Virus record (IMG/VR): IMGVR_UViG_3300042563_002299
Coordinates: 1 to 64,000 of that record
DNA: 64,000 bases
Source of the DNA: a virus
Direction: 5' to 3' (one strand)
Position numbers and translations under genes: made by a program. Shown here piece by piece: positions 1 through 64,000 of the stretch. Under the pieces are notes generated by a model. The model had not been told where the DNA came from. It worked only from the letters and a program-made list of their open reading frames with translations, and ran no database searches. Positions within the stretch are counted from its first letter, which is position 1; each line of letters begins with the position of its first letter.

Positions 1-6981: not shown

Positions 6982-8427
6982 TTATTGGGTCTTTCTATTA
7001 TAACCCATTAGCCCTTGAATTCTATCAAATTCTTCGTTTAGTTTTGTAACTTGTTTTTCATTTGTGCTCTCCTCTAACTTATTCAAAACTGATTGCGATG
7101 TCTTCTTTCCTCTTTTTGATTTTAAAGAACCTCTTTCAGTTTTTTCACCAGCTTGGTCAACCGGTTGAGGTTGTCTTTTGTAAGAAGCATCTTGTTGTTC
7201 TTGACCGTATAGATTGTCTTTAAAGTTTTTAAAGAATTTTTCTCCAACCTCACTTGGTACTACGTTACCTAAAGCGTTTCCGTCTTTATCTACTTGAGCA
7301 TTACCAGTTTTAGCCGAACCTTTTAAATTCGCTTCAATCCACTCATCGTTAGGTTTAATCTCATCATATACCAAGTTTGTTTGACCAGGATATGAGAACG
7401 CATCAATATACTCGTCAACAGCATCTGAAGGCGTATATTTCTTTCTATTACCTTTTTCTAACCCCCCATTTTCAGTTGGGAACTTTTGAGTTTCTTTCAT
7501 TTCGTACTTAGATGCTTTATCGGAAGCACCTTTAAGGTAGTCAGTCATTTTTTTAGCAACACTTTTTAGATAATCTTCATTTTCTTTTCCGTCTTGTTTG
7601 TAAGCTTTTTCATATTCTTTGTACCCTTTAGGTTCTTTCATTTTGAATGAGTTCTTTTCCTCATTTACCATTTTTTCAATAAATGAAATTAATTCATTTT
7701 CGGTGAATATTAAACTCTCACTAACTTTATCTTTACCTTTCAATCCTTGCTTTGATTTTTTAGCATCCTTGGCTGCGGATTTCATAGGTTCTTTTTTATT
7801 ACCATCTTTGTCCAAATCTAAAAAATCAGGTTTGCTACCTTCACTGAATTCATTTTTTTCAAATTCAACTTCATATAAAGGTTCGTCGTCTTCTTCTTTC
7901 ATATTACGTAATCTTTTGAAGTCGTCGGCGTCTAACCTACCGTTTTTGTTTTTATCTAGTTTGTTTTGTTTACCATAAAGTTTTTCATCAATCTCCTCTT
8001 CCTGTTCTTCCAATTTGTTCCAATCACTTTCACTATCTAAATCAATTTCCTCCCACTCATCATCATCATCTTCGGTTTCATCATCATAGTCTGCTCTTAA
8101 CAAATCTTCTAATTCGTCTTTAGACATTTTTTTAAGATTCATTTTACCAAATCTTGGGTGATCAGTATCCATACCACCAAGTTCCATAACTTCGTTTTTT
8201 GAACCACACTGTTCACAAACCTCACCATCACCTTCGGTCATTTCGTTACCACATTGTTCACAAACTTCACCATCACCTTCTTGTACATAATCTGTTGGTC
8301 CACCTGGCGGATCAAAAGGTACCTCTTTATCTAAATTAAGTTTAGTAAGGATCTCGTCTGCCTTTTCGTTAATATTTTCTAATAAGACCTTTTCAAATCT
8401 TGAGCGGATATATTCTGTTCTATTCAT
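6982..8427 (-). CDS. Acidic protein with leader peptide, twin CxxC knuckles and EF-hand-like loops
   Basis: A 481-residue, strongly acidic protein. Residues 1-22 form an amphipathic leader with V-L-L-E followed by N. At about 54-78 are two near-identical C-E-Q-C-G knuckles 18 residues apart, enough cysteines for one zinc site. A long Asp/Glu-rich region (about 105-150) follows, then the EF-hand/dockerin-like loop DKNKNGRLDADD and, later, DLDKDGNKKEP. The C-terminal part is Lys/Glu-rich and looks disordered. A TATTTAT box is 14 nt upstream. Probably a late, virion-associated or internal protein binding Zn and Ca; the enzyme role, if any, is unknown. Confidence 0.8.
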   Translation of the reverse strand: MNRTEYIRSRFEKVLLENINEKADEILTKLNLDKEVPFDPPGGPTDYVQEGDGEVCEQCGNEMTEGDGEVCEQCGSKNEVMELGGMDTDHPRFGKMNLKKMSKDELEDLLRADYDDETEDDDDEWEEIDLDSESDWNKLEEQEEEIDEKLYGKQNKLDKNKNGRLDADDFKRLRNMKEEDDEPLYEVEFEKNEFSEGSKPDFLDLDKDGNKKEPMKSAAKDAKKSKQGLKGKDKVSESLIFTENELISFIEKMVNEEKNSFKMKEPKGYKEYEKAYKQDGKENEDYLKSVAKKMTDYLKGASDKASKYEMKETQKFPTENGGLEKGNRKKYTPSDAVDEYIDAFSYPGQTNLVYDEIKPNDEWIEANLKGSAKTGNAQVDKDGNALGNVVPSEVGEKFFKNFKDNLYGQEQQDASYKRQPQPVDQAGEKTERGSLKSKRGKKTSQSVLNKLEESTNEKQVTKLNEEFDRIQGLMGYNRKTQ

Positions 8428-8441
8428 TTCTAATTTTTATT

Positions 8442-8448
8442 ATAAATA
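8442..8448 (-). promoter_or_regulatory. TATTTAT box before gene 6982-8427
   Basis: TATTTAT 14 nt before the ATG at 8427, in the 24-nt gap after gene 8452-9216. Confidence 0.5.
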
Positions 8449-8451
8449 TCT

Positions 8452-9216
8452 TTATTTTTGTCTTTTTCTAATTTCTTGAAGGACAATCTCTGAAATATAC
8501 TTTTTATCAATCCCAAACCTACCCGAGACACTGTCAATCGCATTTTGTACTGATTCATTTTCAAATATCTTCAGTGCTTTTATGTCTCCTTGATTACAGT
8601 ATGGGAATTTAGTACACTTTTTTTTGACTTGTACTCTTTTAGCTCCCGGCATATATTTTGTTGATGCTCCCTTCCAATTCTTTTTACTCATGGATTTCGC
8701 CCATATTGCTGGTTGACTATATTCTCCTGATGAAGATGCTCCCGTAGCCTCTTTAGTTTCAGCCTTTGTTGTTTCACCATCAGTTAGTCCTGTCTCACCA
8801 TCACTTTCTAATTGTTCTCTAACGGTTTTCACACCTTTTACTATATCACCCTTTGTTGTTGAGAATAACGGCATTGAGTATCCTCCGGCTGACGCGGCCC
8901 CCATAGCTTCGGTATTTTCTTCTTTTTTTGTTGTTTTATTATCAAGAATTGCGGTTAAAAACTCTCTTAATTCCTCAGAATTTTTAAGGTATTCTTTAAT
9001 CTTACTTCTTATCTGATTATTTGATAATTTTTTATTTTTTATCAATTTGTAGATTTCACCGATATCTTTTTTGTCTTTCAAAAAATCTAAATAATGTTTT
9101 GTTTCCTCATTGACATTAGCCTTATCAATTGCCTTGATAACATCTCTTCTTGCTTGAGGTTCTGAAGCCAAGTTACTTGTAACGGCATCCTTAAGTTTTG
9201 TGATTACATCTTCCAT
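8452..9216 (-). CDS. Hypothetical phage protein with duplicated EA-x-GA-x-S-x-G-x-YS motif
   Basis: A 254-residue protein. The N-terminal 95 residues are helical and charged. The motif E-A-[MT]-G-A-[AS]-S-[AS]-G-x-Y-S-x-P occurs twice (about 103-116 and 156-169) in low-complexity linkers. A Cys pair in KKCTKFPYCNQGD (about 200-211) precedes a C-terminal helical domain. The repeated motif and the FPYCNQG core look like recurring parts of large-phage structural proteins, but I cannot name the family. Its start overlaps the end of gene 9216-9461 by one base, so the two are coupled. Confidence 0.75.
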   Translation of the reverse strand: MEDVITKLKDAVTSNLASEPQARRDVIKAIDKANVNEETKHYLDFLKDKKDIGEIYKLIKNKKLSNNQIRSKIKEYLKNSEELREFLTAILDNKTTKKEENTEAMGAASAGGYSMPLFSTTKGDIVKGVKTVREQLESDGETGLTDGETTKAETKEATGASSSGEYSQPAIWAKSMSKKNWKGASTKYMPGAKRVQVKKKCTKFPYCNQGDIKALKIFENESVQNAIDSVSGRFGIDKKYISEIVLQEIRKRQK

Positions 9217-9461
9217 TACGCGTTTCTAAATTTTTGTTCCCAAAATCCTCTTTGTTGGTACATTACCGTAAAGTATTCTTGGAATGATTTTATTATTATA
9301 TCTTTAACGTTTTTTTTAAGCCCTCCTCTTTGCATTTCTTTTGAAATGGTATCCAATAATTTGGTTTCAAATTGTTTTGCGGTATTTGAACCCATAAAAT
9401 CTTTAATCTCTTTTCTTATTAAAGTTTCAATTTCCTTCTTGTCTGATGATGTAAGTGCCAT
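9216..9461 (-). CDS. Small conserved phage protein (FWEQKFRNA C-terminus)
   Basis: An 81-residue helical protein with DKKEIETLIRKEIKDF near the start and an aromatic C-terminal segment (YQQRGFWEQKF). This arrangement recurs in large environmental phages as far as I recall, but no function is known to me. It is coupled by one-base overlaps with both neighbours (stop and start share an A), so it belongs to the 10819-to-8452 operon. Confidence 0.75.
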   Translation of the reverse strand: MALTSSDKKEIETLIRKEIKDFMGSNTAKQFETKLLDTISKEMQRGGLKKNVKDIIIKSFQEYFTVMYQQRGFWEQKFRNA

Positions 9462-9874
9462 TATTTAAAAAAAACAATATACGTTAATGGTGCAACAATT
9501 GCTCCTGATATTATATTGAAGATCGTGTTTTTAGTTTTTAATCTTTTATTATCGTCAGCTAATCTTTCGTTTTCTTCTTTATAGATTTTTACTTTTTCTT
9601 CGGTTTCAGAAATAATTTCTTTACTCAAAGAATCTTTTTCAACCCATGTTTGATTTATTTTGTTTAAGTAATCAATCTTATTAGTTAATTCAACAATTTC
9701 TTTCTTATCTAATTTTGATATTTCTTTCAATCTATCATAATCATTTAGTTCCAATAACATTTTTTGGGCAACACTATAAGGGATACTCATTTCTGAAGTA
9801 TCCTTAATTCCTTTTTGAGCATTTAAGGTTAACGAAATAAAACCATAAACTAAAACTAAAAATATTTTTTTCAT
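9461..9874 (-). CDS. Exported coiled-coil protein with C-terminal membrane span
   Basis: A 137-residue protein. Residues 1-19 look like a signal peptide (basic MKK, hydrophobic core, small residues before Q). A long charged coiled coil runs from about 45 to 112, and a hydrophobic C-terminal segment (about 116-136) follows. It comes directly after another coiled-coil membrane protein and close to the amidase, so a spanin-like or envelope-spanning role in lysis is possible. There is no lipobox Cys, so it is not a classic o-spanin. Confidence 0.65.
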   Translation of the reverse strand: MKKIFLVLVYGFISLTLNAQKGIKDTSEMSIPYSVAQKMLLELNDYDRLKEISKLDKKEIVELTNKIDYLNKINQTWVEKDSLSKEIISETEEKVKIYKEENERLADDNKRLKTKNTIFNIISGAIVAPLTYIVFFK

Positions 9875-9875
9875 A

Positions 9876-10229
9876 TTAAAAATTGTATCTACTTCTTAGC
9901 AAACTATCGATTTGTTTTTTGTCCGCATTTTTTATTTCTTCTTTCTTCTGAGTGTAATAGTTGTTTACCTCTTTTCTTTCAACCTTGATTTTTGAAATTT
10001 TTTCGTCTATCTCAGTTATCTTGTTTTGGTAAGTTTGAATTGAATCACTTAAACTTATTTGAAGATTTTTCATTTCCTCAATATGTTTATCAATTTGTTC
10101 TAACTTATATTTGTTAAGTTCTGACATGTCTGGTGCAGGCGTTAAAACTCGAACCAATAAATAAACGAAAATCACCCCCAGTAACCCAAGAGTGATATTC
10201 TTCCAATTTTTTGTTATAAACTCTTTCAT
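9876..10229 (-). CDS. N-terminally anchored coiled-coil protein (i-spanin-like topology)
   Basis: A 117-residue protein with one N-terminal transmembrane helix (about 9-28), PAPDM after it, then a coiled coil of about 75 residues. I prefer the ATG at 10229 over 10271, because it forms an ATGA overlap with the end of gene 10226-10819. The topology matches Rz-type inner-membrane spanin subunits, and it lies two genes from the amidase. No sequence signature confirms this. Confidence 0.65.
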   Translation of the reverse strand: MKEFITKNWKNITLGLLGVIFVYLLVRVLTPAPDMSELNKYKLEQIDKHIEEMKNLQISLSDSIQTYQNKITEIDEKISKIKVERKEVNNYYTQKKEEIKNADKKQIDSLLRSRYNF

Positions 10230-10819
10230 TCTTCTACGTCTTCTTGTCTTGAAGCCACGACTTTGCTCCATTTAGTTTTAAATTTTTCGTAATACGATCG
10301 TAATTTACCAATCATACCCATATAATCTTGGTCAACCTTAACCATATCACCTTTAACGTATAAACCATTTGGTTCGTTGATTGAGAAAAAGAATTCTAAA
10401 TCCAACTCTAAAATCTTACCACTCCATTCAACGTTCTCAGGATAAACATTTAAATCACCAAAGTCGGTTAACTCAGCAACTTCATTTCTAAACTCATCAA
10501 CACTTGATGTTAACGCGTTTTTTTCGTCAGTAGTTAATTGTAAATCCGCTTTTGTTTTACCATGTAGAATAATAATATTATTAATGATCCTATATGCCTT
10601 TTGTTTGTCTTCCTTATTAACAATCCCATTAGTGTCTTTTTCAGGTTCCTCTGTTGTTTTAACGCCCTCAATGTCAATTTCTTTTGTGTCCACAACATTT
10701 TGTTCTGTAAGTAAACCATATTGTTTACGAATGTCAGTAGTATTACTTTCATTCATATTACCAGCCAAAGCTCTTCTTGATGCTTCAACTAACATTTTTA
10801 TTTCATCGTAATTATTCAT
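10226..10819 (-). CDS. Hypothetical protein with leader-like N-terminus
   Basis: A 197-residue acidic protein. Residues 1-45 are helical/disordered with two possible (I/L)-x-E sites: M-L-V-E before A (about 12) and L-L-T-E before Q (about 39). The rest (about 65-190) looks like a folded helical domain without recognisable motifs. It overlaps the amidase start by 8 nt and the coiled-coil gene behind it by 4 nt, so it is in the same operon as the lysis-type genes. Confidence 0.7.
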   Translation of the reverse strand: MNNYDEIKMLVEASRRALAGNMNESNTTDIRKQYGLLTEQNVVDTKEIDIEGVKTTEEPEKDTNGIVNKEDKQKAYRIINNIIILHGKTKADLQLTTDEKNALTSSVDEFRNEVAELTDFGDLNVYPENVEWSGKILELDLEFFFSINEPNGLYVKGDMVKVDQDYMGMIGKLRSYYEKFKTKWSKVVASRQEDVEE

Positions 10820-11405
10820 TATCTAATAATTTGTTAAATTTTTCAAAATCAAATGCCGGACTTACATCGGTGGCAAATTCGTCGAAGTTTGATCTTGTTA
10901 TGATTCCCAAAAAAGATTCAACACCCCTAACTTTGGTATTGTGTCCCACACATCTGAGTTTGATTCCATGTTTTTCTGACAATTCTTTACAAAGTTCCGC
11001 AGTTTTTTCTAACTGAATGTCTGTATAAGGATGCCAAAAAAAGTAATCTCTCCACTTACGATCAACAACTTTCTCTTTATAAATATTACCAATCCAGTTT
11101 ATGTGATGTAGTTTTAATGGTTCTTTTTCTAACCAACCCAAATTTTCTAAAGAAATAACAATTGCCTTCCCATTAATTCTATCACTATTGGTGAATCTAC
11201 CATTAGTTGTGTCATTTAAAAGGTTAATAACTTTACCATCTCTACCCACAATATAGTGTGGTAATCTCACTGGTTTACCACCAAATCTATACTTTACCGA
11301 TACCATGTAATCAAACAAGGTTCTTGATGTGTGCGTCAACACAATTTGTACCTTCTTAAGATCTGTCTCAAACTTGGTATCAATAACATTATCAATAATA
11401 TCCAT
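10812..11405 (-). CDS. N-acetylmuramoyl-L-alanine amidase (Amidase_2 type), probable endolysin
   Basis: A 197-residue protein of the T7-lysozyme/PGRP fold. Visible zinc-ligand candidates are His25 in LTHTS and His155 in VGHNTK; PHYIVGRDGKV (49-59) is the conserved second strand, and Glu87 lies in VISLENLGW. It would cut the amide bond between MurNAc and the stem peptide. No signal peptide, so release needs a holin or another membrane protein; the neighbouring 11408-12601 product and coiled-coil genes are candidates. It could alternatively be virion-borne. Confidence 0.85.
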   Translation of the reverse strand: MDIIDNVIDTKFETDLKKVQIVLTHTSRTLFDYMVSVKYRFGGKPVRLPHYIVGRDGKVINLLNDTTNGRFTNSDRINGKAIVISLENLGWLEKEPLKLHHINWIGNIYKEKVVDRKWRDYFFWHPYTDIQLEKTAELCKELSEKHGIKLRCVGHNTKVRGVESFLGIITRSNFDEFATDVSPAFDFEKFNKLLDNE

Positions 11406-11407
11406 AC

Positions 11408-12601
11408 TTATTTTTTATAAGTTAAAATTCTTTTTTCAATCTCTTCGAGTTTTATGTTAAAAATTCTTTCATCAACTTCGTTTCCTTGATCATCGAATAT
11501 TGTTCCGTTGTCATTAACGTAATACTTGAAGGGTATTTCAAGGGGTACCTCGACCTCTTTAATCACTTCTACAGGAATTTCCCTAACCACCTCAACTATT
11601 CTATCCACAGGGACTTCAACTATTCTATCCACAGGGACTTCAACAATCCTTTCGACCTCAACAATTTTTTCAATAATTTCAGGTTCGACTTGGGGGGTGA
11701 CTTGGGGGGTGACTTGGGGGGTGGAATTAGCAAAATAACTTTCAGGAATTTCTATTTCATCATAGAATGGGTGTTCTTCCTCGTCCTCTTCTTCTTCCTT
11801 TTTCCCAATGTTTTTAAACGCTTGATTTGTTGCAATAACCAAAGCAATTGCCAAAGGGTCAAATACAAAAATTAATGTTAATATAAAAAAGTTCGCAGTT
11901 TTTTTAATATCCCAACCAGTAATTTCGCTTAAGTATTTAATTGCTCCCAATTCACCTGATTCAATTTCGGTGGAGGTTAAATTTAAAACTTCTAAATCTA
12001 AACTTGTAATACTATCATTTAACGACTCAATTTTTTTAGATATTACGTCCCTATTTACTTGAGCAACTTTTAACTGATCTTCAAACGCTCTTCTATTACC
12101 CCCATTAGCTCTTGTAACGACCTGTCCTGTTGTTCTGTCGATAGATTGGGTAGTTGTGTTATTAGATAAGGCATTTCGTAAGTTAGTGATGTCTTTATCC
12201 AAACCTTCTTTCTCACCTTGATAGTCCAATTTGATTTCTTCAAATCTTTCTTTCTTTACTTCAATATTTTCTATCTTTTTATTGTTAATCTCAAGCCCAG
12301 CAATGTTCTGTTGGAAACCTGTAGATAATAATCCGTAAATACCTATAGATGTAAGAACTGATAACACAAATAATGCTGTTGTAAGGTAAATCTTGAGTAG
12401 TCCGTATATTTCCTTCCATTTATCATGGAGATATGTCGCTATAGCAATTTTAGAAATCTCTAAAAAAGATCCCATAATAATCACGGGTAATGCTACCGCC
12501 GAGAAAATAATGGATAGACCTACTACACTATAGTAGGCTGCGGTTCCTGATAAACCTATTGCACAAAAAAGTAAAAACCAGGGTAAAAATTTCTTATTCA
12601 T
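11408..12601 (-). CDS. Multi-span membrane protein with coiled coil and VEVP repeats
   Basis: A 397-residue protein. Three or so hydrophobic spans occupy about 5-97 (with GTAAYYSVVGL), a long helical, charged loop spans about 100-225, another span lies at about 232-262, then an acidic tract and a tail of repeats TPQV (three perfect copies) and I-V-E-V-P-V-D-R. It lies 2 nt before the amidase start and may share its operon. Similar proteins recur in large phages by my memory. It might be a holin-like or superinfection protein, but this is not shown. Confidence 0.8.
   Translation of the reverse strand: MNKKFLPWFLLFCAIGLSGTAAYYSVVGLSIIFSAVALPVIIMGSFLEISKIAIATYLHDKWKEIYGLLKIYLTTALFVLSVLTSIGIYGLLSTGFQQNIAGLEINNKKIENIEVKKERFEEIKLDYQGEKEGLDKDITNLRNALSNNTTTQSIDRTTGQVVTRANGGNRRAFEDQLKVAQVNRDVISKKIESLNDSITSLDLEVLNLTSTEIESGELGAIKYLSEITGWDIKKTANFFILTLIFVFDPLAIALVIATNQAFKNIGKKEEEEDEEEHPFYDEIEIPESYFANSTPQVTPQVTPQVEPEIIEKIVEVERIVEVPVDRIVEVPVDRIVEVVREIPVEVIKEVEVPLEIPFKYYVNDNGTIFDDQGNEVDERIFNIKLEEIEKRILTYKK
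11592..11639. repeat. 24-bp perfect tandem duplication in the membrane-protein gene
   Basis: Two exact 24-bp copies encode the peptide repeat VPVDRIVE twice. Perfect DNA identity means a recent slippage or duplication event inside the repeat tail. Confidence 0.85.
11687..11722. repeat. Three perfect 12-bp repeats (GACTTGGGGGGT) with G6 runs
   Basis: Three identical 12-bp units encode TPQV on the minus strand. The plus strand carries three G6 tracts separated by 6 nt, rare in this AT-rich sequence and able in principle to form a G-quadruplex. Confidence 0.85.
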
Positions 12602-12619
12602 TTAAATTGTTTTTAATAT

Positions 12620-12626
12620 ATAAATA
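12620..12626 (-). promoter_or_regulatory. TATTTAT box before the membrane-protein/amidase operon
   Basis: TATTTAT 18 nt before the ATG at 12601. It follows the terminator of small RNA 2, so it would restart transcription for the lysis-type genes. Confidence 0.5.
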
Positions 12627-12665
12627 TCAAAATAATCAAATGGGGCGATAATGGAAACCCTATAA

Positions 12666-12796
12666 AAAATAAAACCCCCACCGGTACCAGTGGGGGAGTG
12701 TAATTTCATTCTACCGTATAGATAGAATTGAGGAGTTTCACCCTGGTGACTTCAGGCACCTTCCGCCGAGTTGTATGGGTAATCTCGGTTCAACCC
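12666..12796 (-). ncRNA. Structured small RNA 2 (about 130 nt) downstream of the sigma-factor gene
   Basis: The 197-nt gap between the sigma-factor gene and the membrane-protein gene holds a structured RNA read on the minus strand. GGGU 12796-12793 pairs with ACCC 12780-12777, crossing CCGAG 12788-12784 with CUCGG 12770-12766 (H-type pseudoknot). Next comes GGUG 12760-12757 with CACC 12748-12745, competing with CCUG/CAGG, then a hairpin AUUCUA/UAGAAU and a strong terminator. A TATTTAT box ends five nucleotides upstream. The order of elements and the length mirror RNA 1 although the sequences differ. It could also be a 3' UTR of the sigma mRNA. Confidence 0.65.
12675..12696 (-). terminator. 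Intrinsic terminator of small RNA 2 / sigma operon
   Basis: Perfect 7-bp GC-rich stem CCCCCAC / GTGGGGG with an 8-nt loop that itself contains the palindrome GGTACC. The minus strand continues with a long T-rich tract (12674-12661). Confidence 0.9.
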
Positions 12797-12798
12797 TT

Positions 12799-13599
12799 TT
12801 ATAAATAATCAAACAACTCTGAAGATTCATTTCGTAATCTACGAAGTGCCTTCTCTTTAATCTGACGAACACGTTCTTTAGTTAAACCAAAGTCAGATCC
12901 AATGTCTTCCAAAGTACGGGGTGTACCGGTAATCCCAAAATAATCACCAACAATTACTCGTTCTCTGTCATCCAAACCATTCAAAAGACCCATAAGTTTG
13001 TCTTTAAGAACATCTTTGGTATTGAACGCCGCGTCAGGAGCCAAGGCATCTTTATTTTCAATCATATCAACCAATGTATCACCTTCATCGTTAATATTCA
13101 TATCAAGGTCTATAATTGAGGGTAGTGTTGAGAATTTGTCATCCAATTTCTTACCTGTTTGTTCAACCTCTTTCTTCGCCTTATGTAAATCCTGAACCAC
13201 ATTAACTGGTAGACGGATTGTTCGTGAGTTGTCGTTCAGTGATTGAATAATTGATTGTTTAACCCACCACACAGCGTAAGAAATGAAACGTAGGTCTTTA
13301 TGCCAATCAAAGTTTTTAATTGCTTTCATCAAACCTAAATTACCTTCAGCAATAAGATCCGACAAGTCCAAACCTTGATTTTGGTATTGTTTTGCCACCG
13401 TAATAACAAAACGTAAGTTTCCTGTCAAAAGCTCTTCCTCAATTTGTTGTTTCTCAATCAAGGTAAGATCGTTTGACTTCATTCGTGTTGCCAACAGACG
13501 TTCGCGTTCTGCTGTCATTACCTTAATTTTTCTAATGTCTTTAAGGTAATGGTAAATCTCATCCTGATTAATAGGTGCTCCTGTGTTTTTGTCCTTCAT
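12799..13599 (-). CDS. Sigma-70 family RNA polymerase sigma factor (primary-sigma-like)
   Basis: A 266-residue sigma factor. Visible parts: a region 1.2-like segment (DEIYHYLKDI, about 14-25), region 2 with NLRFVITVAKQYQNQGLDLSDL and FISYAVWWVKQSI (about 80-150), region 3 after RTIRLP, and region 4.2 helix-turn-helix (LEDIGSDFGLTKERVRQIKEKALRRLR, near the C-terminus, given here only as landmarks LEDIG, GLTKERVRQI). It resembles the short primary sigmas of Bacteroidota rather than T4 gp55, which lacks most of these regions. It likely redirects host RNA polymerase to phage promoters, with the TATTTAT boxes as the obvious candidates. Confidence 0.95.
   Translation of the reverse strand: MKDKNTGAPINQDEIYHYLKDIRKIKVMTAERERLLATRMKSNDLTLIEKQQIEEELLTGNLRFVITVAKQYQNQGLDLSDLIAEGNLGLMKAIKNFDWHKDLRFISYAVWWVKQSIIQSLNDNSRTIRLPVNVVQDLHKAKKEVEQTGKKLDDKFSTLPSIIDLDMNINDEGDTLVDMIENKDALAPDAAFNTKDVLKDKLMGLLNGLDDRERVIVGDYFGITGTPRTLEDIGSDFGLTKERVRQIKEKALRRLRNESSELFDYL
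12801..12807 (-). promoter_or_regulatory. TATTTAT box directly before small RNA 2
   Basis: TATTTAT overlaps the stop codon of the sigma gene and is followed after AAAA by the GGGU that opens the RNA 2 pseudoknot. Because no protein follows, this copy argues for a promoter rather than a translation signal. Confidence 0.5.
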
Positions 13600-13608
13600 A
13601 TATGTTTA

Positions 13609-14133
13609 TTAAAGTGATTTTGAATATTCGTCTAATTTCTTTTTTTCTAATTCCGATAATGACTCAATACCTTCGTTTCCAATCTTATCAAGTAACTCAT
13701 CGAGAGTTAAATCGCAAACTTCAGGTCTTTTAAAATTAAAGATTATGTCTGCCATATCCATGAATGTGTTTTCTTTATTAAGACCCTTTGTTCTTAATTT
13801 GGGTGTTACCGGTTTAAGCATGTCTTTTGGTTTATTCTTCAAAGATAATAAATGTCTCATATTATCCTCATCAAAATTTGAACCTATGTTTCTTGGTTTT
13901 GGAATTAAGATGTATTCAAATTGTTGAATGTCAACCGCAACAATATCCATGAAATCTTTCATTTCATCGAAGGATAGATCTGATGCAAAATTGAAGATGG
14001 AGTGTAAGTCCCCATACATAAACTTGATTTCTTTTGATGTCATTACATCGGAAATAAATCCTCCGATTTCTTGTGTTTTTTCTTCTGAGTTTTTTACGTC
14101 TGTATTGTAATAAACAAAAAGTAAGTAATTCAT
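13609..14133 (-). CDS. Hypothetical protein upstream of the sigma factor
   Basis: A 174-residue protein. About 1-85 look like an alpha/beta domain (YLLFVYYNTDV, FEYILIPKP). The C-terminus (about 140-174) has LDELLDKIGNEGIESLSELEKKKLDEYSK, a short helix pair (listed only by landmarks LDELLDKIG and SLSELEKKKL) of the kind I associate with C-terminal tails in Bacteroidota proteins. It precedes the sigma gene by 9 nt and shares its promoter, so a role in transcription control is possible but unproven. Confidence 0.7.
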   Translation of the reverse strand: MNYLLFVYYNTDVKNSEEKTQEIGGFISDVMTSKEIKFMYGDLHSIFNFASDLSFDEMKDFMDIVAVDIQQFEYILIPKPRNIGSNFDEDNMRHLLSLKNKPKDMLKPVTPKLRTKGLNKENTFMDMADIIFNFKRPEVCDLTLDELLDKIGNEGIESLSELEKKKLDEYSKSL

Positions 14134-14155
14134 ATGGGGTTTTTAAAATGTTCTA

Positions 14156-14189
14156 CAAATATACGGATAAAATTGGGATTGGTTTCAAA
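14156..14189 (-). promoter_or_regulatory. Bacteroidota-type promoter for the sigma-factor operon
   Basis: The minus strand has TTTG (14189-14186), 22 nt, then TATATTTG (14163-14156), a perfect TANNTTTG -7 box with slightly long spacing. The first gene starts at 14133, leaving a leader of about 15 nt. Confidence 0.6.
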
Positions 14190-14203
14190 AAAATCAAACT
14201 TTT

Positions 14204-15376
14204 TTAGTTATGAAGATAAATAAAGTCTTTTTCTAAGAAAATTGAGTTCAGTTTACCAATTAAAGTCTTCGGGTGTTTTACATTTTCCTGTAATTTACCC
14301 GCGTTTTTCTTATATACCTTATTCTCTATTTGACTTCTTTCAATCTCGGCAATAATCTCTTCATCAACCGAAACATCAATCCAAGGTAATGTTAATAAGG
14401 AGCCTTTGGTGAGTGACATTGAACTGTCGTTTGTTCTCCACCACCAGTACAAGTACGAACTATTCAACAATATCAATGCTTTATTATAAGATTCCAAGTC
14501 TTTCATGAATATTTCAATCTGACCTGTTCTATCTAATTTTTCTGTTGAGGCACTTATAAAATATCTTGGTGAGTTCGCAATATATAACGGATACTCAGAA
14601 TAATCACATAAATAATTCGACAATAGTTTAGTGGTTTGTATGTATTTGTTGGTATTTTTTGATGTCTTGTAAAATATGTTTTCAGTAAGAATAGCATCAT
14701 CAATGTTATCCTCAATATTATCCAACATTTTTTTTCGGTCAGAACTTTTCCATCTAATTATACCGGTAGTCCTTCTATCATCATTATTATTATGTGTGAT
14801 AATAATTGAGACCCTAACACTCGCATCGTAAAAAATACAACCAGGAATATTATCGAAATGATATAAGTTTATCGCACTAAAGGTAAGAAGGTTTTTTCTT
14901 GTCTCTTTAAACTTTTTACCATTTGTAAATGAGAGCGGATTAATACTTACAAACCCTTTAGTTGTTTTGGATGCCTTATCTAAGAAATACGCGTATATAT
15001 CACTATCCCTGTATTTGAAGTAAGGTGGATTCATAATGATGTAATCTTCACCGAAATTGTATTCTAAAAAGTCCTCGTTAAAACTTTTAGGTTCCACACC
15101 AAATTTCTCTCTAAAATTACCTAACGCGATCTGTAATTGATTATTGTCTCTTTCATTAATGATCAATCTGTTTTTTACGAAATCAACAGGATCATCTTGT
15201 ATTGACGCTAAACATATAGATAATATACCCAACCCACAACAAGGGTCTAACCATACGCCTTTACCATCGTCAAATAATTTTGTTTTTTCAGACATAAAAA
15301 TAGAAATATCTTCTGGCGTATAAAAAACACCATTTTCTTTTTTTTCTGTTTCGTTGTATGGATTTTTAAAATTCAT
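14204..15376 (-). CDS. Adenine-N6 DNA methyltransferase (Eco57I/type I-like, NPPY)
   Basis: A 390-residue class gamma methyltransferase. GVFYTPEDISIFM (about 16-28) is the N-terminal motif of N6 methylases, WLDPCCGLGILSICL (about 42-56) binds S-adenosylmethionine, and IIMNPPYF (about 113-120) is the catalytic NPPY. The C-terminal half (from about 240) may hold target recognition. No restriction nuclease or specificity gene is adjacent, so it is best read as an anti-restriction orphan methylase, the second in the window after dam. Target unknown. Confidence 0.9.
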   Translation of the reverse strand: MNFKNPYNETEKKENGVFYTPEDISIFMSEKTKLFDDGKGVWLDPCCGLGILSICLASIQDDPVDFVKNRLIINERDNNQLQIALGNFREKFGVEPKSFNEDFLEYNFGEDYIIMNPPYFKYRDSDIYAYFLDKASKTTKGFVSINPLSFTNGKKFKETRKNLLTFSAINLYHFDNIPGCIFYDASVRVSIIITHNNNDDRRTTGIIRWKSSDRKKMLDNIEDNIDDAILTENIFYKTSKNTNKYIQTTKLLSNYLCDYSEYPLYIANSPRYFISASTEKLDRTGQIEIFMKDLESYNKALILLNSSYLYWWWRTNDSSMSLTKGSLLTLPWIDVSVDEEIIAEIERSQIENKVYKKNAGKLQENVKHPKTLIGKLNSIFLEKDFIYLHN

Positions 15377-15422
15377 ATTTGTGATTATTATAGTATGTTT
15401 GTAAAAATTGGTGTATAAAAAA

Positions 15423-16055
15423 TTAACAACTTCCTTTGTCTTTTAAATTTAATTCAACATTTTCATTTTTATACATTATCTCGTATTTTAAATTATATTT
15501 TTTAATTAAATCAAAATTAATGGTAACACTATCCATTGTTTGTGTATATCCAACCATTTTTGATTGTTTCTCCTGCCTGATAATATCGTACATGTTTTTA
15601 AAGTTATCATCACATTTTATTAATACAGATAATAATTTATTGTTATTACCATCATAAACCGTACATAACGTGTCTTTAAGATCCTCTGTTTTTATTTTAT
15701 CGACTCTACCAAATTGTCCTAATGAAGTACATAAAGTTATCGAATAATTTCCATTCTTTTTTTTCCTATTTAGCGAAGCACTTTTTAAAGAATAGTTTTG
15801 TGAATCAGGACCATGAGCTTTAAATCCTCTATCATCTTCTAACCCTAAGTCTTCAAGTTGGGCAATTTCTCTATATTTAAAATTCCTAAAATATTTTTCA
15901 GGGACAATTGAAAAAACGACTCTGATTTTATCTCGAAAACTTAAATTAACAACTAATTCATTGACTTTTTTAATTACGTCATCAATAGATTGTGTTTCTA
16001 ACATTTTTTTATTATTAAATTCTTCCATTAATATTTTTTTAATTAAATTTTGCAT
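15423..16055 (-). CDS. Hypothetical protein with (I/L)-x-E leader
   Basis: A 210-residue protein. The N-terminus MQNLIKKILMEEFNNKK is amphipathic with I-L-M-E before E, like other leader-bearing proteins of this phage. The body is a mixed alpha/beta soluble domain with basic segments (NRKKKNGNY) and no motif I recognise. A TATTTAT box lies 4 nt upstream. Candidate virion-packaged protein. Confidence 0.7.
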   Translation of the reverse strand: MQNLIKKILMEEFNNKKMLETQSIDDVIKKVNELVVNLSFRDKIRVVFSIVPEKYFRNFKYREIAQLEDLGLEDDRGFKAHGPDSQNYSLKSASLNRKKKNGNYSITLCTSLGQFGRVDKIKTEDLKDTLCTVYDGNNNKLLSVLIKCDDNFKNMYDIIRQEKQSKMVGYTQTMDSVTINFDLIKKYNLKYEIMYKNENVELNLKDKGSC

Positions 16056-16059
16056 ACTA

Positions 16060-16066
16060 ATAAATA
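16060..16066 (-). promoter_or_regulatory. TATTTAT box before gene 15423-16055
   Basis: TATTTAT 4 nt before the ATG at 16055, one of the tightest spacings in the window. Confidence 0.45.
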
Positions 16067-16075
16067 CAAATTATT

Positions 16076-18448
16076 TCACAAAACTTTTGACAAATTATTT
16101 TCTTTTTTAATTTTTACAACGTGATCCCCCCAAGTTGACACAATACTATTATGACTAATAACAAAGACCTTTTCGAAGTAATCTTTAATCTTTGTGAAGA
16201 ACTCATAGACCATTTCTAAGTTGTCGTTGGCTATTTTACCGAACACCTCATCTAGTACAACCAGATTTGGTTTTGGCAAACTTGCGATCTTAGTAAGTAC
16301 GGATCTCAAAGCTAAAGACGAAATTGTCTTCTCAAATCCTGAACCTGAGGTCATTAGTTTCTCAACACCAGTTTCGTTATCTGTCATAATAAACTCAACT
16401 TCATTCTTATCATTAATACGAACCTCTAATTTGAAGTAACATGAGTCTTCCATTAATCGTTGTAGTTCGGAGTTGATGATAGGCATCATAGTTTTCATAA
16501 TCATTTTTGATATACCATTCTTACCATAAAGTTCCAAATATATCTTGTATATCTTTTCTTTCTCTTCTTCTTCCTTAATCGTAACGATTTTCTTTTGGTT
16601 GGTTTCAATTTTTTCCTCAAGTGATTTAATTGACCCTTCGTTTGTTGTGATTGAAGTATTAATTGTTCTTCTTTGATTCTCTAAATTATCCAACCTAACA
16701 TCAGCCTTGATTAGTTGAGCTTCAATCTTTTGATTTTCTTGGATCTTATCTTGGATTTCTTCCCACCTTTTGATCTTATCGTTCAATACTCCAATCTTCA
16801 AATCACAACTTTCAACTGAGATTTCATATTTTTCTTTAACCAACTTGTTTTTTTCGTATTCATCAAACTCTTTTTTGAGGTCAACGAAACCTTCTTCCGT
16901 GCGGGTTAAAACCGTCATAGCGGCTTCATTTGTGGTTTTCTGCCGGATATAACCATCAAGTTCGGCGATTTTGGCGTTTGTGATTGCCGCGTTCATCAAC
17001 TCAATTCCACAGTGTTCACATTTGATCCCACCTTCAACTGAAGATTTTAGTTTGTTAATTGACGCAATCTCTGTATCAATTTTAACGATCTCTTTGTAAA
17101 GATTGTTGATTTCTTCTTTAACCTTGTCGTGGATCCCTTCTTCATAGAATTGAGAAGGCTCAACAACTTTGATTTCGGATATTTTTGTAAGAAATCCAGA
17201 TTTCTCACGTTCAATTTCTTTGATTTCATCTTTTGTTTTTTCAGGATTTAACAAACTTAACTCTTGGTCAATGTTTGTGTGTTTTTTCTTTAACATATCA
17301 TCACGATATGTTTTACCTTTTGTAATTGCTTCATCAACCTCAACTAAAAATTGATTACTTTCTTTTATTTGAATTTGGAGTTCTGATATTGAATTTTGAT
17401 GTGTTTCAATATCACTCTTCAATTGTTCTGATGAGTATATGTTTGAGATCTTTTGTTTTGAGAACTCAGAGTAGATTTCTTTAGCAACCTCTTCTTTTCT
17501 TTTCAAGAATTCTAATCCCATGAAACGTGATAACACCTGACCTCTTGCTGTTGGTTTTGACTCCAATAAATCTTCAAGGTTTGATCCTGTTGTAAGTATT
17601 GTCATTAAGAAGTCTTCTTTGGTCCCAATTGAGTTTTTGATAAACGCTTCAGTTTCTCTTCTTTGTTCACCGGTAAAATTCAATAAAGTACCGTCCGATA
17701 GTTTCTTGAAGAAATCCAACTCTGTTTTAACGTTCCATTCACCTTTTTTGGATAACTTTCTTTCAATGTTTCTTACAATTACGTAATCCTCACCATCAAT
17801 GGTAATTTCACCTTTAACGTGGACTTTGTCTTTATTTGAAAATCGGTTGAAGATCTCCTCGGCTTTGGTCGTCTTTGTTGTTTCATTAAAGAACAAAAAC
17901 ATTAGGAGGTCAACGGTAAGAACCGTTTTCCCCCCAAAGTTAGGTGGATCGGATTCAACCACCACAATTCCATTTAACTTATCAAAATCTAATCTTTGAT
18001 TTTCACCGTATGATAAAAAGTTTGAGAACTCAATGTTTCGAATATACCACTTCTTAAACTGAGCTTGGTTTTCTTCATCACCAGACATTCTGTTTTCAAC
18101 CATTCTGTTGATACCTAACACATCTTCACTTTTATCCTCATAACCTTTTGATTTAAGATAGTTGGTGATGAGGTCAAGTTGGTATTGTGGGTCAGAGATA
18201 TTCACTGACACATCAATACTTTGCATGGATTCAGTTTCAACGTTCTTCGTTTTAGTGAGAACATTAACATTGGTGGTATTATACTTCTTCGAGAAGTAAT
18301 GTTTAACACTCTTGAGTTTGTCCTGTGTAAAGTTTTCCGGTAAATCTTCCCATACAACTTGTATGATTGGGTTTTCATACATAGAAAAGTCCAAATCTTT
18401 TATCATGATATTGTAATTAAATGTTTTTGGTGGATTGAATAAATCCAT
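16076..18448 (-). CDS. 46: Recombination endonuclease subunit, gp46/SbcC/Rad50-like ATPase
   Basis: A 790-residue SMC-like ATPase. The N-terminal ATPase half has a divergent P-loop in PPNFGGKT (about 170-177), where Pro replaces the usual first Gly. Long coiled coils (about 330-620) surround a Rad50-type zinc hook CEHCG (about 477-481). The C-terminal half has the ABC-signature region TSGSGFEK and Walker B NLVVLDE (about 727-733) followed by a conserved ISHN. It pairs with the gp47 nuclease (19786-20565) for end resection in recombination-dependent replication. Three small genes lie between the two subunits. Confidence 0.92.
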   Translation of the reverse strand: MDLFNPPKTFNYNIMIKDLDFSMYENPIIQVVWEDLPENFTQDKLKSVKHYFSKKYNTTNVNVLTKTKNVETESMQSIDVSVNISDPQYQLDLITNYLKSKGYEDKSEDVLGINRMVENRMSGDEENQAQFKKWYIRNIEFSNFLSYGENQRLDFDKLNGIVVVESDPPNFGGKTVLTVDLLMFLFFNETTKTTKAEEIFNRFSNKDKVHVKGEITIDGEDYVIVRNIERKLSKKGEWNVKTELDFFKKLSDGTLLNFTGEQRRETEAFIKNSIGTKEDFLMTILTTGSNLEDLLESKPTARGQVLSRFMGLEFLKRKEEVAKEIYSEFSKQKISNIYSSEQLKSDIETHQNSISELQIQIKESNQFLVEVDEAITKGKTYRDDMLKKKHTNIDQELSLLNPEKTKDEIKEIEREKSGFLTKISEIKVVEPSQFYEEGIHDKVKEEINNLYKEIVKIDTEIASINKLKSSVEGGIKCEHCGIELMNAAITNAKIAELDGYIRQKTTNEAAMTVLTRTEEGFVDLKKEFDEYEKNKLVKEKYEISVESCDLKIGVLNDKIKRWEEIQDKIQENQKIEAQLIKADVRLDNLENQRRTINTSITTNEGSIKSLEEKIETNQKKIVTIKEEEEKEKIYKIYLELYGKNGISKMIMKTMMPIINSELQRLMEDSCYFKLEVRINDKNEVEFIMTDNETGVEKLMTSGSGFEKTISSLALRSVLTKIASLPKPNLVVLDEVFGKIANDNLEMVYEFFTKIKDYFEKVFVISHNSIVSTWGDHVVKIKKENNLSKVL

Positions 18449-18451
18449 TTT

Positions 18452-18748
18452 TTATCCTTCTGTTTGTGGTTCTTCAACTACTTCAGATTCATCAAATTCT
18501 TTGTTAATTTTTGCGGATTCTTCAGGATTTGGCGTGAATTTGAACGCATGTTCAACAATCTTTTCTTCAACTACACTCATATCTAATTGTTGTTCACCAA
18601 CTTGAGCACTTAATTCTTCTTCTTTAAGTTTATTCAATTGTTCTTGGATCAACATATCAAATGCCTTTTGCATTCCTGATTTTTTTTGTGCCAAAACCGA
18701 ATTACGTTTCGCAACCTTTCTTCTGTGTTCTTTTGCTTTTTTACCCAT
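18452..18748 (-). CDS. Hypothetical small charged protein
   Basis: A 98-residue protein with a very basic N-terminus (KKAKEHRRKVAKR, about 3-15), a central helix and an acidic C-terminal tail. The charge split suggests nucleic-acid binding, but no family is recognised. It ends 3 nt before the gp46-like gene, so the two are probably co-transcribed. Confidence 0.7.
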   Translation of the reverse strand: MGKKAKEHRRKVAKRNSVLAQKKSGMQKAFDMLIQEQLNKLKEEELSAQVGEQQLDMSVVEEKIVEHAFKFTPNPEESAKINKEFDESEVVEEPQTEG

Positions 18749-18759
18749 TTTATTTGTTA

Positions 18760-19116
18760 TTAATTATTGTTATTTGGTCTATTTTCTTCAAACCACTCTA
18801 CTACACCATTGATTGCCCATACAGCACCTGCTGACAACATTCCATCAAAGAATATGGAAATATATCTATTAAGTCCAATAAATTCATGCCAAGGTGCGAA
18901 CAATGTTAAGGACATAAAAAATCCTACCCAAGTTGATGTACAAAGTATACATTGAATTAAACTATATATAAATTGAAATATCGATCTAAAAAGAACCCAC
19001 CCAACATTTGGTTGAGCATTTTTATGTATCCAATTTCTTAATCCGTTAAAAATTGATCCGTAAACAAGAATGTTCGTCATTCCGTAAGCGGTAATCATCC
19101 ACATTAAAACTATCAT
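18760..19116 (-). CDS. Small multi-span membrane protein
   Basis: A 118-residue protein with about three hydrophobic spans (1-22, 42-75, 88-105). The segment CILCTSTWVGFF holds a C-x2-C before Trp-Val-Gly, which recalls small uncharacterised inner-membrane families with a CxxC-W core. It overlaps the coiled-coil gene upstream by 4 nt. Function unknown. Confidence 0.7.
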   Translation of the reverse strand: MIVLMWMITAYGMTNILVYGSIFNGLRNWIHKNAQPNVGWVLFRSIFQFIYSLIQCILCTSTWVGFFMSLTLFAPWHEFIGLNRYISIFFDGMLSAGAVWAINGVVEWFEENRPNNNN

Positions 19117-19829
19117 ATTCGTCTATTTAAATTTGATCCCCTCATAAGATAACCCTGATTTTGATTACCATTAATAAGTTCTCGGTTTATTTTTTCCAAT
19201 TCTTTTATTTGTTCGTTCTTTTGTTGTAACTCACCTCTCAAGTTTTGGAGTGTTTCTTGTAACATATTTGTCTTATTATTTGTTACGAGAATGTCTAAAT
19301 TATGTCTAAGTTCATCTAACTCTTCATCCTTTTTAGACATTTTATTTTGGAAAATATTTTCCATTTCTTCCGTTTTAGTGGAAAATTCTTCTCTAATTCT
19401 GTCAATTTCAAGGGTCTTAGTGGAAATTTCTCCGTTTAACTGGTCTATTTTTAACAATAGTTCATTAACTTGAGTATCATCAGAGGTATAGATTATTTTC
19501 TCAACCTCTTTGATGACTTCAACAGGTACTTCCACCCGTATTTCTCGGATTACTTCAATTTCCACCCATTTTTCTTGGTCCCCACCCGTTTTTCTTGAAT
19601 CACTTAAGTCTTTTTCACCTTCATTGTCGGTTTTTAAGTCTTTTTCATCTTCATTAAGTGTTTTTCCCAAAAGACCGTACTTCTTAATATCAAAACCTTG
19701 CTTGAAGCATAGGTACATGAAATTATCCACATCCTTTATTCCTTTGGATTCACATAATGCAGACACTGCCTGCATTGTTTCTCTATTAAATATTTTGGAG
19801 TTTTTCGGTTCCATTCTCAATATCTTCAA
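19113..19829 (-). CDS. Coiled-coil protein with VEVP repeat segment
   Basis: A 238-residue protein. The first 40 residues look folded (ETMQAVSALCESKGI). A short repeat segment (REIRVEVPVEVIKEVEK, about 94-112) resembles the tail of the membrane protein at 11408-12601, and about 115-225 is a continuous coiled coil. Its start lies inside the end of the gp47 gene; the Met at 19814 is an alternative. Role unknown. Confidence 0.7.
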   Translation of the reverse strand: MKILRMEPKNSKIFNRETMQAVSALCESKGIKDVDNFMYLCFKQGFDIKKYGLLGKTLNEDEKDLKTDNEGEKDLSDSRKTGGDQEKWVEIEVIREIRVEVPVEVIKEVEKIIYTSDDTQVNELLLKIDQLNGEISTKTLEIDRIREEFSTKTEEMENIFQNKMSKKDEELDELRHNLDILVTNNKTNMLQETLQNLRGELQQKNEQIKELEKINRELINGNQNQGYLMRGSNLNRRI

Positions 19830-20565
19830 ATGATTTTATGGAGAACTTCATAAATGGTTTTGGGTTTGGTAAATCAACATAAGAATACTCTTTTGATTCA
19901 ACATCATATATCCCATATCCGTGTCTTCCAATACTCTCACCAATATTTTGTTGGATTGGACTTCCGATCATATATCCCTTACCGGTCTTGAACTTGAACT
20001 CTTGTCGTTTGTGGATATCCCCACACAATACGGCTTCCAACCCATTAAACTTTTCAACATCATATGCTTCCTCACCAAAATCAAAACCAAGATCAGTTTT
20101 CATCCCTTGAATTGCTCCGTGAAATAAACCAATTCTTTTACCTTTTGATTCGGTAATGTCGGGTGGAATATTTCCTTGATATTGTGAATACACACACCAA
20201 CTAATATTCTCATCCTCATACACACCTCTATCTCGGTAATACACAATATCCTCATTCCTCAAAGAATTAATAATAGGAGTAAGAGCATCTAATCTTTCGG
20301 TATTGTTTACCAAAAAGTCGTGGTTACCAGGTATAATAACGGTTTTAGCAATGAATGAACATTCAGTTAAAATCCAAGCAACAATCTCAATAAGTTCAGG
20401 TGTCATTTGATTTTTGGAATGAACAAGATCACCGGTGAACACAATTCGATCTGGTTCCAACTCTTTCCATTGATCAATGGCTGTTTCCAAAATTGATTTA
20501 TACAAATCGTGGTCTTTAAAAAGACGGATATGTAAGTCTGAAAAGTGTATAAGTTTCTTAATCAT
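19786..20565 (-). CDS. 47: Recombination endonuclease subunit, gp47/SbcD/Mre11-like phosphodiesterase
   Basis: A 259-residue calcineurin-like metallophosphoesterase. Metal-binding motifs are in the usual order: FSDLHIR (8-14), FTGDLVHSK (43-51), IPGNHDF (78-84), an LFHGAI segment (about 146) and CGDIHKRQ (about 179-186). With the gp46-like ATPase it forms the nuclease that resects DNA ends. The first ATG gives a typical N-terminus and the reading starts 7 nt inside the previous gene. Confidence 0.93.
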   Translation of the reverse strand: MIKKLIHFSDLHIRLFKDHDLYKSILETAIDQWKELEPDRIVFTGDLVHSKNQMTPELIEIVAWILTECSFIAKTVIIPGNHDFLVNNTERLDALTPIINSLRNEDIVYYRDRGVYEDENISWCVYSQYQGNIPPDITESKGKRIGLFHGAIQGMKTDLGFDFGEEAYDVEKFNGLEAVLCGDIHKRQEFKFKTGKGYMIGSPIQQNIGESIGRHGYGIYDVESKEYSYVDLPNPKPFMKFSIKSFEDIENGTEKLQNI

Positions 20566-20821
20566 TTAATTGTGTTTTGTCTCCGCAATATACTTCGTAT
20601 GGTGGTCTGTATGGATCATCTTTTACCGGAAATGGTGGATTTACAGGAAATGGGTTTACAGGGATTGGTATTATGGAAGGGTCAAACATACCATTTTTGT
20701 TTACTTCTTTAACCTCTTTCATCTTTTCTTGGATGGTCTCAATATCTACTTGTGTAAAGTCAGTCCAATTTCTGTTGGTCATAAAACCATCTAACCAAAA
20801 ATAAAATTCTTTGTGTGTCAT
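20558..20821 (-). CDS. Hypothetical small protein (HKEFYFWLDGF family)
   Basis: An 87-residue protein. The ORF is open further upstream, but the Met at 20821 is the likely start because it follows the stop of gene 20826-21044 by 4 nt and gives MTHKEFYFWLDGF, a compact aromatic N-terminus I have seen in other large phages. A Pro-rich segment (about 50-70, PVNPFPVNPPFP) precedes the C-terminus. It overlaps gp47 by 8 nt. Function unknown. Confidence 0.7.
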   Translation of the reverse strand: MTHKEFYFWLDGFMTNRNWTDFTQVDIETIQEKMKEVKEVNKNGMFDPSIIPIPVNPFPVNPPFPVKDDPYRPPYEVYCGDKTQLND

Positions 20822-20825
20822 ATTT

Positions 20826-21044
20826 TTAGTCAATGAATAATTCAAAGTCAGCGTTAACGTGACCACACTCATTACACATATAAGTTGGGAATGGTACAAT
20901 CGTGTCTTCATGACTTCCTGTTAATAATGCCGGTACTTTTTTGATCATAGTTACTTCTTTGAAGAACTTTGAGTCACATTTTTCACACTTGATAGTTTGT
21001 TGTTCTTTCAAGTTAATTTTTGGTCTGATGATATCGTCGCTCAT
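20826..21044 (-). CDS. Small zinc-ribbon protein
   Basis: A 72-residue protein with two Cys pairs, CEKC (about 19-22) and CNEC (about 57-60), spaced as in a zinc ribbon, and nothing else recognisable. It could be a transcription- or replication-associated adaptor. Its ATG overlaps the stop of a possible 29-residue ORF upstream. Confidence 0.75.
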   Translation of the reverse strand: MSDDIIRPKINLKEQQTIKCEKCDSKFFKEVTMIKKVPALLTGSHEDTIVPFPTYMCNECGHVNADFELFID

Positions 21045-21130
21045 TTTATTATATAATTTACGTTTATTTTAATTGTTGTTGTGTCCCAACTGGTATTAGT
21101 ATACCAAATTGGCGTAATTGTTGCTTCCAT
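21041..21130 (-). CDS. Possible 29-residue peptide (coupled)
   Basis: A short ORF with ATG at 21130, MEATITPIWYTNTSW and so on, ends in TGA that overlaps the ATG of the zinc-ribbon gene (ATGA). The coupling and the lack of other content in the 100-nt gap support a real peptide, but it is too short to be sure. Confidence 0.35.
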   Translation of the reverse strand: MEATITPIWYTNTSWDTTTIKINVNYIIK

Positions 21131-21143
21131 ACTCAATAATAGT

Positions 21144-22007
21144 TTATTTCTTAAGTTTAGTCAAATATTGTTTTATATCCATATCTAAGATTGTGTTCAT
21201 AGTTTTTTTAGATACTCTATATTCGTGATACTCCCTTTCATCTGTAATCAAAACGACGATACACCCTAAAAGTTGTATATCCTCATATTTTGATCCCTCC
21301 AACATTTTTAAAAGTAACCTACCATAAAAAGGTAATTGAGTATTGTAGTGACCTAAAGCATTATCAGGTAAATCTTCAAATGGTTTTTTCATTTTTTTAG
21401 TATAACGAGTAACCGCAAAGTTCTTCGGCTTATTTGATTTCCAATCTGTTATAAGAATACCGATGTTACCATTTGTACCAATTACCAACCAAACCTTATC
21501 GGGTTGACCTGTATATTCAAGATCAGGATGCCCTAAAACCATCTCCGTATCAATCAGTTCACATCCTCTTTCTTTGAGAAGTTCAATGTAATGTTTACCA
21601 GCCATGATCATCGTATCACTTTTGATGATCTGTTCTGCGTCACAATCAAATATTGGTTGACGAACAACTTTATTGATCCCAAATTCTTTAAGTGTATGTT
21701 CTTCCAAAAAGAAGTGACAACGAGACCCCAAGTTTGTTGATTTCCTACCTAATTCCGCCCATTCTTCCATTAATCTTTCGGCTTCATCAGGATCACCACC
21801 AGCTTTACTATAGGCGGCTTGTTCGGTTGGGAAGTCATCGTAGAATATCTTCATCACTTTGGATACTGATGGGAAGTCCGATCGTAAATTACCGTTCTTA
21901 TCCAACATAGTATATTTATGACTTTCCTCCTCAAAGGTGAGTTGGAATTCTTTTTGTTTCTCAGAAATAATATCCCTTATTTCTTGTGCTATTTTTTTTA
22001 AATCCAT
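21144..22007 (-). CDS. PD-(D/E)XK nuclease (Cas4/RecB-type)
   Basis: A 287-residue protein. The N-terminal FEEESHKYTML segment resembles the start of phage RecB-like exonucleases; TGQPDKVWLV followed by GILITDWKSNK (about 166-190) gives the catalytic Asp and D-x-K core of the PD-(D/E)XK fold; HYNTQLPFYGRLL (about 224-236) is the usual QL-Y helix. No Fe-S cysteine set is visible, unlike many Cas4 proteins. It overlaps the primase gene by one base. Probable role: DNA-end processing in recombination and replication. Confidence 0.85.
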   Translation of the reverse strand: MDLKKIAQEIRDIISEKQKEFQLTFEEESHKYTMLDKNGNLRSDFPSVSKVMKIFYDDFPTEQAAYSKAGGDPDEAERLMEEWAELGRKSTNLGSRCHFFLEEHTLKEFGINKVVRQPIFDCDAEQIIKSDTMIMAGKHYIELLKERGCELIDTEMVLGHPDLEYTGQPDKVWLVIGTNGNIGILITDWKSNKPKNFAVTRYTKKMKKPFEDLPDNALGHYNTQLPFYGRLLLKMLEGSKYEDIQLLGCIVVLITDEREYHEYRVSKKTMNTILDMDIKQYLTKLKK

Positions 22008-22906
22008 TATTTTATTATATGATAATATTCATCTTTTATTTCACCCCTTAGATCGGCAATATCTTTCTCGTCGGGTAATTTTATTAACTTTATTCTACCC
22101 CATAGTTCACCACCATTCAATTCGTGATAAAGTTTAACAGAGTTCCCCCAAGCATCGGCATCCAAACATATTATGATATTTCCTTTAGCGTTGCGATATA
22201 TTGTCTCAAACAAAAGTTCTGACATATGTTTACCTAACATTGGTATAGGATTATTTAAAAACAATCCATCAAAAGCACCTTCAACCAAATAAACATCTTT
22301 CTTCCAATCAATTAAATTTTCCCAAAATATAATTTTGTCTTTTTCGGCTTCAGGGTTCTTATATTTTGCTCGGGACATCGGGTTCCAACTCCTTGCAATA
22401 TAGTAGTTCAACTCACCTTTTTTATCGTATGATGGGATCACAATACGTCCAGCGTGGTCTCCTTTATCACAAAACCCAATCCCAAATCTTTCAATCATTT
22501 CATCGGTAATTCCACGACTTTTGAGGTAATTCATTGCCTGTCGTCTAACAGGATATACCGTACTTGAGTCCTTGAATAAGGTAAATCCTTCAGGTAATCT
22601 GAGTGTTTTTTTCTTTTTTTCTCGTTTTACAACTGTTTCTGGTTTGAAAACCTCATAAAGTTTCTTTTGTTTCTTGTTTCCGTATTTGTCAAATATCCTA
22701 CCCAAAGGTCCGTGTGTACCCTCACTATCACCGCAAGACCAACACTTATAAACATTGTCTATATAATTGACCTCCAAATTGTGTTTATCCCTCCCATCGT
22801 CACATACGGGGCAGTTGAAGGATATTTGTCCACGATTGGGGTAGTGAAGTCCGTGATCACCAAGAACATCTTCCAATAACTCAACTAAAGCATCATTTTC
22901 ATCCAT
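22007..22906 (-). CDS. 61: DNA primase (gp61/DnaG-type, zinc finger plus TOPRIM)
   Basis: A 299-residue primase. The zinc-binding part is CPVC (32-35) and CWSC (55-58) with His42 between. The TOPRIM fold has VEGAFDGL (about 205-212) and CLDADAWG (about 246-253), the acidic metal site. It would make RNA primers for the lagging strand with the gp41-like helicase at 55271-56653. A purine-rich GGAG lies a few nt before the ATG, one of the few Shine-Dalgarno-like starts here. It is coupled to the nuclease gene by a shared base. Confidence 0.92.
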   Translation of the reverse strand: MDENDALVELLEDVLGDHGLHYPNRGQISFNCPVCDDGRDKHNLEVNYIDNVYKCWSCGDSEGTHGPLGRIFDKYGNKKQKKLYEVFKPETVVKREKKKKTLRLPEGFTLFKDSSTVYPVRRQAMNYLKSRGITDEMIERFGIGFCDKGDHAGRIVIPSYDKKGELNYYIARSWNPMSRAKYKNPEAEKDKIIFWENLIDWKKDVYLVEGAFDGLFLNNPIPMLGKHMSELLFETIYRNAKGNIIICLDADAWGNSVKLYHELNGGELWGRIKLIKLPDEKDIADLRGEIKDEYYHIIK

Positions 22907-22917
22907 CTCCTATAATA

Positions 22918-22951
22918 TAAACATAAACTTTCAATACATCAACTACACAAA
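22918..22951 (-). promoter_or_regulatory. Weak Bacteroidota-like promoter for the primase operon
   Basis: The minus strand has TTTG (22951-22948) and TATGTTTA (22925-22918), 22 nt apart. The -7 box has one mismatch to TANNTTTG. Position before the primase gene is right, but the match is imperfect. Confidence 0.3.
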
Positions 22952-22967
22952 CTTTTGAGTTCTTTTA

Positions 22968-22974
22968 TATTTAT
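22968..22974 (+). promoter_or_regulatory. TATTTAT box before the plus-strand adhesin pair
   Basis: TATTTAT 7 nt before the ATG at 22982. It opens the plus-strand island and faces away from the primase gene. Confidence 0.5.
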
Positions 22975-22981
22975 TAATGAT

Positions 22982-23203
22982 ATGCCAACACAAATCACTA
23001 TTTCAACTTTAACAGGGGCTCAACCATTTGACGTTTATTCTTGCGATGACACATACGACAATTGTATATACGTAGCAACAATCACATCAGGTCAGGTTCC
23101 CTATAATTTTGATTTACCTTTTATTCAAGAAGGTATGTCTTCAGTTGGAATAAAAGTGGTCGATAATAATGGTTGTATTGAGGAGTCTAATGTTGTAATA
23201 TAA
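22982..23203 (+). CDS. Small Cys-containing fibre-type protein
   Basis: A 73-residue protein starting MPTQITISTL. Its pattern V-Y-x-C-D-x4-N-C-x-Y-V, then P-x2-F-x-LP and D-x-NGC-x2-E, is shared with the minus-strand gene 33046-33342, so the two are paralogues. The fold is probably a small beta domain with disulfides. It lies one base before the 428-residue adhesin. Role: fibre tip or accessory adhesin. Confidence 0.75.
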   Translation: MPTQITISTLTGAQPFDVYSCDDTYDNCIYVATITSGQVPYNFDLPFIQEGMSSVGIKVVDNNGCIEESNVVI

Positions 23204-23204
23204 T

Positions 23205-24491
23205 ATGTGTCTTAATTTAGGTCTTTGGGTTTATAGTGGTACTTCGGTTGGTTTATGTAATGAAACACCAAACTTAACTTTATACGGTAATAATGTATTT
23301 TCTGCAGAGCCGGTATTCAGTGGTTCAGGATGTAATAATCCTGCGGATTTGATTGCAACAGGATTTTATTCAAATGGTAATTTAACTTTTGAATTTTCAT
23401 TTTTATTCGGACAATATTATGTAAGTGGTATTTCAGGTTGTACGACTGGTGGTGATTTATATTGTATACAAAATGAACCAGGTTATAATGACACATATTT
23501 ACTAGTTGGTGTTCAGGATGATTACCCACTCTACACATCTGTAACCAATAATACGTGTATTTATTATTCAACAGTAGAAACAAGATGGTGTTTAGCAAGT
23601 AGTGTTGGATCTCCGTGTGTTCAATTTGGTCCTTTTGCAAGCACAAGTTCGGAGCCAGATTTTGATATAACTGTTGGGTATCCAGGTTTATGCGTAACAC
23701 CCCCAGCACCACCTGTAGACCCGTGTTTAACAATTGATTTTGATGCAATTTTTGATTGTTTAGTTCCAGTATCACCAACACCAACACCTACTATTTCAGT
23801 AACACCAACACCAACACCAACTCCATCAGCATCTAATCCATGTGGTGGTGTTTCAATGACTGTAACTTCGAGTGGTTACACTCCAACACCAACCCCAACA
23901 ATGACACCAACACCAACACCTTCACCACAGGTTACGAGACCTTGTAATTTTTCAGGTGAGGTAATATTCAACGCATTTACCGAATACTTACAATGTGGTA
24001 ATAGTAAAAAATTCAAAGATTGTTTTACGGGTATCGATTATTACACATCAGATGTTGTTTTAGTCTCAGGGACGACGTTACCGACAGAAGGTTATGTCTA
24101 TAATTCGGTGATTAACGGACAAGGTTATTGTGTTATATATGAAGGTACGGTTGATAATATAAGTGGTGTTGATAATATTACATTAACAAATGAGATCGGA
24201 TCTTACGTTGATGGAGCGTGTTTAGATTGTTTACCAAACCTAACCGCAACTCCTACCCCTACACCGACATCAACACCAACTCCAACTCCGAGTTTATCAC
24301 CTTGTGTTAGTTTATCATACAGAATAACTAATGAAAGCCCCGCACCAATTAAATTTGATTATACCAATTGTAATGGATCTCAATCTCAAAATTTACCTGG
24401 GTTCTCTTCAATCATTATTTGTGCTTCGGTTATACCAACAACAACATCACCTAACATACAGATAGATCCTTTAGGTTCAACTTGTCTATAA
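23205..24491 (+). CDS. Adhesin-like protein with (TP)n linkers
   Basis: A 428-residue protein on the plus strand, built from Cys-rich beta modules joined by TPTPTP-rich linkers (about 190-208, 225-243 and 348-366). The C-terminus ends in a compact domain (about 370-428). The same type of linker occurs in the minus-strand fibre gene 25209-27710. It probably binds host surface glycans or proteins. With gene 22982-23203 it forms a transplanted two-gene fibre module. Confidence 0.75.
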   Translation: MCLNLGLWVYSGTSVGLCNETPNLTLYGNNVFSAEPVFSGSGCNNPADLIATGFYSNGNLTFEFSFLFGQYYVSGISGCTTGGDLYCIQNEPGYNDTYLLVGVQDDYPLYTSVTNNTCIYYSTVETRWCLASSVGSPCVQFGPFASTSSEPDFDITVGYPGLCVTPPAPPVDPCLTIDFDAIFDCLVPVSPTPTPTISVTPTPTPTPSASNPCGGVSMTVTSSGYTPTPTPTMTPTPTPSPQVTRPCNFSGEVIFNAFTEYLQCGNSKKFKDCFTGIDYYTSDVVLVSGTTLPTEGYVYNSVINGQGYCVIYEGTVDNISGVDNITLTNEIGSYVDGACLDCLPNLTATPTPTPTSTPTPTPSLSPCVSLSYRITNESPAPIKFDYTNCNGSQSQNLPGFSSIIICASVIPTTTSPNIQIDPLGSTCL

Positions 24492-24495
24492 AAAA

Positions 24496-24546
24496 AAATA
24501 TCACCTAAAAAGACGATATTTCCAATTATCGGTATTTTACCCGATA
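24496..24546. terminator. Two hairpins between convergent genes
   Basis: Stem AAATATC 24496-24502 with GATATTT 24515-24521, with an A-run on its left (T-run for the minus strand), and a second stem TATCGG 24527-24532 with CCGATA 24541-24546. They fill the gap between the adhesin and the resolvase genes, which converge here. Confidence 0.55.
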
Positions 24547-25155
24547 TTAACTCCAAATCTCTTTTAATCTCATAAATCCTAATACACAACTATAAGCATC
24601 TGTTTGATCGAAATTTTCTTTCTTAAGTGTGTTATTTTTGGTGTATAACCATTTAATTTGAGGTTCTCTTTTTGCGACTTTTTCCCAAATAACCATTTTC
24701 TTATCAATGTCTTTTGGTAGTCCACCAAACAATACAAATTTTTTCTTATCGTTCTCTTGTACCAAATCAGGAAAAGCAAACTTTCTTGAGTTATATGTTG
24801 AAATGAATTCAGGTACAATTCCTAATATATTATATATTTCTTTGAAGATAAAACTATTGAATCTTAATAATGTTTGGATTGTATATATATTATTAGAGTT
24901 AAGTAATGGTTCTTCAATTACAACTCTGACGATTCCAAGATCTTTGTATTCTTTTAATTTTTCGGCAAAAACTTCGGACTTTAGAATTAACTCTTTAAGT
25001 TTGTCATCTTCATTTTTATCCATCTTTGGTCTCGGTGAAATGTGAGTAAGTTCCAACAATTCTTGTGTCTTTATATCGAATAGTGCCCAACCGATTGTTC
25101 TTGTAGAAACGTCCAAACCTAACACTTTGGGTGAATTTTTTAAATTTTTTGCCAT
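24547..25155 (-). CDS. RuvC-like Holliday junction resolvase
   Basis: A 202-residue RNase H-fold nuclease. LGLDVSTRTIGWALF (12-26) holds the first catalytic Asp (15), VVIEEP (78-83) the Glu, and DQTDAY (about 181-186) the C-terminal Asp. This matches phage and poxvirus-type RuvC-like proteins. It probably resolves recombination and replication junctions before packaging. I chose ATG 25155; the codon two positions upstream is TTG. Confidence 0.85.
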   Translation of the reverse strand: MAKNLKNSPKVLGLDVSTRTIGWALFDIKTQELLELTHISPRPKMDKNEDDKLKELILKSEVFAEKLKEYKDLGIVRVVIEEPLLNSNNIYTIQTLLRFNSFIFKEIYNILGIVPEFISTYNSRKFAFPDLVQENDKKKFVLFGGLPKDIDKKMVIWEKVAKREPQIKWLYTKNNTLKKENFDQTDAYSCVLGFMRLKEIWS

Positions 25156-25208
25156 AAACAATAATGTTTTATATTATAATAAACTAAAACAATAAAAATT
25201 GTAGTTTT

Positions 25209-27710
25209 TTAGAAATCTAACTTAATAACATACTGTTGAATACCTTGTCTTAGTACCGGTGATTGTAATTTAGACATCACCAAAATATCTTGGTTTTCAT
25301 CTAGCAAAGCAATCTCCGTAACATATGATTGTGTACCAAATGTCCATGTTGGGTTCTGTGAAACTAAGAACTCGTTAAAACTTAAGTTGATCTTATACTT
25401 CATTTCGTAAATGGTTGCCTGAATATCAGTTTCCAAATTACCGTAGAAATAATACTCATCACCGAAATTAAGTTGTTGTCCTGTTGCTCCGTTTTGTACT
25501 AATTCAACATAGTTATTCAAATTATAGTATGGTGCCGAATTGTAATTTTCCGCAGTTACCGTAAACGTACTTGCGGTTAGTGATTGTTGTGTAACATATC
25601 CATTAAGGAATAAGTCACTAATTTGATCTGTAAAATCAATCAATCTCCATTGTGTTGGGTCTGGTCTCTGACCTGCAATTGTTCTCTGAGCCAACACTTG
25701 AAATTGTGTTGCGTAGAATCCAGCGGGAACAGTACAAGTAGGACAAGATGTTGTTGTAGTTGTTGTAAATGGACTAATAGTCGTTGTTGTCGTAGTACTT
25801 GGCGAAGTTGTTGTTGTTGTGGTTGTTGGATTAAATCCTGGTTGTACCAAACAATTAAATTCCGCACCAAATCTAACTGCCACATTCTGTGGAGTATCAG
25901 GAGTACAAACATTTGCCGTACCAACAACACTTGTATAGTAATTACTGTGTAACGAATTAGTAAATGTGTCAGTATTTGATAAACGATAAGTTACCCAAAG
26001 AGTTTCTCCACCACCAGTTAACACTCCCGTTGAACTTGAAACTCCGCAGGTGTTTGGTGTGATTAATGAAACTTGTGGAGCCGGTAACGTCCAGTTTCTA
26101 TTTGATTTATATGATAATGCCGCAACAATTTCTTCGTCATCAATAATAATCAATTTAGAATCAGGAAATACTTTACCAATTCTACTTGGTAATCCGTTAG
26201 GTTGTGCAAATGTATCCCAAAGGTTATAATACCTCAAACCCGGTTGGTTCATATTATCAGAAATACTTGATTTGATGTATTGTACTTGGAATAAGTTTTT
26301 ACCATCAAACCCTGGAGGATCAACCCAAAAAGTTTGTCCGAAACAACATTCAGGGTTTTTGTGCCACATCAAAGTTGGTATGTGTAATTTAAAGTTTCTT
26401 GCTTGTCCTTGAGTGTTATCAGGATTTTGAGTATCGTAAGGTTCTAAAGCAAATTTTTCTCCATAGAAAAAATCTATTGTTTGATTTGTATAGTGAATAA
26501 TCGCAATCGCTTTTTGTTCTTCCGGTGTTACAACAATTTTCTCACCAAATGAATTATAATAATAAACAGAATCTGTTGATGTCTGAGCATTTGAGTTGGT
26601 ATAACCAAAGTATTCTTTTTGACCTATATATTCAATAGATCCAAATTTAGTATAATCTTGGTATGTACTTGAATTTAATCCAGCAGGACTCTCAGTCCAA
26701 GGAATATTCATATTCCATATTTTAACATCAAATTGATCGGTATCACAAACCGATTCAAAATCAATAACACTTTGACTCCAATGTGGTTCAGGTGTAAAAC
26801 TATCATACAATGGAACCATTTGTGGTGGGTAGATCAAAGTTCTCGCAAGACAATCTGACGCTAAATTTGTAAAGTCAGGTGTTGGTCTATCTAATGTTAA
26901 TAAATCACCACAAACCGCAACAATTCTATAAGTTAGAATTGAGAAACAACTAATAACGTCTTTATTACAGTCAGGCGCCGGTGGTAATGGACACTGTGGT
27001 GTATTTGAAGGTGTTAAACACGGGGTATGTGTTGGTGTTGGTGTTGGGGTCGCCGAAGCACATGGGTTTGAACTTGTTGTGCTTGGTGTTGGTGTTGGAG
27101 TGGGTGTTTGACCTACTGATGCGGTTGGTGTTGGTGTTGGTAAATTACTACATGAACAATCAGTCGCTGCTCTACCATCATAATATATTGTAATAAAGTC
27201 ACCCACACTTGGTGTGTTATTATTTTGACTATTACAATCCATTCTTTGAACACTAATTTCGTTCGTACCATTTAAGGTAGACATATTAACAATATAATTA
27301 GGAGTGATAACATAATTGTTGTTAACAAGTGCTTTCCAATCTACTGTTGTTGCTGTTGTGTTTCCTGAGAAGAACCCTCTCATTGCAGCTCTATTATAAA
27401 CGGACTCAATACCCGAATCCATAAATGGAATACCATAAATATTTGTTTGACCTTCATCAACTAAGTAAGGATATTTTATATACTGTCTATTAGATTCAGG
27501 AACACCAGAACTATTCTGAGCGTTAAATTCAGGTTCTAAAATAACCGTATTTGCTTGATTGTAAGTGTTCGGTAATTCATTGTATGAAACCTCACTATCC
27601 CCTAAAGCAAAATATGATATCCTAAAATTACCCTCAGATAATCTTTGTCTACCTGTGTCAGTAACACGAGTGTTAACTAATCCTGACGTATTTTTAATTA
27701 TATATCCCAT
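25209..27710 (-). CDS. Tail-fibre/adhesin protein with mucin-like TP and poly-Thr linkers
   Basis: An 833-residue protein. The N-terminal 110 residues (MGYIIKNTSGLVNTRVTDTG, then ISYFALGDSEV) look like a conserved attachment domain. A TPTPTP/Cys-containing linker spans about 190-240, a Pro/Trp/Tyr-rich domain follows, and a poly-Thr linker (about 620-655) separates a C-terminal beta-rich domain. Thr/Pro linkers of this kind are common in adhesins. A TATTTAT box lies 7 nt upstream. Role: host recognition appendage. Confidence 0.8.
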   Translation of the reverse strand: MGYIIKNTSGLVNTRVTDTGRQRLSEGNFRISYFALGDSEVSYNELPNTYNQANTVILEPEFNAQNSSGVPESNRQYIKYPYLVDEGQTNIYGIPFMDSGIESVYNRAAMRGFFSGNTTATTVDWKALVNNNYVITPNYIVNMSTLNGTNEISVQRMDCNSQNNNTPSVGDFITIYYDGRAATDCSCSNLPTPTPTASVGQTPTPTPTPSTTSSNPCASATPTPTPTHTPCLTPSNTPQCPLPPAPDCNKDVISCFSILTYRIVAVCGDLLTLDRPTPDFTNLASDCLARTLIYPPQMVPLYDSFTPEPHWSQSVIDFESVCDTDQFDVKIWNMNIPWTESPAGLNSSTYQDYTKFGSIEYIGQKEYFGYTNSNAQTSTDSVYYYNSFGEKIVVTPEEQKAIAIIHYTNQTIDFFYGEKFALEPYDTQNPDNTQGQARNFKLHIPTLMWHKNPECCFGQTFWVDPPGFDGKNLFQVQYIKSSISDNMNQPGLRYYNLWDTFAQPNGLPSRIGKVFPDSKLIIIDDEEIVAALSYKSNRNWTLPAPQVSLITPNTCGVSSSTGVLTGGGETLWVTYRLSNTDTFTNSLHSNYYTSVVGTANVCTPDTPQNVAVRFGAEFNCLVQPGFNPTTTTTTTSPSTTTTTTISPFTTTTTTSCPTCTVPAGFYATQFQVLAQRTIAGQRPDPTQWRLIDFTDQISDLFLNGYVTQQSLTASTFTVTAENYNSAPYYNLNNYVELVQNGATGQQLNFGDEYYFYGNLETDIQATIYEMKYKINLSFNEFLVSQNPTWTFGTQSYVTEIALLDENQDILVMSKLQSPVLRQGIQQYVIKLDF

Positions 27711-27717
27711 CTAACTG

Positions 27718-27724
27718 ATAAATA
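27718..27724 (-). promoter_or_regulatory. TATTTAT box before the 833-residue adhesin gene
   Basis: TATTTAT 7 nt before the ATG at 27710. Confidence 0.5.
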
Positions 27725-27738
27725 TTCTGTTAATCATT

Positions 27739-29391
27739 TTATATTACAACAGGTTCGGGTGGTGTTGGATTTACAACATTTAACACACAACAACCACAAT
27801 TATTAATTGAGTTGTTTGTAATGGTCAGTTGATAGTATCCAGCAGCAAGTTCACAAGAACCTGTTGGGTTATTTATTACACTATTAGTAATGGTACCACT
27901 AACCGTTTGGTTACTACCCATAGTAATAGTGTTTGTGTAAATATTATTTTGTTGCGTTACCGTTATTGGATTATCAGCAGTACACGGACCTCCAAGTGGG
28001 TATGTATTTAACGACGTACTTGACAATGTCATTGGTCCAGTACCGGTGATCGTTGTAATATTATTATATGTAGGTAAAGGTGATAGAGTTGTTGGGTAAT
28101 AATTAAATGTTGATGACTGAACTAAATCGAATGTTACCGTAACCCCCGCAGGTAACACAGGTGTAGTGATTGAGAATGTATTCAACGAATAATTAACATT
28201 TAATGTCAAATTATATGTAACAGATGGTGTATTACCTACAATAACACTCGCAACTGTACCGATTGTTGTATTAACATCCCTCACAAAAATATCATAATTA
28301 CCATTTGTAAGTCCGTTGAATATTGGTGATGATTGGTAAGTTGCTCCCCCGTTTATTGAATATTCATATGGTACTTGTCCTCCTGATGCCGAAACAATAA
28401 TACTACCATTAGTACCACAAACTGCGTTATTTACATTAGCACTTACCGATATCGTATAAGCGGTCGAGCATTGTCCGTTGATAACATCCAAACTATAAAC
28501 CGATGGTGTTCCCAAAACTTGCCAGTTACTTATTGGTGGATCGGAAGGGTCGTTATTTATTAATAACACAGAAGGATTTGAATATCCTGTCATTGTCCAT
28601 TGGGACGGTGTTGATCCTGTATTCCAATAAATAACATATTGTCCTGTTGATGAACTCCAACTTGGTTGACCGTTTATTTCATTACTTGGGTCTAAATCAA
28701 TTTGTATTGCTTCCGTTACTTGACCTATCTTTGTACTTCTAACAACCAGTGTTGCACACAAAGGACCATTAACTTTAGGTATAGATGGTATGTTACAATT
28801 ACCGGGATATGATTCTTCAATAAAATAATTTGTACTACCACTAACAGTCCAAGTGTCCCCCGAAGGATATAGACCACTATTACTTAACGATTCATAAAAT
28901 GATCCTTGACAATCTAAACTTTCACAGAAAATCCAAACACCTTGTGATTGACTCCAAAATACATAACCTAACTCGGTAATACCGTACTGTAATTTGTAAT
29001 ATGGTTTACCATTTTTTAACCCTAAACTACTTGTTGAGATGTAAACCAAAGTATCTTCAACAACTCCCGATACAACAAAACAAACACCAGAAAAAGTAGT
29101 GGTTTCAGCCGTTAAAACACAAGTTGTAATTGCCGTAAAATCTTTATAGTAATCAGTAACAGTCGCTTGATATGCTCCAACACCTAAGTTAGTTAAAGCC
29201 GGAGCAAAACTACCTACCTCCCAAAAAATAGTATAAGGTGGTGTACCACCTGTTATAATTAAAGCGGTTGCACCATCGAAAGATATGTCACTTGAGGGTT
29301 GTAAAACCGAGCAACTTATTCCCAATGGGAATATTGTAATGACATCACATTCATTTGGTCGGTTAGTACTTTGTATTGTAGAATTTCCCAT
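27739..29391 (-). CDS. Tail-fibre/adhesin protein with SprB-like repeats
   Basis: A 550-residue protein. At its N-terminus ALIITGGTPPYTIFW is a repeat of the type seen in the Flavobacterium adhesin SprB and related surface proteins. About 330-385 holds a second one (CGTNGSIIVSASGGQVPYEYS, split here as CGTNGSIIVSAS and GGQVPYEYS) with the ending GNYDIFVRD. The rest is Ser/Thr/Asn-rich beta structure with a Cys-rich C-terminus (CGCC). Probably part of the receptor-binding apparatus. Confidence 0.8.
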   Translation of the reverse strand: MGNSTIQSTNRPNECDVITIFPLGISCSVLQPSSDISFDGATALIITGGTPPYTIFWEVGSFAPALTNLGVGAYQATVTDYYKDFTAITTCVLTAETTTFSGVCFVVSGVVEDTLVYISTSSLGLKNGKPYYKLQYGITELGYVFWSQSQGVWIFCESLDCQGSFYESLSNSGLYPSGDTWTVSGSTNYFIEESYPGNCNIPSIPKVNGPLCATLVVRSTKIGQVTEAIQIDLDPSNEINGQPSWSSSTGQYVIYWNTGSTPSQWTMTGYSNPSVLLINNDPSDPPISNWQVLGTPSVYSLDVINGQCSTAYTISVSANVNNAVCGTNGSIIVSASGGQVPYEYSINGGATYQSSPIFNGLTNGNYDIFVRDVNTTIGTVASVIVGNTPSVTYNLTLNVNYSLNTFSITTPVLPAGVTVTFDLVQSSTFNYYPTTLSPLPTYNNITTITGTGPMTLSSTSLNTYPLGGPCTADNPITVTQQNNIYTNTITMGSNQTVSGTITNSVINNPTGSCELAAGYYQLTITNNSINNCGCCVLNVVNPTPPEPVVI

Positions 29392-29398
29392 TATCTAT

Positions 29399-29405
29399 AT
29401 AAATA
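29399..29405 (-). promoter_or_regulatory. TATTTAT box before gene 27739-29391
   Basis: TATTTAT 7 nt before the ATG at 29391, just after the stop of the glycosyltransferase gene. Confidence 0.5.
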
Positions 29406-29406
29406 A

Positions 29407-30387
29407 TCAAATATTGTATTTTTGAATATAAGATTTCATATTCTCCATATATTTTATTGTTGAACTATCCTTATTTATATAATCAAAGTGATTGGGGTTC
29501 TCTCTCATTTTTAATATTGGATCAATATTAATATAGTCCCCTTTATAGAATTTTGTAGTTTTTAGATTATCAGTAACTCCCGCCATGTGTAATATTGGGT
29601 GTTGTTCGTATTTTTTAATGTCGTCAGTTGCCCAAGAAAAACTCATTTCATCTGTTATCTTTGTTTCAAATCCGTACATCCATAAGTTCCAAAGTAATGC
29701 CCACATTTCTGCCGTCCAAAACTGTATTTGACCCGGATTAATCGGAAATCTTTTTTGGTAATTTAACATTTGATCGTACAACTTAATTGAATCTTTATAG
29801 ATCTTATCCCAAAGTTCACAATTAGAATTCTTGATGAGGTATTGTCCTCCACCTGAATTTTTTTGATTAGTTTTAATTGTGTCGACATCAACACCAATCA
29901 CTTCAGACATTTCACTTATAAGTTGTCCCTTTTCGGTGTTTAGGTGTTTTTGTTCATATCTTCCACAACAATCCATTATGTAATCATACCCAATATACCC
30001 TATGGTATCGGATAAATAACAAGTATTGTCATTTAATAATTCTTCAAAATTTGGTAGTTCTCTAAAAATGATATCAGCGTCATGTAAGAAAAAAAGTTTA
30101 CCAAATTCAGGATTTGATTGTATCCACTTCGATATTAGGTATGGTTTTATACTCGGTATATAATGTTTCTTAACTCTCTCATCAACAAAGTAATGAACGT
30201 TAACACCTAACTCTTTTAATTCTTCAGATTGTTTGGATGGTTTGGTGTTCCCTTGAACTAAACCTAAAACCACGTGTATTTTATTTGGGTCAATACCTTT
30301 CTCAATAAAATTGTGAATGTACAATTTTATTTGCCAAATAAAATAGGGGACATCGGGTTGTGCTGAAACAAATAATATGTTTTCCAT
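29407..30387 (-). CDS. Putative glycosyltransferase (DxD type)
   Basis: A 326-residue protein. FFLHDADIIFRE (about 99-110) holds the D-x-D metal/nucleotide-sugar site of GT-A enzymes, and an N-terminal Rossmann-like part (ENILFVSAQPDVPYF) and later GGGQYLIKN and FWTAEMWALLWNL support this. It sits inside the fibre cluster, so it may glycosylate Ser/Thr/Gly-rich fibres such as those at 30442 or 27739. Host-surface modification is the alternative. Confidence 0.75.
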   Translation of the reverse strand: MENILFVSAQPDVPYFIWQIKLYIHNFIEKGIDPNKIHVVLGLVQGNTKPSKQSEELKELGVNVHYFVDERVKKHYIPSIKPYLISKWIQSNPEFGKLFFLHDADIIFRELPNFEELLNDNTCYLSDTIGYIGYDYIMDCCGRYEQKHLNTEKGQLISEMSEVIGVDVDTIKTNQKNSGGGQYLIKNSNCELWDKIYKDSIKLYDQMLNYQKRFPINPGQIQFWTAEMWALLWNLWMYGFETKITDEMSFSWATDDIKKYEQHPILHMAGVTDNLKTTKFYKGDYINIDPILKMRENPNHFDYINKDSSTIKYMENMKSYIQKYNI

Positions 30388-30441
30388 AAAGGAAAATTAA
30401 ATTAAAATAAGGTAAAGTGAATTAATTTTAAATTTTAAACT

Positions 30442-33024
30442 CTATACGATTTCATAACTTCCGTTCCATAAAAATCTATCACCATTCGCCCAAGTAAATG
30501 GTTGAGTCGCGTTTACATCATTTGCAGTTCCATTTACAATATTTACATATTGCATAGGGGCTTTAGTGTTAAACCCTGCTCTTCCTCCAGCCATTATGGC
30601 ATTATACCAAGCACTACCATTATCTAATAAAGTTACCGTCATCAATATAGCGTCAGCATGAACTGCCGTAACTGGCATCGAGACATACCATTCTCCCGTA
30701 CCAAATGTTGTTGTTGATCCCATTGCGATATTTCCTCTAACAAAACATGTTTTACCAATTACTTTATACCAACCTTCTATAGTTCCATTACCAATTACTG
30801 GATTAGTACCTGACGATGTCCAAACAGGTGTGTAGGATGACCAAGCAGATTCTATTTGTGACCCAGAAAGGTTAAATGTTATTGTAGATAATGTTGTTGC
30901 CGATACCGTTGGTGAAGTTACAGTTGTTGCCGTCATACCGCTTGTATAAGTATTACCGCTAATTATAACAGAACTACCAGACATCCTAACTAAATCCGCA
31001 TCGTTTACTCTGAAGTTTATGTAGCTTGGTGGGTATGTATTGTTAGTTGCAAACATATCAATACCAACAGGTACGCTTGAATTGTCTGAAATCCCTAATT
31101 GGATTTTTCTATCAGAGCTTAACTCGTCACCACCGCTTGATGCTATAAATGGTCCTTCTTTATTAACACCACCTGTAGATGTAATTAATAATTCTCCGGT
31201 TTTTTGATAGATAGCCCCATAAACGTCTAAGTCATATTGAGGACTACTAACCCCAATTCCCAACCTTTTATTTACATTATCCCAAGTAAATCCAGTAGTT
31301 TGACTTACCGTACTTGCCGAACTTTGGAATAGGACTCCACCTGTAAATCCTGATTGAATCTGTGTTGAGTTAATAATTACTACATCACTTGGTAAATTTT
31401 GATAAGTTGTTGCTGATATTGTTATCGCACTTAAACCCGCATTAAATATTGTATTACCCGTAACCGTACCTCCTGATAACGGTAAAAATAACCCAATCCC
31501 ACTTTGACCACTTGTCCCTGACGATCCGTTTGATCCTGACGTACCGCTAGATCCTGAACTTCCTGAGGATCCTGAAGAACCAGAACTACCTGATGAACCC
31601 GATGAACCTACTTGAGCGCCTATTGTTGTTGTAACATATGAATAATGGGAAGTTCCTTGAGTATAAAACGATGCCGAACTTACCTGATTATCTTGATTTA
31701 CAACTTTAATAATCACCACCATTCTGTCTGTAGAATTAACCGATGATGTCGGTAATGTAATGTCAGTAATAACACTTACTGGTGTTGTATTATTATTATT
31801 CCATCCAATATTAACCGCTTGTGACGAACCAATAAATCCTTGAATAACTCCTAAACTGTTCGCTAAATAAAGCTCAACAAAAGCCTCTAAATCATCGTTT
31901 TCATCATCTTTTGTGAACCATAAATTAAATATTTGGACTCCACCAGGTATAATATTAAATCCAAATTGAGTTGATGCGTAACTACCAATTGTTGTACCTG
32001 TTGATAGTGCCGAAATACTTTGAGTTGTAACAGTTTGACCACTAGCCAATGGGTCAGTTGACAACTGTAAATAACTACCTACCTCAACTATGTCTGAATT
32101 AAAGAAATAATTAGTTCCACCACCGATACCATTTTGACCACTAGTCCCTGAAGATCCTGAAGAACCTGAGATACCGCTAGTTCCTGAACTTCCTGAGGAT
32201 CCTGAAGAACCAGAACTACCTGATGAACCTGAAGAACCGTCCGCACCATTATATACCCATGAAATTGTATATGTAAGTGTGTTTAGTGTACCACTACCGG
32301 CAATAAACGTTAAAGAAAAATCAAAATAACTTGTGTTGTCAGTACCACCACCAACTTCAAAAATACCAATTACGTTGTTATTCCCAAGTTCTGTTATTTG
32401 TAAATATGGTCTGCTAGAACCTGGTGTATTAATAATAGTTAATAAGGTATTTAACCAACTATAATAATCCGTTGAATAAGAATCGTCCTTACTAATACTA
32501 ATCTCAGTTATACTTGAGATGGTACTTGAATTTGTTACAAAAAATTTGCTATTAGGGTCATTTGGTGCCTGAGTACCACTATTAAAATCCCACCTACCTG
32601 AATTAGATCCATCATTACCTGTAATTCCATTAGACCCGCTAGTACCGCTTGATCCAGATGTACCTGAAGAACCGCTAGACCCTGTTGTACCTGAAGTTCC
32701 GCTAGACCCTGAAGTTCCATTAGCACCACTAGATCCTGATGTCCCTGATGTTCCGCTAGTTCCATTGGCACCACTAGATCCTGATGTTCCGCTAGTTCCA
32801 TTGGCACCACTAGATCCTGAAGTTCCATTAGACCCACTAGAACCGTTTGATCCTGATGTTCCATTAGTACCTGTGGCTCCACTTATTACTTGAGCAACCT
32901 GTTGGATTGTCGCCTTAAAAGAAGAACCGGCAGGATTTTGAGATGTGTTACCGGTGATGACTATGTGAATTAAGTCCGTTAAAGAAACTCCAGTTGCTTG
33001 TATTTGATCCGTTAATAATGCCAT
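30442..33024 (-). CDS. Collagen-like tail fibre
   Basis: An 860-residue protein with three blocks of G-x-S/T repeats (GSSGTSGSSGANG type) at about 48-135, 260-298 and 475-505, which would form collagen-like triple helices. Beta-rich domains lie between them. The C-terminal 130 residues (after IESAWSSYTP) form an independent domain likely to be the trimeric receptor-binding tip. The N-terminus MALLTDQIQATGVSLTDLI may be the attachment end. Repeated DNA underlies the G-x-x blocks, so length variation by slippage is likely. Confidence 0.85.
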   Translation of the reverse strand: MALLTDQIQATGVSLTDLIHIVITGNTSQNPAGSSFKATIQQVAQVISGATGTNGTSGSNGSSGSNGTSGSSGANGTSGTSGSSGANGTSGTSGTSGSSGANGTSGSSGTSGTTGSSGSSGTSGSSGTSGSNGITGNDGSNSGRWDFNSGTQAPNDPNSKFFVTNSSTISSITEISISKDDSYSTDYYSWLNTLLTIINTPGSSRPYLQITELGNNNVIGIFEVGGGTDNTSYFDFSLTFIAGSGTLNTLTYTISWVYNGADGSSGSSGSSGSSGSSGSSGTSGISGSSGSSGTSGQNGIGGGTNYFFNSDIVEVGSYLQLSTDPLASGQTVTTQSISALSTGTTIGSYASTQFGFNIIPGGVQIFNLWFTKDDENDDLEAFVELYLANSLGVIQGFIGSSQAVNIGWNNNNTTPVSVITDITLPTSSVNSTDRMVVIIKVVNQDNQVSSASFYTQGTSHYSYVTTTIGAQVGSSGSSGSSGSSGSSGSSGSSGTSGSNGSSGTSGQSGIGLFLPLSGGTVTGNTIFNAGLSAITISATTYQNLPSDVVIINSTQIQSGFTGGVLFQSSASTVSQTTGFTWDNVNKRLGIGVSSPQYDLDVYGAIYQKTGELLITSTGGVNKEGPFIASSGGDELSSDRKIQLGISDNSSVPVGIDMFATNNTYPPSYINFRVNDADLVRMSGSSVIISGNTYTSGMTATTVTSPTVSATTLSTITFNLSGSQIESAWSSYTPVWTSSGTNPVIGNGTIEGWYKVIGKTCFVRGNIAMGSTTTFGTGEWYVSMPVTAVHADAILMTVTLLDNGSAWYNAIMAGGRAGFNTKAPMQYVNIVNGTANDVNATQPFTWANGDRFLWNGSYEIV
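32610..32880. repeat. Degenerate 9-bp/collagen-coding repeat block
   Basis: The largest of three blocks of G-x-x coding repeats in the fibre gene. The units vary (CCTGATGTT, CCACTAGAT and similar) but stay in phase with the codons, which supports selection on protein rather than a DNA function. Smaller blocks lie at about 32130-32250 and 31505-31605. Confidence 0.8.
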
Positions 33025-33032
33025 ATCGTATA

Positions 33033-33039
33033 ATAAATA
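33033..33039 (-). promoter_or_regulatory. TATTTAT box before the collagen-like fibre gene
   Basis: TATTTAT 8 nt before the ATG at 33024, in a 21-nt gap. Confidence 0.5.
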
Positions 33040-33045
33040 TTTTGG

Positions 33046-33342
33046 TTACTGAAAATTAAACTGCGTTCCATCCATAAAGAAGTAATATTGTAAATTTTGG
33101 AACTGTTTTGGCGCTCCTTCAACTGTACAATAAATTATTTCAGACACTGAACATCCGTTTGAATCGGTTAAAGTTAATTGTAGTGCGGGTGCGGTGTTGA
33201 ATTGAGATGGTAAAGTAAAAGTTACAGGAAAAGTGGTTCCACTACCAACATAAGAGCAATTATTTCCATAAACATCACATGCAACACCACTAAATGGTGG
33301 TGTAACACTTGTAGCACTATAAACTATTACTTGATTTGCCAC
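33046..33342 (-). CDS. Small fibre-type protein, paralogue of 22982-23203
   Basis: A 98-residue protein with V-Y-x-N-N-C-x-YV, F-T-LP and D-S-NGC-x3-E, matching the plus-strand gene at 22982 in order and spacing. It has a longer aromatic C-terminus (YYFFMDGTQFNF). It lies 3 nt after the SprB-like repeat protein and is likely a fibre component. Confidence 0.75.
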   Translation of the reverse strand: MANQVIVYSATSVTPPFSGVACDVYGNNCSYVGSGTTFPVTFTLPSQFNTAPALQLTLTDSNGCSVSEIIYCTVEGAPKQFQNLQYYFFMDGTQFNFQ

Positions 33343-33344
33343 GA

Positions 33345-35531
33345 CTAACTACAACTAACACAAGATATGTCATAATCAATCAACAAGTTGACTTTTATTT
33401 CAGTATCTTGTAATGGATTTATTTGTTGAACTGTACAGTTTTTAGTTGTATCCTCACATGCTGTTGTTATTGTAATCCTATTTGATATTACATCAACAGT
33501 AACACTTGATATACCTGAAAAACTTTCCAAAATATTTATAATGGCATCCGCCCAAACCGTATCACTTGGATAATCTGTGGTTCCTGTTGAAGTGTAGAAC
33601 TGTGTTTGTGCTGATACCCCACCAACCTCAGCGTAAATCGTAAAGTCAGCAGAATTAATAATACAATTTGTATCACCACTTGTAAGATCGTAAAAACCTT
33701 CTAAGTACATGGACCTTATCGTCTTTTTCTGTATTAAACCACTATCAAAGAATTGTTCCTCACAAACAGTATAGTATCTATAATCCACATATTTTTTAGT
33801 TCCAGTAAGAGTTACCGATTTTGTTAAAGAACACCCACTTACATCAGTACAAGTTAAACTATATGTCCCTGCGGTAAGACCACTAACCGTAGATCCTGTT
33901 TGCCCGTTAATACTTCCTCCACTCCATACTAAATTAAATGGTGGTTCCCCTGAAAAAATAAAAGTAGTGATTGACCCATCGTTACCATTAAATGGTTGTG
34001 AAGCAAATAAATCAAAATAAACCGATTCACTATAATCAACATAAACAGCAAAACTCTGAATACAATTTGGTGTACCAGAATCTTGTACCGTAAGCGTATA
34101 ATTACCCCATTTTAGGTTATTAAAAATACCAACAGGACTTGTTGTACTTGTTGGATTATAAGTTGGGCCTGTCAATGTAAATAAGTAAGGTAATGTACCT
34201 CCCGTCGAAACAACAACTTCAATTCTACCATTATCCCCCCCACATGTCGTTCCTGTAACTGCGGTTGTTGCACTATATAAATTAGTTGAGCTAATTGTTG
34301 TTGTTGCAGTATAAGTACAACCAGCGGATGTTACCGTTACTAAGTAATTACCATTAGGTAACCCATTAAATGTCTGATTTGGATTTCCTAACACACCAAC
34401 TTGTTGTATTCCTGAACTACCTGAAACTGAAATTAGTAAGTTAGCCTCGGTACTATTTCCATTATCAACCAAAACTTGTATTGATCCACTACTTGTAGAA
34501 CAAAATGAATTAGTTGTGTTAACAGCAACCGTACTAAATGAGTTTGGTGTTTGTAAAGTAACGCTATCAAATATCGTACATAAACCAGCATCAGTTACCA
34601 AGAAAGAGTATGCTCCCGATGATAAACCTGTAAATGTTAATGACGTATCAAACGTTATTCCAACTTGACCCGAAGATCCGCTGAAAAAATAAGGTGCGGT
34701 TCCATTTGCAACTATAAACTCAACTTCCCCGTCGTTCGCAAAACAACTTGGTTGCTGAATCGTTATAAAACCGGCAGATTGTAATGGTGCAACGGTATTA
34801 ACAAAATATGATTGTGAACTACTACAACCGGATGAGTTAGTTATATCAACAATGTAAGTACCACTTGTTAACCCTGTAACTGTTGTACCTGTTTGTCCGT
34901 TTACATTTGAACTCCAGTTTATCGTATAAGCAGAAATTGGAGGAGTTAAACCTGTAATAAATATTTTTCCACTTCCTCCACCAATACAACTAGCATCGTC
35001 AACAACATATCCACCAAATGTGAATCCTGTTGATGGTGTTAAAATAACTGAAGCCGTTATCCCTGTACATCCACCACCATCGTTAGCAACTATATAGTAC
35101 GTTCCCGCAGATAAGTTGGTGAACTCATAATAAGGTGTTGGTGTTATTGCTGATGTTATGTAATTATCACTACCATCGTAAAGAATAAATGACGCATTCC
35201 CATAAACTGTAGGTGTAAACCCTGTAATAACACCATTATCTAAACCACACGAAGGTGCTGTCGAATCAATAGTTACAGTTGTACCTGTTGAAATGTAAAA
35301 TGGTTGGACTATTTTGGTGGTCACGTTCGCAACATTAACATAATAAGTACCACCTGTCAGTCCCGTCACATAATAAAAAGTAGTACTTGCAGATGAAGGT
35401 AGATATAAACCGGCAGCATCCGCAACACTATATGTGGCAGTATCACCGGTTATGTTAAAAAACACCGCACCTGATCCTGTATTACTACAGTCACCAGTGA
35501 CGCTTAAATTATATACTTGAATGTACCCCAT
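33345..35531 (-). CDS. SprB-like repeat adhesin/fibre protein
   Basis: A 728-residue protein made of about seven repeats of roughly 80 residues, each with a CG-x-DNG-x-I or SC-x3-DG core, an NGTAPY/GTLPYLF turn, and the ending GLSSGAYS-x2-V-x-D. This is the repeat type of Flavobacterium SprB and other Bacteroidota gliding/adhesion proteins. A distinct C-terminal domain (about 575-728) follows. It overlaps gene 35531-38518 by one base (TAATG), showing coupling. Possible host-adhesin mimic in the virion. Confidence 0.85.
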   Translation of the reverse strand: MGYIQVYNLSVTGDCSNTGSGAVFFNITGDTATYSVADAAGLYLPSSASTTFYYVTGLTGGTYYVNVANVTTKIVQPFYISTGTTVTIDSTAPSCGLDNGVITGFTPTVYGNASFILYDGSDNYITSAITPTPYYEFTNLSAGTYYIVANDGGGCTGITASVILTPSTGFTFGGYVVDDASCIGGGSGKIFITGLTPPISAYTINWSSNVNGQTGTTVTGLTSGTYIVDITNSSGCSSSQSYFVNTVAPLQSAGFITIQQPSCFANDGEVEFIVANGTAPYFFSGSSGQVGITFDTSLTFTGLSSGAYSFLVTDAGLCTIFDSVTLQTPNSFSTVAVNTTNSFCSTSSGSIQVLVDNGNSTEANLLISVSGSSGIQQVGVLGNPNQTFNGLPNGNYLVTVTSAGCTYTATTTISSTNLYSATTAVTGTTCGGDNGRIEVVVSTGGTLPYLFTLTGPTYNPTSTTSPVGIFNNLKWGNYTLTVQDSGTPNCIQSFAVYVDYSESVYFDLFASQPFNGNDGSITTFIFSGEPPFNLVWSGGSINGQTGSTVSGLTAGTYSLTCTDVSGCSLTKSVTLTGTKKYVDYRYYTVCEEQFFDSGLIQKKTIRSMYLEGFYDLTSGDTNCIINSADFTIYAEVGGVSAQTQFYTSTGTTDYPSDTVWADAIINILESFSGISSVTVDVISNRITITTACEDTTKNCTVQQINPLQDTEIKVNLLIDYDISCVSCS

Positions 35532-38518
35532 TATTGATTACAAAATATTTCAAATTCAATTCCTATGTTTATTTGGAAGTCGTCAAAATTAGGAATACAG
35601 TTATTGTTAAATACAACCACATTTTCATTGTCCACATCAATATTATAACTATAACCTGATGTTAGTAAATTATCTAAAGCGTCTCCCAAAGCATTAACCC
35701 ATTGAGTGTCGGTAGGATATTGACTTGGTCCAATTCCACTGAAGAATCCGTATTGTTGTATTAATACTCCGTTTTGTCTTATATCAACATACCAACTTGA
35801 TGAAACCGTATTTATCGAACACACGGTTGAGTTTAAACCATTTTGAGTAAAGAAGTTTTGTAATGTTTGAGTTAAAACAACACCAAAAGAACTAATTAAC
35901 GGATCACTATTCCAAGGATATAAACCACAAATAACTTCTTGTACAGGACAATCTAAAACATAAAGTTGTGTTGATAAAGTACAAGGTTTACAAGGTACCG
36001 GTATAAATCTACAACCTTCTTGTCTTCTCCAAACAAATTTTTGTCTGTGTAGAACAGAATTTTCTAACCTAACACCAGTGTTCCATATTGTTGTAGCAGG
36101 AACCATTTGTTCTACCATTCTAATCCAATAGTTACCCATACCATTCACATAATCAATCATCGTTTGATATGTGAAATTATCATTTTCAATACCCGCTAAT
36201 TTTTGTGATTCCAAGTATCTCCAATAAATTGATTGTAATGTGGGGTACCCACCTGTTTTACCATCAGTGATTGTTTGTCTATTTCGGACATTAATCATAT
36301 TCCTCCAAAACGTTTGAGCAAACTCAAAGAATGTTTTTTGTTTTGGTTTCGGAACAATTGTTGTCCAATCAATACCACCCAATTTAGGATATGGGTTTGG
36401 TATATCACAAGGTGTTGGTGGTGTATAGAATAACCCTTGTTCAGGTATTGGGAAGTTATATTGACGAGACATTGTCCATACATCATAAACCAAACCTTGA
36501 GCCGGGTTCATCATAATATCAACATTCTTAACATTCAATGTTAAACATTCTTCCCCCACCTCATAATAAGAATTAAATCCACCCTCAAAACTTGTTCTTA
36601 AAGTTGGGTCTGAATCAGTCCAACTCTTTTTATTATCGGCAACTCTTCTTAACTTAAACCCTAAGTTCAAATAAGGGAATTGTCTGTATCGTTGTAAATA
36701 TTCTTCACCGTAATTAAATGGTAATAGTTGAGTTTGATAATTTGGGTTATTACCTGTAAATAATAAATTTGTTGGTACCGCAAACTCAGGCATTCTGTGT
36801 TGTGGTGTGGACTCAAACCATCCCCCACCAATTTGGAAGTAATATGTTTCAGATGCGGTTGGCATTTGAGGACAACCGAACGCGTCAACAGGATAATCAC
36901 CTCTATCCGTTAAAACATTAGAATTAACCGAAAATGTTGTGAATCCCGTATATTGAACCCCTTGAATGTAGAATATATTATCACCTTGTAATACGGGTAA
37001 TTGTAAACTTATCGTACCACCTGTAATTTGGAAGTATTGTTTTTCAAACTCCCTCATGTTGATTCGTTGATCCGCAACATAGATGTATTCATTAAAATCA
37101 ATCAACGCTTCAGGTGCACCAACCATTCTTAATAAACACTCAATAGATTTTCTTGTACCTTTTGATTTAAAAAGGTAAGCTGAGTTTAATATTAAGTTCC
37201 TATAGAACTGATAGTTGATCTCTTCAGGTGTTGGTCCGATTTGTAAACCAGGGAATGTATTAGGTTGTGTTGAGAATACCGCCTGTAGTAACTCCTCATT
37301 GGATATTGGTGAGAAATTTGTGGTCCAACCCAAAGTTTGAGCCAAGTTTTTCAATAATTGTGATGGTATATCGTTCTGTACGGTATAATGAACACTATTA
37401 ATATTACCTAAAGCCGATATGAAAGATTTTGTCTCATCGAAACTTCTTCCATAAATCTGTAATAATTTTTCGAATTTTTGGTCAGGTGTATCAAACTCTT
37501 TTAATGCTCCTGTTGTAAAAAATCTTGAAATTAAGTTTGTATTATATTGATCTAAATTGATCGCAAAGTCATTAATCTGTGTTAAGTAGTTATCAAAACT
37601 TGATGTGATGATATCTAAGTTCCAAATACCCGCTTTAGGGAATGTTGCATACTCACTTGAGATCGCAAATGAACCATCTTCCAATTCTTTTGGTACAACA
37701 AACTTAGCTGTGTAAGCCGGTGTTATTTGTCTGTTAAGCAAAAAGTTCTCAACCGGATCAAACTTAAGATTAAACACTTTATTAACCTCAAAGTCATTTG
37801 GTCTAATTACCAAATAATCATAAGATATTTGATTACCACTAAATGGATTTCCATCAACAATGATTTTTAAACTAGTTGAACTACTATCGGTAGGGTATAA
37901 ATAATTAAGAGGGTATTGTTGTCCGTTAATGAATAGAATATATTTTTTATACTCTAATTTCATATTTCTTAATATTGAAACCTCATTTTCACTAAACCTC
38001 ATGTTGGTTTCAGCGTTTTGTGAGTAATCAATATCAAAAGGGTTTCTTATTGAAGATAATAAAATCTCTAATGTTGTATCATTTTCAATAGAATCATAAC
38101 TTATATTGAATGCGGTTTCTTGGTTAATGAATTTGTCCGTTTGTGGTGCAATTTCTAAACCAGCGGGAAAGAAGTTAATTATCTTTGTTATTGAGACCGA
38201 AAATCTTTTAACTAATGAACCATATTGGGTAAAGTTTGTTACCTGACTTAAATCGTAATTAGGATAAACTCGGTAGTTTGCCGCTAATATTTCTGCGGAC
38301 TCTACGTTTGTATCAATATTAATAGATTCTAAATTGATAGGATCAGAAAATGTACCTATCGTAAAAGTTCTATTCTGTTTTTCGGTAATGTTTGTTGTGA
38401 AATTAAAATTCGCTTGTGTCAAACCTCCGCCAGCAACAAGTTGTACCCCAACTAAATTGTTAGAGAATTGATTTGCTGCACTACTTTGAGGCGGACAAGT
38501 AAATTTCTGTGTTGCCAT
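35531..38518 (-). CDS. Large baseplate/tail protein
   Basis: A 995-residue structural protein. The middle has FEKLLQIYGRSFDETKSFI and YLFKSKGTRKSIECLLRMVGAPEAL, a region resembling phage tail protein I/baseplate-arm connectors (landmarks only). The position between fibres and the central baseplate genes supports a baseplate-to-fibre adaptor. One-base overlaps on both sides tie it to its neighbours. Exact T4 counterpart not assigned. Confidence 0.75.
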   Translation of the reverse strand: MATQKFTCPPQSSAANQFSNNLVGVQLVAGGGLTQANFNFTTNITEKQNRTFTIGTFSDPINLESINIDTNVESAEILAANYRVYPNYDLSQVTNFTQYGSLVKRFSVSITKIINFFPAGLEIAPQTDKFINQETAFNISYDSIENDTTLEILLSSIRNPFDIDYSQNAETNMRFSENEVSILRNMKLEYKKYILFINGQQYPLNYLYPTDSSSTSLKIIVDGNPFSGNQISYDYLVIRPNDFEVNKVFNLKFDPVENFLLNRQITPAYTAKFVVPKELEDGSFAISSEYATFPKAGIWNLDIITSSFDNYLTQINDFAINLDQYNTNLISRFFTTGALKEFDTPDQKFEKLLQIYGRSFDETKSFISALGNINSVHYTVQNDIPSQLLKNLAQTLGWTTNFSPISNEELLQAVFSTQPNTFPGLQIGPTPEEINYQFYRNLILNSAYLFKSKGTRKSIECLLRMVGAPEALIDFNEYIYVADQRINMREFEKQYFQITGGTISLQLPVLQGDNIFYIQGVQYTGFTTFSVNSNVLTDRGDYPVDAFGCPQMPTASETYYFQIGGGWFESTPQHRMPEFAVPTNLLFTGNNPNYQTQLLPFNYGEEYLQRYRQFPYLNLGFKLRRVADNKKSWTDSDPTLRTSFEGGFNSYYEVGEECLTLNVKNVDIMMNPAQGLVYDVWTMSRQYNFPIPEQGLFYTPPTPCDIPNPYPKLGGIDWTTIVPKPKQKTFFEFAQTFWRNMINVRNRQTITDGKTGGYPTLQSIYWRYLESQKLAGIENDNFTYQTMIDYVNGMGNYWIRMVEQMVPATTIWNTGVRLENSVLHRQKFVWRRQEGCRFIPVPCKPCTLSTQLYVLDCPVQEVICGLYPWNSDPLISSFGVVLTQTLQNFFTQNGLNSTVCSINTVSSSWYVDIRQNGVLIQQYGFFSGIGPSQYPTDTQWVNALGDALDNLLTSGYSYNIDVDNENVVVFNNNCIPNFDDFQINIGIEFEIFCNQ

Positions 38519-39423
38519 TAAGCTGTGATATTGTTAAATGCTTTAGAGAAGTCGATATTTTCACCACGATTTTGTCTAACCTCATAAAGAAGAGAGTTAA
38601 ACTGATCTTTAATTTCATACAAGTTGTATTGTTGATAGATGTTATTATCAGCATCGTAAATAGTGTAGATACCGTCCTCAATAGATTTAGTTTGATTACC
38701 GTAAAGTGCAATTGCAAGTGTTGAAATGTCTTGATCAACAATTTCAATTTCAGTACTTATAGGGTTGAAGTATGTATTTGAAATAATGATACTTTGGTTT
38801 GGTTGACCTATAAATGGTGTTGCACTTGGTTTGTTAGTAGGTGATGATGAAGGTGATAACGTACAAAATAGTAGGTTTGTTGCTCCCTCAACATAAGCAT
38901 ATCTAATAGATTTTTGAATTGTGTTTGTTAGGTTTTGTACCACAGGTTCACAATAGAACGATGAAGTAATGATCCTAAAAAAGTTAGGTATTTTAGTCCC
39001 ATCAGGATTTAAATATTCAACTCTAAAACCAACTAACCCCTGATTAACGAATTTGTTTCTATATTCAACTGGAACGTTATTAAGGTCAATCACAAGACCC
39101 TTTACATTTGGTAATGCCGATAAGACACCACAATCAGTAATTGTTGTTCTGATTTGTGCCGGTCTAATCATTAGAGTATAAATCCCTAATTTGTTAAATT
39201 GGTCTGCCGGTAGTTTAAGGTTATATAAACCACCTAATATTTCAACACTACTTCCACCTGTATTGGCGTTATTGAAGTATGGTCTCAACACATCTTGAGC
39301 ATTCAAAGTTGTTAGTGTGAAGTTCTGAGTATCGTCTCTTGATTCTGTATAAACCACTACGATCTCAACGTCTTCAGGACTAACGTCTGATGGTCTTATA
39401 GTTCCGTAATTACCTGTTGCCAT
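38518..39423 (-). CDS. Structural (baseplate/tail) protein
   Basis: A 301-residue protein with beta-rich N-terminal domain and Pro/Ser-rich linker (SPSSSPTNKPSATP, about 190-205) before a helical C-terminus. No family recognised. Shares a base with the 995-residue gene. It has a TATTTAT box 22 nt upstream, so it may open a separate transcript for the fibre cluster. Confidence 0.75.
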   Translation of the reverse strand: MATGNYGTIRPSDVSPEDVEIVVVYTESRDDTQNFTLTTLNAQDVLRPYFNNANTGGSSVEILGGLYNLKLPADQFNKLGIYTLMIRPAQIRTTITDCGVLSALPNVKGLVIDLNNVPVEYRNKFVNQGLVGFRVEYLNPDGTKIPNFFRIITSSFYCEPVVQNLTNTIQKSIRYAYVEGATNLLFCTLSPSSSPTNKPSATPFIGQPNQSIIISNTYFNPISTEIEIVDQDISTLAIALYGNQTKSIEDGIYTIYDADNNIYQQYNLYEIKDQFNSLLYEVRQNRGENIDFSKAFNNITA

Positions 39424-39445
39424 TTTTAATCTTTTTTCCTTTTTT

Positions 39446-39452
39446 ATAAATA
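39446..39452 (-). promoter_or_regulatory. TATTTAT box before gene 38518-39423
   Basis: TATTTAT 22 nt before the ATG at 39423. The flanks AAC and AAAAA match the copy before the 1860-residue gene. Confidence 0.45.
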
Positions 39453-39453
39453 G

Positions 39454-40629
39454 TTATGTGGACACTTTTTCAACATTAAAATATTTGTATCCGTATTTTT
39501 CTAAATCACCCACATTATCGACTTCACCTAACCTCATCACATTTTCCAATGCAGTATATTTGCCTCGTTCAATAAAGACATTTGTTATAATTTCGGGTTC
39601 GTCAATAACATTTAATAATGCCTCATTCTTTGTTAGAGCACTTAAAACTAAATCACCTGGTACTAAACCATACGAATCAACTACATAAATTGTATAGTCC
39701 TCGTAATCAAAATAGTTTACACCATTGATCGTATAAGCCGAATACGACCCTGTTGGGTCAACACCCCAATATGTTCCTATCGAACCTGTGTTTCCTGTAA
39801 CCTGAATACCTAATTTATATTTCCCGCCAGCCAAGTTTATCTTTGGTCCGTATTGTGATAAATCATTAAGTGTTGATTCAGTAAATCCTGTAATAACAAA
39901 TGGTACCGAAGTATAGTTGTAAGAGTAATAATCAGTCACATCGGTATTTGAATCACCTGTGAATATATAGTCGTAACTTATTGGTGTTGCAGACCAACTA
40001 CCGCCAGCAGGATAAAACACAATATTACCCTGTGGATTTGTTATTGTTACATTTGAATATGGTACTGTTACGGGTTTCTCAACTTTAGATATACCCCAAG
40101 GCGAATTAGCCGTTAGAGTAATTGTGTAGTTGTTTGATGCCGTCGGGTAGATGTGAGTTAAAGGTGTAATACCAACAACCGATTGTTGTGGTGACCCATC
40201 ACCCCAATCCAAAGTATAGGTCGATAATTGTAAAAACTTAATAAACTCTAAATCGGAAGTATTATAAAAAGTATATGTATACGGATTTATAGTATTAGCC
40301 GTAGCGATAAAATTATTTAATACATCCGCCTGTAACATTAAACCATCAGTTGGGGTGTAATAACCCAAATCAACCGCAGATTCAGTTAACATAATATTAA
40401 CTGAAAGTCCTGTTAAGAACGATGTTCCACCTGTGTTACCCGATAAAATATAATCCATAGGTAGATAAACACCAGTTGTTCCTGTTGTAGTTGCACTTAT
40501 TGTTGTTTCGGTTAAACAACAAGGATCAATAATAGTGGTAATATCTGTTTCCCCTGTGTATGGAACAAATACAAGATCACTCTTGATGTTTTCGGGTGAA
40601 ATAATAAACTTATATTCTTGTAATTCCAT
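39454..40629 (-). CDS. Structural protein with PKD-like domain
   Basis: A 391-residue protein. A PKD-type Ig-like domain is visible at about 140-200: LDWGDGSPQ, a conserved turn of these domains, then HIYPTASNNYTITLTA. The remainder is Tyr/Gly/Thr-rich beta structure. It starts with the stop of gene 40629-41432 (TAATG, shared A). PKD domains in phage tails usually serve as spacers or weak glycan binders. Confidence 0.8.
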   Translation of the reverse strand: MELQEYKFIISPENIKSDLVFVPYTGETDITTIIDPCCLTETTISATTTGTTGVYLPMDYILSGNTGGTSFLTGLSVNIMLTESAVDLGYYTPTDGLMLQADVLNNFIATANTINPYTYTFYNTSDLEFIKFLQLSTYTLDWGDGSPQQSVVGITPLTHIYPTASNNYTITLTANSPWGISKVEKPVTVPYSNVTITNPQGNIVFYPAGGSWSATPISYDYIFTGDSNTDVTDYYSYNYTSVPFVITGFTESTLNDLSQYGPKINLAGGKYKLGIQVTGNTGSIGTYWGVDPTGSYSAYTINGVNYFDYEDYTIYVVDSYGLVPGDLVLSALTKNEALLNVIDEPEIITNVFIERGKYTALENVMRLGEVDNVGDLEKYGYKYFNVEKVST

Positions 40630-41432
40630 TATGGATTAACGTATTCGTACCATTTTATCGGTGTTAAAGAATCACCAACCCTTAAGTTGGTTGATGTTGA
40701 GAACACTTCGTATGTTTTGTTGTTATAATTTAAATCTACTCTATAATAGAAATATGTTGAGTTATCAAAAGTGAATTTATCAGGTATGATTAAATTTTGT
40801 CGGGTATTGGTCATTCTCTTAAAAACACCGGTTCTTGCATCAAAGAAACTTGCCGTCATATAAAATTCATCGATATTAATCACCTCACGACTTCTTAACC
40901 AATAAATGAAAAACCCTTCTTTATCACCAATATAATCTAAAACCATTTTTGGTTTCTTAATCTCAACAGGTGGAACCAAAGGTGATAAAACCACCGTTTC
41001 TGTTCTACCTTGTTGTACCGGTAAAATAATCGATAAATAAAGTTGTTGTGTCTTTTCGTTATCACTATCAAACAAATCCAACTTAAAAAACGATTTAATA
41101 AATGGTTTAGCGTAATAATATACTTGTTCTGTGGTAAATCCGAGATCTAAATATGAATTATCCCAAGACCCTACGGTTGTTGCCGTAATTGGTTGTGAGT
41201 AATCATAAAAGTAAAATTCGTAATCAATCGCCGAATCTAAATTAGGAAATACATTATGTGCAAACCTTGATATTTCAAAGTCGGTCGCGGTTCCAATAAC
41301 TTGTTTTAAGATAGTTGTCTCGTATTCTGTGATCGCTTCATCTCTACCAGTAAAATCCCATTGCATATTAATTGGGATATTAATAGATTGGTCTAAATCT
41401 GTTTTTAATATTTTTACTTTATTCGCATTCAT
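40629..41432 (-). CDS. Structural (baseplate) protein
   Basis: A 267-residue protein of the baseplate cluster with no recognised motif, beta-rich with Tyr-rich segments (YYYAKPFIKSFFKL). It overlaps gene 41419-43212 by 14 nt and the PKD gene by one base. Confidence 0.75.
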   Translation of the reverse strand: MNANKVKILKTDLDQSINIPINMQWDFTGRDEAITEYETTILKQVIGTATDFEISRFAHNVFPNLDSAIDYEFYFYDYSQPITATTVGSWDNSYLDLGFTTEQVYYYAKPFIKSFFKLDLFDSDNEKTQQLYLSIILPVQQGRTETVVLSPLVPPVEIKKPKMVLDYIGDKEGFFIYWLRSREVINIDEFYMTASFFDARTGVFKRMTNTRQNLIIPDKFTFDNSTYFYYRVDLNYNNKTYEVFSTSTNLRVGDSLTPIKWYEYVNP

Positions 41433-43212
41433 CTACTAATGGATCCTCAATTGTGTTTATGTTCTGTGGAACTTTACCTATTTGTGCGTAATCACTTGGT
41501 ATGTTAAAATCTTCAGGTGTTATCCTAAAAATCGTATTAACGTATGGATAATGACCCCCATTCATAAATGGAAAATCAATACCAATACCTTCATTATCTA
41601 TAAAACCATATGGATATAAATCCCTCCATCTAAACAATGCGTTTGTTGTGGAGTAATATGCGTAAGGTGGAATACCAACTACACTTGTTGAACTTCCTTC
41701 CTCAATATAATCGGAGAATGCTCCGATTTGAATTGGATTATGTGGTTGATAAAAATACCCTATTTGATTACTACTATTTAACCCATTATCAACGATTGCA
41801 AACCAATTTTGGTTGAATTTTATTTTGTGTTGATAAGTTGATATAACTCTTTCTAACTGATTGAAGTTATTCCATTCACAAAAATCTCCGTCGATTGTGT
41901 CACCTGATGATAATAATTGATTGTAAAAAAACGGTCCTGTCCCAACCAAAGAATTGTATTGTCCTTGTGGTATATTTGTATTTGAATTGGGGTTATTTTG
42001 ATCCCACCAAGTTTGGGGTTTTTTGTTCTGTAAAAACGTATTAAAGTCCCAACCTTGTTTCATATTTCTTGTCCACCCAAAATAACCTCTCCAAATTGTC
42101 GTAAAAAATAATTCAGTTAGTGGTCTGTTTTGATTATCTATTAATCCACTTATATTGATATCACAATTGAATGATAATGTGTAGGACCTACTACCTTCTT
42201 TAACAGATGTTCTTTGTTTTTCATTTGGTGTTAGAACTTTTATCTCACATTTCTTTTTATCACCATAGATGTTTCTTTCAAAACCGGCATTAACTAAAAC
42301 AGCACAATTAGGGTCAGTAATGATTTTGTGTTTACGAATATAATATTGACTTACCGTGTCCGCAGAATTAGCGGCATTTATTACCCTCCTAAATGTCCCT
42401 TGAGTGTTTGTTTGGAATGTCGTACCAGTATATCCAACATTTCGTATGTTGAAGATGTATTCATCAGATCCTGACCCTCCATCACCCAAACTAGTTACTT
42501 GGAACATTTGGTTTCCGTTGTAATTTACAGATAGATAAACATATTCTCCAACCGTTAACCCGTGTTTCATTGGTGTCTTGAATACTATATTATTACGTAA
42601 AGTATTTGATCCTACCACAATATAATATGGTATCCCATTCGATGCGACCCAACTCCAAGTTATATTTGTGTCCGGTTCTACGGTAAATAAAGTTTTGGTG
42701 AAATCATTTGCGTAAGCATAACTTATATAATGAGACCAGTTATAGGTCGTTGCACTTACACTTTTAAAGTTTAAGTGATTACTTGGTGGTTGAGTATAAC
42801 CCACAACACTATTATCCGTCCTGATGAAATCAAATTCAGAGTATTGTGGTAGACCTTCCCACGGCACACTTTGATCTGTCGCAAATGGGGGTTGATTACC
42901 TTGATAATAGTAGTTTTGAGCATTACCTACCGCGTTAGTATAATATAAGTTATCTCTATATGGAACATAAGTAGTTTCACCTGAAATTGCGTTCTCAAAT
43001 AAGATTGTGAACTTGGTGACCGGTCTAAATATGGTTGACGCTTGTCGTTCTTCTTCAAATACATTTACCAAATTTAAATCAACACTTCTGTCATATTCAA
43101 TTAAATCTTTACTTGTTTGACTGAACGGTATGTTTATAAACTGATCGGTTCTCGGTGCGGATTTATATCTCTGTGTTGACGATATTATTCTTTCTGTTGG
43201 ATCTACGGTCAT
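41419..43212 (-). CDS. Structural (baseplate/tail) protein
   Basis: A 597-residue protein rich in Asn, Tyr and Thr. It starts MTVDPTERIISSTQRYK. It lies 2 nt after the 1860-residue gene, in the same orientation and without its own TATTTAT box, so it is probably expressed from the same transcript. No domain recognised. Confidence 0.75.
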   Translation of the reverse strand: MTVDPTERIISSTQRYKSAPRTDQFINIPFSQTSKDLIEYDRSVDLNLVNVFEEERQASTIFRPVTKFTILFENAISGETTYVPYRDNLYYTNAVGNAQNYYYQGNQPPFATDQSVPWEGLPQYSEFDFIRTDNSVVGYTQPPSNHLNFKSVSATTYNWSHYISYAYANDFTKTLFTVEPDTNITWSWVASNGIPYYIVVGSNTLRNNIVFKTPMKHGLTVGEYVYLSVNYNGNQMFQVTSLGDGGSGSDEYIFNIRNVGYTGTTFQTNTQGTFRRVINAANSADTVSQYYIRKHKIITDPNCAVLVNAGFERNIYGDKKKCEIKVLTPNEKQRTSVKEGSRSYTLSFNCDINISGLIDNQNRPLTELFFTTIWRGYFGWTRNMKQGWDFNTFLQNKKPQTWWDQNNPNSNTNIPQGQYNSLVGTGPFFYNQLLSSGDTIDGDFCEWNNFNQLERVISTYQHKIKFNQNWFAIVDNGLNSSNQIGYFYQPHNPIQIGAFSDYIEEGSSTSVVGIPPYAYYSTTNALFRWRDLYPYGFIDNEGIGIDFPFMNGGHYPYVNTIFRITPEDFNIPSDYAQIGKVPQNINTIEDPLVDECE

Positions 43213-43214
43213 TA

Positions 43215-46200
43215 TTAATCAGTTGTTGCTACGTAAAGTTTATAGAACCTGTCTACCGCTGTTTTACCATTATTCAAACCAAAATAGAAGTGGTATGGTG
43301 CTCCAACAACAACTGCTTGTTGATTAGATCCGATTGGTTGTCCTTGTATAATACTATTAATTGATGGTTGAGCATCTGGCACGTTATTAACATAATTTGA
43401 AATGTAACCTAACTTAGTTGTTTGGGTAATGTATTTTTCTTGTAAAGTATTAAAGTCAAGATCTTGGTATTTCTTACTAAAGAACCCTCCACTATAAACA
43501 TTATCAGTAAGCCAGTTGTTATCTTCAGTTCCAAAGATGTTCATAGTAGGGTTACTTTGCTTTAAAGACCATTTGTAATGAGGAACAACTTGAGATTTAG
43601 AGTAACCAAATTTTTCCTGAATTAATGGGGAGTTACTGTATGTTTGAATACCCGGTGATTCAATTTTTCTGTAGTTTAAGTTTTGTAATGGTGTTTGGAA
43701 GAACACACCGAATACCGGTTTAATGTCCGCATTTGACGGATAAGAAGCCGGATAATAGTTATCACCGAAGAAAATATAATTATTACTTGGTACGTTCTCA
43801 CTAATGAATGGTAATACTTTCCACTCCGAATTAATTGATAACATCTGAGCCCAATCACCATCAATTCTATAACCACCTCTTGTACTGTTAAAGAACTGTA
43901 TAATACCTTTACCTTCACTTGAGTCACCACCAGTACTAACAGGTATCATTCTTTGTCTAACCCCTTCATTTAAAATTCTCGATAAGAACCCTAATTGGAT
44001 TAGATCAGAATTATCTTGGTATGATGTCGCTTTTAATTGATCCGCGTAGTAAGATCCAAAACCATCAATACCACTACAACAAATCTCATTAATAAAACTA
44101 TCTCTTGGCCCTAAATCAACTACCGTTGTTGGGAATTGAATTTGTTTTTTATTGTACCCAAAACCAGGAAAATCTTTAAGACTTTGTGGGGTAAAAGGAC
44201 TTATTGATGGTGAATTTTTACCAATAAAGTCATTACCATTCCATGGAGATGACCTATAATAGAAACTATTTGACAAATCATTAAATACAACAACATCTTC
44301 ACAGTAATTGTAATTTGGTTGTAGGTTAGGTCCGAATGTTGTACTCTTATTAAAGTTAAACATATATAAAGACCCATTTAACCAGTTGTTTTGGAACACC
44401 TGTGAAAACACTCCTCTACAAGCAGCAAAGTTCATTGTAAATCTAACTTTCCACTCTAAGAATAATCTAGCATCATCACCATATTGTGCTAAGTATGTTT
44501 TATTTAATAAACAATAACAACCATTAACCATTCTGTTAACAGGTATTGAACATTGATCAGGAGGAATAACCCCAACATTACTTCCTGATCCACTATAACA
44601 TTCCAAAGGAACCATACCTTCACAAGTTAAAGTATTTGTCAAACCTGAAACAAATGAATCCTCATCTTGTTGATCACCCGTTGGTAAATCCACACCTGCC
44701 GATATTGTAGGTTCCGTTTGAATACCTGAAGCATTATAAGCGGTAAAATTGTTATTTTGGTGTAAAGCATAACCAGTTCTATTCTGAACACCATTTTCAA
44801 TTTTAGTTGATGTTGGTAATCGGTCACTTCTCATTACGATATTTGTACTTTGGAATGTAACAGGTGTTAATCCGTATCTATAATAAGCTGGTGAATATAA
44901 AACTGATAGGTTACCTCCAACATTAACGTTATTAAACCAACCACTTTGAGTGTTGTAATATTGCCCTTTCTGACAATCTTGATTACATGAACCACCCGAA
45001 TTGGTGTATATTGTTTTTGTAAATGTTAATTGATCTAAATTCCAAGCTAAGAATGCATTACCACCAACATATTGAGTTGGCGCAGATTGTTGTTGTGGTA
45101 TCGTATAATTAGATGAACCCAAAACTTGATATAAATTACCACCTGTTGTTAGTTGTGATGTGTTCTGCCAAGTAGGAAATACTGGTGTGTAAGAACCAAT
45201 ATTAGTAACATTGGTATCGTCAGTACATAAATAATAATAAGGTAAGTTAGAGGTAAACGCCGTAAACTTAGTCGTATCAGGTGTGAACGCAAATGATGGG
45301 AAATATAAGTTAGAAACGTTATTGTTAGCACTTACGTGACTCACAGGTTTATTGCCTGAAGCAAAAGAACTATAACCCTGTATTGGTCTATTCAAATAAT
45401 ACGAACCTTCAATCTGAACCGACCCAAAAGATGAGAAACCAAATATTTTAGATACATCGTATTTAATAGTTTGTTTTGGTGTGAATGGGTCTACACCTCT
45501 AACAAAAATACAAATTTCATAACCTTCCCAACCTTGCATCAACGTAACTACGTTATTTACTGTCCAAGAACTAAATGCTGTCGGGTCACCTACCGGACAG
45601 TCAGGTGTTAAAATAGTAACATCATGTCTTAAGTAGTTGTTAGGATAATACCCAGTGGTTAACTGATCAATTCCGATGAATTCATTAACGGTAAGTCCTG
45701 TTATAAGTTGGAAGTACTCAATGTCGGTTGCAAACTGCAAATAAGCCTCCTCCAAATTTGGATTACCAACAACAGGTAATTGACTAACTTGTGGTAGATC
45801 AAGTACTATGTTCGCACTTAAGTTAACTTGTGGGTTTGCAGGATTAGCATATTGCACTAAAACCGGTACTGAATTTCCTATTAGTGTTGTTCCTGTAATT
45901 GAATTAGTGTTGAACTGATTAAGTGTTGCCCCTGTTAAATTAAGTAAACGATTTGAGGATTGTGCGTCGGTGTAATTTGGGTCTTGGAATGAACACACAT
46001 TTCCAATTCCGATTTGACCTATCGCACCAGGGCTCATTAAAACAACAACCACTTGATCCGTAAATGGTTGTGAGTTTAGAGAAGGATTCACCGTTGTTTG
46101 TATTTGATTATATGCTCCTCCTGTATTGAAATATTTATCTCTTGTATTGAAGTCGTTTAATTGTTGTGGGAATGTTTTTGAGGTTGGGTACGCAAAATAT

Positions 46201-48797
46201 CTTTCGTCAGCCCCCGAACTTTTATTAGCCGCCCATAAAAATGGTTGTGGAGCATGAAGTAAATATTGTTCGTTATCATATAATCTATTTGGATTAGTGG
46301 ATGAAAGTACATCATAACCAGAAATAACTCTAGTTAAATCCAAAGACGCCTGAACCGCTAAATCCGTAATAATATTATCATCGCCAATTTCAGAAGCAAA
46401 AGTTTTGTATGGTCCAATACCACCACATTGGAATGGATCACTATTTGGATCGTCGTCTGGTCCTGAAATATTAAGGTGTTGTATCTCATATGATCCTGCA
46501 GAGTTAACAGGTGCAATAATACTTAAAGACGGCACTAATGTTAGATCATAAAAACTACTTGACCCTCCTTGAGCGGAAGCTTCTATTTCATCATTAACAC
46601 TATTGAGGTCAAAATTATCATCCATTTCCGCAGTTTTACAATCACAATCACAACTCGTACAATCAGGATATGCAATCATAGGTAAAGATATTCTTGGGAA
46701 CCCTTTTACTTTAATTGCGGCAATAATAGTAAAGGCTAAAAATGCCGCGGCTAGTGCTACTTTAAATGCCGCTGCGGCTATTAAGAAAATACCAGCAAAT
46801 ATTAAACGAATACCCTCAAGTATCCACCCCACGTTAACGGTAACCCCAAGTCCAACTGAAATAACACCAGCACCCGCACTGATTAATTGTATACCACTCT
46901 GTATAGCATTAAACAACGAAACTGCCGCATCATAAGTTAAATAAAGACTTAAAACTATTAATACGTATTTGAGTATTGGCCATATGAATGAAATAAAGTG
47001 AGCAACAAATAGTAAAACTAAAAGTGGGAAAGTTAAAACGTTAATCAATATGTTAAACACAAAAAATATTGGGTCAAAGTTTCTAATTATATCATTTACA
47101 GGGAACGTATTTACCGTCGATTTACAAGATCTGTTATCAATTTCTTTTATCCCTAAATGTCTTGCCCTACCAATTCCATTCTTGTATCTATCCAAGAACA
47201 TTGCGGTCGTATAAACTTTATTATATTTAAACTCATAGAAAGTATCTTCACAATCGATCGCTTCTTGTGGGTTAACATAATCATCCCAATCTAAACTGAA
47301 CGCATATGACTTTAAAAGGTTGAATAGCGTTTCAGGGTAAACCTTGAATGTGAAATCTTGGGTAACGTTAGGGTTTACGGATGTACCGACTATTTGAATT
47401 GTGTCCCCGACATTAAATGGTATTGAATTTTGAGACCCCGTATATAGAACACCATTCAAATATATTTCATATGATGAATTATTAAGTGAAGTTTCAAATG
47501 AAATACCCGCATCAAAACCAAATGATTGTACTTCTGTTACACCTGTAACTAAACCTGGTTGAATTTGGTAAGTATAGGTTTGTGTCGCTTGATCAAATGG
47601 ATCATTACCTGATGTTGACCACCCGTATTCTTTAACGTTTGGTACTAAGAAATTGGCTCTTTGGAAACTATTCTGTAGTCCTTCCTCATTTTGCCACTTC
47701 ATTTTAAATCGGTACTTACCTTTTGTTGGTATACCTTTACTAGGATCATCGGACAATACTTGTTCTCCGAATTCATTTGTGAATACGTAATCCAAATTCA
47801 TTGGTACGTTAAGGACATATGTTCCATCAGGATCAATTACTTTACCCTCCTGTTCTACTTGATATACCTCTAATATCGGTAAACCTTGATCATCAGAATT
47901 AATTGTTTGTCGTATTGCTTGTATTTCACCAGGACCTGCAACCAACTCACATAAATTACCTGTATTGTTTTTTGGTTTACATCCAATCTTCAATGCATCG
48001 TCATTTGTTGTTGATATAATTGACCCCATAAATATGGAGGTTGGTTGGATACTGATATTCGCTTGTTTGGTCAAATCAAAATCAACTCGTGTAATACCAA
48101 CTTGACATAACTCTTGATCACCCCAAAAAGGAGCAACATCAACATCAAACACCAAATTTTTAATTTGTGGTAATTCTCTTAAGTTTGTTGATGATCTGAA
48201 GGTAGACCCGTTAACTTGTGTTTCAGTTGCTAACCCTTGTTGTATTAAATCTTGTGGTGATAAAGAAAAACAACCAATATCAGATAAATCGACATCCATT
48301 ACAATTGTTTGAGTTCCAGTGGGAACCCCAAAAATCATAAAGTCACCACTATCATTTGTTGTTACAGTAAATCTGTAGTATTTGTCGTAAACCTCAATAT
48401 ATGATTCATCCATTAACACATCTCCAACATTAGGAAATGTTCCTGTCGATTGGTGTCCTTTATATGATGGTAGTTTAGGTAATAAATTATACCTATAACC
48501 TTCTTCATTGGTATCGGTTATGGTTCTATAGGGATATAGTTCGGAAATTACAGGGTCAAATTCATCCGCATCATCCAATGGGATAAAAACCGATACTTTA
48601 GCATTTGGTAAACCAAATCCGTTATTAACAAAAACACGACCAACTACGACACCGTAATCCGCACACATTCTTGTGTATAAATCATTTGCAAGAATCTTTA
48701 AGGAAAGCACTTCCAAAGATTCCCAATCTTGTTCTAAATTGACATTAATATATTTGTCAACACCTACTTCGGTTCTTATTCTATATGATTTGGGCAT
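43215..48797 (-). CDS. Giant tail/baseplate protein with internal membrane-type segment
   Basis: An 1860-residue protein, by far the largest here. An N-terminal region (about 45-170) holds carboxypeptidase-regulatory-like beta domains (VGRVFVNN, TDTNEEGYRYNLLP, GDFMIFGVPTG). About 565-705 is a long stretch of hydrophobic helices (for example FVFNILINVLTFPLLVLLF), then CTSCDCDC (about 708-715). The last 1100 residues are Asn/Ser/Tyr-rich beta structure. A TATTTAT box lies 18 nt upstream. A hydrophobic block inside a tail protein suggests a part that inserts in the host membrane during infection. Confidence 0.8.
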   Translation of the reverse strand: MPKSYRIRTEVGVDKYINVNLEQDWESLEVLSLKILANDLYTRMCADYGVVVGRVFVNNGFGLPNAKVSVFIPLDDADEFDPVISELYPYRTITDTNEEGYRYNLLPKLPSYKGHQSTGTFPNVGDVLMDESYIEVYDKYYRFTVTTNDSGDFMIFGVPTGTQTIVMDVDLSDIGCFSLSPQDLIQQGLATETQVNGSTFRSSTNLRELPQIKNLVFDVDVAPFWGDQELCQVGITRVDFDLTKQANISIQPTSIFMGSIISTTNDDALKIGCKPKNNTGNLCELVAGPGEIQAIRQTINSDDQGLPILEVYQVEQEGKVIDPDGTYVLNVPMNLDYVFTNEFGEQVLSDDPSKGIPTKGKYRFKMKWQNEEGLQNSFQRANFLVPNVKEYGWSTSGNDPFDQATQTYTYQIQPGLVTGVTEVQSFGFDAGISFETSLNNSSYEIYLNGVLYTGSQNSIPFNVGDTIQIVGTSVNPNVTQDFTFKVYPETLFNLLKSYAFSLDWDDYVNPQEAIDCEDTFYEFKYNKVYTTAMFLDRYKNGIGRARHLGIKEIDNRSCKSTVNTFPVNDIIRNFDPIFFVFNILINVLTFPLLVLLFVAHFISFIWPILKYVLIVLSLYLTYDAAVSLFNAIQSGIQLISAGAGVISVGLGVTVNVGWILEGIRLIFAGIFLIAAAAFKVALAAAFLAFTIIAAIKVKGFPRISLPMIAYPDCTSCDCDCKTAEMDDNFDLNSVNDEIEASAQGGSSSFYDLTLVPSLSIIAPVNSAGSYEIQHLNISGPDDDPNSDPFQCGGIGPYKTFASEIGDDNIITDLAVQASLDLTRVISGYDVLSSTNPNRLYDNEQYLLHAPQPFLWAANKSSGADERYFAYPTSKTFPQQLNDFNTRDKYFNTGGAYNQIQTTVNPSLNSQPFTDQVVVVLMSPGAIGQIGIGNVCSFQDPNYTDAQSSNRLLNLTGATLNQFNTNSITGTTLIGNSVPVLVQYANPANPQVNLSANIVLDLPQVSQLPVVGNPNLEEAYLQFATDIEYFQLITGLTVNEFIGIDQLTTGYYPNNYLRHDVTILTPDCPVGDPTAFSSWTVNNVVTLMQGWEGYEICIFVRGVDPFTPKQTIKYDVSKIFGFSSFGSVQIEGSYYLNRPIQGYSSFASGNKPVSHVSANNNVSNLYFPSFAFTPDTTKFTAFTSNLPYYYLCTDDTNVTNIGSYTPVFPTWQNTSQLTTGGNLYQVLGSSNYTIPQQQSAPTQYVGGNAFLAWNLDQLTFTKTIYTNSGGSCNQDCQKGQYYNTQSGWFNNVNVGGNLSVLYSPAYYRYGLTPVTFQSTNIVMRSDRLPTSTKIENGVQNRTGYALHQNNNFTAYNASGIQTEPTISAGVDLPTGDQQDEDSFVSGLTNTLTCEGMVPLECYSGSGSNVGVIPPDQCSIPVNRMVNGCYCLLNKTYLAQYGDDARLFLEWKVRFTMNFAACRGVFSQVFQNNWLNGSLYMFNFNKSTTFGPNLQPNYNYCEDVVVFNDLSNSFYYRSSPWNGNDFIGKNSPSISPFTPQSLKDFPGFGYNKKQIQFPTTVVDLGPRDSFINEICCSGIDGFGSYYADQLKATSYQDNSDLIQLGFLSRILNEGVRQRMIPVSTGGDSSEGKGIIQFFNSTRGGYRIDGDWAQMLSINSEWKVLPFISENVPSNNYIFFGDNYYPASYPSNADIKPVFGVFFQTPLQNLNYRKIESPGIQTYSNSPLIQEKFGYSKSQVVPHYKWSLKQSNPTMNIFGTEDNNWLTDNVYSGGFFSKKYQDLDFNTLQEKYITQTTKLGYISNYVNNVPDAQPSINSIIQGQPIGSNQQAVVVGAPYHFYFGLNNGKTAVDRFYKLYVATTD

Positions 48798-48815
48798 TAA
48801 AGATTTCGTTTTTTC

Positions 48816-48822
48816 ATAAATA
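48816..48822 (-). promoter_or_regulatory. TATTTAT box before the 1860-residue gene
   Basis: TATTTAT 18 nt before the ATG at 48797, in a 76-nt gap that also holds an A/T-rich stretch. Confidence 0.5.
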
Positions 48823-48873
48823 GTTTATTTCCTATTTTAAAAAAAATAATCTTATTCTTGGAAAAATAAATCG

Positions 48874-50715
48874 CTACGAGAAGTTTACCGCTTTTAAGTT
48901 CAATACCCTTACATTAATGTCCTTATTTGGGTATCTAATTTGGTAAGTTTGTGTTGGTGTTGCAAAGATAGTATCTGCCGTTGGTTGTATCTGTCTTGTT
49001 AAAGGATCCGCATATGGCATCGATGTTTGAGCCGATGAATATTGACCACCAACTTGATTAAAGAATAGAACATCAGAAATACTCACAATACCATTTTCGG
49101 ACTGTAGTATTCGTCTTAATTCAGAGATATTAACGTTTTGACCTAATTCTCTAACTAAGGGGTTAAAGAACTCTGACACCAACTGTATTACTTTGGCAAT
49201 AACCGCACCTTGATTTTGACTATTATCTAAAACAACATCAACCGTAACTGAAAGATCTATCGTTTCTGCTGCTTCTATTGAAATGTAGTCATTTATCATA
49301 CGATAATTTGATAGGTAATTTGCGACGTTTTGTTTTAATGTGTTTGAAACTACGTTCGTTAAACTACCACTTGTATCGTAAGATAACATTTTAATTTTTA
49401 TTTTATTATTCTCTTCAGTGATCGCAACTTTAGCAGGTGCACCAAATTGAGAAGGCATTGTTCTTATAATTGAGTTGTAGTCATTCACCGTAACCGCTCT
49501 ATTTTGAGCCGCGAAGTTAAATGCGACCATGTTTCTCACGTCTTCAGTTGTTGGTAGGTTAGCACCTCCAATAGCCGCAGTCACATTATTACATTGTAAA
49601 CTATTAATAACACTTCTGTTGACAGAATCTGATGGACCATTAACCGCAAATGATACAGTACCAATCTGGTTGATTGTATTTATACCTAAGTTACTTGATA
49701 ATCCACCACCAATCCTATATTGAACGAATAGAGTTGTGTTTGGTGTCAAAGCAGCACCCATAGCAAAGTTATTAGTATATCTACTTAAATCAAAACCTTT
49801 ACCGTCACGGGCAAATTCTCTTAATTGTTGTTCTGCGGATATATTACCACCACCAAAGGTCATTTTACAGAAACCTTCAGGTGTATACTCACTAATAAAT
49901 TTGTTTGATGTTGTTATATATCTACCTACTTTAATACCAGGTTGATCAGATACTTTAGTAGGGTCTTCAATGAAAACTCTATCTTGTACCAAAGCATCCA
50001 CCTCAAACCATCTCTCAGGACCTACGGTGATAAAATCTTGTGGTTGTGGTATTGTTGAGTATTGTGTTCCCGATTTAAGTAAAACACTTGTAATACCCAA
50101 AACATTTTTTTCAGGTAAGAATAATTCTAAATAAGGTCTAGCGTCGTTAGCGGTAATTACTCTCTTATAAACTTTTGTAATACCATTAACAACAACTTCT
50201 CGTTTAAGAATCGTATAATTAATAAGTTTACCACTTGAGTCAAAGTTTGGTATTTTAACTCGGTTTGGTGAACCCTCAGCATTTATTGGTGAAGCAAAAT
50301 CAATATCATACACTGTTTCAAAAGGTTGTCCAGCACCATTAACTTGAGATCCTCGTCTTAAGACACCACAATATCTTAAATCTTCCCTATCTCCAAAAGC
50401 AGGTACTGTAATTGAAAAATCAACTAAGGCAACTGACGGTCTTTGACCCGGTACTTTTAAACCATAAGTTCTTGCAATATTATAAACGGAGTTCTTTTGT
50501 TGAGCAAACTGTAATACAGTTTCTTGGATGCTTCTATCTATTTGAAAGTTAAGGTTATCCGTAACCGCCGCATTCAAATCTAACATAACAGAGAAAATAC
50601 CCGCATCGTTAAAATTTTGAACGAGATCAGGGTAATACGTTCTAGTGAAGTTAATTAACTCAGTTCTTACTCCTTGAAAATCTCGGACTGTATAAGATAT
50701 ATTCTTTTCTGCCAT
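48874..50715 (-). CDS. 6: Baseplate wedge protein gp6-like
   Basis: A 613-residue protein of the T4 gp6/J-like wedge family: the N-terminal YTVRDFQGVRTELINFTRTYYPDL and the following DLNAAVTDNLNFQIDRSIQE (landmarks) are typical. Middle and C-terminal parts have GVLRRGSQV and NVSELRRILQSENGIVSISDV-like segments. The gene next to it is gp25, the same order of wedge proteins as in T4-like baseplates. It assembles the baseplate wedges. Confidence 0.88.
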   Translation of the reverse strand: MAEKNISYTVRDFQGVRTELINFTRTYYPDLVQNFNDAGIFSVMLDLNAAVTDNLNFQIDRSIQETVLQFAQQKNSVYNIARTYGLKVPGQRPSVALVDFSITVPAFGDREDLRYCGVLRRGSQVNGAGQPFETVYDIDFASPINAEGSPNRVKIPNFDSSGKLINYTILKREVVVNGITKVYKRVITANDARPYLELFLPEKNVLGITSVLLKSGTQYSTIPQPQDFITVGPERWFEVDALVQDRVFIEDPTKVSDQPGIKVGRYITTSNKFISEYTPEGFCKMTFGGGNISAEQQLREFARDGKGFDLSRYTNNFAMGAALTPNTTLFVQYRIGGGLSSNLGINTINQIGTVSFAVNGPSDSVNRSVINSLQCNNVTAAIGGANLPTTEDVRNMVAFNFAAQNRAVTVNDYNSIIRTMPSQFGAPAKVAITEENNKIKIKMLSYDTSGSLTNVVSNTLKQNVANYLSNYRMINDYISIEAAETIDLSVTVDVVLDNSQNQGAVIAKVIQLVSEFFNPLVRELGQNVNISELRRILQSENGIVSISDVLFFNQVGGQYSSAQTSMPYADPLTRQIQPTADTIFATPTQTYQIRYPNKDINVRVLNLKAVNFS

Positions 50716-50721
50716 ATACTA

Positions 50722-51180
50722 TTAAATATTGATAATGATAAAATCGCTAGATTCAAAAGCAGAATCCGTTATTCTGTAATCTATTTTAATTCTTGCTGTG
50801 TGTTCTAATTCTGCAATGTTGGTAACTTTAAATTCTCGTTCACCATCTTGATTTACCGTGAATCCTTTATCTTCTAATCCCGCAGATGCCGGTTCAACAG
50901 TGATATTGGTTACCTGTAGGTTTGGCATGTAGTTACCAATTGTATCTCTAATTTCAGATTCAATATCCGAAAACGTTGGTCCATCTAAAGGTTCAAAAAT
51001 ATACTCATAAAGACGAGTACCAAAATTGGGTAAGAAATACCTTGACCCTTTTCTTGTTAAAAGTAAGTGAACTAAGTCAGATCTAATTTCAGCTTCGGTA
51101 GAATTTGTCACATCCAAATATCTACCTGTAAATGAATCCACAAAAGGAAAAGAAATACCGTATGTAATGCCATTTGCCAT
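50722..51180 (-). CDS. 25: Baseplate wedge protein gp25-like (GPW/gp25 family)
   Basis: A 152-residue protein with LVHLLLTRKGSRYFLPNFGTRLYEYIFEP (about 35-63; landmarks KGSRYFLP and GTRLYEYIFEP), the hallmark of the GPW/gp25 wedge family, then a helix DIESEIRDTIGNYMPNLQV. It connects the sheath/tube to gp6. A TATTTAT box 5 nt upstream suggests late expression. Confidence 0.93.
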   Translation of the reverse strand: MANGITYGISFPFVDSFTGRYLDVTNSTEAEIRSDLVHLLLTRKGSRYFLPNFGTRLYEYIFEPLDGPTFSDIESEIRDTIGNYMPNLQVTNITVEPASAGLEDKGFTVNQDGEREFKVTNIAELEHTARIKIDYRITDSAFESSDFIIINI

Positions 51181-51185
51181 ATCTA

Positions 51186-51192
51186 ATAAATA
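51186..51192 (-). promoter_or_regulatory. TATTTAT box before the gp25 gene
   Basis: TATTTAT 5 nt before the ATG at 51180. A second copy lies at 51212-51218, so this gap has two. Confidence 0.5.
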
Positions 51193-51230
51193 TATGTCGT
51201 GATTATTTCTAATAAATAGATATAAAATAA

Positions 51231-51255
51231 AAATCCCGACAATGTGTCGGGATTA
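51231..51255 (-). terminator. Intrinsic terminator after gene 51286-51792
   Basis: Stem ATCCCGACA / TGTCGGGAT around a 3-nt loop, followed on the minus strand by TTTTTATTTT. Three related GATTAATGTCG/ATTAATGTCG units lie next to it. Confidence 0.85.
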
Positions 51256-51285
51256 ATGTCGTGATTAATGTCGCAATTAATCTTA

Positions 51286-51792
51286 TTAAGCCTCTTCTGT
51301 TTCGTTATCGGGATCCAATACTTTAGCAAGTCCTAATAATAAACCTGTCACACCCCAACTAATCGCAAGTCCTGCAGGAAATCCTGTCATTGACGCGATT
51401 AAGATAGCCGCGGGTACTCCACCCCAATTTCCGATATTTGCCGCTCCAATGTCTCTCATGATTCTACCTAATTTTTCTTTAGGTGTTTCATTTTCTTCTT
51501 CTTCACTCATTTCACCATCCATAGCTTCACTCGCAAGATCTTTAACCGCATCATGAGCATCTTTTGCCGATGAATACTGATCAATACCCAAATTATCTAA
51601 AACGTTTTTGATTTGATTTTTTTCACGATCAGATAGATTTGATACAATATCTTCTAATTTCATTTGAACTTTAGATGAGTCAACAATTCTTTCTACTTTT
51701 TTAGATGCCATGGAATCCTCAGCATCTTCTTTTATAATTCGTTTAACAATATTTGCTAAATCATTTTCATTAAGTCGTACTATTTTTTTCAT
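51286..51792 (-). CDS. Small protein with leader and glycine-rich hydrophobic C-terminus
   Basis: A 168-residue protein. The N-terminus MKKIVRLNENDLANIVKRI(IKE) is amphipathic and ends I-I-K-E before D, close to a pattern I have seen at the start of many proteins of large environmental phages. The middle is acidic, and about 115-160 is a Gly/Ala/Ile-rich hydrophobic segment (AAILIASMTGFPAGLAI). Flanked by its own TATTTAT box (14 nt upstream) and terminator. Possibly a packaged or membrane-active protein. Confidence 0.75.
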   Translation of the reverse strand: MKKIVRLNENDLANIVKRIIKEDAEDSMASKKVERIVDSSKVQMKLEDIVSNLSDREKNQIKNVLDNLGIDQYSSAKDAHDAVKDLASEAMDGEMSEEEENETPKEKLGRIMRDIGAANIGNWGGVPAAILIASMTGFPAGLAISWGVTGLLLGLAKVLDPDNETEEA

Positions 51793-51806
51793 GGTAATTT
51801 TTATTT

Positions 51807-51813
51807 ATAAATA
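51807..51813 (-). promoter_or_regulatory. TATTTAT box before gene 51286-51792
   Basis: TATTTAT 14 nt before the ATG at 51792, just after the nrdA terminator. Confidence 0.5.
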
Positions 51814-51828
51814 TCTCATATAAAAAAA

Positions 51829-51850
51829 AATCACGACCGAAATCGTGATT
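51829..51850 (-). terminator. Intrinsic terminator after nrdA
   Basis: Perfect 8-bp stem AATCACGA / TCGTGATT with a 6-nt loop and a run of T on the minus strand, 11 nt after the nrdA stop. Confidence 0.9.
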
Positions 51851-51860
51851 TATTGTTTTT

Positions 51861-54290
51861 TTAGGAAGAACATCCAAAACATTCAAAATCTGAATTTTCA
51901 GGTTTTGACGGTAAATTTAGATTACTATATTCAACTTTCGGTGGTTCAGGTGTTGCTTTTGGTTTTTGTTTTTTTGAAATGTCCATTGCCAAATGTTTTG
52001 CTCCTGTTGAAATCGCTTTGGTTCTCACATAATAACAAAGTGTTTTCAATCCACTTTCCCAAGAGTGGAAGTGTGATGAGGTAATCTTTGATAATGTTGG
52101 ATTAGACATATAGATGTTCATTGATTGTGATTGATCAATGAATGGTGCTCTATCTGCCGCCATATCAATAAGTTGTTTTTGTGATATCTCCCAAATTGTT
52201 TTGTATTTAGGAATCAAATGTTCAATTCGTTTAACTTTCTTATTGTAATTTTTATCTTCAGGATCTAAGTAGTTATTGAAATTAATGTTCTGAATTGATC
52301 CTTCATTCATAATAATTTCATTCTTCAAATCCTCAGACCATATACCTATTTTTTCAAAGTCCGTGATTAAATATTTGTTCACAATCATAATCTCACCACC
52401 AACAACTCGTCTGTTAAAGATTGCTGAGTGTGCCGGTTCTGTCATTTCATAAGATCCTGTGATCTTCGCTGAAGACGCAACTGGCATTTGTGCTGTGAAT
52501 AATGAGTTACAAACACCATACGATTTAACACTTTCTTTCAATTTGTCCCAATCCCACATTCCTGATAGTTGTGTCTCATCAATATTCCACATATCAAATT
52601 GGAATACTCCTTGAGACATTGGTGACCCCTTGAAGAATTTGTATTGTTCGTATTTTCCATTCATACACAACTGATTACTTTCGTAGATCGATGCGTAATA
52701 GATTGTTTCAAAAATGTCTCTATTTAATTTTTTTGCTTCATCAGACGTGAAGATATAATCCATTAAATAAAATACATCTGCTAAACCTTGTGTTCCAATA
52801 GCAATTGCTCTTTGTTCTAAACCACCTTTTCTACCTTTTTCAGTTGAGTAGTTGTTAATATCCACAACTTTATTGAGTGATCTTACAACTTTTCTAACCT
52901 CATTAAATAAAAGTTCAAAATCAAACTTTCCTGACTTAATAAAGTTTTTCAATACCATAGATGATAAGGTACAGATTGCGGTCGTTTCTTCATCAGTATA
53001 CTGATAGATCTCATTACAAAGATTTGATTGTTTAATCACACCGATGTTTTGGTGATTAGTTTTCTTATTCGCATTATCTTTAGAACATAAGTAAGGAACA
53101 CCAGTTTCAACTTGTGATTCAATAACTTTAGTCCAAATGTCTTGAGCCTTAACTTTTTTACCAAGACCCATAGAGACCGCTTTGTTATAAACTTCCTCAT
53201 ATTCGTCACCAAAACACTCTTGTAATGGTTTTAATCCTGATTTCTCAATATCGTTAGGACAGAATAAATACCAATCACCATTTTCTTTAACTGACCTCAT
53301 AAAGTTGTCAGGTATCCAAAGTGCGGTAAATAAATCACGAGCTCTCAATTCTTCAGCACCTGTATTCTTTTTAATGTCTAACAAATCAAAGATATCTTTA
53401 TGCCAAGGCTCAATATAGATTGCTGCTGAACCTGGTCTACGACCTTGTTGATTAAAGAATCTAAGTGATTCATTAACAATCTTAAGGTATTTTAACAAAC
53501 CACCAGCATATCCACCTGAACTAGAAATTCTACTTTCTTTACTACGAATGTTAGACATTGATAGTCCAATACCAGCGGCATCAGATGAGAACGTAGATAT
53601 ATCAGTCAATGTATCTAACAAACCTTTTCTTGAGTCAGAATCATTATAATGAAGTACACAAGACGCTAATTGAGGAACTCTAGTTCCTGAATTAATCATA
53701 ATAGGTGTTGCCTTTGAAATTAATTGTTCTGATAAAGATCTATAGTATTCAAATGCATCGGTGATGTTTGATGTAACCCATAATGCAACTCTCATATACA
53801 TATGTTGTGGTCTTTCAATAACTTTACCATTTGGTCGTTTCAATAGGTACATTTCCTGTAATGATCTCCAAGCGAAGTAATCAAAGTTGTAATCATTTTC
53901 GTGATTAATAACCGCATCGATAGTATCTTCACCATACTCTTTAATGGTCTCAATAAGTTTTTCATTAATAATCCCATCCTCATAAAGTTGCATCATAGTT
54001 TGTGAAAAACTATCATTTGTTTCTTTATGGTATGAAGAAATTGCAACAGACGAAGCCAATCTTGAGTAATCGTGATGACTACCGGTGTAAGATGCCGCGA
54101 TCTCATAAACTAACTTATCAAGTTCTTTTGTGGTTACTTCACCTTCAGTTGGCACTGATGTGATAACCTTAATAAAAATCTCGTCTGAGTTTACATTCAA
54201 ACCTTTTGACGATCGTTTTACTCTGTTGTAAATTTTTTGTGGGTTAAATGAGACTACCTCACCACCTCTTTTAATTATTTTTAATGACAT
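51861..54290 (-). CDS. nrdA: Class Ia ribonucleotide reductase, large subunit
   Basis: An 809-residue R1 subunit. A short ATP-cone-like N-terminus (about 1-90) is followed by the catalytic barrel, with SCVLHYNDS (first redox Cys), NLCNEI, a PGSAAIYIEPWH loop, and the C-terminal CFGCSS giving the mobile Cys pair. It reduces ribonucleotides with NrdB, encoded 10 nt upstream. The product supplies dNTPs for the AT-rich phage genome. Full length, no frameshift. Confidence 0.96.
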   Translation of the reverse strand: MSLKIIKRGGEVVSFNPQKIYNRVKRSSKGLNVNSDEIFIKVITSVPTEGEVTTKELDKLVYEIAASYTGSHHDYSRLASSVAISSYHKETNDSFSQTMMQLYEDGIINEKLIETIKEYGEDTIDAVINHENDYNFDYFAWRSLQEMYLLKRPNGKVIERPQHMYMRVALWVTSNITDAFEYYRSLSEQLISKATPIMINSGTRVPQLASCVLHYNDSDSRKGLLDTLTDISTFSSDAAGIGLSMSNIRSKESRISSSGGYAGGLLKYLKIVNESLRFFNQQGRRPGSAAIYIEPWHKDIFDLLDIKKNTGAEELRARDLFTALWIPDNFMRSVKENGDWYLFCPNDIEKSGLKPLQECFGDEYEEVYNKAVSMGLGKKVKAQDIWTKVIESQVETGVPYLCSKDNANKKTNHQNIGVIKQSNLCNEIYQYTDEETTAICTLSSMVLKNFIKSGKFDFELLFNEVRKVVRSLNKVVDINNYSTEKGRKGGLEQRAIAIGTQGLADVFYLMDYIFTSDEAKKLNRDIFETIYYASIYESNQLCMNGKYEQYKFFKGSPMSQGVFQFDMWNIDETQLSGMWDWDKLKESVKSYGVCNSLFTAQMPVASSAKITGSYEMTEPAHSAIFNRRVVGGEIMIVNKYLITDFEKIGIWSEDLKNEIIMNEGSIQNINFNNYLDPEDKNYNKKVKRIEHLIPKYKTIWEISQKQLIDMAADRAPFIDQSQSMNIYMSNPTLSKITSSHFHSWESGLKTLCYYVRTKAISTGAKHLAMDISKKQKPKATPEPPKVEYSNLNLPSKPENSDFECFGCSS

Positions 54291-54300
54291 GTTATAAAAT

Positions 54301-55248
54301 TTAAAAATCGTCTGTGAATGCTATAGTTTCGTTTAATTTCGCTTTTTGATATTCCATTGTTCTTGATTCAAAGAAGTTACCTTTAGTTTCAACCGCAATT
54401 TGTTCCATGAACTTGAATGGTTGTTCTACGTTAAATTCTTTACTACAACCCATTTTAACCAGTAATCCATCAACAACAAACTCAAGATATTGTTTCATTA
54501 AGTTTGAGTTCATACCGATCAAAGAAACAGGAAGTGATTCAGTAATAAACTCTTTTTCAATCTCAAGAGCCGACAACACAATTTCTTTAATTCGTTTATC
54601 AGAAGGTTTATCCTCTAAATGATTATTCAATAAATGAATTGCAAAATCACAATGTAAGTTCTCATCTTTAAAGATAAGTGTGTTAGCGTTACATAAACCT
54701 TGCATTATTCCTCTTGATTTCATCCAGAAAATAGAACAGAATGAACCTGAGAAAAAGATACCTTCAACCGCAGCAAACGCAACTAATCTTTCAGCGAATG
54801 ATGCGTTGTCAATCCATTCTAATGCCCACTTCGCTTTTTTCTGTACAGCCGGTAATCTATCAATTGCATTGAAACATTCATCTTTTTCTTTCGGATTTGA
54901 GATGTACGTATCAATTAATAGTGAATACATAAGTGAGTGGATGTTTTCCATCGCCAATTGGATTCCATAAAAGAACTTCGCCTCAGGGTATTGTACTTCT
55001 CGGTAGAAGTTTTCTGCCAAGTTTTCGTTCACAATTCCGTCCGATGCTGCGAAGAATGATAATACGTTTTTAATAAAGTATTTCTCATTTTCTGTTAATG
55101 TTTCCCAATCTCTGATGTCATTTGTTAAATCCACCTCTTCTGCCGTCCAAAAAGCCGCTTGGTGTTGTTTGTAATATTCCCATATATCATTGTGTTCAAT
55201 AGGGAATATGACGAACCGACCAGGATTTTCTACTAGTATTTTTTCCAT
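54301..55248 (-). CDS. nrdB: Class Ia ribonucleotide reductase, small subunit (eukaryote-like)
   Basis: A 315-residue R2 subunit. The iron ligands and radical Tyr are in [19 protein letters not shown] (about 100-118; landmarks MENIHS and MYSLLID), with [16 protein letters not shown] and the DENLHCDFA ligand helix after. The ENIHS-x2-YS form and the length are of the eukaryote-like NrdB subtype, which is also common in Bacteroidota. Forms the R1-R2 complex with nrdA just downstream. Confidence 0.96.
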
Positions 55249-55270
55249 TTATTCTAAATTTTTTTATTTG

Positions 55271-56653
55271 TTAATTTGACTGTGTTTCTCTTTGTTTTCT
55301 CTTTTCCAAGAGTTCTTTAACTCGTTGTCTTTGTCTTTCTTCTTTTTGTTCTTCAAGACCCAAGAACGTTGTTGTACTTTCAGTGTCAATTTCAATCATT
55401 GCATTGTCGAATTTACAATTCTCAAATATAACCCCATCATCACCAATTCGGGACTTAGTTATTGCAATGGTTGCTAATTTCATTTCTTTTTGTTGTAATG
55501 TCTTAGCCACCGATATGATAACGTGTCCTACTTGTGCCTTTTTAATTGATCCCCCCATTTGATCTGTTGTCACAACCTCTGAAGATATTGATGATCGGTT
55601 ACCTTGCGTTGCGGTCCAACCAACAAGATTCATCTCGTGACACATTGCTTCAAATGCTCTCATCACTGACCCTTCACTCTTCCATTCATCACCTAAGTTC
55701 TTATCAGGAACCACACAATCAATATAATCTAAAATAATCATATCAACTTTAATTCCGTCAGAAACCATTTTCCTAATTTGATTTTTGATTTGTAACATCG
55801 TCATAGTATCTGATGGTAACTTTTTCATAATCAACTTGTTTGGCATTGATTCCTCAATTTCTCTAACTTTAGTCACCACTTCTTCTCTTTTTTCTGACAA
55901 ATCGTCAGGATGGATTTTAGTCCATAAAGTGAAGTGTTTTCTTTGAATTACCTTTGGGTTGTCCTCAAAAAAGATCTGAAGAACATTGAACCCTAAGTTA
56001 AACGCGTGGTTTGCCATCTTAGTTAAAATGGTTGATTTACCCACACCTGTTGGTGCTAAAATAACACCAATTTCTCCTTTTGCCAAACCACCTTTTAATA
56101 ATCTATCAATACCAGGTATTCCCATTGGGATCGGGTGTCTGTAATCATCTTCAAGAACCTGCTCTAAGTTTGAAAACACATCTAACATTGTTGTATCTTT
56201 TGCCCCAACTTGTAGTGCCGACTTAACCAATTCCTCAAGGGTATCGTAGTTCTCAAATTCACCTCCATCGATGATCTTTTGAGCTTTACCCATTACCTTT
56301 TGGAGTTCTTGTTGTTTACAGAATTTCAAAGCCTTTTCTTGTACAAAAGCTACTCCATCGATAGGTGCATCTTTAATTTTCTTAATTGTGTCTAATACAA
56401 TCTTAGATGCGATCTCTTGTTGGAGTTCTGATTTTGTAATCTGATCAAGGGTTTCAAATGACGGGGTATGGTCGTATTTTACATAATACTCTCTAATCAT
56501 CTGAATAATGATTTTGAAGTATTTATTTTCAAAATAATTGTTCTCAATCACATCAATAATTGAATGTGAAAAGTCCTTATCTACGATGATTTGATTTAAT
56601 AATTGTAATTGAAAAGTATTACCTAAATACTCAAAATTCTTACCTGTCGCCAT
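55271..56653 (-). CDS. 41: Replicative DNA helicase (DnaB/gp41-like)
   Basis: A 460-residue protein. A helical N-terminal domain (1-150) is followed by the RecA-type helicase core with Walker A APTGVGKST (about 198-206), Walker B MIILDYIDC (about 305-313), and a C-terminal segment with VGHVIISVAKT and ITKSRIGDDG. It unwinds the fork with the primase at 22007-22906. A TATTTAT box 23 nt upstream may be fortuitous for an early gene. Confidence 0.93.
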   Translation of the reverse strand: MATGKNFEYLGNTFQLQLLNQIIVDKDFSHSIIDVIENNYFENKYFKIIIQMIREYYVKYDHTPSFETLDQITKSELQQEIASKIVLDTIKKIKDAPIDGVAFVQEKALKFCKQQELQKVMGKAQKIIDGGEFENYDTLEELVKSALQVGAKDTTMLDVFSNLEQVLEDDYRHPIPMGIPGIDRLLKGGLAKGEIGVILAPTGVGKSTILTKMANHAFNLGFNVLQIFFEDNPKVIQRKHFTLWTKIHPDDLSEKREEVVTKVREIEESMPNKLIMKKLPSDTMTMLQIKNQIRKMVSDGIKVDMIILDYIDCVVPDKNLGDEWKSEGSVMRAFEAMCHEMNLVGWTATQGNRSSISSEVVTTDQMGGSIKKAQVGHVIISVAKTLQQKEMKLATIAITKSRIGDDGVIFENCKFDNAMIEIDTESTTTFLGLEEQKEERQRQRVKELLEKRKQRETQSN

Positions 56654-56676
56654 ATAGTTTTTTTCCGTTAGTAAAA

Positions 56677-56683
56677 ATAAATA
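56677..56683 (-). promoter_or_regulatory. TATTTAT box before the helicase gene
   Basis: TATTTAT 23 nt before the ATG at 56653, overlapping the end of gene 56687-57136 closely. It is the longest spacing in the set and the only copy before a replication gene. Confidence 0.3.
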
Positions 56684-56686
56684 GTA

Positions 56687-57136
56687 TTAGTTTTTGATAA
56701 ATTCAGGGTATGCGAAATTAAATTTTCCACCTGAAAAAATGTCAGTAAGGATACCGAGTATGTTTTTTAGTTTTGGGCGTAGGTCTACGGTATATCTGAC
56801 CTTTGGCGGGTAGGGTTTAGCGTCGAATACCCTCTGACAAATTGTCATATCTCCGAGCTTAATAATTAAATTAAAATTTTCAGGACCATCTGTGATTGAC
56901 GTATTTAGAACGTCAGGGTTCTCTGAAATTTCATACTGATTGTCCAACATATAGGTCACAGTTCTCATCTTCAAATCATATTGTAACTCTCTACATAGAT
57001 TATCAATATAGTCGTAAAACTCTTCTGATTTGTGAGCATTTCTGTTAAAACCTCTCACATTGAAGAATCGTTGAACCACGATGTTGTCATTACACATTAA
57101 CAAAAATTCAACTTTTGTTATTTCTTGTTCTTTCAT
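56687..57136 (-). CDS. Hypothetical protein in the replication cluster
   Basis: A 149-residue protein without a recognised family, beta-rich with VEFLLMCNDNIVVQRFF at the start (about 9-25) and DMTICQRVFDAK later, which look like a repeated strand pattern. It lies between the FEN-type nuclease and the helicase gene, so it might be a helicase loader or assembly factor (gp59-like position), but nothing in the sequence shows this. Confidence 0.7.
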   Translation of the reverse strand: MKEQEITKVEFLLMCNDNIVVQRFFNVRGFNRNAHKSEEFYDYIDNLCRELQYDLKMRTVTYMLDNQYEISENPDVLNTSITDGPENFNLIIKLGDMTICQRVFDAKPYPPKVRYTVDLRPKLKNILGILTDIFSGGKFNFAYPEFIKN

Positions 57137-57151
57137 AGTTTTTTTTGTTTT

Positions 57152-58189
57152 CTACTTTTTGTTTCTAAACTTACTTTTTTCTTTTCTTGTTAACTTAAGA
57201 AATGGTTTCAAAAAACTCACCCAAGCGTCGTCACCTTTTGGTAGGTATTTGAAGAATCCGTCTTCCATCATCATTCTAATTAGATTTCTATGTCCTCTTC
57301 CGTCGGGATCCATCGACTCAGTATAATATAATCTAACCAATTCTTTGTCCTCATCACTTAATAGTGGTTCATCTAAGTCGACAAGTTTTTGGTTGATCAC
57401 AAAAAATTCATCACCAAAAATACCTTCTTTAGTTTTACCACTTAATAGGTTCTGAAGAGCTACGTTCCCCTTTTCCTCTTTAAGTAAATTAGTACTTGTA
57501 CTCAAAATATAGGGTATTTGTACTAATTCTTCAAGTAGCTCAGGAAATAATTTAATTAAAGTTTTCTCACCAAGATAAAAGATCCCGTCAATGTTGTCGG
57601 AACTATCACCAGTGAGTATCTTTACGGTTTTAACATTAAAGTGGGGAACTTCAATATCATGTAATTTAATCTTGTCCCCCAACTTGTAATATTGTTTTGT
57701 GGATGGCGAATAAATTGAGACCTTCTCAGAGATAAGTTGGGTTAAGTCCCTATCACTCGAGAATATGGTTTTTGTCTCATCTAATGACACTTGACAGTAA
57801 TAAGCTATCAAGTCATCAGCCTCTGAGTTCTCCGTCTCCAATTGTCTTACAAACATCTCCTCGAGGTATTGTCTAACCCTCTGTTTTTGTTCCAAGAAAG
57901 CATCTTCTTTTTGTTCTGATTCGGAAGGTCTCCGATTCAATTTGTACTTTGGGTAAATCAATCTTCTTTGTGAAGATGAGGTTTTAGAATCCCAAAATAC
58001 CACAACCTTATCATAGTTGTGTTCTTCCAAGAATTTACGAAGAGTATTTAGAAAGTGCCAAACACCACCAACGTGTTTCCCATTGTGATAGAAATCTCTA
58101 ACACCATGAAACCCAATTTTCAATAAATTATTCCCGTCTACTAATAATGTTTTGGACACTTCCTTTAATCTTGAATGATTTCTACTCAA
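57152..58189 (-). CDS. rnh: 5'-3' exonuclease / RNase H (FEN-type, T4 Rnh-like)
   Basis: A 345-residue FEN-family nuclease. Acidic metal-binding positions are visible: VDGNN (D18), FWDSK (D67), NSEADD (E123, D125, D126), SSDRDL (D146, D148) and LTGDSSDNIDGI (D195, D198). It removes RNA primers and flaps. Overlaps the uvsX gene by 8 nt in a different frame. The basic C-terminal tail (RKEKSKFRNKK) fits DNA binding. Confidence 0.93.
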   Translation of the reverse strand: MSRNHSRLKEVSKTLLVDGNNLLKIGFHGVRDFYHNGKHVGGVWHFLNTLRKFLEEHNYDKVVVFWDSKTSSSQRRLIYPKYKLNRRPSESEQKEDAFLEQKQRVRQYLEEMFVRQLETENSEADDLIAYYCQVSLDETKTIFSSDRDLTQLISEKVSIYSPSTKQYYKLGDKIKLHDIEVPHFNVKTVKILTGDSSDNIDGIFYLGEKTLIKLFPELLEELVQIPYILSTSTNLLKEEKGNVALQNLLSGKTKEGIFGDEFFVINQKLVDLDEPLLSDEDKELVRLYYTESMDPDGRGHRNLIRMMMEDGFFKYLPKGDDAWVSFLKPFLKLTRKEKSKFRNKK

Positions 58190-59189
58190 CCTCTTCCTTT
58201 TCCGCTTTCAAATCAAAGTCACCATCAACTCCGATTATGTCTTTCCAATAGTCAGCATATTCTTTCTTATACTTTTCTATTGATGCCTTTTCTTCTGTGG
58301 TGTCTTTACCCGGTAAGAAACCGTGTGGTGTTACAATAATTTTCCCATCTTCAAAACCAAGTCCATTAATGTGGTTTTTCATAACCGACACTTTTGTTCT
58401 TGAAGCAAACTTTACAGTTCTCTTATCTTTTGTTGCCGTGATCTTTGTTGTTCCCGCACCTTTTTGATTACCAAACAAAAATACTAAAGAAGAGTTCAAC
58501 CAAATTGCTTCACCACCTTTTGCTTTAATCTTTGGTTGTCCAAATGGATTGTCAGGTAATTCAACCCAAGGCTGATTAACAATGATTAAAGTATTCTCGT
58601 ATTTAGAATCAGCTTTACGAGATCCTGAAATACGTTGGTTAATACCCATACCAATTTTATCCGCCAATGTGGAAGCGTTGTGTTGTTTACCTCCTTTACC
58701 TTCGTAAGTCATTTTACAAGGAACTGATCCAACTGAATCCCACATAATACAAAGTGAATAATCTAATTCACCTTTTTCTTGTGCATCCAATAGTCCATTA
58801 ATGTAATCTGTAATTTGTTCAATATAACTGAAGTTGTTATTAAACAAGAAGAATCCGTCCCAAGTTAATTCACCTGTTTCTTCATCAACTACTTCCTCAC
58901 ATTCAAACCCCATTATTTTTGAGTGTTCAAAAGACCATTTTTGTTCGGTAATAATGAAAACAGGAAGTATTTCTTTCTTTTGAGCATCGACCGCAGTTTT
59001 AATAAGTGCTGTTGTTTTACCAGTATCGGAGTGACCCAATAACATATTAAGGTGTCCAATTGCGGGACCAGGTAAACCTACCGCATCCAAGAATTCGGAA
59101 CCAAGATCAAAAAATCTTTGTGGTTTATATTTTGCGTCTGAAGAGAATTTTTTCTTCAACGCACTAAAATCGTTTTTTTTCAGTGCCAT
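58182..59189 (-). CDS. uvsX: Recombinase UvsX/RecA-like
   Basis: A 335-residue protein. Walker A GHSDTGKTT (52-60) and Walker B CIMWDSVGS (about 147-155) are in the RecA order; KADSKYENTLIIVNQPWVELP holds the DNA-binding loop region (landmarks only). It starts 28 nt after the terminator of gp32. It drives strand exchange and recombination-dependent replication with gp32 and the gp46/47 nuclease. Confidence 0.94.
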   Translation of the reverse strand: MALKKNDFSALKKKFSSDAKYKPQRFFDLGSEFLDAVGLPGPAIGHLNMLLGHSDTGKTTALIKTAVDAQKKEILPVFIITEQKWSFEHSKIMGFECEEVVDEETGELTWDGFFLFNNNFSYIEQITDYINGLLDAQEKGELDYSLCIMWDSVGSVPCKMTYEGKGGKQHNASTLADKIGMGINQRISGSRKADSKYENTLIIVNQPWVELPDNPFGQPKIKAKGGEAIWLNSSLVFLFGNQKGAGTTKITATKDKRTVKFASRTKVSVMKNHINGLGFEDGKIIVTPHGFLPGKDTTEEKASIEKYKKEYADYWKDIIGVDGDFDLKAEKEEVE

Positions 59190-59224
59190 ATTTTTTGTTT
59201 TTCTATATAAAATATAAACAAAAA

Positions 59225-59250
59225 AACGGGAACAATAAACTGCTCCCGTT
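59225..59250 (-). terminator. Intrinsic terminator after the gp32 gene
   Basis: Stem AACGGGA / TCCCGTT with a 12-nt loop; the minus strand continues TTTTTTG. It lies 20 nt after the gp32 stop and before the uvsX start, so uvsX needs its own promoter. Confidence 0.8.
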
Positions 59251-59269
59251 CATATAATTTGTTAATAAA

Positions 59270-60136
59270 TTAGAATGGTAAATCTTCATCAATCTCATCC
59301 TCAACCTGTGGGTCATCAACCTCATTGATTGATTTTGGTGCCGGTGTTCCTCCCATAGAAACTTCTGAAGTTTCGTTGTTAGAATAAACATATCCGCCTT
59401 TTTCAGAGTCCCAACGTGGAGTTTCACCACGAGCGATTGCCTCAAGATACTCAACTGCTTTTTTAGAATATACATCCTCCCAAGTCAATTCATCACCAAC
59501 CCACTCTGACATCTGTGTTTCGTCTTCTGAAATTGGGGATGGGTCATCATACATTACAGTTTGAATTACTGTGTAGAATGCTCCTTTTGGTGTTTTTGAT
59601 TTAGTTAACTCAAGGATCAAGTCACGTCCTTTATCAGGATCGGTTACATCTCCTTTAGCTTTCCAAATTGGAATAATTTTATCAAGGATTCCTTCTTGTT
59701 TGTAATTGTGTTTAAATCTCCAAAATTTAACACCGTCTTGTTCGTTGTCACGATCAATAACTTTAACAATGTAAAATTTACGTGATCTGTATTGTGTCGC
59801 CAATTGTTTGTCCGCTTCTTTACCTGTTGACATAAGTTCTTCATAAACTTCAGTCAAAGGTGAACGCTCATTGTCGTTTTTTCCTGGATCATAAAATTTT
59901 TGCCATTTACCGTCCACATTAATCTCGTGAAACCATACTTCTTTGAACGGTGAAGATCCGTCTGTTGTAGGAAGAATACGTACTCGTTTCTGTCCTTGTT
60001 TTTCGTTGTCTTTTAAGATTGCCGCGAAATATTTTTTCATTCGGTCTTCAGAAGACATTTTTGAGCCGCTATTTGTGCTGCTCTGTGTTGATTGTTCGTA
60101 CTGTGCAAGTACTGCGTCTAAAACATTTGTCGCCAT
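59270..60136 (-). CDS. 32: Single-stranded DNA-binding protein gp32-like, SSB-type tail
   Basis: A 288-residue protein. The core has KRVRILPTTDG and EVWFHEINV (about 50-70) and a KFWRFKHNYKQ segment, matching the T4 gp32 OB-fold family. T4 gp32 is zinc-bound; this protein has no cysteine at all. The C-terminus is acidic and ends EIDEDLPF, very like the DDDIPF tip of bacterial SSB. It covers ssDNA at the fork and recruits partners through the tail. Confidence 0.9.
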   Translation of the reverse strand: MATNVLDAVLAQYEQSTQSSTNSGSKMSSEDRMKKYFAAILKDNEKQGQKRVRILPTTDGSSPFKEVWFHEINVDGKWQKFYDPGKNDNERSPLTEVYEELMSTGKEADKQLATQYRSRKFYIVKVIDRDNEQDGVKFWRFKHNYKQEGILDKIIPIWKAKGDVTDPDKGRDLILELTKSKTPKGAFYTVIQTVMYDDPSPISEDETQMSEWVGDELTWEDVYSKKAVEYLEAIARGETPRWDSEKGGYVYSNNETSEVSMGGTPAPKSINEVDDPQVEDEIDEDLPF

Positions 60137-60215
60137 GTGTAAATAAAAATTAAAGGTTTATATTAAAATTATAGTTGTATAAAAAGTTATAGTCAAATAG
60201 TGTCGCCAAAAAAAG

Positions 60216-60242
60216 TTTAAGGTCGAGATTTTCGACCTTAAA
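60216..60242 (-). terminator. Intrinsic terminator after gene 60245-60922
   Basis: Perfect 11-bp stem TTTAAGGTCGA / TCGACCTTAAA with a 5-nt loop, followed on the minus strand by CTTTTTTT. It begins right at the stop codon of the upstream gene. Confidence 0.9.
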
Positions 60243-60244
60243 AC

Positions 60245-60922
60245 TTATGAATTATATCTGTTTAATAAAATGTCGTCTTCGTCTTCCATCGGTTCGTTGA
60301 ATGTTTGTTCAATTTCGGATGGACTAAAGTTTTCCACGTCGTCTCTCGTTAGAACGTACTCATTCTTACCTGTTTTTTCCATTTCATCTTCTTTATCTTT
60401 AAAGAAGTCAGCCAAATTTTGTTTAAATGGACCAGAATCAAGTGATCTTAATTCTAATTTTTCTTGAGCCGTTTTAGGTCTGTATTTTTCAATCTTAGTT
60501 TCTAAACTATCTAACTTAGATACTAAACTATCCATTTCAGATAATTTTTCTTCCATATTTTTAATTTGATTAAACAAGTTTTCAAAATATTCTTCTTGTT
60601 TATCAACCATAGTTTTTTGACTATCAACTAAGTCAGTAATATCTATTTCCTCAACCTCACCTTCGCCTTCACCTTCGTCACCAACTACTTCAACATCAGG
60701 ATCTGTTGCAACATCAATAGGTGTTGTATCAGATTCAGGTGCTGCCGGTGGTGCCGGTGCTGCGGGATCGGCAGGTGCTGCTGCCGGATCTTCGGGTAAT
60801 GGTGGAACAGCACCAGCCGCAGGATCCAGCGCCGGATCGGCAGGTACTTCTTGTTCCATAATGTATTTGTTAATAGAATTATATCTTGATAGTTCTTTTA
60901 ATATTTTTTCGTCTAAAGCCAT
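60245..60922 (-). CDS. Pro/Ala-rich acidic protein with leader (virion or scaffold candidate)
   Basis: A 225-residue protein. The N-terminus has N-K-Y-I-M-E before Q (about 18-24), the (I/L)-x-E pattern. Next is a PADP/PAAP-rich disordered region (about 24-70), an acidic stretch (about 75-100), a coiled coil (about 105-150) and an acidic end. Charge and helix content fit a scaffold or prohead core protein. Its start touches gene 60924-61148 by 1 nt spacing. Confidence 0.75.
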   Translation of the reverse strand: MALDEKILKELSRYNSINKYIMEQEVPADPALDPAAGAVPPLPEDPAAAPADPAAPAPPAAPESDTTPIDVATDPDVEVVGDEGEGEGEVEEIDITDLVDSQKTMVDKQEEYFENLFNQIKNMEEKLSEMDSLVSKLDSLETKIEKYRPKTAQEKLELRSLDSGPFKQNLADFFKDKEDEMEKTGKNEYVLTRDDVENFSPSEIEQTFNEPMEDEDDILLNRYNS

Positions 60923-60923
60923 C

Positions 60924-61148
60924 TTATCCGTTTAATAATGTTTTTATACCTCTATTGGTCTCTACTTGTATTTTTTTAAATGTTTTCATTGTGTTGTCAA
61001 CTCTTTCAATTAGACCGTCTTTCATTCTAACTGTATAACAATCACCAGTGTCAAGGTCACAAACTTGTTTTGTGCCATCACCCATATCTTTTTCAGAAAC
61101 TCTTGTATTTTTACCCAAGTAGTTATCTAATATTAATTTTGTGTTCAT
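60924..61148 (-). CDS. Small hypothetical phage protein
   Basis: A 74-residue protein, MNTKLILDNYLGKNTRVS at the start, with one Cys-x5-Cys pair (CDLDTGDC) and a basic C-terminus. I recall similar short proteins in large environmental phages, but no function. It has a TATTTAT box 14 nt upstream and is followed in the same operon by the acidic protein. Confidence 0.7.
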   Translation of the reverse strand: MNTKLILDNYLGKNTRVSEKDMGDGTKQVCDLDTGDCYTVRMKDGLIERVDNTMKTFKKIQVETNRGIKTLLNG

Positions 61149-61162
61149 AGTTGTTTTTTATT

Positions 61163-61169
61163 ATAAATA
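61163..61169 (-). promoter_or_regulatory. TATTTAT box before gene 60924-61148
   Basis: TATTTAT 14 nt before the ATG at 61148, right after the stop of the large structural gene. The flanks (GA on the left, AATAA on the right) match the copy at 8442-8448. Confidence 0.5.
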
Positions 61170-64000
61170 TCAATTAGTTGTGAAAGTTTGTACCGACTTG
61201 AATACATTAATCGCTTTTACAAATTCGGACTCAATCAATTTAATTTCATTCGTCTCAACTAAACTTGTGTAAACATTAGGAGGTTGGTTAATTGGGTAGT
61301 TCAATACATATTGTTTAGCGTATGTTTGTTCCGTACTCAAACCTAACTTAATATCAGATTCAATACTTCCTAATATATTAGCAATCCTATTAAATGCGAA
61401 CTCAACAAAACTTCTGAAAGAAGTGAAACTAGCAACAGGTAAATTATTATCATTACCTCTTTTGACACAGTAAAATTTCTTATTAATATATGTAACAAAA
61501 GAAGGACCATATAATTCTTTTAGATTAATTGTTGAGTAATTGTTTTCATAACCTGTTATTTTTGATGAGTTTCCTGTGTCAACATATATAAATGTGAATA
61601 ATATATTCGCATAAATTTGGAATGTCGTACCTGTAATATCGCCAACATTATTACTTTTTAAGACATCCACAATTGTATTAAACAATTCTTTTGTTGTTTG
61701 ACTTGTTTCGGTAGGATTATCAATTGCAGTATATTGGAAATAGTTAGGATTAACGTTAGTTTGACAATCCTGATTCTTGGTTAATGTTTCTTGTGATTGA
61801 ATATTCGCTAAAACATTATTTCTTTGAAATTGTATATTGTCAGACCCTTCTCTTAATTTTGTTTCTCTTTCTTGAATTTTACTTTGAATTGTAGATAAAA
61901 TCTGCACATTCAATGTTTGCACAAAGTTGTCTATTCGTGGTAAACTATAAAATGGTTGTCTTGTTCCCTCAAATTGTGTTTCAAATCCATTTTCACTAAC
62001 ACTATGACTTACCTTTGTAATCATGTAAGGTCCTGAGAACATAGGTATATTTCTAATATTGAAGTACATCATGGGTTGTATCAAAGCATCCCCCATCATA
62101 TCAACAGAACAAGTATAACTTCTATTTTTATATAAGTTATAAAGTGAAACTGATTGTGTTGTGGATCGTCTGTTCTGACCTAAGTTCGCCATTTGATTTA
62201 ACATTTCAAGCGACTCCGATGTTGGTTTACCCGGATCTTGGGCAACACTAAAAGATTTAAAGATTTGTTGGTTTTGTCTTGTCATATCAACATTAAATCC
62301 AACAACTTTATTTGATTTAGCCCAATCTTGTTTATCAATTTGGTTTTCAATTAAAGGATTATCACTTGCTCTTCTTAAGTCAAATGCATCATCTCTATAT
62401 CTATAATCAATATTATCTTTCATATCCAAGTGCTCACTTGGTTTATTAACATAATAACAAAGGAACTTCGGTGAACTATTTCTATAATCAACATTAAGGA
62501 ACGTACCAAATAATGTGTTACCAAACTCTAAACTTCCATCAGGTCTTGGTGTTGGGTTCTTCTGTGCGTCTTGAACATTATAAAAATTAACATACGCCGG
62601 TAACATAAAGTGTTGGAAGTTATTCTGAACCAATATTGTTGTTACCATATCAAGTAGAGTGTTCTTGTATTGTGCCCCATCTATAAGGTCCATTATTTGG
62701 AATATGTCTACTAACACTTTATCACCAACGTTTCGGCTAGCCCTATCAACCAACATCACGTCCTCAAATAGTGTTTTACTTTCGAAATCAAATCCCGCAA
62801 TCCAACTATCGTTTAACGCTTTAAATGTTTCCCAAAGTTCAGTTCTTGTTTGTTCTGTAAAACCAGCCTCTAAAGGTGCTCTGTTCGCAGCATCATCACC
62901 TGTAATAAACACATTTGGTATTTGTTTTCTAACTGACGGTAACATTACATTTAATACATTATTAATGTAGTTGTCCGACTCAGTTATATAATCATCCATT
63001 AAACCATAAAAAGTGGTAAGATTTAAATTGGGGTTCGCTAACTTTTGAGTTGCATATATTTTAATAAGTGGTGCAAATTCTTCAACGTTTTTTTCATTAA
63101 ATAGAACATTTAAGTCAACGAAGAAATCCGTAATGTATGATCCATTATCAGTATAAACCAATTTTGGTATACTTGATTTACCAACATAAAATTCTAACGC
63201 TTCCCAAGTTTTCGGGTTTTGTTGTTTAGATTGAGCCAATGTTACTCCACCACCTTGTGTTGGTAAAGAACCAGGAAAATACGACCCATAAATAATTGGG
63301 TCTTCAATAAATCTAGTTGAGAATGTATAAAACAATCTTTTATTAAACTCTGATGGATTACCGTATTTAAACACAACATCATAATTCATAAAAGACGATA
63401 AGATGTTTTGGAACGTTTCATTTTGATTGGTTATCAAACTTGACAATTTTGTTTCTGGCGATGTACCCGTTGGTACACTAACCTTAAATAATTGTCTCGC
63501 TAGTGTTTGGAAGTTCTTAAATGTTTGTTCACTCAACTCACTTTCAATTGTGTCATTCACAGACGCACCTTGAGGGTCTTTTTTAGAAATACTTAAGTCA
63601 GTTGTAGATTGAGAAGTTGGTAAAGTATCAACAAAATCATAAATTGATCTACCAAAGTTTAAAAACTCGGACTCAAAATAATCTAATGTTTTAATATTAA
63701 ATGTCGTAAATAGTTCTTGGAAATTAGTGTAGTCACTTTTTTCACCACTTATAATAAAGTTTTGTTGATCTTTTTGTTCGTTCAATATCTTTTTAAGATA
63801 TGTTTCGGGATCATTCTTAACAACTTTTGAGTTATCGAACCATCCGTATTGAGGTGCGTTCCAGAATAATCTAACAGATCCGTTAAACATCGCGTTATTG
63901 CCCGAAAGTTCGTCACGCATAGTTCCATTTTTAAATGCCTCGTCTTTAGTTTGATTGATATTTGTACCGAATGACGGCATAACATAACAGAAATTAGGTT
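61170..64000 (-). CDS. Large structural protein (incomplete at the right edge)
   Basis: At least 936 residues from the Met at 63980. The frame stays open to the right edge (…NFCYV before that Met), so the real start lies outside the window. Features: a hydrophilic N-terminal part with WNAPQYGWFDNSK, a central helical region, and a C-terminal domain with VMPxx-like beta segments and CVKRGND. Composition (Asn, Phe, Tyr) is like the baseplate block. It could be a tail or baseplate component; no family is recognised. Confidence 0.75.
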   Translation of the reverse strand, partial: PNFCYVMPSFGTNINQTKDEAFKNGTMRDELSGNNAMFNGSVRLFWNAPQYGWFDNSKVVKNDPETYLKKILNEQKDQQNFIISGEKSDYTNFQELFTTFNIKTLDYFESEFLNFGRSIYDFVDTLPTSQSTTDLSISKKDPQGASVNDTIESELSEQTFKNFQTLARQLFKVSVPTGTSPETKLSSLITNQNETFQNILSSFMNYDVVFKYGNPSEFNKRLFYTFSTRFIEDPIIYGSYFPGSLPTQGGGVTLAQSKQQNPKTWEALEFYVGKSSIPKLVYTDNGSYITDFFVDLNVLFNEKNVEEFAPLIKIYATQKLANPNLNLTTFYGLMDDYITESDNYINNVLNVMLPSVRKQIPNVFITGDDAANRAPLEAGFTEQTRTELWETFKALNDSWIAGFDFESKTLFEDVMLVDRASRNVGDKVLVDIFQIMDLIDGAQYKNTLLDMVTTILVQNNFQHFMLPAYVNFYNVQDAQKNPTPRPDGSLEFGNTLFGTFLNVDYRNSSPKFLCYYVNKPSEHLDMKDNIDYRYRDDAFDLRRASDNPLIENQIDKQDWAKSNKVVGFNVDMTRQNQQIFKSFSVAQDPGKPTSESLEMLNQMANLGQNRRSTTQSVSLYNLYKNRSYTCSVDMMGDALIQPMMYFNIRNIPMFSGPYMITKVSHSVSENGFETQFEGTRQPFYSLPRIDNFVQTLNVQILSTIQSKIQERETKLREGSDNIQFQRNNVLANIQSQETLTKNQDCQTNVNPNYFQYTAIDNPTETSQTTKELFNTIVDVLKSNNVGDITGTTFQIYANILFTFIYVDTGNSSKITGYENNYSTINLKELYGPSFVTYINKKFYCVKRGNDNNLPVASFTSFRSFVEFAFNRIANILGSIESDIKLGLSTEQTYAKQYVLNYPINQPPNVYTSLVETNEIKLIESEFVKAINVFKSVQTFTTN

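What the first reader, a model, noticed from the sequence alone, without database searches (positions are those of the whole stretch)
12666..12796. Second structured RNA with the same 5' pseudoknot layout, after the sigma gene
GGGU/ACCC crosses CCGAG/CUCGG with linkers of similar length to RNA 1 (4-bp first stem, 5-6-bp second stem, GGG-start), then a hairpin region and a strong terminator. Total length is almost the same, but strand and sequence differ. Two such RNAs in one phage window suggest a family with conserved shape. It might instead be a 3' UTR element of the sigma mRNA.
Basis: partly seen in the sequence, partly recalled or inferred. Interest (0 to 1): 0.85.

Follow-up and report, generated by a model that had tools for sequence, protein, structure and literature searches.

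The report
Phage small-RNA family with 5' pseudoknot
The stretch behind the phage sigma gene encodes a member of an apparently undescribed family of small, tightly folded, pseudoknotted RNAs that many lake phages of Bacteroidetes carry in one or two different versions; its shape is well supported by evolution, but what it does is still only inferred.

Summary
On the minus strand (12796-12702, terminator 12696-12675) lies an RNA with a 5' H-type pseudoknot (GGGU/ACCC crossing CCGAG/CUCGG), three hairpins (P3, P4, P5), a conserved GAAA and a strong terminator. RNA 1 (plus strand, about 2820-2951) has the same order of parts. A covariance model built without any RNA 2-type sequence finds RNA 2 and its relatives in register. 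Across relatives the pseudoknot stems change in a compensated way (98.9% of cells paired, 10 of 12 pairs changed on both sides, 0/500 shuffles). Sequence is under strong selection (94% identity in the pseudoknot against 46% at four-fold sites of the sigma gene). More than a hundred stretches in IMG/VR carry the family; no Rfam family matches; it is nearly absent from about 690 Bacteroidia-class genomes and from phage isolate records. Type I (RNA 2) follows various genes, has its own Bacteroidetes promoter at 16 loci, and often faces a convergent gene: a small RNA gene rather than a sigma-specific 3' UTR element or riboswitch. Best reading: a trans-acting, structure-recognised phage RNA, possibly a decoy for a host protein (precedent: pseudo-ToxI of phage PhiTE). 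The function is inferred, not shown.

The parts
12704..12796 (-). RNA 2 core (type I): 5' pseudoknot, P3, P4, P5, GAAA
   Evidence: R1 match 12796-12702, 109.6 bits (RNA 2 is in R1's training set); R2, trained without type I, matches 12794-12704; covariation
12793..12796 (-). Pseudoknot stem S1, 5' strand GGGU
   Evidence: pairs with 12780-12777; GGGU/ACCC, AGGA/UCCU, GGGA/UCCC, UGAUUG/CAAUCA in relatives
12777..12780 (-). Pseudoknot stem S1, 3' strand ACCC
   Evidence: as above
12784..12788 (-). Pseudoknot stem S2, 5' strand CCGAG
   Evidence: pairs with 12770-12766; CCGAG/CUCGG, UUGGU/ACCGA, GUCAG/CUGAC, GUUAGG/CCUAAC, AUUGGU/ACCAAU in relatives
12766..12770 (-). Pseudoknot stem S2, 3' strand CUCGG
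   Evidence: as above
12745..12760 (-). Hairpin P3, GGUG-CCUGAAGU-CACC
   Evidence: 3 of 4 pairs change on both sides among type I
12731..12743 (-). Hairpin P4, GGGU-GAAAC-UCCU, followed by invariant CA
   Evidence: conserved in all types
12708..12728 (-). Hairpin P5, AUUCUAUC-UAUAC-GGUAGAAU
   Evidence: 4 of 8 pairs change on both sides in type I
12704..12707 (-). GAAA directly after P5, conserved in every type
   Evidence: alignments
12675..12696 (-). Rho-independent terminator
   Evidence: 9 pairs, 7 G-C, T tract
12799..13599 (-). Sigma-70 family gene immediately upstream of RNA 2
   Evidence: Sigma70 r1.2, r2, r4
2785..2815 (+). Bacteroidetes-type promoter of RNA 1 (TTTGG ... TATCTTTG)
   Evidence: pattern scan; -7 box TAnnTTTG lies at -12 to -5 in Flavobacterium (PMC9723704), so +1 is about 2820
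2820..2832 (+). RNA 1 5'-terminal hairpin P0
   Evidence: predicted to begin at about +1; leader folds (weak for RNA 1 itself, p 0.14; stronger in L179, L188, L410)
2834..2921 (+). RNA 1 core (type II): S1 GGGA 2834-2837/UCCC 2848-2851; S2 GUCAGC 2840-2845/GCUGAC 2860-2865; P3 2871-2890; P4 2892-2904; P5 2907-2917; GAAA 2918-2921
   Evidence: R2 71 bits at 2834-2921 (RNA 1 is in R2's training set)
2929..2951 (+). RNA 1 terminator

Best explanation
RNA 2 is one gene of a phage-borne family of structured small RNAs of about 95-140 nt. Shown by sequence: the fold (5' H-type pseudoknot, P3, P4, P5, GAAA, terminator), strong selection, occurrence as an independent gene with its own Bacteroidetes promoter at some loci and as the 3' end of an upstream transcript at others, and the presence of two different versions in one phage. 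Inferred: it is transcribed from a host-type promoter (RNA 1) or released from the 3' end of the sigma mRNA (RNA 2), the terminator and the structured 5' part keep it stable, and it works in trans by being recognised as a shape, most probably by a protein. The stem sequences of the pseudoknot and P3 differ completely between types while the shape stays, which argues against simple antisense pairing. The likeliest use for a phage is to bind and neutralise or redirect a host RNA-binding protein, such as a defence ribonuclease. My confidence in that last step alone is about 0.25; the confidence given below is for a trans-acting, structure-recognised phage RNA gene.
For: Same order of parts in RNA 1 and RNA 2 and cross-detection by R2. 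Compensatory changes: type I P3/P4/P5, type II P3/P5, S2 in the model-made alignment, 4 of 5 pairs changed on both sides, S1 and S2 on 20 sequences, 98.9% paired, slid controls at most 49%. Selection: pseudoknot 94% and RNA core 83% identity against 46% at four-fold sites of the adjacent sigma gene, in 78 of 78 pairs of loci. Own promoter 11-23 nt upstream at 16 type I loci; next gene convergent at many type I loci. Type I plus type II or III in G000, G016, G018, G022, G027, G028, G032. Units in tandem in L141, L324, L402, L405, L410, L415, L417.
Against: No expression, 5'-end or binding data. RNA 2 itself has no promoter match, so here a separate transcript is not shown. Only about seven independent pseudoknot variants are known, and the S1/S2 alignment was segmented by hand with the structure in mind. 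R2's matches to type I are individually weak (E 0.015-0.06 on small search spaces). Nothing in the data names a protein partner.
Confidence: 0.6

Rival explanations
1. 3' UTR stability or processing element: the folded 3' end protects the upstream mRNA or marks its end, and no trans-acting RNA is made.
For: RNA 2 and many type I copies begin 2-17 nt after the stop codon of the gene upstream; they end in a terminator.
Against: 16 type I loci and most type II loci have a Bacteroidetes promoter directly upstream of the RNA, and predicted +1 sites lie beyond the upstream gene; type I shows sequence-level conservation beyond what a protective fold needs.
Confidence: 0.17
2. Cis-acting attenuator or riboswitch: the pseudoknot is an aptamer and the terminator controls the next gene.
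For: In one phage clade type II is followed by promoter - RNA - terminator - a 158-173 aa gene on the same strand; tandem units resemble tandem aptamers.
Against: At many type I loci and in subtype IV (L314, L354) the next gene is convergent, so there is nothing downstream to control; downstream genes differ between loci; no Rfam riboswitch matches.
Confidence: 0.1
3. Antitoxin mimic in the strict sense: it imitates the RNA antitoxin of a host type III toxin-antitoxin system and so blocks abortive infection (a special case of the best explanation).
For: H-type pseudoknot units, sometimes in tandem, ending in a terminator, as in type III antitoxins (PMC5086642); phage PhiTE does this with pseudo-ToxI and expands the repeats (PMC3475682); unit number varies between related phages here (L414 one, L141 two).
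Against: No host antitoxin of this shape was found in about 690 Bacteroidia-class genomes; no ToxN-like gene beside it; P3-P5 and GAAA are not part of known type III antitoxins (own knowledge).
Confidence: 0.15
4. Classical base-pairing small RNA that regulates host or phage mRNAs.
For: Size, promoter and terminator fit an sRNA.
Against: Nearly all of it is paired; the short loops vary between types and no long conserved single-stranded stretch exists.
Confidence: 0.1

Closest known systems
Pseudo-ToxI RNA of phage PhiTE (PMC3475682)
   Same: Phage-encoded non-coding pseudoknot RNA; repeat number varies; precedent for an RNA decoy.
   Different: 36-nt repeats resembling a host antitoxin; here about 90-nt units with three further hairpins and no known host counterpart.
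Type III antitoxin RNAs ToxI, CptI (PMC5086642)
   Same: H-type pseudoknot units, sometimes tandem, then a terminator.
   Different: No ToxN/CptN/TenpN-like gene follows; single unit at most loci; additional P3, P4, P5 and GAAA.
abiF RNA, RF03085, RCd22 (PMC12373285)
   Same: Prophage-borne small RNA of about 100-130 nt with promoter and terminator, active in trans on a protein.
   Different: abiF motifs are hairpins beside an Abi_2 gene; no RF03085 match here and no Abi_2 gene.
GOLLD / ROOL ornate phage-associated RNAs (PMC12286853)
   Same: Structured non-coding RNA found in lake phages and metagenomes.
   Different: Those are much larger multi-domain RNAs (own knowledge of length); no Rfam match here.

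Membership tests
Any of 4227 Rfam 15 families | covariance-model score above gathering cut-off | tested here: not met
   None in the window or in six loci of types I, II and IV; permissive scans gave only sub-threshold or off-site matches
Type III TA antitoxin | H-type pseudoknot unit | tested here: met
   covariation in S1 and S2
Type III TA antitoxin | tandem array of repeats | tested here: inconclusive
   RNA 2 and most members are single; two units in seven type II loci
Type III TA antitoxin | toxin gene of the ToxN/CptN/TenpN kind directly after the terminator | tested here: not met
   Downstream ORFs have no such Pfam or PADLOC match; model of the 161-aa protein too weak to judge the fold
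abiF RNA (RF03085) | abiF motif and adjacent Abi_2 protein | tested here: not met
   no Rfam match; neighbours
Riboswitch / leader attenuator | regulated gene downstream on the same strand | tested here: not met
   Convergent next gene at many type I and at subtype IV loci; in the window itself a same-strand gene does follow 195 nt downstream
tRNA / tmRNA | ARAGORN model | tested here: not met
   0 genes in the window
HDV-like ribozyme | nested double pseudoknot with P3 between P2 and P1 strands and self-cleavage | tested here: not met
   Order of strands here is S1-S2-S1'-S2' with only 3 nt between S2 and S1'; cleavage itself not tested
Trans-acting phage small RNA | discrete transcript that acts away from its locus | not testable with these tools
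   needs RNA-seq, northern blot and expression in trans

The most novel reading that the evidence does not exclude
A new class of phage counter-defence RNA: modular pseudoknot-hairpin units on a common P4/P5/GAAA scaffold, with two versions of different sequence per phage, each titrating a different host RNA-binding defence protein.
Probability: 0.15. Interest if true: 0.85.

Novelty: new variant of a known kind. Interest (0 to 1): 0.62.

Why it matters
Phage non-coding RNAs are hardly known outside a few model systems, and none was found here for this Bacteroidetes myovirus group. A widespread, strongly conserved, Rfam-absent RNA family with a covarying 5' pseudoknot gives a concrete handle: a consensus, models and natural variants (single, tandem, two paralogues per phage) with which function can be tested at once. 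If it is a protein decoy it would extend the published precedent of RNA mimicry against toxin-antitoxin defence.

Tried and rejected
Rfam search at gathering and permissive thresholds: nothing. blastn against phage isolates and plasmids: only chance pieces. R3 on five cultured phages (immuto, pT24, crAss001, phi14:2, Mel-JY01): none. Host genomes: R2 1 of 295, R1 1 of 295 and 1 of 399 (same genome). The other genome hit by pattern (Oscillospiraceae, L198) is a coincidence. Type III toxin idea for the 158-173 aa gene after type II: no family match, AlphaFold model mean pLDDT 63 and no significant fold match. A possible P3-loop/P4 pairing seen by eye in RNA 1 and L179 is not kept in L403 or L314 and was dropped. 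MAFFT misaligned the pseudoknot between types, so a model-made alignment and a hand-segmented one were used. R1 alone does not detect RNA 1 convincingly (12.6 bits, sixth of 36). Other weak R1/R2/R3 matches inside genes were treated as chance.

Full report
What is there. The window is part of an 81.5 kb viral record with 34% G+C. Its proteins (baseplate wedge, UvsX-like, DnaB-like helicase, SbcC-like) mark a T4-like contractile-tailed phage, and the Bacteroidetes -7 box TAnnTTTG in front of RNA 1 (PMC9723704) points to a Bacteroidetes host. RNA 2 starts 2 nt after the stop of a sigma-70 gene (12799-13599, minus). Its strand reads GGGU-UGAA-CCGAG-AUU-ACCC-AUACAA-CUCGG, then P3, P4, CA, P5, GAAA and a strong terminator.

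Is it more than chance? The test is comparative.

Relatives of RNA 2 (type I). With the sigma protein as bait 80 viral loci were fetched; type I RNA lies within the fetched stretch in 46 of them and directly behind sigma in many. A pattern scan of IMG/VR that does not depend on sigma gave 89 stretches. Within type I the pseudoknot stems are invariant in sequence, while P3, P4 and P5 show compensatory changes (8 pairs changed on both sides; 95.6% of cells paired against 39-55% for slid controls). Type I therefore can hardly test its own pseudoknot; the other types can.

Relatives of RNA 1 (types II-IV) and unity of the family. Pattern scans gave type II (AGGA-U-GUCAG ... UCCU ... CUGAC), subtype IV (GUUAGG/CCUAAC) and type III (UGAUUG-UU-AUUGGU-U-CAAUCA ... 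ACCAAU; first seen through), all with P3, P4, CA, P5, GAAA and terminator. Model R2 was built from type II including RNA 1 and no type I. It still finds RNA 2 and other type I loci in register, and in a chosen set of 14 loci it returned all 14 true places and nothing else at E<=0.3. In that model-made alignment S2 has compensatory changes at 4 of 5 pairs with 98.6% pairing. On a hand-segmented alignment of 20 distinct pseudoknots S1 and S2 are 98.9% paired, 10 of 12 pairs change on both sides, 0 of 500 shuffles reach this, and slid versions pair at most 49%. Caveats: segmentation was structure-guided, and there are only about seven independent variants.

Selection. Among 13 sigma-linked loci, four-fold degenerate sites of sigma are 46% identical on average, the pseudoknot 94%, the RNA core 83%; the RNA exceeds the four-fold sites in all 78 pairs.

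A gene, not a sigma-specific UTR. Type I copies follow several upstream genes of different size besides sigma. Sixteen have a Bacteroidetes promoter ending 11-23 nt before GGG, and at many loci the next gene is convergent. Type II copies mostly have a promoter; by the Flavobacterium rule (-7 box at -12 to -5) RNA 1 starts at about 2820, at a small 5' hairpin, and the same holds for several other type II members. Copy number is small: usually one type I and at most one type II or III per contig, so a phage tends to carry two differently sequenced RNAs of the same shape. Tandem units occur in seven type II loci.

Distribution. The family was not found in the cultured phages tested and is almost absent from bacterial genomes (1 of 295 for R2; 1 of 295 and the same one of 399 for R1). 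Both genome hits are on small contigs of draft genomes.

How it probably works. The stems of the pseudoknot and P3 are free to change sequence as long as they pair, whereas P4, CA and GAAA are shared by all types. That is the signature of an RNA recognised by shape, most simply by a protein (inference). Independent promoters, terminator and lack of a consistent neighbour favour action in trans. A phage-borne pseudoknot RNA that neutralises a host defence protein has a published precedent, pseudo-ToxI of PhiTE (PMC3475682), and type III antitoxins are H-type pseudoknots (PMC5086642). Here, however, no toxin-like neighbour and no host counterpart were found, so the decoy idea remains an inference at about 0.25.

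Comparison with known families. No Rfam 15 family matches. It is not filed under type III antitoxins or abiF RNAs because the neighbouring toxin gene, tested, is missing. A riboswitch is disfavoured because many copies have no gene directly downstream on their strand. No paper found in the held library describes it; subscription papers and preprints were not searched.

Verdict. This is a new phage RNA family within the known kind 'structured phage non-coding RNA'. Interest 0.62: solid and easily tested structure, unknown function.

Noticed in passing
window 2834-2921 (+) and 12702-12796 (-); also G016, G739, G743: In the window's phage and in three other contigs the type I and type II RNAs lie about 10 kb apart in opposite orientation and bracket one block of genes.
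   Followed up: partly
window 2969-3454 (+); L141, L297, L299, L324, L363, L402, L414, L475: A family of 158-173 aa proteins follows type II RNA in one phage clade; N-terminus MKLLxxLKSLIxES resembles a capsid-targeting leader (own knowledge). No family or fold match.
   Followed up: partly
L030, L032, L033 just after the sigma stop: Another RNA-like stretch after a Bacteroidetes promoter: CACAAACAACGGGTAAAGGTCAGAATGATATCTAACTGACTGG..., with GGGU near the start and ACCC near the end. Possibly a second RNA family.
   Followed up: no
L469:750-833 (-): Subtype IV RNA on a 2.3 kb contig of a draft bacterial genome next to a radical-SAM protein that looks HxsC-like (by eye), with a near-threshold DUF805b RNA motif (RF02914) at 188-220.
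   Followed up: partly
L199:392-487 (+): Type I RNA on a Bacteroidetes MAG contig that also holds what look like folD and a broken type IIG restriction-modification gene (by eye): a possible defence-linked or phage-remnant copy.
   Followed up: partly
L314, L351, L354, L480, L487, L488: Subtype IV has a conserved extra 5' segment AUGUCGAAAAAGAGGGGCGGAAACCCAAAUAC(A/G)UCGAAAGAUGGUGAC before the pseudoknot, which could be further hairpins or a 19-codon ORF.
   Followed up: no
convergent genes after type I, e.g. L056, L071, L176: Many small genes of these phages begin with a similar amphipathic leader such as MSLLRESIRKVLILEKK, a recurring N-terminal signature; in the window only three of 56 ORFs match a loose pattern.
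   Followed up: partly
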